From a bacterium HR28 (lineage in GTDB: Bacteria > Chloroflexota > Chloroflexia > Thermomicrobiales > Thermomicrobiaceae), in assembly GCA_002898255.1 (NCBI GenBank), contig BEIE01000002.1, positions 620,001 to 684,000 on the forward strand: 64,000 bases of DNA. The letters are read 5' to 3'. A program made the translations under genes and the position numbers. Shown in pieces: positions 1-64,000 of the stretch. The notes under the pieces are model-generated. The model was not told the origin of the DNA, did no database searches, and saw only the letters and a program-made list of their open reading frames with translations. Every line of letters begins with the position of its first letter. The stretch's first letter is position 1.

Positions 1-698
1 GACTATCCCTCGCGGGCAGCGCGGTGTGCGGTCGGGCGGTCAGGGGGAAGGTATCGGTGCCGAGTTCTACGGTGCTCCTCAGGGAGGGAGCGTCGTGGAA
101 ACGCGGGCGCTGGACGAGGAGACACGCAGACTGCCGACGAGGAGCGTGACGATGATGAATGTCTGAATGTCATGAGTCGGGAATCCGCGCTTTCCTGTCC
201 GCCGTGGGCGCGCCAAGCAGTGGTTCAGCTTTTTCGTTCTCGTAGCTCGGCTTTCGCCGGTGCTGCCTTTGTGCCGGGCGAGCGGGAACTTGCGGTCGTG
301 CAAACTGGGCAGCGGCCGAGGGTCGGCTGCTTGCGTGTCCTGGTGAGTGGCGGTGTTCCAGGGAACGGCAGATGACCGCTGTCCGAGCGTGGTGGCATGG
401 TACAGGACACGGCTTTCCGAATGTGACCAGAGGAACTCTGATGAGCGACGAGTGCCCGGGAGGATAGCGGCGCTGGCAGTGTCGTGCCGGACTGCACGTT
501 GCAGCGGAAGCTGAGTTGCTGGACAGGGCGGCGCAACTGTGCCAGACCGTGCCCCTGGGGATCGCGTGGCCGAGAAGACGGTCGCAACACAGGTCGGAGG
601 TCAAGGGGCGTGCGCCAGCCTGGAGGAGCCAAGGCCGGTGTGGGCGCCGTGTCAGGTGCTGGCGCTGGAGGAGGGCTGCGGGACGATCACCAGGCTAC

Positions 699-3600
699 TT
701 ACTCGGCAGCAGTGGTGGGGCGCTCCTGGTGTCGCTGCCGGTCATCACCGGGTGGGGGATCGAGCGGCGAGCGGTAGGGTTCGCCGAGCGTCTGTGCCGT
801 CACCAGGGCGTCGAAGGCGGTGAGGACGAGGCGGGCGGTGCGGTACTCGCCATAGGCCCGTTCCTCGTTGTTCCGCAGAACCGGGAAACTCTGCAAGACG
901 TACTCGACGTCGCTGCGTTCCAGGCCGTAGAGAAGGCAGAAGGCGGCGTCGAGCTCAGCCCGGAGCTGGGCGCGGCGCTCCGGTATCCAGCGGAACGGTG
1001 GGCCGTCGTCGCCGAGGTCACGGGCAAAGGGAGCCAGATCCCAGGCGGTGTAGACGAGTTCGAGGACTCGTGGTCGGATCCATTCGGCCAGCGTCTGACC
1101 GGGAGCCCAGGGGCAAGGCTGGGCGTATATCGAAGGCGGCAGGACGGGAAGTTGTTTGAAGATGTGGAACTTCAGATGGGTTCCGCCGACCTTCTGTCTG
1201 GCTACATAGTCGACCGAGAGTGAGTTGAGGCTTGCGATCAAACAAAGTGCTGCTTGAGGTGTAGCTTCCAGGGGAAACATGAGCAGATAAGTATCCCCCA
1301 CCGCTACGCTGGGGATGACGGTGGCGATGACGGTACGCTCGTTCGTGGCGTTGGTTATATCTCGCCAGCCGAGGAGCCAGCCGCGCTCCCAGCGGCCTGT
1401 GAGGCGAGCGTTGACTTCCTCTTCGGCCACCCAGTAGCGCGGTAAGACCACGAGCTCCGGGTCGGCTTTGGCCTGCGCGGTGAGTTCCACCGCGTCGTCC
1501 CATGTCCGCGGCCGCGTGGCCAGCCAGGGCGGGCCGCCCGAGTCCGGCGCACTCCCCCAGCGACCAGGGCCACCGTAGCTCGCCCAGCGGTGGTCGAACT
1601 GGTGGGCCAGCTTGGCCTCATAGAGGGGCAGGTAGCGCTCCTCGCCCCGGACAAAGGTGTTCCCGACCAGGCGAAAGCCGGCGGCCTCAAGCTGCGTCCG
1701 CGTGCGGAAGAGATGAGAGTCGTTGGCCATATGGAACATTGCGAAGAAACTGACGCCCCACGGGTTCTGCTCCTCTGGTCTCTCGCGGAGGAGGACGGGC
1801 ACACGGCGGTAGATGGCCCGGGTCAGCTCGGCGTCACGGCGGCTGCGGAAGACGGGGCAGGTGCGGGTGTTCGGGTTGATGAGGGCGAAGTCTTCCCGAC
1901 TGAGCGTGAACGTGCGTTCTGGGTGGCGGAGCTGGTCGGCCCGGTGGAGGAAGAAGGCGAAGCGCGGCGGCTCCGGGTGGTCACGGGCCGTCAGCGTGAG
2001 GAGACAGAACTTCGTGCGACTGTCAATGGCTGGGAACAGGCGATCGCGGTTTTCGAAGTCGAAGAGGCTGACCAGGGCGCGCTGCTCGACAACGGTGCCA
2101 AACAGCTCCTTGGTCGTGTCGTCGGTGGCGATGCCGGTGGGGACGACGATGCCGGCCCGACCGTGGCCGTTCAGGAGCTGCCAGGCCAGCTCGGCAAAGA
2201 CAGCGTAGGTGTTGACGTCGCCGCGACCAGCATACGGGAAGCGACCGCTCTGGTGGAGGAAATGGCTGATGCTCGTGGCATGACGGACAGCTTCTTGGTA
2301 TTGGTGCCACAGCGCGGGGTTCGTCGTAGGAAGCTCGGCGATCCGGCGACGGCGTTCGCTGGCATTGGGCGCAGCGGCGATGACAGGGTCACGCGTTGCA
2401 AAGAACTCCTGCTCTTGGAGCTTGACGCGCTCCCACGGTGGGTTGCCGAGGACGACGTCGAAACCACCGCGGGCAAAGACGTCGGGGAACTCGAGTGGCC
2501 AGTGGAAGAAGCGGAGCTCACTCGCCAGTGCCTGGGCAGCGGCCAGCAGCCGCGGCTCACGCAGCTGGCCGGCCAGCGCCTGCCGGATGTGCCCAGTCGT
2601 CGGCACGGTTTCCCCCTGCGTGAGGTCGGCAAAGAAGGCAGCCGTCCACAGGTCACAGGCCGCGCGCAGACGCTCCCAGCGCTCGTCACGCGCCAGTTCC
2701 CCATAGGCCCGCTGCTTGGCGAGCCGCTCTTCTACCGTCTGCTCCGGCATCCGCTCCACTGCCTCGACCAGGAGGCCGAGGTCGAAGAGGGTCTCATCGA
2801 TGTCCAGCGGGCCGGCACTCAAGGGGAGCTGCTGTTGCTCCCGCCGGTTGCGTTGACGGTGGCCGCGGGCTGCGCTGCGCTCTGCTCGGTCGTCGCGCTC
2901 GTAGGCAGCATCAGGGATCCCCTCGCGCAGCACAGCGAGGTCAAAGACGCCGACCAGTGAGTCGCCGCACTTGATCCGGTGATCGAGGAAGGTCAGGGGC
3001 TGTCCGGGGAGATGCGCCTCGATCCAGAGTGCGACCTTGCAGAGCTCGACGGCGAGCGGGTTCTTGTCGACGGCGTAGAGGCAGTGGGTAACGACCTCAC
3101 GCATCGCCTCGCGCTGGCGCTCGGGCGAGGGCTCCTCTTCGCCGGTCTCCAGGCGGGCCAGGGTGCGGGCCAGGCGGCGGGCAGCGGCGAGCAGGAAGTG
3201 ACCTGAACCAGCGGCTGGGTCGCAGATCTTGAGGTCGAGGAGCGCCCGGCGCTTCTCTTCACGCGTCGCTGCCCTCTTGAGACGGGCTTCCAGCACCGGC
3301 TGGAGAGCGCTCTCGACGAGGGCGGCCACCAGTTCGGGTGGCGTGTAGTAGCTCCCGGTCGTCTTGCGTTGGGTGCCGGGGGCAAAGGTGAACGGTTCGT
3401 CGGCGGTCAGCTCGATCAACGGGGCGTGGTCGAGCAGGCTCTCGTAGACCGAACCGAGCTCCTCGACGTCGAGGGCAGCGTAGTTGACACGCCGCGGTAT
3501 CCCTCGCTCGTCGGGGATGCGCGAGAGCGCGGCGATCGCGTCGAGGAGGTCGCGGTTTCGTAGACGCCAATCCTCGAACGGCTCGGGCCGGAACAGTTCT

Positions 3601-4739
3601 CCGTCGAGGACGGGGAGGTCGAGCAGGGCCGCGAGCGGGCGGCCGTTGTGGCGCGGTTGGCCGTCACGGAGGACGGCAAAGAGGGCGAGGAGGCCAGCCC
3701 AGAGGTCGTCGTGGTCGTCGCGGGCGCGCCAGTCCTCGCAGCGTCGGCGCAGGCGCTCCACGGAGTAGCCCTGGCGGTAGTGCTCGCTCCCCCCGAGGAG
3801 GCCGCGTTCCTCGGTCACCAAGAGGAAGAGGAGACGGTAGACCAGGCGGAGTAGGAGCTCGTAGAAGCGTTGGGGTGAAAGCTCGCCGGACCGCACCTGC
3901 TCGCGGAGGTTGCTGTTGGCCGGGTGACGGAGGAAGCCGTTCCCGAGCGTCAGTACGGCACGCTCGACACCGTCGCGGAGCCGGTCGCGGGCGCGGCTTC
4001 CCTGTTCAAGGGCCTGCTGGTGGTACTGCTCGAGGATGCACTGGTGGGCAGTGGCGGTGTCCTGCGGGAGGCGAGTGCGGTGGAGGAGGCGATAGAGGAG
4101 GACGAAGTCGGTGTAGCGCTCGTCGGTGAAGAGGGTAGCGAGGTCGAACTCCAGGTAGGTCTCGGTGCGGAGCTGGGGAGAGGAACGGAGGAGGCGGAGG
4201 GTGAGGCCGTTGGTGACGATCCCCCAGAGGTGGTCGGAGCGGTTGAGGAACTCCTGGACGAGCGTGTGCGGGGAGAGGCGGGGACGGCCGGACGGGTCGA
4301 TACGGCCGAGTTCCTGGCGGGCGCCGGCGATATGGATGGGTGGGCTGTCCTCGTCTGGGCTGGCGCGGTGGGAGATCGCGTAGGTCTGGCCGGCGAGTTC
4401 GTAGGCGCGGGGGTTGCGCTCGAGCTCGTAGCCGAGGGAGGAGAGGAGCGGGACGATCCAGGCGTCGCGGGTGAGGGAGGTGGCGCGGTCGGTCTCAGGG
4501 AGCCGCTCGAGGCGCCGTTGGAACACGTTCCACAAGTTGAGGGCGGCACGGTATGTCTGGGCGATGTCGTCGAGGAGCTCGCGCTCGTCGCGGAAGCCAA
4601 AGTCGCGTGGGTGCTGGCCGGAGAGCTGGGTGGGATCGGTGCGGAGCTGCTCGAGGAGGTCGGGGGAGAAGAGGCCGCCGACGAGGCGGACGGCTGGGGT
4701 GGTGGTGCGGGCAAGTTCGTGCGCGACCGCGAGCGCCAT
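699..4739 (-). CDS. Eco57I/DrmMI-like N6-adenine DNA methyltransferase (large, type IIG/DISARM-like)
   Basis: ORF 699..4940(-); likely ATG at 4739 (MALAVAHELARTTTPAVRL). Motif I-like DPAAGSGHFLLAAARR, motif IV NPPWERVK, GSYYTPPELVAALV, IKCGDSLVGVFD. Confidence 0.85.
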   Translation of the reverse strand: MALAVAHELARTTTPAVRLVGGLFSPDLLEQLRTDPTQLSGQHPRDFGFRDERELLDDIAQTYRAALNLWNVFQRRLERLPETDRATSLTRDAWIVPLLSSLGYELERNPRAYELAGQTYAISHRASPDEDSPPIHIAGARQELGRIDPSGRPRLSPHTLVQEFLNRSDHLWGIVTNGLTLRLLRSSPQLRTETYLEFDLATLFTDERYTDFVLLYRLLHRTRLPQDTATAHQCILEQYHQQALEQGSRARDRLRDGVERAVLTLGNGFLRHPANSNLREQVRSGELSPQRFYELLLRLVYRLLFLLVTEERGLLGGSEHYRQGYSVERLRRRCEDWRARDDHDDLWAGLLALFAVLRDGQPRHNGRPLAALLDLPVLDGELFRPEPFEDWRLRNRDLLDAIAALSRIPDERGIPRRVNYAALDVEELGSVYESLLDHAPLIELTADEPFTFAPGTQRKTTGSYYTPPELVAALVESALQPVLEARLKRAATREEKRRALLDLKICDPAAGSGHFLLAAARRLARTLARLETGEEEPSPERQREAMREVVTHCLYAVDKNPLAVELCKVALWIEAHLPGQPLTFLDHRIKCGDSLVGVFDLAVLREGIPDAAYERDDRAERSAARGHRQRNRREQQQLPLSAGPLDIDETLFDLGLLVEAVERMPEQTVEERLAKQRAYGELARDERWERLRAACDLWTAAFFADLTQGETVPTTGHIRQALAGQLREPRLLAAAQALASELRFFHWPLEFPDVFARGGFDVVLGNPPWERVKLQEQEFFATRDPVIAAAPNASERRRRIAELPTTNPALWHQYQEAVRHATSISHFLHQSGRFPYAGRGDVNTYAVFAELAWQLLNGHGRAGIVVPTGIATDDTTKELFGTVVEQRALVSLFDFENRDRLFPAIDSRTKFCLLTLTARDHPEPPRFAFFLHRADQLRHPERTFTLSREDFALINPNTRTCPVFRSRRDAELTRAIYRRVPVLLRERPEEQNPWGVSFFAMFHMANDSHLFRTRTQLEAAGFRLVGNTFVRGEERYLPLYEAKLAHQFDHRWASYGGPGRWGSAPDSGGPPWLATRPRTWDDAVELTAQAKADPELVVLPRYWVAEEEVNARLTGRWERGWLLGWRDITNATNERTVIATVIPSVAVGDTYLLMFPLEATPQAALCLIASLNSLSVDYVARQKVGGTHLKFHIFKQLPVLPPSIYAQPCPWAPGQTLAEWIRPRVLELVYTAWDLAPFARDLGDDGPPFRWIPERRAQLRAELDAAFCLLYGLERSDVEYVLQSFPVLRNNEERAYGEYRTARLVLTAFDALVTAQTLGEPYRSPLDPPPGDDRQRHQERPTTAAE

Positions 4740-5270
4740 AGCACCGCTCCTTCCCGGCTTGGGGCGTGAACGCTGACCGCGCGCTTCGGCTGGTCGGGGA
4801 TTATCAGGGGAGGTGAGTAGGTTGACAAGGGGCACGCCCTGAACTCGTCGACAGGTTACGTGTCCGAACGATTCACGCGACACCTTGCGGACGTGCGGTC
4901 GCCAGATATGGCCTCCCTCCAGAATTGCGCGCGCTATCAACGAGAGCCCGGCTTAATCTAGGGGGGTGGGGCATCTCACCTGCCGGCGGGGGAAGCGAGA
5001 CGCACCCGGCGGGAATTGGGCAAAGTGGCAATGAGGCAGTATTCCACGCTCCGGCGTGCTCGGCTCTGTCCTCGGCCTGTTGAAGTGTCCGTCCAGCGTG
5101 CCCATGAGGTACGGGGGCAACAAGACCGCCCTTCCGGAGCGTCGGTGGACTTTCAGGAGTCTTCCGTCGGCGAGCTGTGCCTGACCAGACTATCCTGGTC
5201 ACTACCGATGGTGGTCCATGTAAGGGGGCCAGTGCTCTGCCGTGCATCGACTGACCTTGGCCAGCGAGTG

Positions 5271-8159
5271 TCAGCCGCTCTGGCCAAGGTGTGGTTGAAG
5301 CACGAGCAGCGCGATGAGGTCGGGCGGCCAGTGTGGCTGGATGGTGAGGCCACGGCGTGGCGCACCCGCTGCCTCGTGGACGCGCCGGTGCGCCTGCAGC
5401 AACTCGTTGGTTCGGGCTGTCAGGAGTCCAGCGAGGGGGCCGGCCGGCTCGGCCTGGCGGAGAAGTTCGGCGACTGGCTCAAGCGCCAGTGTGAGGAGTT
5501 CGCGTCGTTCGGACGGTGGGATGTCCGCTTCGGGGCGAGCTTGATCAAGGAGTGCACGGGCCTGGTCGGGGTTTAGCCAGTGCTCGGCAAAGAGGTCGCA
5601 GCCAGTAGTGAGGACGTCCTCCAGGATGAGGTCGGGGCGTCCGGGGCGTCGCAACAGGAAGCGAGCGCGAAGCAGAAGGAGGATGGTGACCTCACGGACG
5701 AGGCTGGTGCGCACCACCCCGAGCCGGGCAACGACGGTGGTCGTGTCCGGAGGCTCGAAGGCCAGCTCAAAGAGGTGGCGTGCGAGCGCGGTGACAAACG
5801 GGTGGTTACGGCCCACCCACTCCGCACTGGCAGGGTGCGGATAGGTGAAGGCAAGCTGCCAGCTTTCTCGGTTATTGCGCGGCAGGGTCAACCTGACCGC
5901 CTCAGGAAGCTCTGCGAGAGCGCGCAGAGAGAGTGTTTGGTCTGGGGCAGGCTGCACTTGGCCACCGAGTCGCTGGACGGCTGCGGCGACGAACTCCCGG
6001 ACAGTCGTCTCGTCGCCGAGGACGCTGTCACAAGCAGCCAGTTCCTCCATGACCGCTTCGGCCTTGAGCTGGTGCTGGGCGAAGCGGGTGCGCCGGACGC
6101 GCTCGCGCTCGGCGTCCTCGTCCCAACGCTTCAGAAGCTCTTCGGTTCGGTCGGGGCCAAGGGGGAGTGCCAGCTGTGCCTGGCGTGGGCGCTCAAAGAT
6201 GCGGTGCACAAGGAGTTCGGCCAGCCAGCCCTCATCTTCGGGGACGGGGACATTGGTCCCCAGTTGGCGTCGGATCTGGTCCGCCTTCTCGATCAGGACG
6301 GCGATCACTTCAGCGTCGACGGGGTTATCGCGTCCGTACAGGCGCACCACAGTGACGCGCGGGCTCGGCTGGCCAAAGCGGTCGACGCGCCCTTCACGCT
6401 GCTCGAGACGGTTTGGGTTCCAGGGCAAGTCGTAGTGGAGGACAGCGTCGAACAGTTCCTGGAGGTTGACGCCCTCGCTGAGACAATCTGTCGCGACCAG
6501 GACACGCTGTGGATACTGAGCGAGCTGACGCACGCGCTCGTGCCGCTCTTCGTCGCCGAGGCGGCCAGTGATGCAGGCGATGCCGAGATCAGGAAATTCT
6601 GCGTGGAGCGTTGGGCAGAGCAACTCGGCAACGTATTCGGCGGTGTCGACAAAGAAGCACCAGATAATGGGGTTTAACCCTTGGCGGAGAAGCTGACGAA
6701 TAGCGGAAAGACATTCCTGGAGCTTGGTGTCGTGGGTCGGATTGCTGGCCAAAACCTTGGCCTGGCTGACGAGTGCACGGAGGCGGCGTTGCATGAACTC
6801 CGGGATGGGTGACCGCCCGGTTTCCCAGGTACGGGAGAGGGTCGGAACCTCGTCGCTCGGCTTGGTCTCGGTTGGCTCTAGCCCATTGGGCGTGGCCGCC
6901 TCGTCCTCGAGAGGTGGGATGGCAGGTTCAATCTCGTCGTGGCTGATCTCACGGCGTTCGAGTGCAGCCAGGCCGGCGCGGGGGCTGGACATGACACAGC
7001 GGAGCAACGTGAGGGCGCCCCACCACTGGAAGCGCTGTTCCCGCTCAGGCAGCTCGCGGCTGAGCTCGATAAGCTGCTTACAGAGGTCGAAGGTCGCCTC
7101 AAAGAGCTGGCGATAGGAGGGGGAGAGCGTGTAGGTGCGCTCCTCAACGACCCGCTCGGGGTAGAGGCCTTTGGCCTCTGGCCACTGGTGGCTGATGTCG
7201 GCACGGGTACGCTGGACGAGATGACGAGCAAGGCGCTCGCGTTGTTCGCGTGTGAGCTGGTCGGGCTCCCACTGTTCGAAGGCTGGATCGAGCAGGCCGA
7301 GCAGGCGCTGGAAAGCGCGCTGGACACCAGAATGGGGCGTGGCGGTGAGGAGAATGAGGTGGCGCTGCTGGCCGTGAGCAAGCCGTTTCACCAGTTCGTA
7401 CCGGAGGTGACGGGGATCGCGCTCCGCGCTCGAGGCGGGAACTACGCCGTGGGCCTCGTCGACAATCACCAGGTCGGGCGGCTCGGCTAGGAACGGCTCG
7501 CGGTTGCGCGGAAGCTTGAGAAAGTCGATCGAGGCGACGATGACCGGGTAGTGGCGATAGAGCGAACGGCCTGGCGGAAGAGCACGCTCGAGGGCGGCGA
7601 GCGTGGACGGCGCAACAATGACCGGCTCGAGGTGAAACTTCTCCCGGAGCTCGGTCGCCCACTGCTCAATCAAGGTAGGCGGGCAGAGGACAACCAGTCG
7701 GCGGATGGCGTAGCTGTCCCAGAGTTCGCGGGCAATGAGACCAGCCTCGATCGTCTTGCCGACGCCCACGTCGTCGGCGATGAGCAGACGGACGGGATCG
7801 AGGCGGAGGGCCATGAGGAGTGGCACGAGTTGGTAAGGGCGCGGGCGCACGGAGATGCGCCCAAGTGAGCGGAAGGGCGCGGCGCCTTCGCGGAGGAGGA
7901 GGCGCGCTGCTTGGCCGAGCAGGCGGACAGCCTCGGCATCGGCGATGTGGTCTGGCTGGGGAAGAGGGAAGGAGGCTGGTTCCAGTCGCTCGCTGGGCAG
8001 TGAGTAGGCGAGGAGTTCGGCGAGTTGGCGATGGACAGGCAGTGCCTCGTCGCTCGAAGCGGTGAGGGGGCGGAGCAGCACAACCTCGGAATCGGCACTG
8101 GGAAGGACGACCCATTCACGGTGCCGAAAGCGGACGACCGATCCTGGCTGAACCGACAC
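5271..8159 (-). CDS. SNF2/RapA-like superfamily 2 helicase (DrmD-like)
   Basis: GTG start; Walker A-like DDVGVGKTIEAGLIAREL, DEAH box VIVDEAHG, LLTATPHSG, C-terminal helicase motif VATDCLSEGVNLQ...NRLEQREGRVDRFGQ. Upstream of the methylase on the same strand. Confidence 0.85.
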   Translation of the reverse strand: MSVQPGSVVRFRHREWVVLPSADSEVVLLRPLTASSDEALPVHRQLAELLAYSLPSERLEPASFPLPQPDHIADAEAVRLLGQAARLLLREGAAPFRSLGRISVRPRPYQLVPLLMALRLDPVRLLIADDVGVGKTIEAGLIARELWDSYAIRRLVVLCPPTLIEQWATELREKFHLEPVIVAPSTLAALERALPPGRSLYRHYPVIVASIDFLKLPRNREPFLAEPPDLVIVDEAHGVVPASSAERDPRHLRYELVKRLAHGQQRHLILLTATPHSGVQRAFQRLLGLLDPAFEQWEPDQLTREQRERLARHLVQRTRADISHQWPEAKGLYPERVVEERTYTLSPSYRQLFEATFDLCKQLIELSRELPEREQRFQWWGALTLLRCVMSSPRAGLAALERREISHDEIEPAIPPLEDEAATPNGLEPTETKPSDEVPTLSRTWETGRSPIPEFMQRRLRALVSQAKVLASNPTHDTKLQECLSAIRQLLRQGLNPIIWCFFVDTAEYVAELLCPTLHAEFPDLGIACITGRLGDEERHERVRQLAQYPQRVLVATDCLSEGVNLQELFDAVLHYDLPWNPNRLEQREGRVDRFGQPSPRVTVVRLYGRDNPVDAEVIAVLIEKADQIRRQLGTNVPVPEDEGWLAELLVHRIFERPRQAQLALPLGPDRTEELLKRWDEDAERERVRRTRFAQHQLKAEAVMEELAACDSVLGDETTVREFVAAAVQRLGGQVQPAPDQTLSLRALAELPEAVRLTLPRNNRESWQLAFTYPHPASAEWVGRNHPFVTALARHLFELAFEPPDTTTVVARLGVVRTSLVREVTILLLLRARFLLRRPGRPDLILEDVLTTGCDLFAEHWLNPDQARALLDQARPEADIPPSERRELLTLALEPVAELLRQAEPAGPLAGLLTARTNELLQAHRRVHEAAGAPRRGLTIQPHWPPDLIALLVLQPHLGQSG

Positions 8160-8417
8160 GACAGACTCCCGGCGTCGATCAGTCGATTCCTAGGATGGTG
8201 TGGCAGGGGGAATGTGTCAAGGGTGTCTGCACAGCGTGACAGGAGTGCAACGAGAGGCCATGGCCCTGACAGGTGGTGGAGCTGCTGTCTTCGGCGGTTC
8301 CGTGGTCTTGTTCTGCGGCATCTGGAAAGGACGGGCGCTGTCAACGGCGCTACGACAGGCGTTCTGGAGGCTCTACGCGGTGCCGTCCCGATGGGGACAC
8401 CGTCTGTCCCCCTCGTC

Positions 8418-8437
8418 GGGGCGCGATTGATCGCGCC
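8418..8437. repeat. Dispersed palindrome GGGCGCGATTGATCGCGCCC (family B)
   Basis: Near-perfect palindrome in the gap between helicase and UDG genes; matches other copies in the window. Confidence 0.7.
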
Positions 8438-8886
8438 CGCCGGCCCGGAAGGGGCGGCAGCGACCGCGGGACATCGTCCACGTCCAGGGGAAGAGACACC
8501 GGGATACACCGAGGCCACGGTAACGATGTTCTTGGCGAGGTAGCGCCACGGGGCACGACAGCCTGGCATCTCCAGTGGGCGTGAGGCCGGAGACCAAGGT
8601 GCGTCGGCTGAGGCTTGAAACAGCGCGTTGGTCGTGCGGAGCGCTGGGTGGAGCGAGTGGTGCAGGACGGGCGCGACGGGTTGTCTCGAGGGTGGCGCGG
8701 GTTTCCGTCGGCGAGGCGGAGCGTTGCGTGTGACTTCCCAAGCGAGTAGATGCAGTGTCACCTCCCGCGGCGTGGGGTGTCAGCAACGGACGGCATTTGG
8801 TGGCAGCGAAGTCTCTCCAGGATCGTTGACGCTACGATGGAGCGCGAGTAGGACGTGGGATCGCTACCCGTCGGAGGGTTTGGTCT

Positions 8887-9615
8887 GTGAACGAGACGTT
8901 TCCTGCACTCGCTGCGGAGATCGTGGCCTGCGTGCGGTGCCCCCGCTTAGTCGCTTACCGGCAGGCGGTCGCAGCAAAGAAACGCCGGGCGTACCAGGAC
9001 GAAGAGTACTGGGGAAAGCCGGTGCCGGGATTTGGGGATCCGGCGGCGCGCTTGGTCATCGTGGGGCTTGCACCGGCGGCGCACGGCGGGAACCGTACGG
9101 GGCGCATGTTTACCGGTGATCGCTCCAGTGACTGGCTCTTCCGTGCTCTCTACCGTGCTGGCTTTGCGAACCAGCCGACGAGTCGCTCGCGTGACGATGG
9201 GCTGGAGCTCCGCGATGCCTACATCACGGCGGCCTGTCGCTGTGCCCCTCCGGACAATCGGCCCACTGGTGAGGAACTGGCGGCTTGCCGACCCTATCTT
9301 GTTCGCGAACTCCAGCTCCTGGAGCGAGCGCGCGTGCTGGTGTGCCTGGGCCATGTCGCCTTTGCGTCCGCGCTTGCGGCACTCGCTGACCTGGGAGCGG
9401 GACGCCCCGAGCCGGCCAACAGCGAGGCGACCCTCCCTCCCCGTTTCCGGCACGGTGCGCTTTTTCGCTGGAGGACACTTCCCTGGCGAGCGGGAGCGCT
9501 CTGGCTACTGGCGAGCTACCACCCCAGCCAGCGGAATACCCAGACAGGGTTGCTCTCCGAGGCGATGTTCGAGGCGATCTTCGTCGAGGCACGCACGTTA
9601 CTTGCCGACAGTTAG
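8887..9615 (+). CDS. Uracil-DNA glycosylase, family 5 (UDGb-like)
   Basis: GTG start; CPRLVAYRQ...GFGDPAARLVIVGLAPAAHGGNRTGRMFTGDRSSDWL and YHPSQRNTQTG motifs typical of family 5 UDGs. Confidence 0.9.
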   Translation: MNETFPALAAEIVACVRCPRLVAYRQAVAAKKRRAYQDEEYWGKPVPGFGDPAARLVIVGLAPAAHGGNRTGRMFTGDRSSDWLFRALYRAGFANQPTSRSRDDGLELRDAYITAACRCAPPDNRPTGEELAACRPYLVRELQLLERARVLVCLGHVAFASALAALADLGAGRPEPANSEATLPPRFRHGALFRWRTLPWRAGALWLLASYHPSQRNTQTGLLSEAMFEAIFVEARTLLADS

Positions 9616-10781
9616 TCGAGCATGACGGGGCGCGGATGCACAGCGATCCCGAGGAGGTCGATCAAGCCGACGCCTAGCCTCTGGCACACATCGTCGACGT
9701 GTCGTTCGATGTTCCCGCCAGCCATGAAAGCGAGCGCTGTTCCCTGCACGCCCTGTGCACTGAGACGTGCCTGTACGCTCCGTTTCTGCAGTTTCGCCGC
9801 AAAAACTTCGACGTCGCGCGGATGGATCCGGGCCTTGGACTCGATGATGACCCAGACAGATTCGTCCCCACGCGCGAAACGCGCGACTACGTCGAACTCG
9901 CCGTTCACGGTGATAGTGCGCGGCCGCTCTAAGAGAGACCACCCCTCGGCCTCGAAGAAGTGAGCAATCCGCTGGGCGGCGTCGCGCTCGAGATAAGTGC
10001 CGATGAGGAAGGAAAAGCGATCCAGTTTCCGGTCGTGCTCGGCAGTTTTGCGGACCAGTTGCGCGACAGCCTCGGTGAGCTGGGCGACAGCGGCGCGCAA
10101 CTCCTGAGTACTACGCTCCAACTGTGCCGTGCGTTCCTCCTGCCGGGCGGCGATTTCTTCCAGGCGAGCGAGGCGCTCGGCGTGCTGGGCCGACAGTTCC
10201 TCGAGGCGGGTGAGGCGTTGGTTGTGCTCGGCGAGGAGCGCTTCTTGGCGAGCGGCAATCTCCTCGAGGCGAGTGAGGCGCTGGTTCTGTTCGGCAAGGA
10301 GTGCCTCGAGCCGGGCAGCGATTTCCTCGAGGCGAGCGAGGCGCTGGTTGTGTTCGGCGGAGAGTTCTTCGAGCCGGGCGAGGCGTGACTCATGTTGCTT
10401 TGACGTGGCGACAAGTTCCTGCACGGCGTTGCGCAGTTCGGCGAGTTCTCGTTCGACCTGCTCAAGGCGGGCGTCATGCCGCTGCACGGTCGTCGTGAGT
10501 TCGCGGATGGCCTGGACGAGCTCGGCCACGGCCATCTCGAGACGCGTCAAGCGTGTCCCCTGTTCGTGCACGGCGGCAGGAAGCTGCAGGAGTTCTTCCG
10601 TCAGGACGTGTCGTCGGAGTTCCTCCCGCAGTTCAGGATGTTGTTCAACGAGTTTCAAGAGCCGGCGAAACTCTTCGACGCTCGAGGCCACCCCAGCTGC
10701 TCCTCCGGCGGCGATTGTATCCCACGGCAGGGCAGCTGTGCGGAAAAAGGAGAAGGGATCACCAAGAGCAGAATCGTGCAC
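9612..10781 (-). CDS. Coiled-coil protein with C-terminal PD-(D/E)XK nuclease-like domain (DUF3782-like)
   Basis: Long heptad-rich region (RLTRLEEIAARQEALLAEHNQ repeats) followed by GEFDVVARFARGDESVWVIIESKARIHPRDVEVFAAKL. Confidence 0.7.
   Translation of the reverse strand: MHDSALGDPFSFFRTAALPWDTIAAGGAAGVASSVEEFRRLLKLVEQHPELREELRRHVLTEELLQLPAAVHEQGTRLTRLEMAVAELVQAIRELTTTVQRHDARLEQVERELAELRNAVQELVATSKQHESRLARLEELSAEHNQRLARLEEIAARLEALLAEQNQRLTRLEEIAARQEALLAEHNQRLTRLEELSAQHAERLARLEEIAARQEERTAQLERSTQELRAAVAQLTEAVAQLVRKTAEHDRKLDRFSFLIGTYLERDAAQRIAHFFEAEGWSLLERPRTITVNGEFDVVARFARGDESVWVIIESKARIHPRDVEVFAAKLQKRSVQARLSAQGVQGTALAFMAGGNIERHVDDVCQRLGVGLIDLLGIAVHPRPVMLD
10120..10400. repeat. Approx. 63-nt (21-aa) tandem repeats inside the coiled-coil gene
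   Basis: Repeated cctcgaggcgagtgaggcgctggtt(g/c)tg(c/t)tcggc(g/a)a... units; 21 aa = three heptads. Confidence 0.75.
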
Positions 10782-11041
10782 CAGGTGTTCAGTTGAGTCC
10801 CCCCGTCATTTCGGGCTGACCAGTTCTTGTGTTCTTGCCTCGGGCGTCGATCGGCCCGTGTGCAGCACTGCTGCTCATACCAGGTGCCGTGCCTGTGAGA
10901 CGGTGTCGAAAGCACAGCGCGCACGGCCGGAAGACCGACCCGGCCGTGCGCCAAGGACAGAGGGGCTCTCACGCTTACCACCTGCACGGAGGCGTCGGTG
11001 AGGTGCTGCGGCAGTGGTCCCCTTGTTCGGTCGTCTCTCGC

Positions 11042-12409
11042 TCACCCGCCGACCTTGGGGAGCTCGGCGAGCGCCTGCTGGACCGCCTCCTCGGGATACT
11101 CGTAGTCTTCCAACTGTCCCGCGAGATAGGCCTGGTAGGCAGCGAGGTCGAAGTGGCCGTGTCCGCTCAGGCCGATCAAAATCGCCTTCTCCTCGCCTGT
11201 TTCCGCACAACGCCGCGCCTCATCAATAGCGGCGCGGATGGCGTGGGCTGACTCTGGTGCCGGAATGATCCCCTCGGCGCGAGCGAAGAGGACCGCACCT
11301 TCGAAAACCTTGGTCTGTGGCAAGGCGATTGCCTCGATCAGCCCTTGCTCATAGAGGTGGCTCACCAGCGGTGCCATGCCGTGGTAGCGCAGCCCGCCAG
11401 CGTGGATGCGGGCCGGGATGAACGTGTGACCCAGGGTGTGCATCTTGAGGAGCGGCGTCGTGCGTGCGGTATCGCCAAAGTCGTAGGTGTAGACACCGCG
11501 GGTCAGGGAAGGACAAGCAGTCGGCTCAACAGCCACGATGCGTACCGGCTTCCCGGCGAGCTTGTCGCGGACAAAGGGGAAGGTGAGACCGGCAAAGTTT
11601 GAGCCACCGCCAACGCAGCCGAAGATGACGTCGGGGTAGTCACCGGCCAGCTCAAACTGCCGCTGGGCCTCAAGCCCGATCACGGTCTGGTGCAGGAGGA
11701 CGTGGTTCAGCACACTGCCCAGAGAATACTTGGTGTCGGCACGGGAGGCTGCATCTTCCACTGCCTCGCTGATGGCGATGCCCAGGCTGCCAGGGTGGTT
11801 GGGGTTCTGTTCCCAAATGCGTCGACCAGCCTGCGTGTCGGGGCTGGGGCTTGGGACGCACTGGGCGCCCCAGGTTTCCATGAGCACGCGCCGATAGGGC
11901 TTCTGCTCGTAGCTGGCGCGCACCATGTAGACCTTCAGCTCGAGATCGAAGAAGGCACAGGCCATGGCCAGGGCACTGCCCCACTGCCCAGCGCCGGTCT
12001 CAGTCGTCAAGCGCCGGACACCAGCCTGCTTGTTGTAGTACGCCTGGGCGACGGCGGTGTTGGGCTTGTGGCTGCCTGCAGGGCTCACACCTTCGTACTT
12101 GTAGTAAATGCGGGCAGGCGTTTGCAGTACCTGCTCCAGCCGCCGCGCGCGATACAGTGGTGTGGGGCGCCAGAGCCGGTAGACAGCGCGGACTGGCTCG
12201 GGAATCTCGACCCAGCGCTCGCGCGTCACTTCCTGTAGGATGAGCTCCATCGGGAAGAGCGGCTCCAACTCCTCTGGGCCGATCGGCTCACCAGTCGCCG
12301 GATGGATAGGTGGCGGCGGCAAGGTGGGCAGATCGGCTGCGAGGTTGTACCAGTGGGTCGGCAGATCAGCCTCGGTAAGAACGAACTTCACCGTTTCGGC
12401 TGTGCTCAC
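11042..12409 (-). CDS. trpB2: TrpB-like PLP-dependent enzyme (TrpB2-type tryptophan synthase beta)
   Basis: GTG start ([17 protein letters not shown]); [28 protein letters not shown] (PLP Lys), [16 protein letters not shown], long N-terminal extension typical of TrpB2. Confidence 0.9.
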
Positions 12410-12519
12410 GCTTGTCCTCCACTCTGCTTGGCTGCACCACGCTCTTTGTCGGGCGATTGTAATCGATCGGCAGAATGTGGGGAAGTGGGTCGCTGGTAGC
12501 ACGGTGTGCCGCTGAAGAA

Positions 12520-12558
12520 TTGAGGGGTCCCCATGCGAACGTACGTTCGCATGGGGTG
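12520..12558 (+). repeat. Family A palindromic element, copy 1 (TTGAGGGGTCCCCATGCGAACGTACGTTCGCATGGGGTG)
   Basis: Contains a perfect 28-bp palindrome CCCCATGCGAACGTACGTTCGCATGGGG at 12529-12556. Confidence 0.9.
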
Positions 12559-12706
12559 AAAACGTGTGGCTGTGAGGTGAGGCTGTCGGCGGCAACGATG
12601 CCCCAACGACCGACTGAGACAATGCAGCGGAGCGTGAATGCACAGGTGGCCCAGGGGAGGACTCCGGTGCGTCGGAGCACCGGTGCGCGTAACCCACTCG
12701 GGCGTG

Positions 12707-13693
12707 TCAGTGACGGTGAGGTGCAGTTGTCACCTCATCAAGTGGCAGTAAGCAACTCCGCAGCCCTTCCGGTGATTCGAGCGAGCAGCCGCGGAACGCC
12801 TCGGGGAGTGCTGCTGGCTGCTCAGGCTGCAGCGTGACGTGCAGGATGCCAAAGCGATCCCGGAGGACGCGCGCCAGATCGAGCAGGACAGCTGGCCAGG
12901 GGCGCGTCTCGTCCACTTCGACGTGGCCACTGAGGGCGACAAAGCCCGAGGTCACCGTCCAAATATGGAGGTCATGGACGCCACGGACGCCGGAGACCTC
13001 GAGCATGGCCGACCGGACGTCTTCCGGAACGATGTGGGCCGGTGTTGCCTCGAGGAGCACTTCGACCGAATCCCAGAGCACGCGCCAGGCTGAACGCAGA
13101 ACGAGGAGACCAATGCCAGCCGAGAGGATGGGATCGATTGGTGTCCAATTGGTGAGCAGGATGATCAGGCCGGCAACGATGGCAGCGACCGACCCGAGGA
13201 GATCGCCGACGACATGAAGGAAGGCGCTGCGCAAATTGACATCGTGGCGGTGCAGCTCACTACGGGTGAGGAGCCAGGCCGCGGCGCCGTTTGCGCCAAG
13301 CCCGGCGACCGCGATGGCCAGCATAAGCGGCGCGTCGATAGGACGCGGGGCGAGCAGCCGTTGGGCTGCCTCCCAAAAGATGCCAATGCAGATGAGGACA
13401 AGGAAGGCTGCGTTGCTCAGTGCTGCCAGCACCTCGGCGCGGTAGAAGCCGTAGGAACGTGCAGGTGTAGCAGGCCGGCGTGCCAGCCAGCTGGCAAAGA
13501 GCGCCAGCGCCAGCGCTGCCGCATCCGTCGCCATGTGGGCTGCATCGGCAAGCAGAGCCAGCGACCCGGCAATCCAGCCGCCAATCGCCTCGGCAAGCAT
13601 GAAGGCAAGGGTAATGGCGAGTGCCCACGTGAGCGTGCGCTGCTTCTGTTCCCCACGCAGTCGGATTGGTGTGTGATGCTGATGCGCATGCAT
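12707..13693 (-). CDS. Cation diffusion facilitator (CzcD/ZitB-like)
   Basis: His-rich N-terminus MHAHQHH; ALLADAAHMATDAAALALALFASWLA; LNLRSAFLHVVGDLLGSVAAI; six-TM pattern. Confidence 0.9.
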   Translation of the reverse strand: MHAHQHHTPIRLRGEQKQRTLTWALAITLAFMLAEAIGGWIAGSLALLADAAHMATDAAALALALFASWLARRPATPARSYGFYRAEVLAALSNAAFLVLICIGIFWEAAQRLLAPRPIDAPLMLAIAVAGLGANGAAAWLLTRSELHRHDVNLRSAFLHVVGDLLGSVAAIVAGLIILLTNWTPIDPILSAGIGLLVLRSAWRVLWDSVEVLLEATPAHIVPEDVRSAMLEVSGVRGVHDLHIWTVTSGFVALSGHVEVDETRPWPAVLLDLARVLRDRFGILHVTLQPEQPAALPEAFRGCSLESPEGLRSCLLPLDEVTTAPHRH

Positions 13694-13703
13694 CCTTCCC
13701 ACC

Positions 13704-16013
13704 TCACTGAGGAATGCCTCTTGGCTCAGACGCATGGATCTGGGACGTCGCATCCACCCCATGCGAACGTGCGTTCGCATGGGGACCCCTCAATGTGCGT
13801 GCAAGGTCGGCTAGTCGTTCAGCAGCGAGCTCGGCGATGTGGACCGCGCGCTGTGGATTGCCCCGTGCGTGCAAGCTGCCGCGGATCTGCATGAGGCAGC
13901 CCGGGTTATCGGCAACGATGAGCGGTGCTCCCGTCTCGGCCGCCGTACGCAGTTTGCGCTCCAAGATGGCGGCAGACAGCCGCGGGTAGTCGAGACTAAA
14001 GGTACCACCGAAGCCGCAGCAGAAACTCGACTCCTGCATTTCGACAATTTGGCAACCCAAGACCTCGGTGAGGAGTCGCCGTGGCTGGTCGCGGAGTCCC
14101 AAAGCGTTGGCCGACTGGCAGCTGTCGTGGTAGGTCACCACCGGCCCCGGTCGTGTCCATTCCTGTGGGCCGAGCTGGGCAACCTGGTCGAGGAAGCTCA
14201 CAAAGTCGACCAGCCGCTCGGCGACGCGGGCGGCGCGTTCACGCCAGGCAGGCTCGTTGCGGAAAAGGTGCTGGTAGTCCTGGGCAATCGCTGCGTAGCA
14301 GCTGGTCGAGGGGGTCACGATCCAGTCGGCCTCGACACGTTCCAGGACCTCCACAGTCTGCCGAGCGAGCTCGAGCGCGTGGCGGCGATCGCCAGCGTTG
14401 CTGGCAACGAGGCCGCAGCAGTGCTGCTCGGGCGGGAAGACAACGCGGCAGCCGCAGGCCTCGAGGACTTGCACGGTGGCACGGCCCATCTCGGGGAGAA
14501 GCCGGTCAATAAGGCAGCCGGGGAAGAACGCGACGGTGCGTCCGACCACCTTGCTTCCCGCGAAGAGCGGCTCTGGCGCGGGACGGGCGAGCGCTTCTTG
14601 CGGTGTGAGGTGGCGGAGTTGGTCACGTAATGGTCGACGAGCCGGAGCGATAAGGTGTCGCTCACTGGTTGCCCCATTGACGAAGGGAAGCGAGCGGAGG
14701 AACCCGTCGCGGTCGGCAAACGGGGCAGCAGCGAGCGCGGCCAAGCGTGCCCAGCGGTCGCCACGCTGTGGGTCGCTCCAGCGCTCAAGCACAGCCCGCT
14801 TCATGAAGGGTAGGCCAAGCTGTTCGGCGACTCGGGCCCGGACGTCAAGGATCAACCGCGGGATGGGAATCGCCACGGGGCAGACCGTCTCACAGGCGTT
14901 GCAGGAGACACAGAGGCTCTGTGGGTCGGCCACGGCTTCGAGTCCGTGGTGGATGGCGGTGAGGGGGAGACCGATCGGCCCGGTGTAGATATGTCCAAAG
15001 AGGTGGCCGCTGACAACCTGATAGGGTGGGCAGACGTTGGAGCAGGCACCACAGCGGATGCAGAGGAGTGCCTCGCTAAGGTCAGGATCTTCCCGTGCTG
15101 CGAATCGGCCGTTGTCCAGCAGCACGATATGCAGCTCACGTGGTCCGTGGGCACCACGGACGAGCTGGATCTCGATATCGGCGGTGCGGGTTGGCCCAGT
15201 GACAAAGAGCACGCGGACGGTCAGCTTTTGCGCTGCACCGGCACGTGGCAGGACACGCAGCAGCGGTGGCACATCGTCGAGCGTGGGAACAATCTTGTCG
15301 ATGCCGACAACGGCGACGTGGACGGGTGGGAGTGTTGCCACCAGCTCGGCGTTCCCTTCGTTGGTCACGATGACGAGTGTCCCGGTCTCAGCGATGGCGA
15401 CGTTGGCACCGGTGATGCCCATATCGGCTTCGATGAAGGCGCGGCGGAGTTCCTCTCGTGCCACCTGAACGAGTTGAGGTGGATCGGGTGGGATGGGACG
15501 ACCCAGGACGCGGGAGAAGAGTTCCGCGATCTGTTCACGGGACTTATGAATGGCTGGGCCAATGAGATGTGACGGGCGCTCGCCAGCAAGTTGGACGATC
15601 CACTCCCCAAGGTCGGTTTCGACCACTCGCGCACCAGCGTGCTCCAGCGCTTCATTGAGACGGATCTCTTCAGTGGCCATCGACTTGGACTTCACGACGA
15701 GCCGTGCGCCGAGCCGCTGAACGAGATCGGCGACGTAGCGGCGAGCGTCCTCCGCAGTGCGGGCGAGGAAGACCGTTGCGCCGACCGCTTCGGCCTCACG
15801 CCGGAACTGCTCGACGAGTTCGGGCAGGCGCGCGATGGCAGCCTCTTTGCGCCGGCGCAGGTCGGCACGCAGTGCAGCGAAGTCAACCTCGGCGAAGGCC
15901 TCAGCGCGACGCTGGCGGTAACGAGTCAGCGTCCGTTCGAGTGCCTGCCGCTGGGCCTGGTTGTCCAGTGCCGCATCCAGGGCGCGTTGAAATGCCTTGC
16001 TGCGTGCCGGCAT
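13704..16013 (-). CDS. LUD-domain / 4Fe-4S / CCG-domain fusion (LutB-LutA-like lactate or glycolate utilisation iron-sulfur protein)
   Basis: Start MPARSKAFQRALDAAL; CIRCGACSNVCPPYQ, CVSCNACETVCPVAIP, FFPGCLIDRLLPEMG...CCGLVASNAGD, YHDSCQSANALG...CCGFGGTFS. Confidence 0.85.
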   Translation of the reverse strand: MPARSKAFQRALDAALDNQAQRQALERTLTRYRQRRAEAFAEVDFAALRADLRRRKEAAIARLPELVEQFRREAEAVGATVFLARTAEDARRYVADLVQRLGARLVVKSKSMATEEIRLNEALEHAGARVVETDLGEWIVQLAGERPSHLIGPAIHKSREQIAELFSRVLGRPIPPDPPQLVQVAREELRRAFIEADMGITGANVAIAETGTLVIVTNEGNAELVATLPPVHVAVVGIDKIVPTLDDVPPLLRVLPRAGAAQKLTVRVLFVTGPTRTADIEIQLVRGAHGPRELHIVLLDNGRFAAREDPDLSEALLCIRCGACSNVCPPYQVVSGHLFGHIYTGPIGLPLTAIHHGLEAVADPQSLCVSCNACETVCPVAIPIPRLILDVRARVAEQLGLPFMKRAVLERWSDPQRGDRWARLAALAAAPFADRDGFLRSLPFVNGATSERHLIAPARRPLRDQLRHLTPQEALARPAPEPLFAGSKVVGRTVAFFPGCLIDRLLPEMGRATVQVLEACGCRVVFPPEQHCCGLVASNAGDRRHALELARQTVEVLERVEADWIVTPSTSCYAAIAQDYQHLFRNEPAWRERAARVAERLVDFVSFLDQVAQLGPQEWTRPGPVVTYHDSCQSANALGLRDQPRRLLTEVLGCQIVEMQESSFCCGFGGTFSLDYPRLSAAILERKLRTAAETGAPLIVADNPGCLMQIRGSLHARGNPQRAVHIAELAAERLADLARTLRGPHANARSHGVDATSQIHASEPRGIPQ
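13755..13793 (-). repeat. Family A palindromic element, copy 2 (inverted relative to copy 1)
   Basis: Reverse complement TTGAGGGGTCCCCATGCGAACGCACGTTCGCATGGGGTG differs from copy 1 by one base in 39. Confidence 0.9.
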
Positions 16014-16482
16014 CTCCTGTTCCTCCCTCGTTCCCGCACCCGTCAAACCACAGCGCAAGTGTAACGCTTCTTTAGTCCTCCTCGACACTACTGCTGCACG
16101 ATGTGCTCGCTAGCATGATGAGGTCACTGGCCGCCGGCTCGACGCCATGGAGTGGACGCGATGTTTCGTGCCTAGAAGGTGAATTAGACAGGTACAGGTC
16201 TCCGGGGTGCAAGACAGCACACGCTGTCCTCGGAGAGGCCGAGAGCGGCATAAGCAACCCTGTTGTTGAGGCGGTATGACCAGCGCACACAGTAGAGCGT
16301 GGTCTGTAGTCCCATGGCACCCAGTGATCGGGACGCACTGTATGGTGCTTGCGCGTCCGATAGGACGTGGTGATTCAGGCATTAGGCAGGGAGCCGTTTT
16401 GCAGAGAGGCCTGGGGGCAGGTTGAAGGACCGCGCTCGGTGTCGTGCTCCGCTGGTACATCGGTGCCGACCTTCCAACCGGC

Positions 16483-16502
16483 GGGCGCGATGCATCGCGC
16501 CC
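16483..16502. repeat. Family B palindrome GGGCGCGATGCATCGCGCCC
   Basis: Perfect 20-bp palindrome followed by CCTACAGGAGGGGCA. Confidence 0.8.
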
Positions 16503-16914
16503 CTACAGGAGGGGCAATGGAACAGCAATTGTCCAACGAACTACTGTCCGAACGGGCAGTGACCGACCCGCTGGTCGGCGGTGGCGATGACTCGTGTCCC
16601 GACAAAGAGGCAGGCGTGGGATGAGCTGCGCCCTACCGAAGATCAAGAGCACCGCGCACGTTGCGTCGGGGCGCAATGTCTTGCGTTGCGTCCGCGCTTG
16701 GTCGAGCGCGGTATGACGGCAGCACTGCGGAACGGCGTCGGGTTCCAGAGGCGACTGGCGCGTGGCATCGGTGTGCAGGCACATGTGGGTAGGTGCCCGT
16801 GGGCGTGTTGGCTGGCGGTTCCCCATGACCGACCTTGGTGTTCCGACCTTGTGGCTGGCGGGCACGATCACTCGCGCTCCGGCAGAAGGGTGCGCCGGTG
16901 CAGCACATCTTGTT

Positions 16915-16934
16915 GGGGCGCCATGGATTGCGCC
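16915..16934. repeat. Family B second-arm palindrome GGGGCGCCATGGATTGCGCC
   Basis: Preceded by GTGCGCCGGTGCAGCACATCTTGTT, the same context as the copies at 20257 and 27906. Confidence 0.65.
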
Positions 16935-17133
16935 GGCGCGCTCCGAGAAACAGGCGAGTGTGATGCAGCATGCCTGCACCCGGCCCGGTGTGTCGCGATC
17001 GAATCGGTGCTGACCAGTCCCACGTCAGCCAACAGGCAATTGGGCAAAGGGGGCTTGCCCGCTGGCCGGAATTTGGAGCGTTGTACACTACCTTGCAGTA
17101 CTGTCCGGCCGGTTCTTGTATGAGGGAACGGCT

Positions 17134-18777
17134 ATGCGCGTCATCGATCTGCTGCAGCTACCGATCTTGCAGGGGACACGAGTTGTCGCCGGGGATGCCG
17201 GCTTGGAACAGCGAGTGCGCTGGGTGCACGTGGTCGACCTGCCGGACCCGCTGCCGTGGATTGACCGCGGCATGCTGATGCTGAGCACTGGTATTGCCTG
17301 GCCGCGTAGTGACGAGGAACTCGCCGAACTGGTGCGGCGCTTGGCCGAGCGTGGGGTTGCCGCGGTGGGGCTGGCCGTGCCGCACTACTTTTCCCGCTTT
17401 CCCGACGTGATGCGGGCTGCCGCCGACCAGGTCGGTCTGCCGTTGCTTGAGATCCCTTGGGAGATCCCGTTTGTCCGCATCACCGAGACAGTCCACCAGT
17501 TGATCTTGCGGGAGCAGTGGCAGGAGCTTGAGCGGGCTGAACAACTGCACCGGGAGCTGATGCGGGCCGCCGCGCGCACACGCAGTCTCGACCGTCTCGT
17601 GCGAACGCTCGGCGAGCTCCTGGGTCGCTCAATCACTGTGGAGGAGCTGGACGGGACGCTGCTGGCCTACTACCAGCGTGGGCCCTATGAGGACGTGGCA
17701 CGACAAGTGACGATCGAATCGGGCCGAGCCCCGAGTTGGTTGCAAGAGGGGTTGATGGCACGTGGTTTTCTCCCGCCGCAGGGGACGCAGCCGTACCGTG
17801 TCCCAGCTATCCCAGAACTCGGTCTTCGTGAGCGAGTGGTTTGTCCGATCTGGCTGCACGGGGAACTTGTCGGCTTGGTCTGGATCATCGAGGGGGACGA
17901 GCCGCTGAGCGGGCTGGACCTACGGGCAGCAGAGCATGCGGCGCTCGTCTTTGCTCTGCTCTTTGCCCAAAAGCGAGAGCTGGCGCAGCTTGAGGCTCGG
18001 CTGGGCTATGCCTTCTTAAGCACGGTGCTCGAAGGACGGTTCAGCGGCTCGCCGCAAGAACTCGAGCGGGCGCGGGCACTCGGCTATGACCCGGCACGCT
18101 GCTACCGCGTCGCCGTGGTGGGGTTGGGCGAGGCTCCACTCACGGTAGAGGCGTTCCAGCGACGAGAACAAATTGCGTTGCGGGTGCGGCGAGCGCTGCG
18201 TCACTCGGGAGCTGCACCGCTGGTCGCAACGCTGCACGACCAAGTGATCGCGTTAGTCGAGCGGGAGGAGCATCTGGAGGAACTCTGGTCTGCCTTGGCC
18301 GACTGCGGTCTCACAGCGGTGGCGGGTCGCCCGCATGCCGGTCCGGAAGGGGTGCGACGGAGTTACCGCGAGGCGTGTGCATTGCTCGAGTACGTGGATC
18401 GCCCGGGGCTGTTTCGGTACGAGGATCTGGTGCTCGAGCGTGTGTTGGCTGGTGATAGCGAGGCGCGGCAGGCGTTCATCTCTCTCTGGTTGGGGCCGCT
18501 CGAGCGCGCCCGGCACGGTGATCGCCTGATCGAAACGCTGCTCCACTGGGTGCGGCATCGCTTTTCCGTCAATGATGTCGCTGCTGAGTTGGGTGTCCAT
18601 CCGAATACCGTACGGTACCGCCTTGAACAAATCGGGGAGTTGGTGGGGCGTGACCTACTCGATCCGGAGACACAGTTTGAGTTGCAGCTCCTGCTCCGTT
18701 TGCTGACCCCCAGCATGCGGAGGAACGGAGCAGACGGCCGTTCTCCTCGCGCGGACAGTTTCGCTCCCGCGGGGTGA
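17134..18777 (+). CDS. PucR family transcriptional regulator
   Basis: N-terminal PucR domain (MRVIDLLQLPILQGTRVVAGDAGLEQRVRWVHVVDLPDPLPWIDRGMLMLSTG), C-terminal HTH_30 (FSVNDVAAELGVHPNTVRYRLEQIGELVGRDL). Confidence 0.9.
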   Translation: MRVIDLLQLPILQGTRVVAGDAGLEQRVRWVHVVDLPDPLPWIDRGMLMLSTGIAWPRSDEELAELVRRLAERGVAAVGLAVPHYFSRFPDVMRAAADQVGLPLLEIPWEIPFVRITETVHQLILREQWQELERAEQLHRELMRAAARTRSLDRLVRTLGELLGRSITVEELDGTLLAYYQRGPYEDVARQVTIESGRAPSWLQEGLMARGFLPPQGTQPYRVPAIPELGLRERVVCPIWLHGELVGLVWIIEGDEPLSGLDLRAAEHAALVFALLFAQKRELAQLEARLGYAFLSTVLEGRFSGSPQELERARALGYDPARCYRVAVVGLGEAPLTVEAFQRREQIALRVRRALRHSGAAPLVATLHDQVIALVEREEHLEELWSALADCGLTAVAGRPHAGPEGVRRSYREACALLEYVDRPGLFRYEDLVLERVLAGDSEARQAFISLWLGPLERARHGDRLIETLLHWVRHRFSVNDVAAELGVHPNTVRYRLEQIGELVGRDLLDPETQFELQLLLRLLTPSMRRNGADGRSPRADSFAPAG

Positions 18778-19018
18778 CCACATCAGGCTGGGAAGCAGCT
18801 CGGTGTCATTGCCAGGCGTGGCCAAGTTCCCGCGAGCCTCCGATTGCTAGCCCGCCAACTGGGGACGGTCGAGCCCAAGAGAGGAGAATGGCCAGTGCTG
18901 CACCCGCCGATGGCTCGGGATGTCCTAGGCTCAGAGTACGACTGACCGGGCGTCGACGGCGAGCCACAGGATGGCGATGGCGGTACAAAGCTCTGGCGGT
19001 GCCGACTCCAGGGGATGA

Positions 19019-19720
19019 TCAGCGACGCTCATCGCAGCGTAGCTGCTTGGCGAGCTCGCGCTGACGCTGGAAGACAAAGCGAACGATCGCATCTTCCGTG
19101 CGGCGGTCCAAGCGTTCAAACTGGCAACCGTGGTCCCAGCGTGGTGGATCAGAATGGTCAACTGGTGCGATACGTCGGACCACGGCCACGGCGCTGATCG
19201 GCTGCGGCTGACCGGGCAGCGTGAAACGGAGCGCGAGCCGATCGCCGGCGCGGAGTGACTGTGGCAGCCGCAGTCGTATGCCGCCGGCGCTGAGGTCCAT
19301 GATCGTGCCTTTGAGTGGCTGTGGTTCCCCACTGGCAGGCAGCAAGAGGAGTTCCGTTGGGGTGAGGGTGAGAGGGATGCGGCAGTGCTCGCGGCGTTGC
19401 ATCCGCTGCCATGGTCCAACGGGTGCGAGGACGAGTCGTGCTTGGGGCTCGAGCAGGGTGGCCAGGACCTCGCAGGGGACAACATAGAGCGCATCATCGG
19501 GGACGGTGGTGCCAAGATAAACCAGGTCGCTGCGGTGCACCGAGACGTAGGCGAGCTGCACCATCGGCCAGCCGACGATGATCCGTTGCCCGTCGTCGCT
19601 GAAATCCTCAACGCGTGTGCGGTGCCAGGTCAATCGACCGTTGCGGCTGGGTACGCCGAGTTCGGCCGCTTGCCAGACGGTGAACCCCTTCGGTGGCTGA
19701 GTTGCTGGTTGCTGGACCAT
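19019..19720 (-). CDS. PilZ-domain protein (YcgR-like c-di-GMP receptor)
   Basis: QRMQRREHCRIPLTLTP (RxxxR) ... IMDLSAGGIRLRLPQSLRAGD (D/NxSxxG). Confidence 0.8.
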   Translation of the reverse strand: MVQQPATQPPKGFTVWQAAELGVPSRNGRLTWHRTRVEDFSDDGQRIIVGWPMVQLAYVSVHRSDLVYLGTTVPDDALYVVPCEVLATLLEPQARLVLAPVGPWQRMQRREHCRIPLTLTPTELLLLPASGEPQPLKGTIMDLSAGGIRLRLPQSLRAGDRLALRFTLPGQPQPISAVAVVRRIAPVDHSDPPRWDHGCQFERLDRRTEDAIVRFVFQRQRELAKQLRCDERR

Positions 19721-19894
19721 GGCGCCGGTCCCCTCGTGATTTCTCTTTTCAGCATCGGCGCGGTCTCACACCTTCTGAAGCCTGGCCAAAGTGTAGCCGA
19801 GCGAGGGGGTTGCGTGCCTCGTGGCGCCACACAGTAGAGGTGTGCGGCGGGAGTCATGCCTGGCACAGGTGCAGACGCCGGCCCTGTGTCCGGC

Positions 19895-19912
19895 GGCGCG
19901 ATTCATCGCGCC
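19895..19912. repeat. Family B palindrome GGCGCGATTCATCGCGCC
   Basis: Intergenic, followed by CCTCCAGTGGGGGCGGTGCGGC as in other copies. Confidence 0.7.
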
Positions 19913-20203
19913 CCTCCAGTGGGGGCGGTGCGGCGCAAGGTGTTGGTGCGCCACGAAGGGTGTGCGGAGGCCTGGCAGGACGCGCTGGGACATCCGGTTG
20001 TCGGGGCGCTGGTTCTCGCGCCCGTTGTGTTCGCGGGGCGCGACGTGCTGTGCTCCCTTGCCCGGTAGGGCGACCCTCAAGGCAGCCCGCAGATCAGAGA
20101 CACGAGGGGAACGGCGGACAGGTCATCGGCGAGCTCACGGCTGTTGCTGGCTGGGGTCCGACTCCCTATCCCCTGCCGTGGATCTACTGCCCCTCGGAGT
20201 GGC

Positions 20204-20276
20204 GGGGGCGATACATCGCGTCCCTCCAAGGGGGCATCGGTGCGCCATGTCTTGTCGGGGCGCAATTGATTGCACC
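20204..20276 (+). repeat. Family B paired unit (GGGGGCGATACATCGCGTCCC ... GGGGCGCAATTGATTGCACC)
   Basis: Both palindromic arms separated by about 33 bp with GGCATCGGTGCGCCATGTCTTGTC between. Confidence 0.7.
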
Positions 20277-20440
20277 TGCGCACGTGGTAAGGCGCGGTAC
20301 GCGACTCACAAACAGGCCAGTGGCTGGGAGCGTGAGAGAGCAGCGGCTCTCGATCAGCGATGCCCTGGTGCTCGCGAGCCGAGGGGGATGCCACGCCCGC
20401 TCTCCTCTTGTATTGTCGGTATGCCGACGTAACAGTCCGC

Positions 20441-20460
20441 GGGCAGGATACATCACGCCC
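20441..20460. repeat. Family B degenerate palindrome GGGCAGGATACATCACGCCC
   Basis: Followed by CTCCGTAGG; matches family B first arm. Confidence 0.55.
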
Positions 20461-20612
20461 CTCCGTAGGACCTCAGCATGGACAATGACTTTCCTCCTGT
20501 GCTGTGCCCTGGAGAACAAAGTTGGTGCTGGTCGTCGCTCGCTGCAGCGCGTGTACTGGGTCGCTTCCAGGCGGGGATCGAGCAGTCGCATCAACCGGTA
20601 CTACTTTCCCTA

Positions 20613-20640
20613 TCGAGTCGTGCGGCGATTGTGCCGAAAC
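20613..20640 (+). promoter_or_regulatory. Candidate FliA-like promoter of flagellin (TCGA-N16-GCCGAAAC)
   Basis: Same geometry and -10-like sequence as upstream of MCP1 and flaG. Confidence 0.45.
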
Positions 20641-20781
20641 AGGGGAGCAGAAGGGAGGCCAGGCCGCGGGGAAACGCGGCACAAGTCATGGTCAACCGCG
20701 GGCGACGGCGAGACAGTCGCGGAAACACGAGCGGTGCAAGGACGCGCCGGAAGAGTGGACTGAGGGCAGAGGAGGCCAGTG

Positions 20782-21972
20782 ATGCGGATCTACAACAACG
20801 TCAACGCGGTCAATGCGCAGCGGAATCTCTCCATTACCGGCTTTGCGCTTGCCAAGTCAATTGAGAAGCTGTCGAGCGGCTTGCGCATCAACCGGGCTGC
20901 CGACGATGCTGCGGGGCTGTCAATCTCTGAGAAGCTGCGCGCGCAGATCCGGGGCGTGATGCAGGCGATGCGCAACGCCCAGGACGGCGTGTCGATGATC
21001 CAGACGGCGGAAGGTGCACTGAACGAAGTGCACTCGATGCTGCAGCGGATGCGTGAGCTTGCCGTGCAGGCCGCCAACGACACGCTGACGACCGAAGACC
21101 GCACGGCGATCAACAGCGAGCTGGAGAACTTGCGGAATGAGATCAATGCCATTGCGGCACGGACAACGTTTAACGGGAAGAGCCTTCTGACAGGCTCACT
21201 TGTCACCCAGTTGGATACTGCTACGAGCACGGTGAACGTCGGCTTTGTAGTTAATTCAACGTCAAATACTGCGGTATCCGCACTTGACGTGAGTCAAGCA
21301 AAACCTGGTCGCACCTTCACATTCACCGCCTCGGGTGCGAACTTGACACTTTCTGATGGCACGGTGAGCCAGACGATTACCGTCGGTGCTGTGGCCGCTG
21401 ATGGCTCGATCACCTTGAACTTTGATCAGCTGGGTATCAAGCTCACCGTTTCGTCGGTAGCCGGCGAGACTGGAGCAAACGTCGCGGCGGGGCTTGCTGG
21501 GCAGACGATCGCTACTGCTTCCAGCGGCGGATCCGCCAACTTCCAGGTTGGGCCTAATGCAGGCCACTACTACCTCGTGGCGTTCAGCAATATTCAGATT
21601 GGCACGAGTGGTGCCACGGAAATGGTGGCACTCAACACGGCGCTCAACAACTTCAATACAAGCCTCTCCGGAACGAACAGCGCGCAAGTTAGCAACGCGC
21701 AGGCCCTGGTTACTGCGGTTGACGGCGCGATTGGTTACATCAACAACATCCGCTCGCAACTTGGTGCGGCGCAGAACCGGCTCGAGCACACGATTGCCAA
21801 CCTGGGTGTGCAGCACGAGAACCTCACCGCCTCGGAGAGCCGCATCCGCGACGTCGACATGGCGGCCGAGATGGTCACCTTCACCCGCAACCAGATTCTC
21901 CAGCAGGCTGGTGTGGCGGTGCTGTCCCAGGCCAATGCCATCCCGCAGTCGGTGCTCCAGCTCCTGCGCTAA
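20782..21972 (+). CDS. fliC: Flagellin
   Basis: MRIYNNVNAVNAQRNLSITGFALAKSIEKLSSGLRINRAADDAAGLSISEKLRAQIRG; C-terminal AEMVTFTRNQILQQAGVAVLSQANAIPQSVLQLLR. Confidence 0.97.
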   Translation: MRIYNNVNAVNAQRNLSITGFALAKSIEKLSSGLRINRAADDAAGLSISEKLRAQIRGVMQAMRNAQDGVSMIQTAEGALNEVHSMLQRMRELAVQAANDTLTTEDRTAINSELENLRNEINAIAARTTFNGKSLLTGSLVTQLDTATSTVNVGFVVNSTSNTAVSALDVSQAKPGRTFTFTASGANLTLSDGTVSQTITVGAVAADGSITLNFDQLGIKLTVSSVAGETGANVAAGLAGQTIATASSGGSANFQVGPNAGHYYLVAFSNIQIGTSGATEMVALNTALNNFNTSLSGTNSAQVSNAQALVTAVDGAIGYINNIRSQLGAAQNRLEHTIANLGVQHENLTASESRIRDVDMAAEMVTFTRNQILQQAGVAVLSQANAIPQSVLQLLR

Positions 21973-21987
21973 ACGTAGCGGAACTCG

Positions 21988-22025
21988 CGCCCCGGTCGGG
22001 TCTCGCCTCGACCGGGGCGTTTTTG
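21988..22025 (+). terminator. Rho-independent terminator of flagellin gene
   Basis: CGCCCCGGTCG-GGTCTCGCCT-CGACCGGGGCGTTTTTG: 11-bp GC-rich stem plus T run, 16 bp after stop. Confidence 0.9.
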
Positions 22026-22502
22026 TTCACAACGCTTTCCATGCGGACGAACCGGCTGGCGTGACGGGGGTGGGCGACACACCAGTCCTTGCCCGCGAGG
22101 AGAGGCGAGATGGCACGCAGGCGGCGGGCGCAGGTGGCATACCGTGGACGAGCTCCCGAGGAGCCAACCTGAAGCTGCTGGTAATTGAGGCGTAGGTGAG
22201 ACAGTTGGCTGGAGCGCCAAGCGCTGGTGTCACCGGTACCCTCGCGGGGTGACGATGCCCCGCGCGTGCACCAACGACAAGGTTTGCGCGCCTGTTTCTC
22301 AAACAGTGGTCGTCCCTGGGGGAACACTGCTCAGCCAGCTGCTCTCCGCCTGCGCTGGAGGAGATCCTGTCGGAGCGGTGGGTGCTACAGAGGAGATGTC
22401 GTCGGGAGCGCGAGGTCGCAGGCCTGCGAAGGCCACGCAAAGACGACGCGGGGATACAGACGCAGGCAAGCGGGCCAGGCACGCGCACGAGAGGGGAACG
22501 AG

Positions 22503-22817
22503 ATGGTCGAGGGGATCAGACGAGCGAGCGAACAAGCCGGTGCTGTCTGGGGAGTCTCCGCTCGGGCTCAGCACCTGCAACTGGCTGCGGCGCAGCCAGG
22601 ACCAGCTCCGGCGCCGGTTGTCGCGCTGGCAGAGGTGACGCTGGAGCGGGCAGCCGGTGGAGAACCAGTCCGTCTTCGGGGTGCGCTCGCGCTGCACGGG
22701 GTGACCACCTGGTTCATCGTCGATCTGACGACTGGCCAGGTTACATTGCGCGATGCGCGCGGCGGGGGATGGTCAGGGGCGGTCGAAGCAGCACCGCGAC
22801 TCCTCAGCGCATGCTAA
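22503..22817 (+). CDS. Hypothetical protein (104 aa)
   Basis: ATG preceded by GAGGGGAACG; ordinary-looking composition; no recognised domain. Confidence 0.4.
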   Translation: MVEGIRRASEQAGAVWGVSARAQHLQLAAAQPGPAPAPVVALAEVTLERAAGGEPVRLRGALALHGVTTWFIVDLTTGQVTLRDARGGGWSGAVEAAPRLLSAC

Positions 22818-23326
22818 GTGGAGGCTGCGGTAGCGGCAGTGTGTCACAAACAGGAAGTTCGGCGAAGATTGGTCTCTCCAGGTAGCTACAACGACGGTAG
22901 CGAAGGGGCTTGTGGAGAGGGGAGCAGGGAATGTGGCAGATCGATGAAACCTTGCTGACTGAATAGCTCCACTAGGTGCAGGTAGCGTGGAGTGACAGTC
23001 GGCCAAGCTGGTGCAGCAGAAACTACGCCTTGTCGCACGGAGTGAGGTCAGTTGTGACCGCGTAGCCGATGATGATTGGAGTTTTTGTTCGTCGAGCATA
23101 GCTGGTCCAGTAGATCGCTGGGGAGTGCATGGGTGCCGTGATGGGATGGCTTGCTGTATGAATGGGCACCCTTAGTACTGTTGTCCTCGAACCATGTTGT
23201 GACGTGTGCCTAGGACGAGCAGTGGTGTTGACCCGGGACGATTCGGTCACGCGCAGCGACGCGCGGGGGATGCAACATGCTACGGCAGACCGTTCTCTTC
23301 CGGGAACGGTCGGACGAGGAGGAGCG

Positions 23327-25228
23327 ATGGGCGCTGACGAGCTGCTGCATCAGGTCGGCGACAAGATTTTTCTTTGCCTTGGCTTTAGTCCAACCGAGTT
23401 GCTTTGGCAGCGGCTGGCGCGGGTCGTGCAGCAGGAAGCGAAGCGGGCCGGTGCAGCTAGCGTTGACGAGTTCCTGCAGCGGGCACTGCGGGGCGAGCGA
23501 GCGGTACTGGAAGCGATCTGCCAAGGGCTAACGATCAACGAGACCTACTTCTTTCGTGAGCCGAAGCACTTCGATGCGCTGCGGCAGCTCCTACCCGAGC
23601 TCGCGGCGTTGCAGCGGCCGCTGCGGATCCTTTCGGCTGGATGCTCGAGTGGCGAGGAGCCGTACTCTCTGGCAATGACGGCCCAGGATGTGCTTGGTCC
23701 GCTCGGCCACAGCTTCGAGATCTTGGGAGTCGATTTCGATGCTGAGGCACTGGAACGCGCTCGACAAGGTTGCTACCGGTCCTGGTCGTTCCGCGACCAG
23801 GGGATGCAGCGGGCACGGGCGTATGTGGAACAACGTGGCGAGCTGTGGTGCGTGCGGGAGAGCATCCGTGCGCGCGTCACGTTCGAGCAGCTGAACCTGA
23901 TAGAGCGAGTCCCGTCTGGACCGTTTGCCGTGATCTTCTGTCGGAATACGCTCATGTACTTCACAACCGAGCACCGGAACGCGATTGTGCGCCGCTTCAC
24001 TGAGGAGCTCTTGCCAGGGGGAGTTCTTGTTATTGGCTCGGCCGAGACACTGGAGCGGCCGCCAAGTGAGCTGGAACGGGTGACCATTGCAGGAGCGTAT
24101 CTCTACCGAAAGCGGCCGCGCCTGGGCAGCGTCACGACAGTGGCCGACGAGGATCCAATACAGGTACTGCTAGTCAGTGCATCACCGGTGACGCGGGTCG
24201 CCATCCGGCAAGCGCTGCGTCTACTGCCGGGCGTGGAACTGGTCGGTGAAGCACGCTCGTTGGAGGAGGCGCGGACACGCCTGGAGGACCGTCCGGCAAC
24301 TGTGGTGGTCGATGCGTTAGAGAATGGCATTCTGCTCGAACGGCTGACAGGGTTGCAGAGCTGGCCGGTCGTTGTCCTTGTCGGGCCTGGCGTGCAGCCG
24401 CCGCGTGGTGTTCCGGCTGTTGCAGTACCGGAACTCGTTCCCGGTGCCGTCCGGCGGGTGGCGCCAGAGCTTGGCGAGGCGCTTGCTGCGGCGCGTTCGC
24501 GCTGGCGTGATCGTCCCAAGGTCGACGGTGCGGCGCGAGCAGGAACGGGGATTCTGCGGCGACCGTCGCCGGTTGGGGGTACTGTGCGCCCCAACGGACG
24601 ACCTGGCACAGGCACACTCGCCGAGCCGGTACGCCGAGCAGCTGAGCGGCTCTTGCTGATCGGCTCGTCTACTGGTGGGCCGGCGGTTGTGGCGGAGCTC
24701 GTGGCAGCGCTGCCACTGGGTCTTGGACTTGGGGTGCTGGTTGTCCAGCACATGCCGCCGAACTTCACGAGAAGCTTTGCCGAGCGCTTGGCACGGGTAG
24801 GGCAGTACGCGGCCCGTGAGGTGGAGGATGGGGAGTTGGTGATGGCCGACACCGTGCTGGTGGCGCCCGGTGGTCGGAATGTGCTGCTGACGCGGGCAGG
24901 AAGGGTGCAGGTCGTGCCGCCGGAGCCAGAGGATATCTACGTGCCGAATGTGAACCGGGCGTTCGTCTCAGTGGCGCGGGCCGGCTGGGGGCCGCGGGCT
25001 ATGGCAGTGATCCTCACCGGGATGGGGGATGACGGGGCGGTAGGGATGGCCGAACTCCAGGCGGCAGGCGCCTACACCGTGGTACAGCGACCGGAGGAGG
25101 CAGTGGTCTCTGGAATGATCGAGGCAGCGCTGGCACGGGGTGGGGTACAGAAGGTGGTGGCTGCTGCCGATATCCCTAGTGAGGTCGTGCGCTGGGCCCA
25201 GCGTGGCGTGCTGGTTCCGCCGCGCTGA
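23327..25228 (+). CDS. CheR methyltransferase - degenerate receiver - CheB methylesterase fusion
   Basis: CheR: SAGCSSGEEPYSLAM, INETYFFREPKHF, IFCRNTLMYF. REC-like: IQVLLVSASPVTRVAIRQAL...VVVDALENG. CheB: LIGSSTGGPAVV (Ser), VVQHMPPNFT (His), LTGMGDDGAVGM (Asp). Confidence 0.93.
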   Translation: MGADELLHQVGDKIFLCLGFSPTELLWQRLARVVQQEAKRAGAASVDEFLQRALRGERAVLEAICQGLTINETYFFREPKHFDALRQLLPELAALQRPLRILSAGCSSGEEPYSLAMTAQDVLGPLGHSFEILGVDFDAEALERARQGCYRSWSFRDQGMQRARAYVEQRGELWCVRESIRARVTFEQLNLIERVPSGPFAVIFCRNTLMYFTTEHRNAIVRRFTEELLPGGVLVIGSAETLERPPSELERVTIAGAYLYRKRPRLGSVTTVADEDPIQVLLVSASPVTRVAIRQALRLLPGVELVGEARSLEEARTRLEDRPATVVVDALENGILLERLTGLQSWPVVVLVGPGVQPPRGVPAVAVPELVPGAVRRVAPELGEALAAARSRWRDRPKVDGAARAGTGILRRPSPVGGTVRPNGRPGTGTLAEPVRRAAERLLLIGSSTGGPAVVAELVAALPLGLGLGVLVVQHMPPNFTRSFAERLARVGQYAAREVEDGELVMADTVLVAPGGRNVLLTRAGRVQVVPPEPEDIYVPNVNRAFVSVARAGWGPRAMAVILTGMGDDGAVGMAELQAAGAYTVVQRPEEAVVSGMIEAALARGGVQKVVAAADIPSEVVRWAQRGVLVPPR

Positions 25229-25254
25229 GTCGGAGAAAGCGGATGGGGGGCACG

Positions 25255-25635
25255 ATGTTGAAGGTTCTCATTGCCGATGACTCGAAAATGATGCGTGTCA
25301 TGCACGTGCGCTCACTGCGTCAGGTGGGATATGAGGTGGAGGTCACCGAAGCGAACAACGGTGAGGAGGCACTGGCGCAGTTTGAGCCGGGTAAGTTCGA
25401 TCTCGTCATTGTCGACTGGAACATGCCGGGGATGGACGGCATCGAGTTTGTCCGAGCGGCACGGGAGAAAGAGAACGGGGCGGCTCGGCGGACACCGATC
25501 CTGATGATTACGAGTCAGAGTACCGAAGAGCAGATGCTCAAGGCCAGGGAGGCAGGGGTCGATAACCTCTTGACGAAACCGGTGACGCCGGAGGCGCTCG
25601 GTGCAGCACTTGAGCTACTTCTCGCGCGGGCCTGA
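25255..25635 (+). CDS. cheY: CheY-like response regulator
   Basis: VLIADDSKMMR, VIVDWNMPGMDG, MITSQST, LLTKPVTPE. Confidence 0.93.
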   Translation: MLKVLIADDSKMMRVMHVRSLRQVGYEVEVTEANNGEEALAQFEPGKFDLVIVDWNMPGMDGIEFVRAAREKENGAARRTPILMITSQSTEEQMLKAREAGVDNLLTKPVTPEALGAALELLLARA

Positions 25636-25661
25636 GGTGTGGGGTGGGGAGGAGTGGCGTC

Positions 25662-26174
25662 GTGAGCCACGCGATCGTACAGGAGCTGACGGCGAGTGGG
25701 CAGCTCGTGGCCTTCATTGGCCAGGCGGCCAAGGAAGCGCTCGAGCCGTTGTGTGGTACTGAGGTGACGGTTGTGGGTGAGGGGGAGCTCCCGTGGGCGC
25801 ACCCGCCAGTAGGGATTGCGCTGGTGACCGTAGTCGATACGGGCGGCGGAGGTTTTCAGGCCGTCGTCTGGCTCGGGGGTGAACTTGAAGCGCTGGCTTC
25901 CGTGGCCGAGGTCCTGCTCGGTGAGCGACCGGACGGTGAGGACGAGATGCTCCAGGATGCCGTCCGGGAGCTGACCAACATTCTGGCCGGACAAATTCAA
26001 CGGCATCTGGCTGGGGTGGGGTTGCAGATGGGGCTTGGGCTGCCGGTGTATGTGAGTGGAGCCAAGAGCCTGAACGTGGGAGCGAGTCTCTCGAGTGGGG
26101 CTGCAGTGCGGGTGCAGGTCGGGTTGCCCGATCAACCGGTGCTCGACGTCGGTTTTGCTGCCAAGGAGGGTTAG
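25662..26174 (+). CDS. CheX-like chemotaxis phosphatase
   Basis: EDEMLQDAVRELTNILAGQIQRHLAGVGLQMGLGLPVYVSG resembles the CheX E-xx-N region; directly follows cheY. Confidence 0.7.
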   Translation: MSHAIVQELTASGQLVAFIGQAAKEALEPLCGTEVTVVGEGELPWAHPPVGIALVTVVDTGGGGFQAVVWLGGELEALASVAEVLLGERPDGEDEMLQDAVRELTNILAGQIQRHLAGVGLQMGLGLPVYVSGAKSLNVGASLSSGAAVRVQVGLPDQPVLDVGFAAKEG

Positions 26175-26193
26175 GAGCGGCAAGGAGCGAGGC

Positions 26194-26943
26194 ATGTCGG
26201 TCAAGGTCGCGCCGGTCTTTCCAGCGAGCGCGCCACTGACGCGCAATCCCAAGGTGCCCCAAAAGTACCGCGCCGTGCTGTGGGAGCAATACCTGCTTCC
26301 GACTGTCGCGGAGAACGTGGCGACGCTATTGGGCATCACGGTGGGTTTTTTGCCTGAGTCGATTGTGGGGGCGTACTTTGAGCGTGGCAAATTCCCACCG
26401 CAGTCGGGCTGGGCCCTGGCCCGTTTTCGGGTGAATCTGCAGGGGCAGGAGGTGCCTGCATACCTTCTGCAACCACTGGCGGAAGCGCTCGACTGGGGTG
26501 CGATCGGGATGCGACGGCCACCAGCGACTCGCGAGGCGCCCAGTGTCGGGAAAGATGGCGTGCAGCTTAGTGAGGCGCAACAAGGCGATCTTGCGGCGTA
26601 TCACGAGGTGTGCAACGTCGTGACGTGTGGGGTGCTTGCGCGTGCCTGGCGTGCCAAGCTGGGGCGACCGCTGGCCATTCTCTTGGACGGGGTGGAGGCA
26701 GTCACGCCAGCGCAGTTTCCTGCCGAACTGGAGCAGGGAAAGTGGCTGATCCTGCAAGCCAGCTTTGGTTACAGTGAGCGACCGGTGAAGCCGGCAAAGG
26801 GACAGTCGCCGCAGTACGAGAAGCAGACGGTCTGGCTGTTTGTGGTGCCAGAGTCGCTGGCGCTTGCGGCGCTTTGGGGCGCACCGGATGGGCGAGAGAA
26901 GGACAAAACAGCTTGGCTCGCAAGCACGGGGCAGTGGAAGTAG
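26194..26943 (+). CDS. Uncharacterised protein, possibly diverged CheC/FliM-like
   Basis: Fourth gene in the chemotaxis run; contains HEVCNVVTCGVLARAWRAKLGRPLAILLDGVEAVTP, which loosely resembles the E-xx-N region of CheC-like proteins. Confidence 0.6.
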   Translation: MSVKVAPVFPASAPLTRNPKVPQKYRAVLWEQYLLPTVAENVATLLGITVGFLPESIVGAYFERGKFPPQSGWALARFRVNLQGQEVPAYLLQPLAEALDWGAIGMRRPPATREAPSVGKDGVQLSEAQQGDLAAYHEVCNVVTCGVLARAWRAKLGRPLAILLDGVEAVTPAQFPAELEQGKWLILQASFGYSERPVKPAKGQSPQYEKQTVWLFVVPESLALAALWGAPDGREKDKTAWLASTGQWK

Positions 26944-27570
26944 TGAGGGCCGGGGCTTCCTCATTGGACGACACGTGTGGGGTGTTGGACTGAACCGGGG
27001 TGCAGCAACGGAATAGACGGCGGTTGTTGTCTTCTGGGCCGGCGTCCTGCACCGTCGAGTGATGTCAAAATCTGTTCTCAATACTGGTTATCTCAAGGTG
27101 TTGCTGACTATTCTGGGGAGAGTGTCTAATCCCATCGTCAGTGTGCTGCTGATGGTGCCCCTGCCCGCGGGGGTGCGGCCAATCGCCGACACCAGAGCAC
27201 CATGCTGGCGGACCAGAGGAACAGCCCAGTGGTAGAGAGCTGATTACCAACCGATCACTTGACCGATCACGCAGCTCTTCACCCGAATTGCTGTGCTGGC
27301 TGGGTGACTGGCTAGTGTCGTGCGTCGTGTGCCGAGAAGGGGACCCATCCGTGCGCCACGGAATGTCAGTCCGCCAGTTCTGGCGCTCACAACGCTTGTC
27401 GGGACACCACTCATCGAATCCGCGCACCTGATGGGCGCGGCATGTTACCCGCCACAGGTCAGAGGTGGGGGCCAAGAGAGGAAGAGTAGGCTGGGGAGCG
27501 GTGGCGTGGTGCCGGCCGATCGGAGTGTTCACCACGGCCGGTGCGAAATCGTCGGGATGCCGGCCAGAAG

Positions 27571-27593
27571 GCAAGCGCGATCCATCGCGTCCC
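27571..27593. repeat. Family B degenerate palindrome (GCAAGCGCGATCCATCGCGTCCC)
   Basis: Matches first arm core GCGATNCATCGC. Confidence 0.5.
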
Positions 27594-27685
27594 GACAAGA
27601 GGGGCCTCTCGATGCGCTACGGGCGGTGGGGACGCCATGAACGGTGCGCGGGTCTGATATGACACGGTGTGTGGTACCCGGTTGT

Positions 27686-27711
27686 TGGGGCGCGAATTCT
27701 AGCGCACCCCT
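27686..27711. repeat. Family B palindrome with T-tract (TTGGGGCGCGAATTCTAGCGCACCCCTTTTT)
   Basis: GGGGCGCGAATTCTAGCGCACCCC hairpin followed by five T. Confidence 0.55.
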
Positions 27712-27850
27712 TTTTGTCGGGGCGCACTACATTGTTCCCGCAGACCTGACGGAGGCCAGATGATCGTTAAACCCATCGTTCGCCGTCATTCAGCCGCAAC
27801 CGGCCAACGAACTGGTGCCCGAACAGGCAATGACTGGCTTTCTGGCCGGC

Positions 27851-27925
27851 GGGCGCGATACATCGCGCCCCTACAGTAGAGAATGTCGGTGCGGCACATG
27901 GTGTTGGGGCGCTATGAATCGTGTG
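27851..27925 (+). repeat. Family B paired unit
   Basis: GGGCGCGATACATCGCGCCC (27851-27870) then GTCGGTGCGGCACATGGTGTTGGGGCGCTATGAATCGTGTG. Confidence 0.75.
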
Positions 27926-27998
27926 CAGGCCCGGTACAACGCGGTGCGTAGCATCGAATTGTCAGAGCTCATGGTTATAGCGCCCAGAAAGCTTGTCA

Positions 27999-28019
27999 GG
28001 GCGCAATCTCATTGCGCCC
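27999..28019. repeat. Family B palindrome GGGCGCAATCTCATTGCGCCC
   Basis: Hairpin in the same gene-poor interval. Confidence 0.65.
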
Positions 28020-28811
28020 GCGCGCCCACCAGGCGTGCGAAACATGTCGGTTTCTTGGGGCGTCATCAAGAGCACCGCCATACTCCAGGAACGCGGTATC
28101 CCAGGGGCATGGAAGAACGAGGGGTGGTGACAGGGGGTGCCGGAGAGGAGCGTAGGCATCACAGGTGCGGCTGCGCTCCCCACTCACGAGGGCCCATGCG
28201 GACGGTATGTCGTCTGTAGGGTCAGCGAGCGTGGTTGTCGTGAAGCGCCCTCTGCGATGCAGGAGTTAGTACCCATCGACTGATGCTGGCTATGCTATCT
28301 GGTTGTTGGCTTTTGTTCCTCGCAGGTGCGCCACTCATGTGCGGCAGGAGGAGTCTGAAAGCCTCGTTGCTCCAGTACCACGCAGACTTCCGCCACCAAC
28401 GCCCTGTGTGGTCGATGAATTTTTCGGCGGGGCAAGAGAAGCGTTGAATCACCCGCTCTGCGAAGCCTGTGTCACCGAGAAGCACGGTGGCGGCATGTTC
28501 TTCCCGGTATCAATCCGATGGATACTGCTCCGCTGAACTCTTGAAGTAGGGCGGCTCAGTCCCTCGTTTCCTCAAATTGGGTTCCAACCACACGCAATGC
28601 CAGCGATACAGGAAGAGGGGCCGGCTTCTTTGCGACGGTTGCCGAAAGAATCACGCCTGACATGAGCAAGGTAAGACCTTGGGTGCGGCATGGTGCAGCG
28701 GCGGGGACGATCTCGGTCGGGAGATGTTCTCCTGTCGGCGAACTTTGCGACTACAACCGGCACAGGTCACCCGGCGGACCGGAGCTGGTACTGCTTTCCC
28801 ACAGCGATAAC

Positions 28812-28839
28812 TCAAGCAGACTGCGGTGTTGTCCGAAAT
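28812..28839 (+). promoter_or_regulatory. Candidate FliA-like promoter of MCP1 (TCAA-N16-TCCGAAAT)
   Basis: Same layout as flaG and flagellin upstream regions. Confidence 0.45.
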
Positions 28840-28879
28840 ATCTCGGAGAAACGGGCAGGTTGTCGCTTGGGGAGGTTCC

Positions 28880-31000
28880 ATGATGACGCTTGGCTTCAGG
28901 GGGAAGGTGCTAGGGATCTTGGCGGCAATGGCTGCCGTCTTCGTGGTTCTCGGTGCCGTGGGCTGGTTTTTGATCTCTAGCAGCTTGCGGGCGGTCGACA
29001 CTGTCGCAGAGATGAATGACGTGCTTGCGACCGTTGGCCAGATGTCACGCCGGATGACGGAGGTACGCACGAATGTCGTTGCTCATGTTGGGGCGACGAC
29101 AAATGCCGACTATCGCAAGCAGCTCGATGCGCGCATTGCCGAACTGGACCAGAAAATCGCGGCTGACCTCGATGCGCTGGCTGCGACTGCGCATACCGAC
29201 GAGGAGCAACGAGCGATCCAGAACCTCCGTGATGCTTGGACGGCCTATCGGCAATCGGCTGAGCGGACCCTGCAGCTCTCGCGCCGGTATGACCTGGTCG
29301 CGGCACAGCAGAACATGACGACCGATGCGGCCCAGAAGTTCGATGCATTACTGCAGGCGATCCGCGAAACGGAGAGCGTTGCACAGGCCGATGCGCAGGC
29401 AAACACCAGCAAGACTCAGGCACAGCTCAACATGCTTCGTTTCACCACGCTGGGTGCCGCGGGCTTGGCGCTGGTGGCGTTCGTGATCGGCTTCTTGGTG
29501 CTGCGGCCGGCGCTGCGAACGGTCAGCGCAGTAGCGCAGGTGAGTGAGCAGCTTGCGGAACGGGAACTGGCCGCACTGGAGCATGCGCTGGGCCGCCTTG
29601 CGGCTGGTGATCTGACGGCTCGCTTTGCGGTGAGCACTGAGCCGCTGACGGTGCGTGGACACGATGAACTGGCGCGCATGGGCCAGGCGTTTAACAAGAT
29701 GCTGGAACGGCTGCGGGCGGTTGGGGAGACATTTGGTCAGGCATTGGACGATCTGGCCCAGCTCATCGGCCAGGTTCGGCGAGCAGTCAGTGAAGTGAAT
29801 CAGGCTGGTAGCCAAACGCAAGCACTCTCGGCCCAGATCGCTGATGCGACCACTGCCGTGGCGCGCACAGTGCAGGACGTGGCGCAGGGCTCTTCGACTC
29901 AGGCTGAGCAGGTCAGCGCGGCCTCTACTGCCGTCGATGAGATGGGTCAGACTATTCAAGCCGTGGCCAAGGCAGCGCAAGAGCAGGGCCGAGCACTGCA
30001 GCGGGCGACGGAGTTGGTACAGCAGATGGCGGAGCGCAACCAGCGAGCTGGTGAACTGGCTCGGGTGGTGACCGAACGCGCTGGACGGAATCGAGAGCAG
30101 GCGGAAAGTGGTGGCGCTGTCGTCGAGCGCACGCTGGGTGCGATGGAGCGGGTGCGGGTGCAGGTCGAAGCGACCGCACGGGCGATCCAGGAGCTAGGCG
30201 AGCGCTCGAAGCAGATTGGACAGATTGTTGAGGTCATCAACGATCTCACCGAGCAGACGAATCTTCTCGCGCTCAATGCGGCGATTGAAGCAGCCCGAGC
30301 GGGCGAGGCAGGCAAAGGATTCGCAGTGGTGGCCGAGGAGGTGCGCAAGCTGGCCGAGCGCTCGGCTGCCTCAACCCAGGAGATCGCCCAGATGGTGCAG
30401 GGCATCCAACGCACCGTCGAGCAGGCAGTCGCGGCAATGACGGAAAGCGCTGGCTCGGTAACCCAGGTGAGTGATGAGGCGCGTGAGGTTGCGCAGGTCT
30501 TCCAAGCGATTCGCCAGGCTGCGGACGAGGTTGCAGAGCGCAACCGTGAGCTTCTGCAGGCGCTGGAAGAGATTGCCAAGCGCAGCGCGGAGCTGCGAGC
30601 GACGATGGAGGACACAGCGACGATCGCCGAAGAGAACGCAGCGTCGGCCAGTGAACTCTCCTCGACGGCCGAACAGGTGCGGAGCTCGATCCGGCATGTC
30701 ACGGCAGTGGCGGAGCAGAACGCTGCTGCGGCCGAAGAAGTGTCCGCTGCGACTCAAGAGATGGCAACTCAGGTGGGTGAGATTGCCGCGGCGGCTGAGC
30801 AGTTGGTGGGGCTGGCTGGCCGCCTGGCGCAGCTGGTTGAGCGGTTCCGGGTGGGGGACGAAGAGCAAGCAGGATCGGTTGCTGCCGTCCGCAGTGGTGA
30901 CGGGGTTCCCTGGGGCAATGGGACTGCCAAAGGACCCGAGTTTGCACATCCAGCACGAGTGGGAACCTCCGTGCCGGGGAATGGTCGTGGAACGTGGTGA
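28880..31000 (+). CDS. Methyl-accepting chemotaxis protein (MCP1)
   Basis: Two TM segments, HAMP, signalling tip [38 protein letters not shown]. Confidence 0.95.
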
Positions 31001-31037
31001 ACGACAGTGCGTGGTGAGACGCGGAGGGGTGTGAGCC

Positions 31038-34000
31038 GTGGGTGAGGACCGTGAGCTCATCGAGATGTTCATTGAAGAGACACGCGAACGTCTGGAGCTC
31101 ATTGAGCCGGCGCTCGTCGAGCTAGAGCGGGCCGAGACGCCAGCGGAGAAAGAGCGACTCCTGAACGAGGTCTTCCGTCACTTGCACTCCACAAAGGGAA
31201 GCGCTGGCTATCTCAACTTGAACGATCTGGTGGCGTTGGTGCATGCCGCTGAGCATCTCGCCGATGTCCTGCGTAAGGGTGCACCAGTGCAGCCGGAACA
31301 CGTCGATCTTTTGCTGCAGACGGTCTCGCTGACACGCGCCTACCTGGCCTATCTGGCTGGACAGGGCGAACTGCCCTCAGGGCTGGGGGCGCTGACCGAG
31401 CGGTTGCAGCGCGCAGCTGCGGTGGCGACGGAGCACCCCACTGCGGCAGCGTCAACAACCAGCGAGTCACCGCCCGCAGGCGCAGCGGCAGCGAGCCAGA
31501 TGGACGGCGAAGGACGTGGCGAGGAGAGCCGCACGGCGGACGCCGAGTTGACGAGTTCCACAGTACGGGTACCGGTGCATGTGCTCGATCGACTTGGGCG
31601 ACTGGCCGAGGAGATGCTTGTCACGCGCAACCGGATCACGGCGCTGGCTGCCAACTTACAGGACGGGGAGTTGGTTGGTGCTTCAAAGAAGCTCTCGGTG
31701 ATGGTCTCCGAGCTCCAGGACATCGCGGCGTTGACGCGCCTGCAGCCAATCTCCTCCCTGTTCGCCCAGATGCCGCGGGTGGTGCGGGATGCTGCGCGAC
31801 TCGCGGGGAAGGACGTCGATCTGGTCATCGATGGAGGGCGACTGGAGGTCGACCGGCGGATCTTGCAGGAGCTCCGTGATCCTCTGGTGCATCTCCTGCG
31901 CAACGCGGTTGACCACGGGATCGAGTCGCCAGAACGGCGCATCGCGTATGGCAAACCGTCGCGCGGGCGGATCACGCTCCGAGCAAGCCGCGAGGGCTCG
32001 AACTTGGTCATCGAGGTCAGTGATGACGGAAAAGGGATTGACTACGAGGCAGTGCGGCAGAAGGCGGTCGAGCGGGGGTTCGTCAACGCTCGCGAGGCCG
32101 CGACGTTGACCGAAGCGGAATTGAACGCGTTGCTCCTGCGTCCTGGATTCTCGACACGGGATCAGGCGACGGAGCTCTCGGGTCGGGGAGTGGGGCTCGA
32201 CGTCGTTGCGGTGCGGATGCAGGAGCTGGGCGGGAACCTGAGCATCTCGTCGGTTCCTGGGCAGGGAACGACAATCCGTCTGGTGGTGCCGACCTCGGTC
32301 TCGGTGATGAACACTCTCGTTTTCACGGCGCGAGGCTATCTCCTGGGCATTCCCTACAACGTCGTGCAGGAGATCGTGCTCATCACCGACCGGCAGATCG
32401 AGCACTACGGCGAGCAGGATGTCTTCCGTCTGCGTGATCAGCTGGTCCCGCTGTTCACCCTGGCGAGCTGGCCAGAGCGGGGCAATGGGGCGAAGCGGCA
32501 GTCGGGGAAGCACTATGTCCTGGTGTTGCGGGGTGAGGGAACGCTGGCTGGCCTCCTCTGCGACGGGATTGCTCGCTTTGAGGAGCTGATTGTCAAGCCG
32601 GTGGGTAACCTCCTCCGTGGTGTGGAGAGTGTGAGCGGGCTGGCGACGCTGGGGACAGGGGAGATTGTGCTCATCCTCGAACCGGAGAAGATTCTGGCCG
32701 AGGCCGGGCTAGCCATGGCCAAGATCCGAGCCGAGCAGGTGCAGCTCGGGCTTGTGCAAGAACATCAGGCGGTCGAGGACGATCTCGGGGAGCGACTCGT
32801 GCTGCTGAAGGGGTACGGCGAGCATCGCTATGCCCTGCCGGTGCGACTCGTCTCGCGCATTGTGCGCTTCACCCCGGAGGAGCTCGCCATCTTTGGCGAA
32901 CGGGTGTACTACCGGACGGAGGAGGCTCTGATCCCGCTCGTCGACCTTGACCGGGCCCTGAAGATGGGTGCGGGCGGGATGGAGGGGGGCGGCATTGCCG
33001 TTCTCCTGCACGCGGACAATCTGGAGTGCGGCTTTGTCGCCTCACAGGTAGTGCGAATTGGGCGCGTCGGTATCGAGCCAGAGCCATCAGACCGGCATGG
33101 TGTGGCTGGCCTATTGAACCTGCCAGACGGCGTGTATCTCATGGTCGATGTGCCGAGCGTGGTGCATGGGGAGCTCCGGCGGCTCTACGAAGTGAAGCAA
33201 GAAGCGCGGTCGGTGCGAGGCAAGAAGGCGCTGATTGTCGAAGACAGCGTCTTCTACCGTGATGCGCTCGAGGCGGTCTTGAAGCGGGTGGGTTATGACG
33301 TGAGCGCCGTTGGCAGTGCCGAGGAAGCATTGGTCTTCTTGGCGCGAGTGCCCGACGTAGCGCTCATCATTACCGACTACATGCTTCCGGGAAAGAGCGG
33401 GCTCGACCTGATCCAGGCTGTGCGTGCTGGCGAAACCGCAGTGCGGTCGGACGTGCCGATCGTTGTCCTTTCCCAGTTGCTGTCTGATCAGGCAAGTGGC
33501 CCAGAGCTCCAGCGTCGGTTGCTGGCAGCCGGCGCCAATGCTGTCTTCGGGAAGTTTGACGATCTGGAGCAGAGCCAGCTCCTGGAGGAGTTCCGGCACT
33601 TGGTCGTCCACGACGAGCGACATGAGGAGGCGACCGAGGAGCAACGGAGTGAAGACGAGACGGTGCACGTGCTGGCGGTCAATCTGGGACCGGAGGTCTA
33701 CGGCGTGCCGATTGACCGGGTGCGGGAGATCACGACGCTTGACGGCATCACGCCGACACCGCTTGAAGATGCAGGATTCCTGGGTCTTGCGAACATCCGC
33801 GGCGAGATTGTGCCGGTCTTCGACCTGGGCGGTGTCCTGCGCCGTCCGGTGCGGACGAACGGCGAGGCGGTTGATGTCGTGACGCTGACGAGCCTTGGGC
33901 CAATGGTCTTGCGGGGAGAGAGTATCCGCGGGACGATCCGTGTGCCGGTCAGCGAGCTGCGCGAGCCAACCGGAAACCTCGGTGCGCTGGCCGAGCTCGT

Positions 34001-34088
34001 CCCCTCGGTAGCGACCTTGCCAGATTGCCTCTTGCAGGTGGTAGAGCTGGAGAAGCTGGCGAGCGTCTGCCTGGGGCGGCGAGGATAA
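31038..34088 (+). CDS. cheA: Hybrid CheA: Hpt-HATPase-CheW-CheW-REC-CheW
   Basis: Hpt FRHLHSTKGSAGYL; HLLRNAVDHGIESPERR; SGRGVGLDVV; three CheW-like segments; receiver ALIVEDSVFYRDAL...LIITDYMLPGKSGLDL. Confidence 0.93.
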   Translation: MGEDRELIEMFIEETRERLELIEPALVELERAETPAEKERLLNEVFRHLHSTKGSAGYLNLNDLVALVHAAEHLADVLRKGAPVQPEHVDLLLQTVSLTRAYLAYLAGQGELPSGLGALTERLQRAAAVATEHPTAAASTTSESPPAGAAAASQMDGEGRGEESRTADAELTSSTVRVPVHVLDRLGRLAEEMLVTRNRITALAANLQDGELVGASKKLSVMVSELQDIAALTRLQPISSLFAQMPRVVRDAARLAGKDVDLVIDGGRLEVDRRILQELRDPLVHLLRNAVDHGIESPERRIAYGKPSRGRITLRASREGSNLVIEVSDDGKGIDYEAVRQKAVERGFVNAREAATLTEAELNALLLRPGFSTRDQATELSGRGVGLDVVAVRMQELGGNLSISSVPGQGTTIRLVVPTSVSVMNTLVFTARGYLLGIPYNVVQEIVLITDRQIEHYGEQDVFRLRDQLVPLFTLASWPERGNGAKRQSGKHYVLVLRGEGTLAGLLCDGIARFEELIVKPVGNLLRGVESVSGLATLGTGEIVLILEPEKILAEAGLAMAKIRAEQVQLGLVQEHQAVEDDLGERLVLLKGYGEHRYALPVRLVSRIVRFTPEELAIFGERVYYRTEEALIPLVDLDRALKMGAGGMEGGGIAVLLHADNLECGFVASQVVRIGRVGIEPEPSDRHGVAGLLNLPDGVYLMVDVPSVVHGELRRLYEVKQEARSVRGKKALIVEDSVFYRDALEAVLKRVGYDVSAVGSAEEALVFLARVPDVALIITDYMLPGKSGLDLIQAVRAGETAVRSDVPIVVLSQLLSDQASGPELQRRLLAAGANAVFGKFDDLEQSQLLEEFRHLVVHDERHEEATEEQRSEDETVHVLAVNLGPEVYGVPIDRVREITTLDGITPTPLEDAGFLGLANIRGEIVPVFDLGGVLRRPVRTNGEAVDVVTLTSLGPMVLRGESIRGTIRVPVSELREPTGNLGALAELVPSVATLPDCLLQVVELEKLASVCLGRRG

Positions 34089-34112
34089 CGCTTCGAGAAT
34101 AACGAGGGAACA

Positions 34113-34141
34113 CAGCGGGGCGCGTCGCACGCGTCCCGCTG
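34113..34141 (+). terminator. Hairpin downstream of cheA
   Basis: AGCGGGGCGCG-TCG-CACGCGTCCCGCT, 25 bp after the stop. Confidence 0.45.
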
Positions 34142-34310
34142 CCCCTTTCGACAGGGGGCCACTCAGCCAAGCGCAGGCGCCGTTCTGGCCTCACGCATCA
34201 AGCGTGCTGCGATCTCAGAGCTCCTCTTGCTATTCTGCGGCCACCACAGGGACGGTCAACCGTGGTCAGGTTGATCGCGGTCGAAATCCCCGTCCAGCCG
34301 TCCTGAGGTC

Positions 34311-34338
34311 TTCAGCGCCAGGTGAGAACAACCGATAA
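34311..34338 (+). promoter_or_regulatory. Candidate FliA-like promoter of MCP2 (TTCA-N16-ACCGATAA)
   Basis: CCGATAA matches the FliA -10 consensus; -35 half is weak. Confidence 0.35.
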
Positions 34339-34390
34339 CTCCCATCAGCTGGCTAGTCGTGTCGGGCTAGCCGACGTGGAGAAGACAGAG

Positions 34391-36502
34391 ATGGGAGGAA
34401 GGATGGGGAGGATGAGCCTTTCCTGGCGGCTGCGGTTACTCGTTGTCAGTGTTCTCGCCATCGGTGCGCTCGGTATGCTGGTTGGCTCGTTGAGCCTCGG
34501 AATGATTGCACGGGAATCACGAGGTGTGCTTCAGCACGAGGTGCCCGCGATTGAACTCTTGCTGAACATCGACCGTGACGCATATCAGGCGCAATATGCG
34601 CTGGAGCGGAGCTTGCTGACGAGCGATGCGCAAGAGCGTGAAGAACAGCTGGCCGACTTTCGCGAGAACGCGCAGCAGACAGGGGATCGCTGGGAGCAGT
34701 ATAAGGCGCTCGTGCCAGGCAGCGACGCGGAGCGAGCGCAGTGGGAGATCTACGAGCGAGAGCGGGCGGCGTGGCTGGCGGCAGCCGAGCAGGTGGCCGC
34801 AGCAAGCGCGGCGGGGAACGTCGAGCAGGCACTCACAGCGCTGCCCGAGGTACGGGCGCACTTCGCGCCAATGCGTGAGGCGCTGAACGCCTTGCAAGAC
34901 GAGATCTACAGTCCAGCGATTGCTGAGCACGGGGCGAAAGTCGTCGGACTTAGCCAGCAGCGCTCGTTCCTGATGTGGGCACTCCTCGGTGTGGCACTTG
35001 TCGTGGGTACTGCGCTCTCCTGGCTTGTCGCTCGACAGATTGCTCGTCCGCTGCGTCTGTTAGCTGACGCAGCGGAGGCGATTGCGGCTGGTCGAGTGGA
35101 GGGGCTTCAACTGCCGCGCTATGCTGCCCGTGATGATCTGGGGCGGCTGGTCGGCCAGTTCCGACAAATGGCTGCGCGGATCACGGAAGTAGCCGAGCAG
35201 GCAGTACGGGTCGGCCGCGGGCAACTTGTGACCGAGGTCGCTCTTGCGCATGAGCGTGACGCACTCGGTACGGCGTTCCAGCAACTGACGCAGGCGTTGC
35301 GAGCGACACTAGGTGAGGTGCGTGCACTCGGAGAACGCGTCGCGCAGGCGGCGGGAGCGCTGCGCGAGCAGGCGACCCATATCGAACAAGCGACGGTGCA
35401 GGCAGCTGATGCAGCCCGTGCTGTTGCCGCCGGATCGGGTGAGCAGTCGGCACGGGTGACGCAACTCGCTCAAGCGCTGGAAGAGGTGGCTGAGACAGTC
35501 GCAGCCGTGGCGAAGGCGGCTCAGGAGCAGGGTAGTGCGTTACAGCGCGCAGTGGAAGTCGCGCAGCGGGTGAGCGAGCGAGTGAGTGGTGTGGAGGAAT
35601 TGGCACGTGCTGGTCTGACGACCGCGCAGGCAAATGCCGGACGGGCGGAGGCTGGTCGGGAGACGGTAGAGCGGACGCTCCGGGACGTGATGGGGGCACG
35701 AGAACGGGTCACCGACGCGGCGCGCACGGTAAGCGAACTCGGCGAACGCTCGCGGCAGATCGGACAGATCGTGGAAACGATTGAGGGAATTGCCGAGCAG
35801 ACGAACCTCTTGGCGCTGAACGCAGCGATCGAGGCGGCCCGTGCCGGCGAGGCGGGTAAGGGGTTTGCGGTGGTAGCGGAAGAGGTGCGCAAACTTGCCG
35901 AGCGCTCGGCAGAAGCGACGCGACAGATCGCCGAACTGATCGGTAACGTGCAGCAGCTCGTGGAGCGTGCCGTGCACGCGATGGCAGCCAGTGCGCAGCA
36001 GGTCGAGGCGGTGAGCGAGCGAGCGGGCTCACTGCGCGAGGCATTTGAAGCCTTCGCGGGCTCAGCGCAGGAGGTGGAGACGCAGAGCCGCACCGTGCTT
36101 GTCGCAGCGGAGGCGATCGGCCGCGAAAGTCGTGAGTTGAAGACGTTAATGGAAGAGACGGCAGCGATCGCTGAGCAGAACAGTGCAGCAGCCGCGGAGC
36201 TCGCCTCCACGATCGCACGGATGCGGCAGGACGTGCAGCAGGTGGTCACGCTTGTGGAGGGGAACACCGCAGCGGTGCAAGAAGTCTCGGCAGCAGCGGA
36301 AGAGCTCACCGCGCAGGTGAGCGAGGTCAGCGCCTCGGCGGGCGATCTAGACCAGGTGGCGCGCGACTTGCGCCGGGCACTGGCGCGCTTCGAGCTGGGG
36401 ATAGAGACGAAGGCGGATGAAGAAGCACGCTGGCCGGCGGTGGGCGTGGGTGAGGGTACCAACGGACACCGATACCGGGAACTCGTGGTGGTCGACCGCT
36501 GA
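34391..36502 (+). CDS. Methyl-accepting chemotaxis protein (MCP2)
   Basis: TM-4HB-like-TM-HAMP and [40 protein letters not shown]. Confidence 0.95.
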
Positions 36503-36539
36503 GTGTGACGCTCCACAGGGCACCGACTAGTGCCAAGGG

Positions 36540-36579
36540 AGGGCACAGGAGGCACGTGAGTCGTCGTCTCCTGTGCCCT
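36540..36579 (+). terminator. Hairpin downstream of MCP2
   Basis: AGGGCACAGGAG ... CTCCTGTGCCCT, 12-bp perfect stem; weak T-rich tail. Confidence 0.55.
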
Positions 36580-36686
36580 CTGACTTAGTTGGGCGTGAGG
36601 GGGCTGGACGAGGAGAGCGGCGCCAGGCGACTGCTTTTGGCGATGGCTCACAAGCACAAGAGCGTGCCCGGTGACGCAAGTCCCCC

Positions 36687-36714
36687 TAAAGCCTGGCAGC
36701 ATTTCTGCCGAATA
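36687..36714 (+). promoter_or_regulatory. Candidate FliA-like promoter of flaG operon (TAAA-N16-GCCGAATA)
   Basis: Best match in the window to TAAA...GCCGATAA. Confidence 0.55.
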
Positions 36715-36771
36715 TCCCGGAGTAGGAACGAACGGTCGCAGGGATGCTTTGACCGATCGCGAGGGAGCGCG

Positions 36772-37143
36772 ATGAACCCACCGATCACACCGGTTCCCCC
36801 AGTGGGGCCAAGCGAACCTGGACCGGTAGAGGACCTGAGCCCGCTTCAGCCAGTCAGACCGGTCGAAGCAAGCGGATCAGCCACCGGAGCGGGAAGCCGC
36901 AGCCCTACCGCCGAGGGGAAGCGCGATGTCATTCCGGCCCACCGGGTCGACCTGAGTCTTGATCCGCAGCTGGTGCGGAAGATCCCGCGTGATGTCTACC
37001 TGCGCTACTACGTCCGACCAGGGATCGGCAACTGGGTCGTGCAATTGATCGACCGTGAGACACAAGAAGTCATCCGGGAGATTCCGCCGGGCGGACTAAA
37101 GGAGTTGCTGCAGGAGCTTGCTGAGCAAAGGGGAGTAGAGTGA
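36772..37143 (+). CDS. flaG: FlaG-like flagellar protein
   Basis: C-terminal LRYYVRPGIGNWVVQLIDRETQEVIREIPPGGLKELL typical of FlaG; directly upstream of fliD. Confidence 0.8.
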   Translation: MNPPITPVPPVGPSEPGPVEDLSPLQPVRPVEASGSATGAGSRSPTAEGKRDVIPAHRVDLSLDPQLVRKIPRDVYLRYYVRPGIGNWVVQLIDRETQEVIREIPPGGLKELLQELAEQRGVE

Positions 37144-37189
37144 GCGCTTCCGCAAGATCTTCGAAGCCACCAGCGCTCGGAAGGGGTCA

Positions 37190-39172
37190 ATGATGAGCAT
37201 CACATTTGACGGCTTGGCCTCGGGCTTGAACACACAAGAAATTATCTCCAAGCTCCTGCAACTCGAGCAGCAACCGATCAATCGACTGAACCAGCGGAAA
37301 CAGCAGATTCAGAAGGAACGTGATGCGTGGAAGGACCTCGGCACGCGCCTGCAGAATCTGGCGAGCGCACTCAGCTCGCTGCTGCAACGCAGCACCGTTG
37401 TTGGCTTCACGGTGCGGCCGAGCGACAGCAACGCTCCCTTCACTGCCAGCGCGCGACCCGGAGCCGTTGCTGGCACCTACTCCATCCAGATCCAGCAGCT
37501 GGCGACGGCAACGACGCTACGCAGCACAGGGCCGATTGGTGCCGAAATCGACCCCAATGCGGTGCTGAACAACACAAACCTGCGCAGTAGCGTCACCGCT
37601 GGCTCGTTCACCATCAATGGTGTGGCGATTACCGTTGATCCGGCCGTCGACACGCTCAATGATGTGGTCAATCGGATTAACGCCAGCGGTGCCGGTGTCG
37701 TGGCCAGTCTCGTGACGGTCGATGGCCGGCTGCGGCTGAAGATTGAGGCGGCAACAGCCGGAGGGCCATTGCAGCTCGGTGCCCTCGGCGATACGTCAAA
37801 CTTCCTCTCAGTGACCTCGCTCCTTGGGGCACCGCGTACGGGCGATGCCATCGTCGGGACGCGGAGCTTGGCTGCGGTCAAGACGAGCGTGCCGTTGAAT
37901 CAGGCCATGCTCGCAACACCAGTGAGTGGAGCAGGGACGCTGACGATTAACGGTGTGGCGATCAACTACGATCCAGCAGTCGATTCGTTGAGCACCATCT
38001 TGAACCGGATCAACAGCTCCAATGCTGGTGTGACCGCCAGCTACGATGCCACAAGTGATCGGGTCGTTCTGACCGCGAAGACAACTGGGAGCCTCAGGAT
38101 CACGGTGAGCGACACTGGCAACCTGGCTGCTGCGCTGGGGCTCGATCCCAATCAGCAGCAGCTTGGCCAGAACGCTGTCTACAGCCTGGACGGTGGGGCA
38201 ACTTGGCAATATAGCACCAGCAACACCATCAGCGATGTGATCCCCGGGGTCACTCTGACGCTGACGCGCACGACGAGTTCCCCCTATAGCTTCACGGTTG
38301 AGCCTAATGCAGATGCTGCAGTGAGCGCGGTGAAGCGCTTCGTCGAGCAGTTCAACAGTGTCCTGAGCTTCATCGCTGAGAAGACAGCGTACGACGCGAC
38401 CACGAAGACGGCTGGCACGTTACTCGGCGACAGTGCGGTGCGCGCGGTCGAGTCGACACTCCGACGTCTGGTGACGAGCCCAGCGATCGGTGTCAGTGGG
38501 CGGTATCGCACGCTCGCTGACGTAGGGATCAGTTTTGGGGCGGTCGGGTCAGCGGTTGGGAGCACGGGACAACTCCAGCTCGATGAGAACAAGTTGCGCG
38601 CGGCACTACAAGAGAATCCGGATGCGGTGTTTGAGCTCTTTGGTGCGACCAGCAGAGCGACGCTGACCACGAGTGGCGACATCGTGCGGATTGCTGGGAC
38701 ACCGCGACCACCGGCAAGTGGCCGCTACGTGATTACGTCGGATGGCACAGGCAACCTCACAGCGCAGTTTTACGATCAGACGAACCAGCTCCTCTGGAGC
38801 GCGACAGGGACCATCACCGCTGGTGGGTCGAATACAACGTTGGTTCCTGGCCTGACCCTCAGCGCGGCGACGACGCTCACTGGTGCAACCAGTGAAATCA
38901 GTGTGACGCAGCAAGAAGGCGTGTTTACCCAACTCAGTCGGTACCTCAACGGCATCCTGGGGCGCGACGGACTTGTGCGAGCTCGTGGTGACGCCTTTGA
39001 ACAACAGCTGCGGACGCTTGATCAGCAGATCGATCGGTATCAGCAGCGGCTGGATGATCGGAAGGCGCAACTCGTGCGCCAGTTCGCAACGCTGGAGCGG
39101 ATGCTGGCCGAGATCCAGGCGCAGGGAACACAGCTGCAGGGACAGATCGTGAAGATGCTCAGCGCCTCGTGA
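37190..39172 (+). CDS. fliD: Flagellar hook-associated protein 2 (filament cap)
   Basis: SITFDGLASGLNTQEIISKLLQLEQQPINRL; FliD_N and FliD_C features; C-terminal coiled coil. Confidence 0.93.
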   Translation: MMSITFDGLASGLNTQEIISKLLQLEQQPINRLNQRKQQIQKERDAWKDLGTRLQNLASALSSLLQRSTVVGFTVRPSDSNAPFTASARPGAVAGTYSIQIQQLATATTLRSTGPIGAEIDPNAVLNNTNLRSSVTAGSFTINGVAITVDPAVDTLNDVVNRINASGAGVVASLVTVDGRLRLKIEAATAGGPLQLGALGDTSNFLSVTSLLGAPRTGDAIVGTRSLAAVKTSVPLNQAMLATPVSGAGTLTINGVAINYDPAVDSLSTILNRINSSNAGVTASYDATSDRVVLTAKTTGSLRITVSDTGNLAAALGLDPNQQQLGQNAVYSLDGGATWQYSTSNTISDVIPGVTLTLTRTTSSPYSFTVEPNADAAVSAVKRFVEQFNSVLSFIAEKTAYDATTKTAGTLLGDSAVRAVESTLRRLVTSPAIGVSGRYRTLADVGISFGAVGSAVGSTGQLQLDENKLRAALQENPDAVFELFGATSRATLTTSGDIVRIAGTPRPPASGRYVITSDGTGNLTAQFYDQTNQLLWSATGTITAGGSNTTLVPGLTLSAATTLTGATSEISVTQQEGVFTQLSRYLNGILGRDGLVRARGDAFEQQLRTLDQQIDRYQQRLDDRKAQLVRQFATLERMLAEIQAQGTQLQGQIVKMLSAS

Positions 39173-39194
39173 GCCAGGAAAGGACAGGTGGGCG

Positions 39195-39605
39195 ATGCTG
39201 GCGAACCCTTACCAGCGCTACCGGCAGGTCACTGTGGAGACGGCCTCTATTGCGGAACTCATCGTGCTCCTGTATCGGCGGGCGGTGCAGTTGCTCACTG
39301 AGGCCGAAGAGGCAATTGCGGCCGCCGACGTGCCCCGTGCCCATGGGTGTCTCGTGCGTGCGCAAGAAATTGTGTCGGAGCTCATGGCAAGCGTGAACCT
39401 GGACGCTGGGGAACTCGCTCAGCAGCTCTGGGCAATCTACGATTACCTGCAGCGCCGGCTGATCGAGGCGAATGTGCGGAAGGACGCAGCGATCGTCCGC
39501 GAAGTCCGGGAATTCCTGGCGACCTTGCTCGAGGCGTGGGAGCAGGTAGCGGCGCAGGAGTGTGCTGCGAGCGCTGCGGCAGTCCGCCTGGCTGCGACAG
39601 CGTAG
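39195..39605 (+). CDS. fliS: Flagellar export chaperone FliS
   Basis: NPYQRYRQVTVETASIAELIVLLYRRAVQLL...YDYLQRRLIEANVRKDAAIVREV. Confidence 0.93.
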   Translation: MLANPYQRYRQVTVETASIAELIVLLYRRAVQLLTEAEEAIAAADVPRAHGCLVRAQEIVSELMASVNLDAGELAQQLWAIYDYLQRRLIEANVRKDAAIVREVREFLATLLEAWEQVAAQECAASAAAVRLAATA

Positions 39606-39615
39606 GAGGGATCCA

Positions 39616-39981
39616 GTGCAGGAAGCGGATGTGCTCGAGGTTGCGGTCCAGCTGCGGGATCTCACTCTGGCGCAGCTCGAGGCGGTGCGTGCTGGCCGAT
39701 GGGAAGAAGCGTCGGAGTATCTACAGCAGCGTGGAGTGCTGTTGGAGCGTTTGCAGGGAATTGATCCGCATCAGCTCAGCCCAGCAGCTCGCGATGCAAT
39801 CGCCGCATTACTCGACGAGGTACAGGAACTGGACCGCGAGCTCGTCACAGCCGTCGAGCAGGCATTGAAGCAAACACGAGTAGAGCAACGCACTCTGGAG
39901 CGAAACGATGCTGCGGCACGGAGCTACCGGCGAGCACTGGGGACGAGCGACGAAGCAGGACTGATCGACGAAGAGGCGTGA
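39616..39981 (+). CDS. FliT-like flagellar chaperone
   Basis: GTG start; helical about 120-aa protein in the fliT position after fliS. Confidence 0.6.
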   Translation: MQEADVLEVAVQLRDLTLAQLEAVRAGRWEEASEYLQQRGVLLERLQGIDPHQLSPAARDAIAALLDEVQELDRELVTAVEQALKQTRVEQRTLERNDAAARSYRRALGTSDEAGLIDEEA

Positions 39982-39984
39982 GCG

Positions 39985-40656
39985 ATGGAACGGCGGGCAC
40001 GTGGGCCGGTACCGCTTTTGGTCGCGGCGTTGGCGTTGCTCGCCGTGGCCTGTGTGCGAGTCGAAATCCAGCGGACGACGGCCGAGCCAGAGCACACCGT
40101 ACCGACACCTGTACGGCGTGCGACGGTCTCGACGCCTCCGGCGGAACCAGTTGCACCACCACGACGCTCGGCCCCCGAGGCTGGAAGCGCAAGTCGCGCG
40201 CTCTTTCGCTTGCGTATGCCACCAGCTACTGCGATCGCGATCACCCGGTTGGGAATCGATGTGCCAGTGGTCGAAGTGGCCTCAGTAAAGGATGAACGCG
40301 GCTGGTACTGGCCGGTGCCACGCGAGGCTGCGGCGCACTTAGCCGGTACTGCGAACCCGGGCGAGCCTGGGAACATCGCGATCACTGGACATGTGGATAC
40401 GGAACAGGGGCCGGGTGTGTTCTGGCGCCTGCTTGAGGTGAAGCCGGGTGACGAGGTGACGGTCTGGAGCGCGGCCGGGACGTTTGTCTACCGCGTCACC
40501 GAAATCCAGGTGGTGCCAGAAAGCGACCGCTCGGTGTTGCGACAGACGGACTACGAGGTACTGACGTTGGTGACGTGCATTCCAGACGGACGGTACGACC
40601 GGCGGCTGGTGGTGCGAGCGGAGCCGGTGCGGCCGGCGGTAGCACAGCAGCACTGA
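39985..40656 (+). CDS. Sortase (class D/E-like), probable lipoprotein
   Basis: LLAVAC lipobox-like; AITRLGIDVPVVEV, NIAITGHVDT, catalytic TLVTC and RLVVRAE. Confidence 0.88.
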   Translation: MERRARGPVPLLVAALALLAVACVRVEIQRTTAEPEHTVPTPVRRATVSTPPAEPVAPPRRSAPEAGSASRALFRLRMPPATAIAITRLGIDVPVVEVASVKDERGWYWPVPREAAAHLAGTANPGEPGNIAITGHVDTEQGPGVFWRLLEVKPGDEVTVWSAAGTFVYRVTEIQVVPESDRSVLRQTDYEVLTLVTCIPDGRYDRRLVVRAEPVRPAVAQQH

Positions 40657-40863
40657 CTGCCTTGGGGAAGCAGCAGGCGTCTCGGGTACCAGGTCAGATG
40701 AGGAGACGGTGACAAGCAGCTGTTCCACAGTGTCAGCACGGGATCAAGGAGTGCGCTTCGTCCGCGGATTGGGCGACTGTCACAGGCATGGCTGATAGAC
40801 GGGACCCGGCAGCGCTCTGACTATCTGTGATCAGCCTCGCCGAAGACGCTGGATTCTTTCGAT

Positions 40864-41739
40864 TCACTGATGGTCGAGGGTTAACAGGATACCGAACAAA
40901 CGTCGGACATCCGGGATCTGCTCATCGAAACCACTGCTCGCCCGAGCGACAATAACCCACGGTCGGCCTTGTTGGTCGCGATAGAGGAAAGCTTGAATTT
41001 CTCCCTGTTCCGACAGGACGTAGTGTTCTGCGCTGTACTGTCCACCGATTGTGAGGGGGTCCTTCAGCCGGACGGCGATCAGCTGGCCCTGTTCATCCAC
41101 GATCCACGTTGAGCCGGTAGATGGGTCGGTTGTGGATCGCCCGCTTGTCTCTGTGAAGGTCAACGCAGGTGCGTATTCGGAGTCGAGACGAAGAATCTCG
41201 AGGTAGACCGATTGCTCGGGCAAGTCTGCAAGGCTTCGCGAGTTGAAGAGACCTTGGACAGCGTCCGAGGTTGGCGGTGTCACGGAGATTCCAGGACTGG
41301 CGAGGATCCAGTAACAGTGACAGTTCGGTATACCGCGCTGTGGGTCCTCGACGGCTGTCACGAGGACCCAGTTCGGTGGGTACTGGAAGCGGATATAGCC
41401 TGGGTCGTGGTATTCGGGCCAATCAGGAATGACTGCTGGCCCTTGCGCTTCTACTGGTGTTGGTTGAGGGGTTGCGGTCGGTCGTGGTGTTGGTGTTGGT
41501 GTGGTTGGCCTGGCGGTCGGTGATGGGTTGACCCTGCCAGAGAGCTGAGCATTGGGCGTTGGTGTCTCCAGAGCCGTCGCAGTGAGCGTGGGTGCGATCT
41601 CGCGCCAGACTTGCCATGCGAGGTAGCCACTCCCTGCGCCAAATACCGCGGCACAGCTGAGGAGGACGATAGCCCCCACGCAGCCCAGAAGATAAAGGCC
41701 GGTCCGATTACGCTGCGACGCGGACTGCACGACGGTCAC
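40864..41739 (-). CDS. Membrane-anchored extracellular protein with Pro/Thr linker
   Basis: N-terminal TM (LLGCVGAIVLLSCAAVFGAGSGYLAW), PT-rich linker, globular C-terminus. Confidence 0.75.
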   Translation of the reverse strand: MTVVQSASQRNRTGLYLLGCVGAIVLLSCAAVFGAGSGYLAWQVWREIAPTLTATALETPTPNAQLSGRVNPSPTARPTTPTPTPRPTATPQPTPVEAQGPAVIPDWPEYHDPGYIRFQYPPNWVLVTAVEDPQRGIPNCHCYWILASPGISVTPPTSDAVQGLFNSRSLADLPEQSVYLEILRLDSEYAPALTFTETSGRSTTDPSTGSTWIVDEQGQLIAVRLKDPLTIGGQYSAEHYVLSEQGEIQAFLYRDQQGRPWVIVARASSGFDEQIPDVRRLFGILLTLDHQ

Positions 41740-42533
41740 CCTCCGTGTTGGATACTGGCGATGATCGCGGTCACGGTCGCGAGGTCATCTGGAGCCTGAT
41801 CAAACGGAGTTCCGAAGTAGGCGATGAGGCACCACTCACGCCCTCGCTCGTCCCGATAGAGGTAGGTGATTGCCTGGTTCCGTGGCCACTGGATGAACGG
41901 GGCGCCATAGTAGAGTTCGGCGCGGTAGCGGCCACCGACGAGATCTTCGCCGTCAGGAGATCGACCGAAAGACGGCCGTCCCTCGGCGAAAGGTGGAGTC
42001 AGTCGGAAGAGATCGACCACGATCTCGCCGGGTGGGACCTCGTGCGGTCGGCCGGAGCCGGGAGGGACCCAGTCAATTCGACCGGATGGAAGCTCTCCGG
42101 GATCAAACGAGGTGAGCGTGACATTGCAGCAAGTTGCTTCTTCCCAGGCGTAATTCCAACCCTCTGGTACGGCCAGGCTCACCTGACCAGAGGGGTCATC
42201 GAACCACACCCAGTTGGCTGGGATTGCTGGACGTGCCGCAGGTGTTGCGGGACTGGGCTGTGGGGTGGCCTGACGGGCTGGTGTGGTCGCTGCACGCTCA
42301 GCCTGGAGTGGTGTTGGTGTTGCGGACCGGCTTTCCAGAAAGGCAAAGGTGCCAACGGCGGCGATCAGACAGACGCAGGTGAGGACCAGAGCGCCACCGC
42401 AGCCGAGGAGCACCCAGCGCCAAGCAGAGCCTTCACCGTTACGCGATCGTGTGTCGATTGCGGAAACGGGTGGTCGTTGCGCTTGCGGTGGCTGATCAGC
42501 TGTCGATGAAGGGAGCTCCTGCATGGGTGCCAC
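41736..42533 (-). CDS. Membrane-anchored extracellular protein, paralogue of the adjacent gene
   Basis: Same TM/linker/domain layout (VLLGCGGALVLTCVCLIAAVGTFAF); 4-bp stop/start overlap with the downstream gene. Confidence 0.75.
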   Translation of the reverse strand: MAPMQELPSSTADQPPQAQRPPVSAIDTRSRNGEGSAWRWVLLGCGGALVLTCVCLIAAVGTFAFLESRSATPTPLQAERAATTPARQATPQPSPATPAARPAIPANWVWFDDPSGQVSLAVPEGWNYAWEEATCCNVTLTSFDPGELPSGRIDWVPPGSGRPHEVPPGEIVVDLFRLTPPFAEGRPSFGRSPDGEDLVGGRYRAELYYGAPFIQWPRNQAITYLYRDERGREWCLIAYFGTPFDQAPDDLATVTAIIASIQHGG

Positions 42534-43045
42534 CTCTTCCGTGAGCAGGAAAGAATTTCACCACTAGATCATGCAATCGAAAGAGATCGGAGACCCTCCT
42601 GGTATGACTCTGCCAATCGATCGTCGTAATCATTGTCAGGCGTTGCTGATCGGTTGTCAAGACGAGAAGCAGAGAAGTTATCCGCATGAGCGCAACAGGG
42701 GATGCGGCGTGCAAGTCATCTGTGTGAGGGGGTGACGGAGAAGCCATAGGGGGATGGGGTCGCGGGAGGGGGCTCCATGACAATGGTGAGATTGGACGGG
42801 AGAGCTGGCTGGCCAATCGATGGGTTTTCTGACAGTAGGTCATCAGGGTGCGCTTTAGCTCCCACTGTGCGCGGTACCGTGGCCGAATAAGACGCATGTG
42901 TCCTGCGTGGAACCGATGACGAGACCAGAAAGGCTGGTGCTGTCAGGTATCGGACGCGCAGGAGGTGTGCCTCTTGGATGTCCTGGCGAGCAGCCAGGGA
43001 AGGGGCTCTTGGCTGGAGCCTCTAGAGTTGGGTTGTCACCGAATC

Positions 43046-43074
43046 TTGACACGATGTCATCGATCTATTACTAT
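43046..43074 (+). promoter_or_regulatory. Sigma70-type promoter TTGACA-N17-TACTAT
   Basis: Consensus -35 and near-consensus -10 with 17-bp spacer, 25 bp before the ATG at 43099. Confidence 0.75.
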
Positions 43075-43098
43075 CCAGGAGAAAGTAAAGGGGTAGTG

Positions 43099-44217
43099 AT
43101 GGATCACGAACGACCAGAAGTCCTCGTCCGTGTGCGGGAGCGCCGCCGGGCGCTTGGGCTCACGCAGCAGCAGCTGGCGGAGCGGGCGGGAGTGAGCCGG
43201 CAAACGCTGGTTGCTATCGAGGCAGGCCGGCTGACGCCGAGTGTGGCGGTCGCGTTGCGGTTGGCACGAGCGCTTGACTGTGCTGTAGAGGAGCTGTTTG
43301 TCTTGCCCGCACAGCAACTCGTCGAGGCCCGGCTTGCTGACACGGCCGAGCCGATCCCGCCGCTACCGTTCCGAGTGCATCTGGTGCAAGTTGGTGCGGA
43401 GCTCGTTGCCTGGCCGCTTGCTGGAGAGGCGAGCGAGGCAGAAGGGGTCGCCCGGGAACGGTACGGTGGGCGGCTCGTGGTCGAGCCGCTCGTCGATCCA
43501 GCATCGCTGAGACGAGGGCTGGTGTTGGCCGGCTGTGACCCGGCACTGGGGCTCTTGGCCTCCCAGCTACGTCAGTGGCACCGTGAGCTGCGCGTGCTTT
43601 GGGTGCCGTTGGGGAGCCTGGCTGCACTGCGGGCGCTGGCACGGGGCCAGGTCCACATTGCGGGGACGCACCTTTGGGATCCTGAGAGTGGGGAATACAA
43701 CCTGCCGGCGATCCGGCGTGAGCTGGCAGGACGCTCAGTCGCGGTGGTCGCCCTCTCGAGGTGGGTAGAAGGGCTCGCCATGGCGCCAGGGAACCCGCAG
43801 GGGATCCGCGAGTTAGGAGATCTGGCGCGACCCGACCTGACAATCGTGAACCGCGAGCCGGGGGCGGGCAGTCGGTTCGTGCTCGATACGCTCCTCGCGC
43901 GGGCAGGAGTACCGCGTGAGGCGGTGCGCGGGTACGAGCGTGCGGTGCGGACGCATCGAGCAGTAGCAGAGGCGGTTAGCAGCGGCTTGGCTGATGCTGG
44001 CCCCCTTGTGTCTCCGGTAGCGCGTGCCTATGGACTTGACTTCTTACCACTGCTGGAGGAGCGGTATGACCTCGTGATTCCCACAGAACTCCTGGACGAG
44101 CCGCCAGTACGCGATCTCCTCGAGTTCGTGATGAGTGGAGCGTTCCGTCGGCAATTAGAGGCTGCCGGTTACGACGTCCGTGAGAGTGGCCGGCTCGTCG
44201 CGCGGTTGTCGGACTGA
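43099..44217 (+). CDS. XRE-type HTH regulator with PBP-like (ModA-like) sensor domain
   Basis: RERRRALGLTQQQLAERAGVSRQTLVAIEAGRLTPSVAVALRLARAL; C-terminal PBP-like domain typical of molybdate-linked regulators; upstream of modA. Confidence 0.85.
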   Translation: MDHERPEVLVRVRERRRALGLTQQQLAERAGVSRQTLVAIEAGRLTPSVAVALRLARALDCAVEELFVLPAQQLVEARLADTAEPIPPLPFRVHLVQVGAELVAWPLAGEASEAEGVARERYGGRLVVEPLVDPASLRRGLVLAGCDPALGLLASQLRQWHRELRVLWVPLGSLAALRALARGQVHIAGTHLWDPESGEYNLPAIRRELAGRSVAVVALSRWVEGLAMAPGNPQGIRELGDLARPDLTIVNREPGAGSRFVLDTLLARAGVPREAVRGYERAVRTHRAVAEAVSSGLADAGPLVSPVARAYGLDFLPLLEERYDLVIPTELLDEPPVRDLLEFVMSGAFRRQLEAAGYDVRESGRLVARLSD

Positions 44218-44245
44218 GTCACTGCAGGGAGGGAAGGGATGACCG

Positions 44246-45142
44246 ATGGGGCGCTGGTCGTGGTGGCAACGGGCTGCGTGGGTACTCGCGGCGGCGCTCC
44301 TGGCAAGCACCATAGCGAGCTGCCGAGAATGGTCTGACACCCGAACTGGTCGAGGGAGCACGCCGAACAGCAGCCCCGCGACACCAGCGGAGCATGGTGG
44401 ACAACGCCTGGTCGTCTTTGCCGCCTCCTCGCTCTTCGAACCGTTCCAAGAACTGGGGAAGTCGTTTCAGTCTGCACATGGGGGGACAACGGTCGAGTTC
44501 AACTTTGCAGGATCGGCGCAGCTGGTGGCGCAACTCCAGCAGGGAGCATCAGCGGATGTCATCGCATTCGCTGATCTCCCCAACATGAAGAAGGCGCAGG
44601 ACGCGGGATTAGTGGCCGGTGAGCCAGTGATCTTTGCGAAGAATCGTCTGACGGTTGTTGTGCCGAGGCAAAACACGGCGCGGATTCAACATCTGGCCGA
44701 CTTAGCTCGGCCAGGTGTGAAGGTAGTGCTGGCCCACGAGAACGTCCCGGTCGGCAGGTACGCGCGTGAGATGCTGGAACGAGCGAGCCAACGACCAGGA
44801 TACGGCGCGGACTTTGCGCAGCGGGTACTTGCCAACGTGGTCTCGCAGGAAATCAACGTCAAGCAGGTGCTGGCGAAGGTGGCACTCGGCGAGGCCGATG
44901 CGGGAATTGTCTACGTCACAGACGTCAAGGCGGCCGGCGCAGACGTGCAAGAGATCGAGATTCCAGACGATGTCAATGTTGTCGCCTGTTATCCGATCGC
45001 GGTGACCAAGAGTTCACGGGTACCGGCTCTTGCGCAGGAGTTCGTCGCACTTGTGCAATCCGAGGAAGGCCAAGCCGTGCTGGAGCAGTATGGCTTCCAA
45101 ACAGTTCAGCCCGAGCAAGCGGGGATGGAGGATTGCTCATGA
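44246..45142 (+). CDS. modA: Molybdate ABC transporter substrate-binding protein
   Basis: Lipoprotein signal; VVFAASSLFEPFQELGKSFQ...VEFNFAGSAQLVAQLQQGASADVIAFAD. Confidence 0.92.
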   Translation: MGRWSWWQRAAWVLAAALLASTIASCREWSDTRTGRGSTPNSSPATPAEHGGQRLVVFAASSLFEPFQELGKSFQSAHGGTTVEFNFAGSAQLVAQLQQGASADVIAFADLPNMKKAQDAGLVAGEPVIFAKNRLTVVVPRQNTARIQHLADLARPGVKVVLAHENVPVGRYAREMLERASQRPGYGADFAQRVLANVVSQEINVKQVLAKVALGEADAGIVYVTDVKAAGADVQEIEIPDDVNVVACYPIAVTKSSRVPALAQEFVALVQSEEGQAVLEQYGFQTVQPEQAGMEDCS

Positions 45143-45996
45143 CGCGCGCCGTGGAGCATCCGGCGCTTCGGGTGCACCGGCGTGGTACGCCGTTGCATTC
45201 TCGTCGTCGGCTTAGTCGGATGCTCCTTATCGTGCCCGTGGGAGTATCGCTGGCACTCTTGGTACTGCCCCTGGTGGCACTGCTGGCCCGTGCGGTTGGG
45301 ATCAGTCCGCAGACGTTCGCGCGGTACGCGCGCGATCCGTTTTTCCTGGATGCATTGCGACTGACGTTAGTCACGAGCCTGATTACAGTGGTACTGGCGG
45401 TCATCTTCGGGACGCCAGTAGCCTGGATCCTCGCACGCTGGAACTTCCCGGGTCGGCGGCTGGTGGAGCTCGCGGTAGGACTCCCGATCGTCCTGCCACC
45501 GATTGTCGCTGGTGTGGCGCTCTTGATGCTGTTCGGGCGAATGGGGCTGCTTGGGCGATATCTCGATGCGTTTGGAATTCAGATCCCGTTCACCACTGCG
45601 GCGGTCGTGTTGGCGCAGCTCTTCACCGCAACACCGTTCTACATCCGCACAGCGCTCGAGGGATTTGCTAGCGTTTCGCCGGCACTCGAGGAAGCAGCTC
45701 AGGTCGATGGGTGCAGTCCGCATCAGGCATTCCGCTTGGTCACGCTGCCGCTGGCCCTGCCTGCGCTGGTCAGTGGTCTGACGTTGTGTTGGGCGAAGGC
45801 GGTCTCTGAGTTCGGCGCGACGTTACTCTTTGCAGGGAACTTCCAAGGGCGGACACAGACAATGTCGCTGGCCATCTGGACCGCGATGGAGATCGACCTC
45901 TGGGAAGCGGTGGCGATGGCGGCGATGCTTTTTGTCGTGAGTCTGCTCATCTTCCTCATGGCGGAATGGCTACAAGGGACACGCGAGGCGCAATGA
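45139..45996 (+). CDS. modB: Molybdate ABC transporter permease
   Basis: EAAQVDGCSPHQAFRLVTLPLALPALVSGLTLCWAKAVSEFGATLLFAGN; ATGA overlap with modA. Confidence 0.92.
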   Translation: MTRAVEHPALRVHRRGTPLHSRRRLSRMLLIVPVGVSLALLVLPLVALLARAVGISPQTFARYARDPFFLDALRLTLVTSLITVVLAVIFGTPVAWILARWNFPGRRLVELAVGLPIVLPPIVAGVALLMLFGRMGLLGRYLDAFGIQIPFTTAAVVLAQLFTATPFYIRTALEGFASVSPALEEAAQVDGCSPHQAFRLVTLPLALPALVSGLTLCWAKAVSEFGATLLFAGNFQGRTQTMSLAIWTAMEIDLWEAVAMAAMLFVVSLLIFLMAEWLQGTREAQ

Positions 45997-46811
45997 TGCG
46001 GATACTCGTTCTCGGGGTAAACGACGTAGCGTCGGCGGTCGCCTGGCTGCTGTGGAGCGAGGGGAAGAAGGTTGTCCTGGGCAGTGAGCCAATGCCGACG
46101 GCGACGCGGCGCGGGATGGCTTTCGCCGATGCCGTCTTCGACGGTACGGCGGTCTTGGAAGGAGTCCGTGCCCAACGGGTGGATACGGTCGAGGCAGCAG
46201 AGGCGCTGCTCGCGACACGGGCAGCTATTCCGGTCTTCGTTGGCTGGGTTGTCGAGGAGCTCGTCGGAGTCGTCCGACCCGATGTGCTAGTCGATGCACG
46301 GATGCGGAAGCGTGTGCGACCGGAATCGTTGCGAGGGCTCGCCCCACTAACCATTGGCCTGGGTCCTGGTTTCGTTGCGGGGGAACAGGTCGACGTGGCG
46401 GTCGAGACCAGCTGGGACGAGTTGGGCAAGGTGCGTTGGCAGGGCACGAATCTTCCGCTGGCTGGTGAGCCCCGGGAAATCGCCGGGTACCGCCGCGATC
46501 GGTACGTTTACGCGCCCTGTGCTGGTGTCTGGCAGACCGACCGGCAGATCGGAGAACTCGTTGCTGCGGGAGAACACGTGGCGTGGATCGTGTGCGAAAG
46601 CGGTGAGCGGGTAGGGATCTTTGCACCAATCAGTGGAGCGATCCGAGGGCTGACGCGTGATGGGGTGCCCGTCGCGAGCGGCACGAAGGTGCTAGAGATC
46701 GACCCCCGGGGCGTGGCTGGTCAGGTGCGAGGACTTGGGGAACGGCCGCGCCGCGTCGCGGCGGGGGTGCTCACCGCGATCACTGCGTGGCGCGAAGCTC
46801 CTCTCGCCTAG
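45993..46811 (+). CDS. YqeB/EF2563-like selenium-dependent molybdenum hydroxylase system protein
   Basis: VDARMRKR, GLGPGFVAGEQVDVAVET, YAPCAGVW...GIFAPISGAIRGLTRDGVPVASGTKVLEIDPR; ATGA overlap with modB. Confidence 0.75.
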   Translation: MMRILVLGVNDVASAVAWLLWSEGKKVVLGSEPMPTATRRGMAFADAVFDGTAVLEGVRAQRVDTVEAAEALLATRAAIPVFVGWVVEELVGVVRPDVLVDARMRKRVRPESLRGLAPLTIGLGPGFVAGEQVDVAVETSWDELGKVRWQGTNLPLAGEPREIAGYRRDRYVYAPCAGVWQTDRQIGELVAAGEHVAWIVCESGERVGIFAPISGAIRGLTRDGVPVASGTKVLEIDPRGVAGQVRGLGERPRRVAAGVLTAITAWREAPLA

Positions 46812-47477
46812 GAGGTGGGAACGGTATCGCAGCGGCAATGGCTTCCCCTCGTTTTGTCAGGAGAGACGGAAACTGGGGTCTTACGATCGGCGTGGTTGGT
46901 GGTCTACTCGGCTTGGACAGAACGAGGTTCCAGATCCCGGTTCTGGTGTTCCTCTTACGTATTGTGGTGCCGCGTAGCCTGAACGTCGTGCTCGTGATGC
47001 CGCTTTTCTCGTTGTTCGCAGAGGTGCTTCTAAATGCCGTCGGAGCCACCGCGGTGGCGCTGAGTGGCCCGTGCATCCTCTTTTTGACCGTGCAGTGAGG
47101 CTGTGCAGGAGTTCGTCGAGTTCTTGTGTTCTGCAAGCGGATGGCTAGCGTTGGCCGCCGTTGGTTCTTTCCCGCACGGTCATTCTCCAGGCGCTCTTCA
47201 TCGTCGTAGCGGGGCGAGAGCTCAGCAAGAACGGCTGAGCAGGCAGAGGGCGTTGGCAACAAACCGGGACGTGCTCGCCGCCAGTGCAGAGAGACGGTGG
47301 GCAAGAGCTGGTTTTGGGTTTGTCAGGAACTACTCAGGTTGGCTCGTCCTGCTGCCGTGGGGCTCGCGTATAGCGGACGCTAACCGGCGAACGTGGTCGT
47401 CAATCGCTGAGGAGTTCGCGAACACGGGATTGTTCGCAGACAGGGATTAGGTCTTGGTGCGGTGGAGCAGGACGTCG

Positions 47478-47507
47478 TTGAAGCCAAGGAGAAGGGCGTC
47501 TTATACT
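47478..47507 (+). promoter_or_regulatory. Candidate sigma70 promoter TTGAAG-N18-TATACT
   Basis: Good hexamers with 18-bp spacer directly upstream of an 18-bp palindrome. Confidence 0.5.
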
Positions 47508-47513
47508 TCAGCG

Positions 47514-47531
47514 CGAAACTCATGAGTTTCG
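47514..47531. promoter_or_regulatory. Perfect 18-bp palindromic operator-like site CGAAACTCATGAGTTTCG
   Basis: Perfect dyad, placed over the expected transcription start of the promoter at 47478. Confidence 0.55.
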
Positions 47532-47923
47532 ACCGAAACCTCTGCTTGGTAGGCATTGGTAGGAGAGCGCGACGGGGAACAGAACCGCACCGCTCGGGAA
47601 TGGTGTGAGGGAAACGAGATCCGGCGTCCGTGCGGGAGTCGAGCGGTCGCGTGCGGTGGTGACGCTGACACGCCCGGTATCGATGCAGTGGGCGGATTCC
47701 TGGGCGCGGTACCGCGGTATGGGTGTGTGCGTCAGCGAAAGGGGTCGGTTTGGCAACTCTGGGGCAGCCCAGAATCTGCTGTGTGAAGCGTGCTGTTCGG
47801 GTGACATTTGAGGAAAGGAGAAAAGGAGAGCAGTTGGGGTGGCTGTAGCATGATGCAGCACGGGTTCACGATAACAGCGCACGTGGTTTTGTGAGGAGAC
47901 GTTTGGAAAGGGGACGACTGGCG

Positions 47924-48739
47924 ATGGCTGAGGAACGGTGGCTTGAAGGGATGGTTGCGCTGGTCACCGGCGCTGGTCGTGGCGAGGATGGGGGTGGTGG
48001 TGCCGGGATTGCGCGCCATCTCGCCCGTCGTGGTGCCCGGATCGCCGTGAATGACATCTCCGAGGAGTTTGCTCAGGCGACCGTTGAACAGATCCGACAG
48101 CGGGGTGGTGACGCGATCGCTGTCGTTGGTGATGTCTCGAATCCGGTTGATGCCGATCGAATAGTGGATGAAACGGTGCGGCACTATGGGCGGATCGATA
48201 TTCTGGTCAATAATGCCGCGATCAGCGGCTTGATTCCGGCCGTGGAACGCCTGCCAGATGAGATCTGGCATCACCAACTGGCGGTCGATTTGGATGGCCC
48301 CTTCTATATGAGCCGCGCTGCTTTGCGCTACATGATTCCTCAGCGTTTCGGTCGGATCGTCAACATCTCCTCATTCGCGGCAGTGCGTACTGGCTTCGTC
48401 GGTGGAGTGACATACACCACGGCCAAGACGGGGCTCCTTGGCCTGACGCGCCAGCTGGCCTACGAGGTCGCACAATACGGCATCACTGTGAACGCGTTGA
48501 TGCCGACTGGGCTCCTCAATCCACGGGTGCTTCGCCTGCGACCGGACTGGGTGCAGGGCGAGGGACCGTACCGCGCGATCCATCCCGAAGAGGAGCTCGG
48601 CTGGATTGTTGCTTATCTCTGCCACCCATCGATGACGGCGATCTCCGGGGCAGCTATTCCGGTTGATCGTGGCGTGTCGAACGGAATCGGGGATTTCGCT
48701 GAACTCAAGTGGCGTAGCGGCAAGGATACCGGTGAGTGA
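47924..48739 (+). CDS. SDR family oxidoreductase
   Basis: ALVTGAGRGEDGGGGAGIARHLA, DILVNNAA, YTTAKTGLLGLTRQLA. Confidence 0.9.
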   Translation: MAEERWLEGMVALVTGAGRGEDGGGGAGIARHLARRGARIAVNDISEEFAQATVEQIRQRGGDAIAVVGDVSNPVDADRIVDETVRHYGRIDILVNNAAISGLIPAVERLPDEIWHHQLAVDLDGPFYMSRAALRYMIPQRFGRIVNISSFAAVRTGFVGGVTYTTAKTGLLGLTRQLAYEVAQYGITVNALMPTGLLNPRVLRLRPDWVQGEGPYRAIHPEEELGWIVAYLCHPSMTAISGAAIPVDRGVSNGIGDFAELKWRSGKDTGE

Positions 48740-48798
48740 GGCTGGCATGCTTGCCAGTAGCGATTTGACGGCCGGAAATTGCGGAGAGGAACAGGGTC

Positions 48799-49620
48799 AT
48801 GACCATGAGTAGCCGACCGTGTGATCTTGGTGGGCTTGTGGCACTGGTGACGGGGGCAGGTGGTGGATCGAACGGCGGACTCGGTGCGGTGATCGCTCGG
48901 GAGCTTGCACGGGCGGGAGCCCAGATCGCGGTGCACGATGTCGTGGCCGAGGCGGCAGAAGTGACAGCGAGCGAGCTCCGCCAACTCGGTTTTGTTGCAG
49001 AGGCGTTTTCTGCCGATATCACTGACTCACGTGAGGCCGATCGGCTCGTCGGACAAGTAATCGAGCGATTCGGCAAGATCGACATCTTAGTGAACAATGC
49101 CGAGTATCGCTCAGCAGCGTATCGTCCTGATCAGATTCCGACCGAGGAGTGGCAGCGCAGCGTCGCGCTGAACGTGCATGCGCCGTTTTACCTCAGCCGG
49201 GCGGCGGTTCGGGACATGCGCACGCGCAAGTTCGGGCGCATCGTGAACGTCTCAAACATCGCCGCGATCCGTGCGAGTATCCTCCACGGCGTACCCTACG
49301 TGACGACAAAGGAGGCGCTCTACGGTTTCACCCGGCATCTGGCGACAGAGGTTGCCCAGCACGGAATCACGGTTAATGCCATCCTCCCCGGCTTTGTGGT
49401 CACACCGGAGCTCCGAGCGCAGTGGCCGGAAGAACGGTTCGAGCGACTCGCACCGACCATCCCGGCCCGCCGTGCGGGGACCGCGGAAGAGATCGCAAGT
49501 CTGGTTGTGTATCTCGCCAGCCGAGAGGCCGGTTACCTCACTGGTGCGGCCATTCCGATCGATGGGGCTGTCTCGATCGTGCCAGGAGGCCGGACGGATC
49601 CCGAGAACGCGTTCGTGTGA
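48799..49620 (+). CDS. SDR family oxidoreductase (paralogue)
   Basis: ALVTGAGGGSNGGLGAVIARELA, DILVNNAEYRS, YVTTKEALYGFTRHLATEV. Confidence 0.9.
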   Translation: MTMSSRPCDLGGLVALVTGAGGGSNGGLGAVIARELARAGAQIAVHDVVAEAAEVTASELRQLGFVAEAFSADITDSREADRLVGQVIERFGKIDILVNNAEYRSAAYRPDQIPTEEWQRSVALNVHAPFYLSRAAVRDMRTRKFGRIVNVSNIAAIRASILHGVPYVTTKEALYGFTRHLATEVAQHGITVNAILPGFVVTPELRAQWPEERFERLAPTIPARRAGTAEEIASLVVYLASREAGYLTGAAIPIDGAVSIVPGGRTDPENAFV

Positions 49621-49688
49621 CGGGTTGCCACCGACGGCGCACGACGCTGTGTCTGTTTGGATGGCTCCAGTAGCAAGCTGGGACGCGA

Positions 49689-49717
49689 GGGGACGGGCGC
49701 AAGACTCGCCCGTCCCC
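49689..49717. terminator. Hairpin between convergent SDR and multicopper oxidase genes
   Basis: GGGGACGGGCG-CAAGACT-CGCCCGTCCCC, perfect 11-bp stem; no strong T run. Confidence 0.6.
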
Positions 49718-49727
49718 ATAACAGTGT

Positions 49728-51326
49728 TCAACTGACCTCGATGATCCGCATCATCCCCGTCTCCTGATGGTAAAGGTGGTGGCAGTGGAAGGCCCAATGG
49801 CCGGGATTGTCTGCCACCCAGTCGATCGTGACCTCCTGCATGGGGTCGATGAGTACAGTGTCGCGGAGCGCTCCCTGAGGGGACTGGCCGACGCGGAAGA
49901 AATGGCCGTGCAGGTGCATGGGATGGGGCATCGTCGTCATGTTCTGTAGGCGGAAGCGCACGCGCTGGCCGAGTTTGACGCGGATCGGCTCGGCGTTCGG
50001 ATAGGCCTGGCCGTCGATCGTCCAGACGTACTGCCCCATACCACCACTAAGGACGACCGGGAGCTCGAGATCGGGCGTGAACGGCGCACTCTCAGCGTTC
50101 GCTGAGCGGACGCGTAGGCCATGCAGAAGTTCACCAGCCAACTCAGACGGGCGCGTGGTCACTGGTGAAAGCGATCCGCTACTCCCTTCGTAGCGCAAGA
50201 CGGCAAGTGCAGTTGCGTCTGTTCCCTCGGCCCAGGCAACAAGCGGCCAGACACCAGGGTTGTCGAGCTGCACAAGGACGTCGTAGCGCTCGCCCATCCC
50301 GATCCGTAGTGCGTCGCCCTCGAGTGGCTCGATCGGTTGGCCGTCGACTTGGACGAGGCGAAGCCGGTGCCCGACAAGCGCGACGCGGAAGATTGTCGCT
50401 GAGGCAGCGTTGATCAAACGCAGGCGGAGCAGTTCGCCCCGCTTTCCAGCAAACTCGAAGGGCGCATCGACCGATCGTCCGTTGATCAGGTAGAGGGGAT
50501 AGACGAGATCGGGAGTGAGTTCCTGTGGAGACCCGCCTGCCATGCCGGGCATCGTTCCCATTCCGGGCATTGTACCCATCCCGGGCATTGTGCCCATCCC
50601 GGGTGTCATCGGCATCGTGTTCTGCCCCATCCCGTGGTCGCCGTGGCCGGCCCCGACCAATTGCCGAAGCGCGTCCTCTGGGGTACCGGCGATGCCGTCC
50701 AGCCAATCGTCGAGGACGAGCGTCACCTCACGGTCGTAACTCAGCGTCTCCTGCCGGGGTTCAACGATGAGTGCACCATAGAGCCCACGATCAAGCTGGA
50801 GTCCGACGTGGGTATGGTAGAAGTAGGTGCCAGCCACAGGAACCACAAACTCGTATGTGAACTGCGTGCCGGGGGCGATGGCTGGTTGGGTCACGTCCGG
50901 TACCCCGTCCATAGCATTTGGGACAGGGATGCCATGCCAGTGGATGGTCGTTGGTTCAGGGAGACGATTGTCAACGACGACACGGAGAGCTTCACCTTCA
51001 CGAACTCGGAGCTCGGGACCGGGAAGCTGACCATTGTAAGTAAAGGTACGCACCCGATGCGAACCTAGTTCAAGTTCAGATACTACTGTCTCGACGCGAT
51101 ACGCCCTCACCGCAGTCGGACTCGCTGTCGGCGTGAGTGTTCCCCCGGAGGGCCCAGCCGTGGGCTGAGCGCTGGGTGTTGTGGGTGTGATGGTCTGTGC
51201 CGTGTCGGTGGCGGGTGACTGACGGCATGCAGCGAGTACAGTGGTCAGAACACCGACACCGAAGAGGCTGAGTGTGGCTCGACGGGTGAATCGGCGAGAT
51301 GTGAAGAACAGTTGTGAGTTCCGCAT
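49728..51326 (-). CDS. Multicopper oxidase with Tat/lipoprotein-like signal
   Basis: RRFTRRATLSLFGVGVLTTVLAAC; copper motifs TIHWHGIPVP, YFYHTHVGLQ, HPMHLHGHFF, HWAFHCHHLYHQETGMM. Confidence 0.93.
   Translation of the reverse strand: MRNSQLFFTSRRFTRRATLSLFGVGVLTTVLAACRQSPATDTAQTITPTTPSAQPTAGPSGGTLTPTASPTAVRAYRVETVVSELELGSHRVRTFTYNGQLPGPELRVREGEALRVVVDNRLPEPTTIHWHGIPVPNAMDGVPDVTQPAIAPGTQFTYEFVVPVAGTYFYHTHVGLQLDRGLYGALIVEPRQETLSYDREVTLVLDDWLDGIAGTPEDALRQLVGAGHGDHGMGQNTMPMTPGMGTMPGMGTMPGMGTMPGMAGGSPQELTPDLVYPLYLINGRSVDAPFEFAGKRGELLRLRLINAASATIFRVALVGHRLRLVQVDGQPIEPLEGDALRIGMGERYDVLVQLDNPGVWPLVAWAEGTDATALAVLRYEGSSGSLSPVTTRPSELAGELLHGLRVRSANAESAPFTPDLELPVVLSGGMGQYVWTIDGQAYPNAEPIRVKLGQRVRFRLQNMTTMPHPMHLHGHFFRVGQSPQGALRDTVLIDPMQEVTIDWVADNPGHWAFHCHHLYHQETGMMRIIEVS
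50540..50608. repeat. 18-bp tandem repeat encoding (GMGTMP)n
   Basis: Repeated ccgggcattgt(a/g)cccatc units; protein PGMGTMPGMGTMPGMGTMPGM. Confidence 0.85.
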
Positions 51327-51435
51327 CGATACCTCCCTATGGTCTCTAACTCTGAGCCAACGTCGTCACGCATGCAGTCGGCACGAGCACGCCAACTGCT
51401 CTCTCAAGAGGGGTTCGAGTGATGAGGAGAGGGGA

Positions 51436-51960
51436 TCAATTCCGTAAGCAGCGGAATTGAACGCAAGTCACACGGCTGGATGTGCCGAGAGGGGCAGGAA
51501 GAAGTCGACGTGTGGATTGTGGCGCAGCGTAGGCGAGTGCCGTGCTGTGCTGACGAGAACGATGGACGATCCATCCCACCACGACAAGCAGGACAGCCAC
51601 AAGCTGGCAGAGAGCCGATCCAAGCCCGCTCATGCAGTGTGTTACTGCTGTGCCAAGGGCTAAGGGGGTCGTGAAGCGTGAAGTGCCTGGGAAGGGGTGG
51701 AAGGCAGAGAGGTACATGATCACGTTTGGTTGCAAGGATGCAGGAGCGATGGACGAGTGCTGGGCGCAATGCACGCAAGACGTGTCATGTGGAAGGAGGG
51801 AATTCGCCGGTGCGGCCATAACTCCTCGGAAACGGTCGGTCAGGCTCGCAGGGATGGGGTGGTGTGTCGCTATGAGGCAGGTCAGCACTGTGAGAGAGAG
51901 GGACACCGTGAGGATCAGTGGCCAGCGCCGCCAGCTTCCCTGTGTTGTCGTTGGTCGCAT
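51436..51960 (-). CDS. Hypothetical membrane protein with CxxC-H motif
   Basis: MRPTTTQGSWRRWPLILTVSLSLTVLTCLIA...HDTSCVHCAQHSS...LCQLVAVLLVVVGWIV; same strand and 110 bp upstream of the multicopper oxidase. Confidence 0.4.
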   Translation of the reverse strand: MRPTTTQGSWRRWPLILTVSLSLTVLTCLIATHHPIPASLTDRFRGVMAAPANSLLPHDTSCVHCAQHSSIAPASLQPNVIMYLSAFHPFPGTSRFTTPLALGTAVTHCMSGLGSALCQLVAVLLVVVGWIVHRSRQHSTALAYAAPQSTRRLLPAPLGTSSRVTCVQFRCLRN

Positions 51961-52410
51961 GGATGACCGTGACACGTCCCTATCCCGTCGTGGCACTGCA
52001 GGCAGTTCCTACACTACCAACCAGGTGAAGTGTAGCAACACCGATGCTGTTCGGGGTGTGGCATGCTGCACCCCAATGTGGGGTCGGAGACCTCTCAGGG
52101 AGACGATGCGGTTCCGCTTGAACCCTCCGTCCATCAAGCCTGATCCTCTCCCCGAATTCCTGATTCAACGCCGGACAGCGAACACAGTGATTGGTCAGTG
52201 TTGCCGGAATCGTATGGCGAGTGGAAGGTTCTGGTGATAGTGGTGTCTTGAGGGATCAAGCTGGTGCATGCACTTCCCCAGTGAGGGTGCTGACTTGCGC
52301 TCGCGGCATCGATGGCGTTCACTTACAGGAAGATCACCGAACTGGGATGTGGTGACGTTGACGTCTTCCCGTGGTGCTGGCTGGATCTGCCGAAACAGGA
52401 GCGTCAGACG

Positions 52411-52983
52411 ATGAATGTGGCGGAAGAGCGCGTGGCGTTGCTCACGGCAGAGGAGCTTCTGGAGCTCCCGGAGAAGCCGGGAGTGCGCTACGAGTTGCAC
52501 GAAGGGAAACTGGTGGAAATGCCAGGGGCTGGGGCATTGCACAACCTGATCGTCGGCGTGGTCTACCGGCTGCTCTACGCCTTCGTCCGCGAACACCGCC
52601 TCGGCCTAGTTTTCACCGATGGTGCTGCCTTCGTACTCCGTCGGAATCCGGACACGGTGCGGATACCGGATGTATCGGTAGTGCGGCGGGAGCGGGTGCC
52701 GGGGGGAGGGATTCCGGAAGGGTTTTGGCCGGGGGCGCCCGATCTGGCGGTGGAGATTGTGTCGCCGCATGATCGGGCGGAGGAGGTGCATGAGCGGGTG
52801 CGGGAGTACTTGGGGGCTGGGGTGCGGCAGGTGTGGGTGTTGTGGCCGCGGAGTCGGGCGGTGACGGTGTATGAGGCAGGTGGGGTGGTACGGGAGCTCG
52901 GGGCGGAGGAGGAGCTGGAGGGTGGCGAGGTGCTGCCGGGCTTCCGCGTGAAGGTGAGTGACCTCTTCGCGGTGGAAGCGTGA
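52411..52983 (+). CDS. Uma2 family (DUF820) putative endonuclease, copy 1
   Basis: YELHEGKLVEMPGAG, NPDTVRIPDVSVV, PDLAVEIVSPHDRAEEVHERVREYLGAGVRQVWVL. Confidence 0.9.
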   Translation: MNVAEERVALLTAEELLELPEKPGVRYELHEGKLVEMPGAGALHNLIVGVVYRLLYAFVREHRLGLVFTDGAAFVLRRNPDTVRIPDVSVVRRERVPGGGIPEGFWPGAPDLAVEIVSPHDRAEEVHERVREYLGAGVRQVWVLWPRSRAVTVYEAGGVVRELGAEEELEGGEVLPGFRVKVSDLFAVEA

Positions 52984-53258
52984 GGCTTGAGAATTGATTT
53001 GTGTGGGGGCCGAGGTTCATGGTGAGGCTGTCTTGAATGTGCTCGTTGCACGGCGCGGGGTTCTGCTCTGCAATGATAGGTGATTGTGTAGGCAGTGAAG
53101 AGCGTCACGGTGCGAGAAATGGGTGAGGCGGTGGGAGAGATTGTGGCCTTGGGGGCAAGACGGCGCGCTTTGCTGGTCATGGCGATGAAGAAGGCTTATC
53201 AACGGCATGGTGCGCACGGTCTCCCTGCTGAGTTCGTGTCGAGTCAAGGAGGAAGTGG

Positions 53259-53831
53259 ATGAGTGCGGTAGAACAGCGGGCGCGCCTACTCACGGCAGAG
53301 GAGCTTCTGGAGCTCCCGGAGAAGCCGGGAGTGCGCTACGAGCTGCACGAAGGGAAACTAGTGGAAATGCCAGGGGCTGGGGCTCGGCATGCCGCGATTG
53401 TCGTTCGCCTTGTGATGCTGCTGCACCAATTTGTCACAGCACGCGGACTTGGTTTGGTCTTCGGAGATGGGCTCGGCTATATCTTGCGGCGGAATCCGGA
53501 CACGGTGCGGATACCGGATGTATCGGTAGTGCGGCGGGAGCGGGTGCCGGGGGGAGGGATTCCGGAAGGGTTTTGGCCGGGGGCGCCCGATCTGGCGGTG
53601 GAGATTGTGTCGCCGCATGATCGGGCGGAGGAGGTGCATGAGCGGGTGCGGGAGTACTTGGGGGCTGGGGTGCGGCAGGTGTGGGTGTTGTGGCCGCGGA
53701 GTCGGGCGGTGACGGTGTATGAGGCAGGTGGGGTGGTACGGGAGCTCGGGGCGGAGGAGGAGCTGGAGGGTGGCGAGGTGCTGCCGGGCTTCCGCGTGAA
53801 GGTGAGTGACCTCTTCGCGGTGGAAGCGTGA
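53259..53831 (+). CDS. Uma2 family (DUF820) putative endonuclease, copy 2
   Basis: Same motifs; C-terminal coding sequence appears identical to copy 1 at nucleotide level. Confidence 0.9.
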   Translation: MSAVEQRARLLTAEELLELPEKPGVRYELHEGKLVEMPGAGARHAAIVVRLVMLLHQFVTARGLGLVFGDGLGYILRRNPDTVRIPDVSVVRRERVPGGGIPEGFWPGAPDLAVEIVSPHDRAEEVHERVREYLGAGVRQVWVLWPRSRAVTVYEAGGVVRELGAEEELEGGEVLPGFRVKVSDLFAVEA

Positions 53832-53994
53832 GACGCTGCGCGTCTTGGTTGAAGGTCCGGAGTAAGCCGCGTGACTACCCCTTGCACTCATGCGAGCGCG
53901 TAGCTCCACGTTGGAGAGTATCAACAAGCAGTGCTGCACGCTCCTTGCGTGTTCCGTACGGAGGGCTGGCGCCGCTGGGAGCACTGGCTCGTCC

Positions 53995-54903
53995 TTAGCT
54001 GATTGGGACCAGGAGCAGTGGGACGGCGATCCGCTCGAGTAGGCGGGCGGCGACACTACCGGCGAGCCAGCCTGGCAATCCTGCTCGGCCGTGTGTTGTC
54101 ATGACAACGAGGTCAGCTTCGGTGGTCAATCGGGCCAGTTCCTCGACGACATCCCCTTGTCGGACGGCAATGGTGACGGTCGTACCCGCTGGGGCGGTTG
54201 CAGCCACCTGCTGGAGTTCCTGCTCTGCCCGTTCCCGTTCGAGTTCCAGAAGCGCAGCGGTCGCGCTGGGTAGGAAGACGGCGGGAGCACTCTCGCTGAG
54301 ACTCAGGCGCTCGAGTGTGGGGACAATCCGTGCCAGCAGCACACGAGCTGGAAGACAGGTTGCCAGATGCCAGGCAAGCGGTACTGCGCGCTCACTTTCC
54401 ATAGATCCATCGAGCGGGACAAGGAGGCACTGGATGTTGACTGGCTGTAGCGCCTGGTGACGGTTGCGAAGAGCTCGCACGACGAGCGTGGGGAGCTCCG
54501 CCTGCTGGAGGACTTGCTGCGCGATACGACCGAAGAGCAGCCCGCGCAGACCTCCATGACCGTGATTGGTGAGGGCAATGCCGTCGACCTCGAGTGCGCG
54601 TGCTTGACGTGCGATGCAGGCTGCCACCGCCTCGCGATCGGCGGAGACGATGACAATGCGTGTCGCGATGGTGTGGGTCGCAAGTTGTCGGGAGATGTCC
54701 TCCAGATAGCGAGCGGCTTCTTCGGCGGTGGCCAGGTGCGGCTCGCCGTGCACCCGCTCGGGTGGCGCGGGTTCGAGGACGTGGAGGAGAATGAGTTCCC
54801 CGCCACACTGCCGCACGATACCGGACACGATCGGCACGATCTGCTCAGCCAGGCGTGACCCATCGAGCGGAACAAGGATGCGGGAGAAGGAAGGAGCACT
54901 CAT
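53995..54903 (-). CDS. Universal stress protein with two UspA domains
   Basis: Two RILVPLDGS-like and LVPLDGSMESERAVP starts; VMTTHGRAGLPGWLAGSVAARLLERIAVPLLLV. Confidence 0.92.
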   Translation of the reverse strand: MSAPSFSRILVPLDGSRLAEQIVPIVSGIVRQCGGELILLHVLEPAPPERVHGEPHLATAEEAARYLEDISRQLATHTIATRIVIVSADREAVAACIARQARALEVDGIALTNHGHGGLRGLLFGRIAQQVLQQAELPTLVVRALRNRHQALQPVNIQCLLVPLDGSMESERAVPLAWHLATCLPARVLLARIVPTLERLSLSESAPAVFLPSATAALLELERERAEQELQQVAATAPAGTTVTIAVRQGDVVEELARLTTEADLVVMTTHGRAGLPGWLAGSVAARLLERIAVPLLLVPIS

Positions 54904-56189
54904 CAGGCACCACCAGCAAAGGTTGTCCAGAGCAGGAAGAGATTCAGAGCAATGATGAGGGCAGCCAGCACACTGGCCAGCACCGTGGTGAGGCGACGGT
55001 TCACCAGTTCCCCCATCAGGCGGCGATCGGCCGTGAAGAGGATCAGGGGAACCAGCGCGAACGGAATGCCGAAGCTCAAGACCACTTGGCTCATGACCAA
55101 CGTGCGCGTGGGATCCAGCCCAAGCGCAATCACCACCAATGCCGGAAGCATCGTGATCCCCCGACGAAACCAAATCGGGATCGTGCGGTGAAGGAATCCC
55201 TGCATCACCACTTGCCCGGCCATCGTGCCCACCGTCGAGGAGGAGAGACCGGAGGCCAGAAGCGAAAGAGCAAAAGCCGTGCTGGCCAACGGGCCCAGAA
55301 GCGGCTCGAGCGTGCGGTGCGCCTCTTCGATCGTCCCCACCTGTGCCAGCCCACGCGCATGGAACGTGGAGGCCGCCATCACCAGCATGGCTGCATTCAC
55401 CAGCCCAGCGATCCCCATGGCGATCACCACGTCGAGGACCTCAAACCGGAAGATGCGGCGTGCTTCCTCCGCTGACCGCGGCACGATCCGATGCTGTGTC
55501 AGCGCTGAATGGAGGTAGATCACATGGGGCATGACCGTCGCGCCCAAGATACCGGTGGCCAGGAGGACACTGTCCGGCCCGGCAAAGCGCGGAATGACGG
55601 CGTGCGTCGCAAGCGCTCCCCAATCCGGTTCCTCAAGGATCGTTTCCAGGACATAGCAGCCAGCGATGACCCCCACCAGGCTGGTGATCACCGCCTCGAT
55701 CGGCCGGTGCCCGTACCGCTCCAGGGCGAGGATCGCGAACGTCGTCAGACCGGTCAAGAGCCCACCGACGAACAGCGGGAAATGAAAGAGCAGGGCAAAG
55801 CCAAGCGCAGCGCCCAGGAACTCCGCCAGATCAGTCGCCATCGCCACCAGCTCAGCCACCACCCACATGCCCCAGGGAACGGGGCGGGGAAAGCGCTCGC
55901 GACAGAGCTCTGCCAGGTTGTGGCCAGTCGCAATACCCAACTTGGCGGAAAGCGACTGGATCAGCATCGCAGCGAGGTTTGCGGCAAAGATGACCCAGAG
56001 CAAGGTGTACCCGAACTGAGCCCCGCTTTCGATGTTCGTCGCATAGTTCCCAGGATCGATGTACGCGACACTGGCAACGAACGCAGGGCCAAGATACGGA
56101 AGGACTTTGGCCAAGGGACGAGTGCGGAAGCCTCCTCGACGGGCTGCAACCGGGTTTGATGGCTTGGCCTCTTGTGACGGAGCGTCCAT
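54903..56189 (-). CDS. mntH: NRAMP family divalent metal transporter
   Basis: LGPAFVASVAYIDPGNYATNIESGAQFGYTLLWV, VMPHVIYLHSALTQ; ATGA overlap with uspA-like gene. Confidence 0.93.
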   Translation of the reverse strand: MDAPSQEAKPSNPVAARRGGFRTRPLAKVLPYLGPAFVASVAYIDPGNYATNIESGAQFGYTLLWVIFAANLAAMLIQSLSAKLGIATGHNLAELCRERFPRPVPWGMWVVAELVAMATDLAEFLGAALGFALLFHFPLFVGGLLTGLTTFAILALERYGHRPIEAVITSLVGVIAGCYVLETILEEPDWGALATHAVIPRFAGPDSVLLATGILGATVMPHVIYLHSALTQHRIVPRSAEEARRIFRFEVLDVVIAMGIAGLVNAAMLVMAASTFHARGLAQVGTIEEAHRTLEPLLGPLASTAFALSLLASGLSSSTVGTMAGQVVMQGFLHRTIPIWFRRGITMLPALVVIALGLDPTRTLVMSQVVLSFGIPFALVPLILFTADRRLMGELVNRRLTTVLASVLAALIIALNLFLLWTTFAGGA

Positions 56190-56202
56190 CACCTGCTCCA
56201 CT

Positions 56203-56220
56203 GATTTAGATAAAGCTAAT
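56203..56220. promoter_or_regulatory. Candidate MntR/DtxR-like half-site dyad TTAG-N6-CTAA
   Basis: GATTTAGATAAAGCTAAT immediately upstream of the mntH-like ATG. Confidence 0.25.
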
Positions 56221-56765
56221 GATACTCTTCACGTGAACGAGCGCAAGAGGGATTTCGAGGATGCGGACGTTGCAGGTGCTGTACTCCTTTGTTCTCGGGA
56301 CGATGTCGTGGAGAAGCCGGGTAGATAGGTACGATGACTTCCTGAGGTACGGAGCGGGCGGTGGGTACGGGGCCCGAAGGGAGCCTGTCTTCCGCATTGT
56401 GCGGGCTCGACACTGGGCATCGCTTCCCGATGCAGGCGGCGGTACTGTTGTTCGGCGATAAGGAGCGCTCCGCGGTGCTCGGCGGGAGCGACTTGGGCGC
56501 GTACCTGCTCGTTCCTGGGATCACGACCGTGGGGTATGTGGGTCATCGATGCGTGGCGGCCGGGGGGTCGGTAGCGACGTTACTCTCCTGGTGAATGGTT
56601 GAGCGCGCGCAGCTGCGCATGGAGCAGACGATCGGAGCAATTTTCGGCCTCAGCTGAGGCTGTGGTCTTTCGGCAGGAGGAGCCGGCATTTGCCAGAGAT
56701 GAGTCCGCATCGTGCCGTCACTCTCTGTGGCGAGGTCGTGTCGGTGTGGGCAACGGAGGGAGGAA

Positions 56766-56803
56766 GGTGGCTCGGAACAGGTTGAAGCCTGTTCCGAGCC
56801 ACC
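56766..56803 (-). terminator. Long perfect hairpin downstream of the metallophosphoesterase fusion gene
   Basis: GGTGGCTCGGAACAGG-TTGAAG-CCTGTTCCGAGCCACC, 16-bp perfect stem. Confidence 0.7.
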
Positions 56804-56816
56804 CAGCGTAAAGTGT

Positions 56817-59282
56817 CTACCGTACGGGGCTGCTTCCCTGATCGAGTATTGTGCCGTCCTCCCGGACAAATGCCCACTCGTAGCGATCCGGATAGAGCGA
56901 GAGCTTGAGGACGCCGTAGACGTTGTCGATGCGCACCTCATCGCAGGGTTCATCGGCGGCATGGACGTCCGCATCGTAGACGTTCTTACCGCCTGTGCCG
57001 ACGACAAAGTGGCGGACAGTTCCCGTGTTGCAGACGGAGTCGGCATTCTGGAGGGCGAAGCGCTGGTAGTTGTGATCGTGCCCGGCCAAGGAGAGGTCAA
57101 CGCCATACTGATCGAACAGGCGGTAGAGCGGCCCCAGGCTGGACTTGTACTGGCCGTAGTAGTTGCCGGTCGTCCAGTACGGGTGATGGAGGAAGACAAG
57201 CACGTTCTTCCCGCGGTTGGCCTCGAGGACGCTCTGGAGAAACTGGTATTGTGGTGATCCAGCGCCGCAGCCGCCAGCTTTGGAGCAGTTGGAGTTGATA
57301 GCAATGCCGATCCAGTTGTTGCCCAGATCGAAGGCGTAGTAGCCCTTGGTGCGGTCGCCCGCCAGCGTGCCGAAGTAGTCGAAGTATCCTGCGGCGCCCG
57401 AGGTCAGATACTCGTGGTTTCCAGGCACCGGCTTGGTAATCGCCTTCAACTGACCCCAGGTGGGATCGTAGCTCTGCTGGAACTTGGAGAGGCTCCCGTC
57501 CTCGTACTGGATATCACCGAGCACGAGCACGTAGGAGGGGGCGAGCCGCTTGGCGAGTTCGGCGGTGTACTTGTGGCGACAGGAGGTTGCGGTGCCATTG
57601 TTGTTGTTCCAGCCGGAAGCACTCGGGTCACAAGCGATGTCACCGACTGCGACGACCGTCACCGGACTGGTGCTAGAGGGTGGTGTGGTGGGTGTCGGGC
57701 TTGGTGCTGGTGTCGGGGTGGGTGCCGCAGTTGGCGTGGGTGCCGGAGTCGGTGTCGGCGAAGGAGCGGTGCCCTGCCCGTTGGTGTGCAGAATGTCGAG
57801 ATAAACGCCGAAGCCGGACGAGCTCGCCCATTCTTGGGCCGATTCGACCGAGGTGCCCTCACCCCACTCGTTGAAGGTGGTGATCAACTGCCAGGGTTCG
57901 CCGCTCGCGACCATGTCACGGACGTTTTGTGCCCAGCGGTTGGGATCGCGAGCCAGGCGCGGCTGACTCTGGGTAGCGAGCCAGAACCCGGGCGAGATGG
58001 TGTAGGAGAAGCCGCGCTGCTGGTCGGCGGCGACAGCGGGGGCATATTGATGCCAGGAGTCGGGTTGGGTCGGGCACGTGCGGTAGCCAACGAAGACCTT
58101 CAGGACAAGGTAGGCCCCAAGCTGGCGCGCGATGGGCACCCAGCGGTCGGCGACTTCACAGGAAGAATCGTCAGCGTTGTAGACGAAGACGACAAACTTG
58201 CCGTTCACACGTAGGTAGTCCGGATCGCTCGCGTAGCGATCGCGGATGTACGTGAGGTCACTGCGGATCTCGTCTGCGGTGAGATCGCGCTGGCCCTCCT
58301 GTTCGTGGTAGATGGCCCACTTGAAGCCGGTCCCGTCGCTGGCCTGAAGGATCTTGGCGAAGTCGACATCGGTGTGATGCCCCTGGCCCCACCAGGAGGC
58401 GATTGCGGCTTGGATGCCGCCGTACTGCATAGCGGCGATATGCTGACGGATCACGGTGGCGTCACCGGTGTCGTAGTAACCGAGTGACGGGTGGTAATGA
58501 GTGAAGGGATAGAGGCCACTCTGGCGCCAGGCTTCTGGGAACCAGGGATAGTAGAAGGCGGCACGGATCGGGAAGGAGAGGCTATCGCCGGTCACCGGCG
58601 CGCCCGGAGTGGGGGTGGGGCTGGGCGAGGGTGCAGTGGTCGGTGTGGGTGAAGGCGCAGCCGGGGTTGGGGTGGATGACGAGCTTGCTGGGGTTGGGGT
58701 GGCGGAATTCGAGTTTGCGAATTCAAGAACGAGCTGGGGTGCGGTCGCGCCAGTCTCGCGACTGGCCAGGTTCATCTGTGTTGCATCACCCGTCACGATG
58801 GCGAGGCTGAGCTTGGTTCCTGGCTGGACAACGGCGGTCACGTCAATGGTGGTCCACTGTCCACTGGAGAAACCGCCGGAGCGTCCAATGACCGCACTCC
58901 CTACTGCTGGAGCATTCTGGTAGGTGATGGTGCGCTCGCTCCAGCTCGTGTCAGAGACGGGACGAAGTTCATAGCCGGTGCGATGCGAGCTTTGGGCGTA
59001 GATGCGGAGCGTTGCACGGGTGATCGTGTTCGAGACAGTGGTCAGGTCGAAGCGGAGGTAGCTCCGCATGATCGGTGAGCCATCGACTCGGAGCGCGGTG
59101 GCAGTGCCATAGTTCTGGGTCGGCTTGCTTTCGTAGACATAGGCATCCGCTTCAGGAGTCAGGGTCAGCGTCTGGGGTGCACCGCTGCTGCGGCTGATCC
59201 AGGCGACGGAGAGCGTCGCGATGACGAGGATGACGGCGCTCGCGGCGCCGAGTCGGTCGCGCAGGGTCTTCCAGTGCTGCAC
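56817..59282 (-). CDS. Secreted DNRLRE-like / GH99-like / calcineurin-like metallophosphoesterase fusion
   Basis: Signal-anchor; DAYVYESKPTQNYGTATALRVDG...; PT linkers; AAFYYPWFPEAWRQSG...; VVAVGDIACDP...LVLGDIQYEDG...PVPGNHEY...LHHPYW...LAGHDHNYQR. Confidence 0.85.
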   Translation of the reverse strand: MQHWKTLRDRLGAASAVILVIATLSVAWISRSSGAPQTLTLTPEADAYVYESKPTQNYGTATALRVDGSPIMRSYLRFDLTTVSNTITRATLRIYAQSSHRTGYELRPVSDTSWSERTITYQNAPAVGSAVIGRSGGFSSGQWTTIDVTAVVQPGTKLSLAIVTGDATQMNLASRETGATAPQLVLEFANSNSATPTPASSSSTPTPAAPSPTPTTAPSPSPTPTPGAPVTGDSLSFPIRAAFYYPWFPEAWRQSGLYPFTHYHPSLGYYDTGDATVIRQHIAAMQYGGIQAAIASWWGQGHHTDVDFAKILQASDGTGFKWAIYHEQEGQRDLTADEIRSDLTYIRDRYASDPDYLRVNGKFVVFVYNADDSSCEVADRWVPIARQLGAYLVLKVFVGYRTCPTQPDSWHQYAPAVAADQQRGFSYTISPGFWLATQSQPRLARDPNRWAQNVRDMVASGEPWQLITTFNEWGEGTSVESAQEWASSSGFGVYLDILHTNGQGTAPSPTPTPAPTPTAAPTPTPAPSPTPTTPPSSTSPVTVVAVGDIACDPSASGWNNNNGTATSCRHKYTAELAKRLAPSYVLVLGDIQYEDGSLSKFQQSYDPTWGQLKAITKPVPGNHEYLTSGAAGYFDYFGTLAGDRTKGYYAFDLGNNWIGIAINSNCSKAGGCGAGSPQYQFLQSVLEANRGKNVLVFLHHPYWTTGNYYGQYKSSLGPLYRLFDQYGVDLSLAGHDHNYQRFALQNADSVCNTGTVRHFVVGTGGKNVYDADVHAADEPCDEVRIDNVYGVLKLSLYPDRYEWAFVREDGTILDQGSSPVR

Positions 59283-60011
59283 GTCGTGACCTCCTTACGC
59301 AGTGATCTCGGAACCGGCCGGCTCGCCCCTCGACAGTCAGAACTACGGGTGTTCGGTTGTGCCAGAGGAGGCACAGTGCTCCCAAGAGAGGTGTCCGGGA
59401 TGGACTAGGAGCAATCAGGACGAATGGAGGAGAGATCCGACCGGAAGACAGTCAGCCTACTGGTTTGGTGCTCGATGGCGGACCACGGATGGAGAATGGT
59501 CGATGCTCCGGAGTGCTCGCCTGCTGGTGGTCTCTCCTGGAGCAAGCTGATTTCCATGGCACTGGTCGCCGATCGTCCCCCGGTCGACCGGACCGGTGCG
59601 GCATCCGCTGCTCCCCTGTTCCCCTACCCGATCTTCCCAGCGAGGTGTACGGTCACCCCGCATGACGGCGTGGGAGGGTAGCAAGAGCTCCGGATTGTGA
59701 CAACAGGGCAAAGGTTCAGTTCTGGGCGTGAGCACCATCTGGAAAGAAACCGAACAAACTCTGGCAGTCCTCTGTCATGAGAATGGTCATCTTTGACTAG
59801 CTATCAGATCGGCGCATGCATACGCAGATCTCGCTGTCTTTCGAAAAGTCGACGCACTGAAGATGAAATGAACGGTCTTGCGCCGGGCGATCGTCTGTGG
59901 TACTGTTGGGCTAGGAGAAATTTCCCAATCCAGCGCAACGTCTCTGGCGGGGCCGCTGGAGCGGCAGAGAGATTTCCCCTATGACTGCCTCAGGGGGAAG
60001 GGAGATTGGCA

Positions 60012-62084
60012 ATGGCGGCATTCCTCGATCATTCGTCTCGCTTACTGCACGAGCGATTTGTGGATCGCGAAGCTGAACTGGCCCAGCTCGTGGCGTTCCT
60101 CGCCGGGCCGGCACCCGTTGGAACTGTAGCAGTCACCGGGCCACCAGGTATCGGGAAAAGTGCTCTGCTGCGAGAGTTCGTCCGATGCTGTGCGGAGTTG
60201 GGTGTTCCCTCAGCGTTGGTAGACCAAGCGGTGCAGCGAACACCAGAGGAGATCGCCGCCTACGCCGCACAGCAGTTCGCGTTGCCGGGGAGGACATTGG
60301 AAGAGCTTTTCGCCGCAAATGGTCGACGGGTGCTGCTGCTCGACCACTATGAGCCAGGACACGAACTCGACGCAGCCCTACGTGCTGCCCAACTGGCAGG
60401 CAGTGGTGAACTCCTCCTCGTGCTGGCGATGCGGCAGCTCCCACCAGCCAGCTGGCTCCAGGACGCGGACTGGAGTGCACTGTTGCACGTTGTGCGCCTG
60501 GAAGCGCTGTCGCGCCCTGCTGCCCTGAGCTATTGCACGCGCGCTGGTATCGCTGGCGACACGGCAGAACGGATCACTGAAGTCGCAGCAGGGCACCCTC
60601 TGACACTCACGCTCCTGGTGCAGCGGGCGGTTACTCGCGCGGATGGTCTTTCCCATGCTGCACTCCTTGAGGTCGCCGAAGCTGTGCTGCGTTCCGCGAT
60701 GAATACGCCGGAGTCGGACCGGGGTGCCGCGCTGGAAATCGCTGCCCTCGCCGGTGTGGCGAGCGAAGGAACGCTCCGTGCCGTCCTGGAGGACGGAGAT
60801 CCTGGTGCACTCTTCCGTTGGCTCTGTGTGCAGCCGATCACGGTAGTGACCCCACATGGACTCGCCGTTCGAGAGCCGTTTGGCTCCTTCCTCATCGACT
60901 CATTGGTCTGGCGAGATCCGGAGCGTGTTGTGCAGCTGCGAGCACAGCTGCGAGCTGCGAGCATCGATGCCCTCCGGCGTGGGAGCAGTGTTGTTCGCTT
61001 ACCGCATCTCCTGCGTCTCCTTGCGCTTGCCGACGAGCGTGGCGCATTTCGGCGCGCGCTTGTGGCTGGTCTCGCGCGTGGCTTGGAAGTGGGCGTGCTG
61101 CGCCGCGACGAGCAAGGGACCGCGCTTGCGATGGTGCCGGTCGCACCAATGCGGGCGCTGCTCGACGGTTGGCTCACCCATGGTCTTGCGCTATGCCGAG
61201 GAATCCGCGATGGCGCTGGGCGGTTGCTCGCCTGGACAACCACACTCCCATTGGATGCTCCGGCGTGGGGAACGACGAGTGACAGCATGGCATTGCTCAC
61301 TGCACTTCGCCAGGCGATGCATGTTCGCTCCGGTGAACGCGCCGTGGTTCATTTAACCTGGATCACTCCGTCGGAGAAGGACTCTCCTGAGAGCCTGGTC
61401 GCATTGGCGATGGCGCTGCATTGGGAGCGGGCGTTGCTCATGCCGCAGCTGGCAGTCTGCGGCTTCCTCAGCGACGAAGCTACTGTTAATCGAGCGACAG
61501 TTTGGGATGTCTTCCACATTCAGGCTGTTCGATCACAGTGGGCGGGAATGCCGTTTGTCCTTGGAGTCCGCGACTGGCGTCGGCGCAGCATCACAGAGTG
61601 GCTGGCTCAGCCAGATGTGTCGGAGGAGGATGCCGAAATCGTGCTGCAGGGCGATGCGCTGGATCGGTCGCTGTTCGCGGTCGCGGTGGTGCAGGCCCTG
61701 CGAGACGTGAGTCGTCCGGAGCGCCTTCGGGGGAATCCGCTTCTCTCGTCGCGAGTCGTGGCACGCCTGGCTGGGGCAGGAGCGAGTGAGCCACAGCGTA
61801 TCTATGCGCTGCGGCAACTGCTCGAGCGAGCGATCGCCGAGCTCGGTCTCCGTCCGCAGTATCGCCGTTGGCAGCTCGTTGCGGAGAGTGCCTATCTGCG
61901 GCCGATTGAGTCGCAGGAGCGGATGGCCGAGCGATTGGGGATTCCCTTCAGCACCTATCGGAGGTACCTCAAGTCAGCGACGGAGTGGATCGTCGAATAC
62001 CTGTGGCAGTTGGAAGTTGGTGATCCGGACGGAGCGATCCGTGGTGGTGAGCTCCTCGAACTTCCCCTAAAGTCGAGCGCCTGA
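60012..62084 (+). CDS. STAND-like AAA ATPase with C-terminal HTH-like region
   Basis: Walker A VTGPPGIGKSALL, Walker B-like RRVLLLDHYEP; C-terminal SQERMAERLGIPFSTYRRYLKSATEWIVEYLWQLE. Confidence 0.75.
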   Translation: MAAFLDHSSRLLHERFVDREAELAQLVAFLAGPAPVGTVAVTGPPGIGKSALLREFVRCCAELGVPSALVDQAVQRTPEEIAAYAAQQFALPGRTLEELFAANGRRVLLLDHYEPGHELDAALRAAQLAGSGELLLVLAMRQLPPASWLQDADWSALLHVVRLEALSRPAALSYCTRAGIAGDTAERITEVAAGHPLTLTLLVQRAVTRADGLSHAALLEVAEAVLRSAMNTPESDRGAALEIAALAGVASEGTLRAVLEDGDPGALFRWLCVQPITVVTPHGLAVREPFGSFLIDSLVWRDPERVVQLRAQLRAASIDALRRGSSVVRLPHLLRLLALADERGAFRRALVAGLARGLEVGVLRRDEQGTALAMVPVAPMRALLDGWLTHGLALCRGIRDGAGRLLAWTTTLPLDAPAWGTTSDSMALLTALRQAMHVRSGERAVVHLTWITPSEKDSPESLVALAMALHWERALLMPQLAVCGFLSDEATVNRATVWDVFHIQAVRSQWAGMPFVLGVRDWRRRSITEWLAQPDVSEEDAEIVLQGDALDRSLFAVAVVQALRDVSRPERLRGNPLLSSRVVARLAGAGASEPQRIYALRQLLERAIAELGLRPQYRRWQLVAESAYLRPIESQERMAERLGIPFSTYRRYLKSATEWIVEYLWQLEVGDPDGAIRGGELLELPLKSSA

Positions 62085-62168
62085 CTGCCATGGTAAAACA
62101 GGGCAGGGACGCCGTGGATGGTTCGGGGGTGCAACGTGACGACGTTGCCTGTCCTGCGGCAGAGGGAT

Positions 62169-62196
62169 CCCCAGGCGAACACCTCTTCGCCTGGGG
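62169..62196 (+). repeat. Family A palindromic element, copy 3 (CCCCAGGCGAACACCTCTTCGCCTGGGG)
   Basis: Same 28-bp length and GAGGG(A/G)TCCCCA...TGGGGTG flanks as copies 1 and 2. Confidence 0.75.
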
Positions 62197-62207
62197 TGGA
62201 GAAACGG

Positions 62208-62465
62208 GTGCCGAGTGTCTGGCTTGGTCCGGTGGTCAGTGCGTTCCTGCTGGCGGTCTTATTTGTGATCGCAACGGTGCTGCGGCGTAGTGAATTGGCC
62301 GACAGTGCACGCCCAGTGATGGTTGGCGTCTCGAGTGCCGCGGCGGCGATCATTGCACTGCAGGGAGCTCGCACAGCGGCTGCGCGGCGCGGCTGGTCGG
62401 GGATCATTGCCGGTGGACTAATGGTGGCAATGGGGCTCTACACGCTGGTCCACGTACTTCGCTGA
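62208..62465 (+). CDS. Small membrane protein
   Basis: Likely GTG at 62208 (VPSVWLGPVVSAFLLAVLFVIATVLRR...); several hydrophobic segments. Confidence 0.6.
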   Translation: MPSVWLGPVVSAFLLAVLFVIATVLRRSELADSARPVMVGVSSAAAAIIALQGARTAAARRGWSGIIAGGLMVAMGLYTLVHVLR

Positions 62466-62502
62466 GACTTTGGGGGCTGTGCCGCGAAACCGCCACCCAG
62501 TG

Positions 62503-62934
62503 TCAGTGCAGCGTGCCCCAGGTTGCAACCCGCTCGATCCGGAGCGCGATAATAGGCCTCTCCTCGAGGCGCATCGTCTGGTACTGACGATATCGTCTCC
62601 GGAGCAATGACACAGCCTGCGCATGCTCCGGAGCGCCTGGGGGAAGGAGTTCCGCCGAGCCGCGGAGAAGTACCCAGCCGAGGCGCGTCCAGTCTTCGTC
62701 ATAGCGGTCGACGACAAGCGCTGCGCGCCCGGTCTCTAAGACGTTCCGCACCCGCCGGAGCACAGCGCCAGGTCGTTTCGGCTTCTCGTCGATCGGCGTG
62801 TAGATTGTGCCCTCGCTGACCGCATAGCAGACGGGGACAACGTACGGCTCACCCGCCCGGCTGACAGTCGCAAGGTGGCCGACTCGTTGACACTCGAGAA
62901 AGGCGCGGAGTTCCTCGTCGAGCTCGCGTGGCAT
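62503..62934 (-). CDS. PPOX-class (pyridoxamine 5'-phosphate oxidase-like), probable F420-dependent protein
   Basis: LRAFLECQRVGHLATVSRAGEPYVVPVCYAVSEGTIYTPIDEKPKRPG...LVVDRYDEDWTRLGWVLLRGSAEL. Confidence 0.88.
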   Translation of the reverse strand: MPRELDEELRAFLECQRVGHLATVSRAGEPYVVPVCYAVSEGTIYTPIDEKPKRPGAVLRRVRNVLETGRAALVVDRYDEDWTRLGWVLLRGSAELLPPGAPEHAQAVSLLRRRYRQYQTMRLEERPIIALRIERVATWGTLH

Positions 62935-63669
62935 GGGGTGACTCCTTGTCTCACTCTCTTCGACGTCAATTGCGCGCCGAGTGTGTCCACATGATTGAGG
63001 ATGCTCCATGCCAGTCAGTCCGGGAAGCGTGCAGAGCTGGAACAGTGAGGAGCACGGCAGTAGCCATGCAGTCATCTTTCCTGTCGAGGTACGCGCCCGC
63101 CTTCATGTGAAGGCGCAATTCGCCGGTGATTGATCGAGGAACCGGCTTCTCAGCTCAGGCCGCTACGTCTCGGTGTCCTTACGCGCGCAACTCGATAACA
63201 CAGTCTGCCGCATCGCTCAGTGGCAAGAAGGTCTCCCCTCATAAGATCGTGCCGGATGGTGCCCGCTGCCCATTGCGAGTCAGTCCGGCTGTGTTCAACC
63301 AGCCGCGCATTGCCCGCCGGGCTGAGATACTGCGGCTGGTTGTGGCCAGCATCATGCTCATGCCCGTGCAGCGGCTGCAGTCATCGTCTGATGGGGTGGA
63401 GAGAAACAGAGCGGCAGTGCAGCGTGCGGCGTCCGGTATCTCTGCTACCTAGAGTTTCCCCTTGCCGATAGCCTTCCATTGGATGGGGGATGAGCTCGTT
63501 GCATTGTAAGGTCATGCTCTTGAGTTCGACCCGTGGCGGTCGGCATTGCCCGACCGCCAACGACTCTGCAGGGGTGGAGACGGCTGGTCGACGGGAGGTA
63601 GGGGAAACCTGTTCCTTCGCTGTTTGGAACGGGGGAGACACAGGGGCTGCGTTGCGAAACGTTGAGTAC

Positions 63670-63698
63670 TTGACGGTTCCGCAACATCTCGCTAGACT
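63670..63698 (+). promoter_or_regulatory. Sigma70-type promoter TTGACG-N17-TAGACT
   Basis: Near-consensus hexamers, 17-bp spacer, 50 bp before a small ORF. Confidence 0.55.
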
Positions 63699-63748
63699 AT
63701 CCAGCGATCTGTCTCGCGGCCGAACGGCCGCACAGGAGCGGTGGCACG

Positions 63749-63904
63749 ATGCAGAGCGGAACGATGGGACAAGCGACGAAGCGACGCAACGGGCAGCAGT
63801 GCTGCATCTGCCTCCGTGGCCGCTGCCGTGTCCTCGTTCCACCCTGCCCCACAATGATCGGGGTCTACTCCTACTGGCCCCGCATCTGCGACTGTCGCCC
63901 CTAA
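63749..63904 (+). CDS. Possible Cys-rich microprotein (51 aa)
   Basis: Manual translation MQSGTMGQATKRRNGQQCCICLRGRCRVLVPPCPTMIGVYSYWPRICDCRP; AGGAGCGG upstream of ATG. Confidence 0.35.
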   Translation: MQSGTMGQATKRRNGQQCCICLRGRCRVLVPPCPTMIGVYSYWPRICDCRP

Positions 63905-64000
63905 ACGATCCTCACTGACCGTTTTCAACGTACTGCCCAGGTGACCCGCTGCCGCGCGGAAGCGTGGTGCTACTGGGCGTCTGGGATGAGCGTCATAGCG

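Follow-up and report, generated by a model that had tools for sequence, protein, structure and literature searches.

A CheR-CheB Fusion with a Degenerate Receiver in Thermomicrobium and Two Related Genera

The Fusion Gene and Its Chemotaxis Locus

The stretch of DNA analyzed here (64,000 nucleotides, referred to as the window) contains at positions 23327-25228 of the + strand a single open frame of 633 codons, exactly where the original prediction had placed it. The stop-to-stop frame extends upstream of 23327; the ATG at that position is preceded by a strong Shine-Dalgarno sequence (gaggaggagcgATG), and the alignable region in relatives begins at the same ATG. Judged by its domains, the encoded chain of 633 amino acids and ~68 kDa is an intact CheR, a receiver of the CheB type, a linker predicted to be disordered, and an intact CheB methylesterase. 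The CheR methyltransferase (residues 1-262; 23327-24112, +) consists of N-terminal helices and a SAM domain. Pfam PF01739 covers residues 71-249 (E 4.5e-49, 167 bits against a cut-off of 27), the motifs NETYFFRE, SAGCSSGEEPYSLA, and FCRNTLMYF are intact, and the SAM and receptor-methyltransferase motifs are conserved. The SAM motifs and fold are those of canonical CheR (PDB 5XLY, 5FTW, 1AF7), with PDB matches over residues 17-263 (5XLY). Unlike canonical CheR, the fusion continues covalently into CheB, and its N-terminal domain is not matched by the Pfam CheR_N model.

The CheB methylesterase domain (residues 440-628; 24644-25210, +) is matched by PDB structures and, over residues 444-619, by Pfam PF01339 (E 1.9e-49, 168 bits against a cut-off of 24). 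Ser448 in GSSTGG (24668-24670, +), His475 in QHMP (24749-24751, +), and Asp569 in GMGDDG (25031-25033, +), which from knowledge of the family we take to be the catalytic residues, are invariant in an alignment of ten fusion members. The original prediction of one chain with a complete CheR, a receiver-like segment, and a CheB with its Ser-His-Asp residues is therefore borne out by Pfam, by the motifs, and by these invariant positions, and the tethering of methylation to demethylation that it proposed follows from the single chain. Between the enzymes lie the receiver segment (residues 276-394; 24152-24508, +), placed by alignment, profile-profile comparison, an AlphaFold model, and Foldseek, and a flexible linker (residues 395-438; 24509-24640, +), the fastest-evolving part of the protein, with pLDDT below 50 at 396-435. 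A long linker that is predicted to be disordered would suit a chain that is cleaved, or an internal start, either of which would yield separate CheR and CheB in the cell. We consider this improbable, as the frame is continuous in all members, there is no separate gene, and visual inspection of the window around the linker showed no conspicuous internal start.

The genome (3.12 Mb, 99.6% complete) has a single CheB domain and a single CheR domain, and the fusion frame encodes both. A search for a second CheB or CheR elsewhere in it found neither, and CheD, the alternative receptor modifier, was not found in the genome either. The fusion is therefore not a spare copy but the only recognized adaptation enzyme of the cell. 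From the intact domains and catalytic residues, its CheR would methylate, and its CheB demethylate, the eight chemoreceptors (MCPs) of the genome; no pentapeptide tether (xZxxZ) is evident by eye at their eight C-termini.

The fusion gene always adjoins a gene for a single-domain CheY (25252-25635, +; PF00072, E 4e-27), which in turn always adjoins one for a CheX-type CheY-P phosphatase (25644-26174, +). CheX is immediately followed, in each of the three genera that carry the fusion, by a conserved protein of ~250 amino acids (26188-26943 in the window; 63-84% identical) without a Pfam or PDB match, in which the stretch EVCNVVTCGVL slightly resembles CheC/CheX motifs. This order is common to all loci read, and wherever the contig reaches far enough (L165, L166, and Thermomicrobium roseum), MCP-CheA-MCP or MCP-CheA comes next. 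In the window, two MCPs with 4HB, HAMP, and signaling domains, both likely substrates of the fusion (28826-31000, +, by Pfam and locus comparison; 34322-36502, +), flank a CheA (31038-34088, +, by Pfam and locus comparison) with Hpt and kinase domains, three CheW domains, and a receiver; Pfam did not find a P2 docking domain in it. The T. roseum CheA has been described as having three CheW domains, with a CheY-like domain lying between one of them and the other two (PMC10542144). Finally, a PilZ-domain protein with weak similarity to the YcgR N-domain is encoded at 19019-19720 (-), just upstream of flagellin; it is a possible c-di-GMP brake or CheR partner.

A Receiver That Keeps Its Fold and One of Five Residues

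Pfam Response_reg finds no match between CheR and CheB_methylest in the window's protein, nor in any Thermomicrobium fusion; in the second genus, weak sub-threshold matches appear (E 0.0013-0.03). The NCBIfam CheB model gives a match that starts at residue 278 and lies under its cut-off. With hhalign, a family profile of the middle segment does match the receivers of canonical CheBs at 97% (E 4e-11); it further matches the Thermotoga CheB receiver 3t8y (E 4e-6), which is also the best match by fold when the receiver model is searched with Foldseek. The AlphaFold (AF2) model of this segment, at pLDDT 88, reads beta1-alpha1-beta2-alpha2-beta3-alpha3-beta4-beta5-alpha5, without alpha4. By profile and predicted fold, the middle segment is thus a receiver of CheB descent. 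The fusion model aligns to 1A2O and 6YMZ over both CheB domains, and the order of receiver, linker, and esterase, the fold, and the triad are those of canonical CheB (Salmonella 1A2O, Pectobacterium 6YMZ, Thermotoga 3T8Y/3SFT). The fusion differs from these proteins in having CheR in front, and in a receiver that has lost most of its conserved positions.

The extent of this loss emerges from an alignment that sets the fusion members against 38 unfused CheBs of many different phyla. All of the canonical CheBs carry an acidic pair (DD or ED) before Ser; they also have a phospho-Asp with a short loop leading on to D/N-G, a Ser/Thr behind beta4, and a Lys behind beta5. In the fusion, VLLVSASP stands in place of VLVVDDSA, with Ser284-Ala285 (24176-24181, +) at the Mg-binding site; every member has S-x here, the Ser being invariant and the second position variable. 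All members also share a four-residue deletion after the Asp, lack the Ser/Thr consensus and the Lys, and have lost the MPxMDG loop together with helix alpha4, the region of which is truncated. Asp329 in VVVDA (24311-24313, +) aligns with the phospho-acceptor, is found without exception in the members, T. roseum among them, and lies in the model where beta3 ends, its usual place in a receiver. Both halves of the original prediction for this segment, that the acidic pair is missing and the phospho-Asp position kept, therefore stand, and the comparison with canonical CheB that it had called for adds the Thr/Ser, the Lys, the loop, and alpha4 to what is gone.

A receiver without any one of the residues DD, D, T, and K is a pseudo-receiver by definition (PMC12632262). 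Since four of the five are absent from all members and only the Asp is left, while the fold is predicted to be kept, the receiver of the fusion is, as read from its residues, a pseudo-receiver by this published definition. It differs from the pseudo-receivers surveyed there (Bourret et al. 2025, PMC12632262) in retaining only the Asp of the five, in the loss of alpha4, and, in Thermomicrobium, in escaping detection by Pfam Response_reg. Because the catalytic residues of the receiver are missing, we strongly infer that the CheB of the fusion no longer receives phospho-feedback from CheA. A receiver that still works, with Asp329 phosphorylated by CheA or a small donor through unusual chemistry and regulating CheB, could explain why this Asp is invariant and correctly placed at the end of beta3, and a CheA with an Hpt domain is at hand. 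This reading is very improbable nonetheless, given that every member lacks the metal-binding acidic pair as well as the Thr/Ser and the Lys, all of them catalytic according to PMC12632262.

Selection on the chain was assessed by omega (dN/dS) in five pairs with unsaturated synonymous change (own-L102, L105-L108, L092-L088, L088-L097, and L092-L097). Values of 0.06-0.15 for CheR and 0.07-0.17 for CheB compare with about 0.20-0.34 for the receiver, and the linker is higher still. The receiver is under relaxed yet still purifying selection. The purifying selection argues that the fusion protein is in use, despite the statement in the T. roseum genome paper that the organism is non-motile (PMC2615216).

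This constraint, together with the invariant residues of the segment (S284, P287, R290, R294, G307, E308, R310, D329, and A330), is what one would expect of a pseudo-receiver that remains regulatory, being switched by a protein partner, a small ligand, or docking to a receptor, and gating the active site of CheB or CheR. Pseudo-receivers elsewhere work by protein or ligand binding (PMC12632262), ShkA and c-di-GMP offering a precedent (PMC7010744); moreover, the PilZ protein is encoded at the same locus and CheR is known to form a complex with MapZ (PDB 5xly). However, helix alpha4, part of the usual output face of a receiver, is missing, and a long, fast-evolving linker to CheB that is predicted to be disordered does not suggest tight coupling. 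In L163-L165, moreover, the surroundings of the fusion gene gave no PilZ match. We regard continued regulation by the pseudo-receiver as conceivable, though rather unlikely.

Recurrence and Origin of the Fusion

The search of related genomes suggested with the original prediction recovered the CheR-REC-CheB chain in 11 species of three genera within one family. Six of the carrier genomes belong to the genus, and in one of these a contig end interrupts the chain; four others represent two further genera of the family. In T. roseum DSM 5159, the fusion lies on the finished megaplasmid NC_011961 (locus TRD_RS13840, NC_011961.1 194833-196728). When a full-length profile was run against 400 genomes from the phylum, complete fusions turned up in those three genera only. 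A contig scan with a degenerate pattern, which missed the two sister genera, showed the fusion in Thermomicrobium alone among its best 80 loci. The original prediction had raised the prospect of an assembly frameshift merging two genes, to which a sequencing error may be added. This did not hold. Nothing was found in its favor, and the fusion recurs at a conserved flagellar/chemotaxis locus in 11 independently assembled species, the finished T. roseum megaplasmid among them, which rules out the frameshift and leaves practically no weight on an artifact of either kind.

The RefSeq name of the T. roseum fusion is 'chemotaxis protein CheB'. In the genome paper of T. roseum, a CheR (trd_A0210) is mentioned but no CheB (PMC2615216); from gene order, trd_A0210 would be the fusion gene, in which case each of the two annotations misses half of the fusion. 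The same paper reports that the T. roseum cheR branches apart from other Chloroflexi (PMC2615216).

Elsewhere in the class, cheB and cheR occur as separate neighbors or as CheB-CheR hybrids of the opposite order. In the unfused relatives L008, L143, and L144, the two genes share one reading frame and are divided by just one stop, so that the loss of one stop codon suffices for such a fusion. The likely history is that the stop was lost between adjacent, co-oriented cheR and cheB, after which a redundant phospho-switch would have decayed. In the CheB tree and the CheR tree alike, fusions of the Thermomicrobium type group into a separate clade with full support. No close unfused sister appears in either tree of the sample, the neighbors being different in the two and weakly supported. 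The trees fit either sequence, whether fusion or decay came earlier, and fusion followed by decay is the likely one.

A Proposed Replacement of the Phospho-Switch by a Single Chain

Phosphorylation of CheB is a textbook negative feedback loop. The best explanation of the fusion is, in our judgment, that of a single-chain adaptation enzyme, in which a locked 1:1 ratio has taken the place of phospho-feedback and the receiver remnant serves as a spacer; we hold it to be probable by a modest measure. CheB would presumably be constitutively active or fixed at one activity, given the missing receiver residues, and precise adaptation would rest on the preferences of CheR and CheB for receptor states. 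Indeed, E. coli with CheB-D56E or CheBc, which lack phospho-feedback, still adapts precisely (PMC5809149). What suffers in E. coli without feedback is the spread of pathway activity, which becomes wide and bimodal because the CheR:CheB ratio varies, and chemotaxis in soft agar is impaired (PMC5809149). In the fusion, the 1:1 ratio that the covalent link imposes on CheR and CheB, rather than CheB phosphorylation, would shield the set point of the pathway from expression noise. Coupling of cheR and cheB has been predicted to increase robustness (PMC2716512), and across bacteria the cheR-cheB pair is conserved as a preferred block of genes (PMC2829493); the fusion would be the limit of such coupling, in which the ratio cannot vary. 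Because a 1:1 fusion removes the very ratio noise that feedback buffers, the fixed ratio may have made the switch dispensable, and it could then decay into a structural spacer or scaffold that holds both enzymes. A toy steady-state model with parameters from PMC5809149, which illustrates this logic and is not evidence on the present organism, gives a CV of 0.69 for two genes without feedback, 0.26 for two genes with feedback, and 0, a zero by construction, for a fixed ratio without feedback.

In favor of the single-chain adaptation enzyme we count that the genome has no other CheR or CheB, that the fusion is conserved in 11 species, and that both enzymes are constrained. Against it, the conservation of Asp329 and of the other invariant receiver residues apart from A330 exceeds what a bare spacer would need, and T. 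roseum is described as non-motile (PMC2615216). In addition, 20 unfused CheB-only frames, some of them truncated, also lack a receiver, so fusion is not the only setting in which the receiver is missing. The wider proposal, that this is a natural rewiring in which the covalent joining of writer and eraser at 1:1 stands in for CheB phospho-feedback to keep the set point robust and leaves a fossil receiver, is tentative, and we think it somewhat more doubtful than not. If true, it would be evolution's own test of the idea that the feedback exists to buffer noise in the CheR:CheB ratio, since a lineage without feedback whose enzymes are welded at a fixed ratio tests the purpose of that feedback directly. 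In heat-loving Thermomicrobium and its closest kin, a fusion with a mostly lost switch suggests an unusual way to balance methylation and demethylation.

CheR, CheB, pseudo-receivers, and CheB-CheR-PAS-histidine kinase fusions of the opposite order are already known. A search of the open-access literature found no description of a CheR-pseudoREC-CheB architecture, and the CheR-first order with a dead receiver seems undescribed. The kinase hybrids (e.g., L112) likewise hold CheR and CheB in one chain without a working CheB receiver, but they have CheB first, no receiver at all, and PAS and kinase domains after it, for a length of 900-1250 amino acids. With the order CheR-REC-CheB and nothing after it, the present fusion is not one of these hybrids. 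Among the CheB-CheR hybrid frames in relatives of the class (L085-L120), 18 of 18 lack the CheB receiver; fusion of CheR with CheB and loss of the receiver thus coincide in two unrelated architectures.
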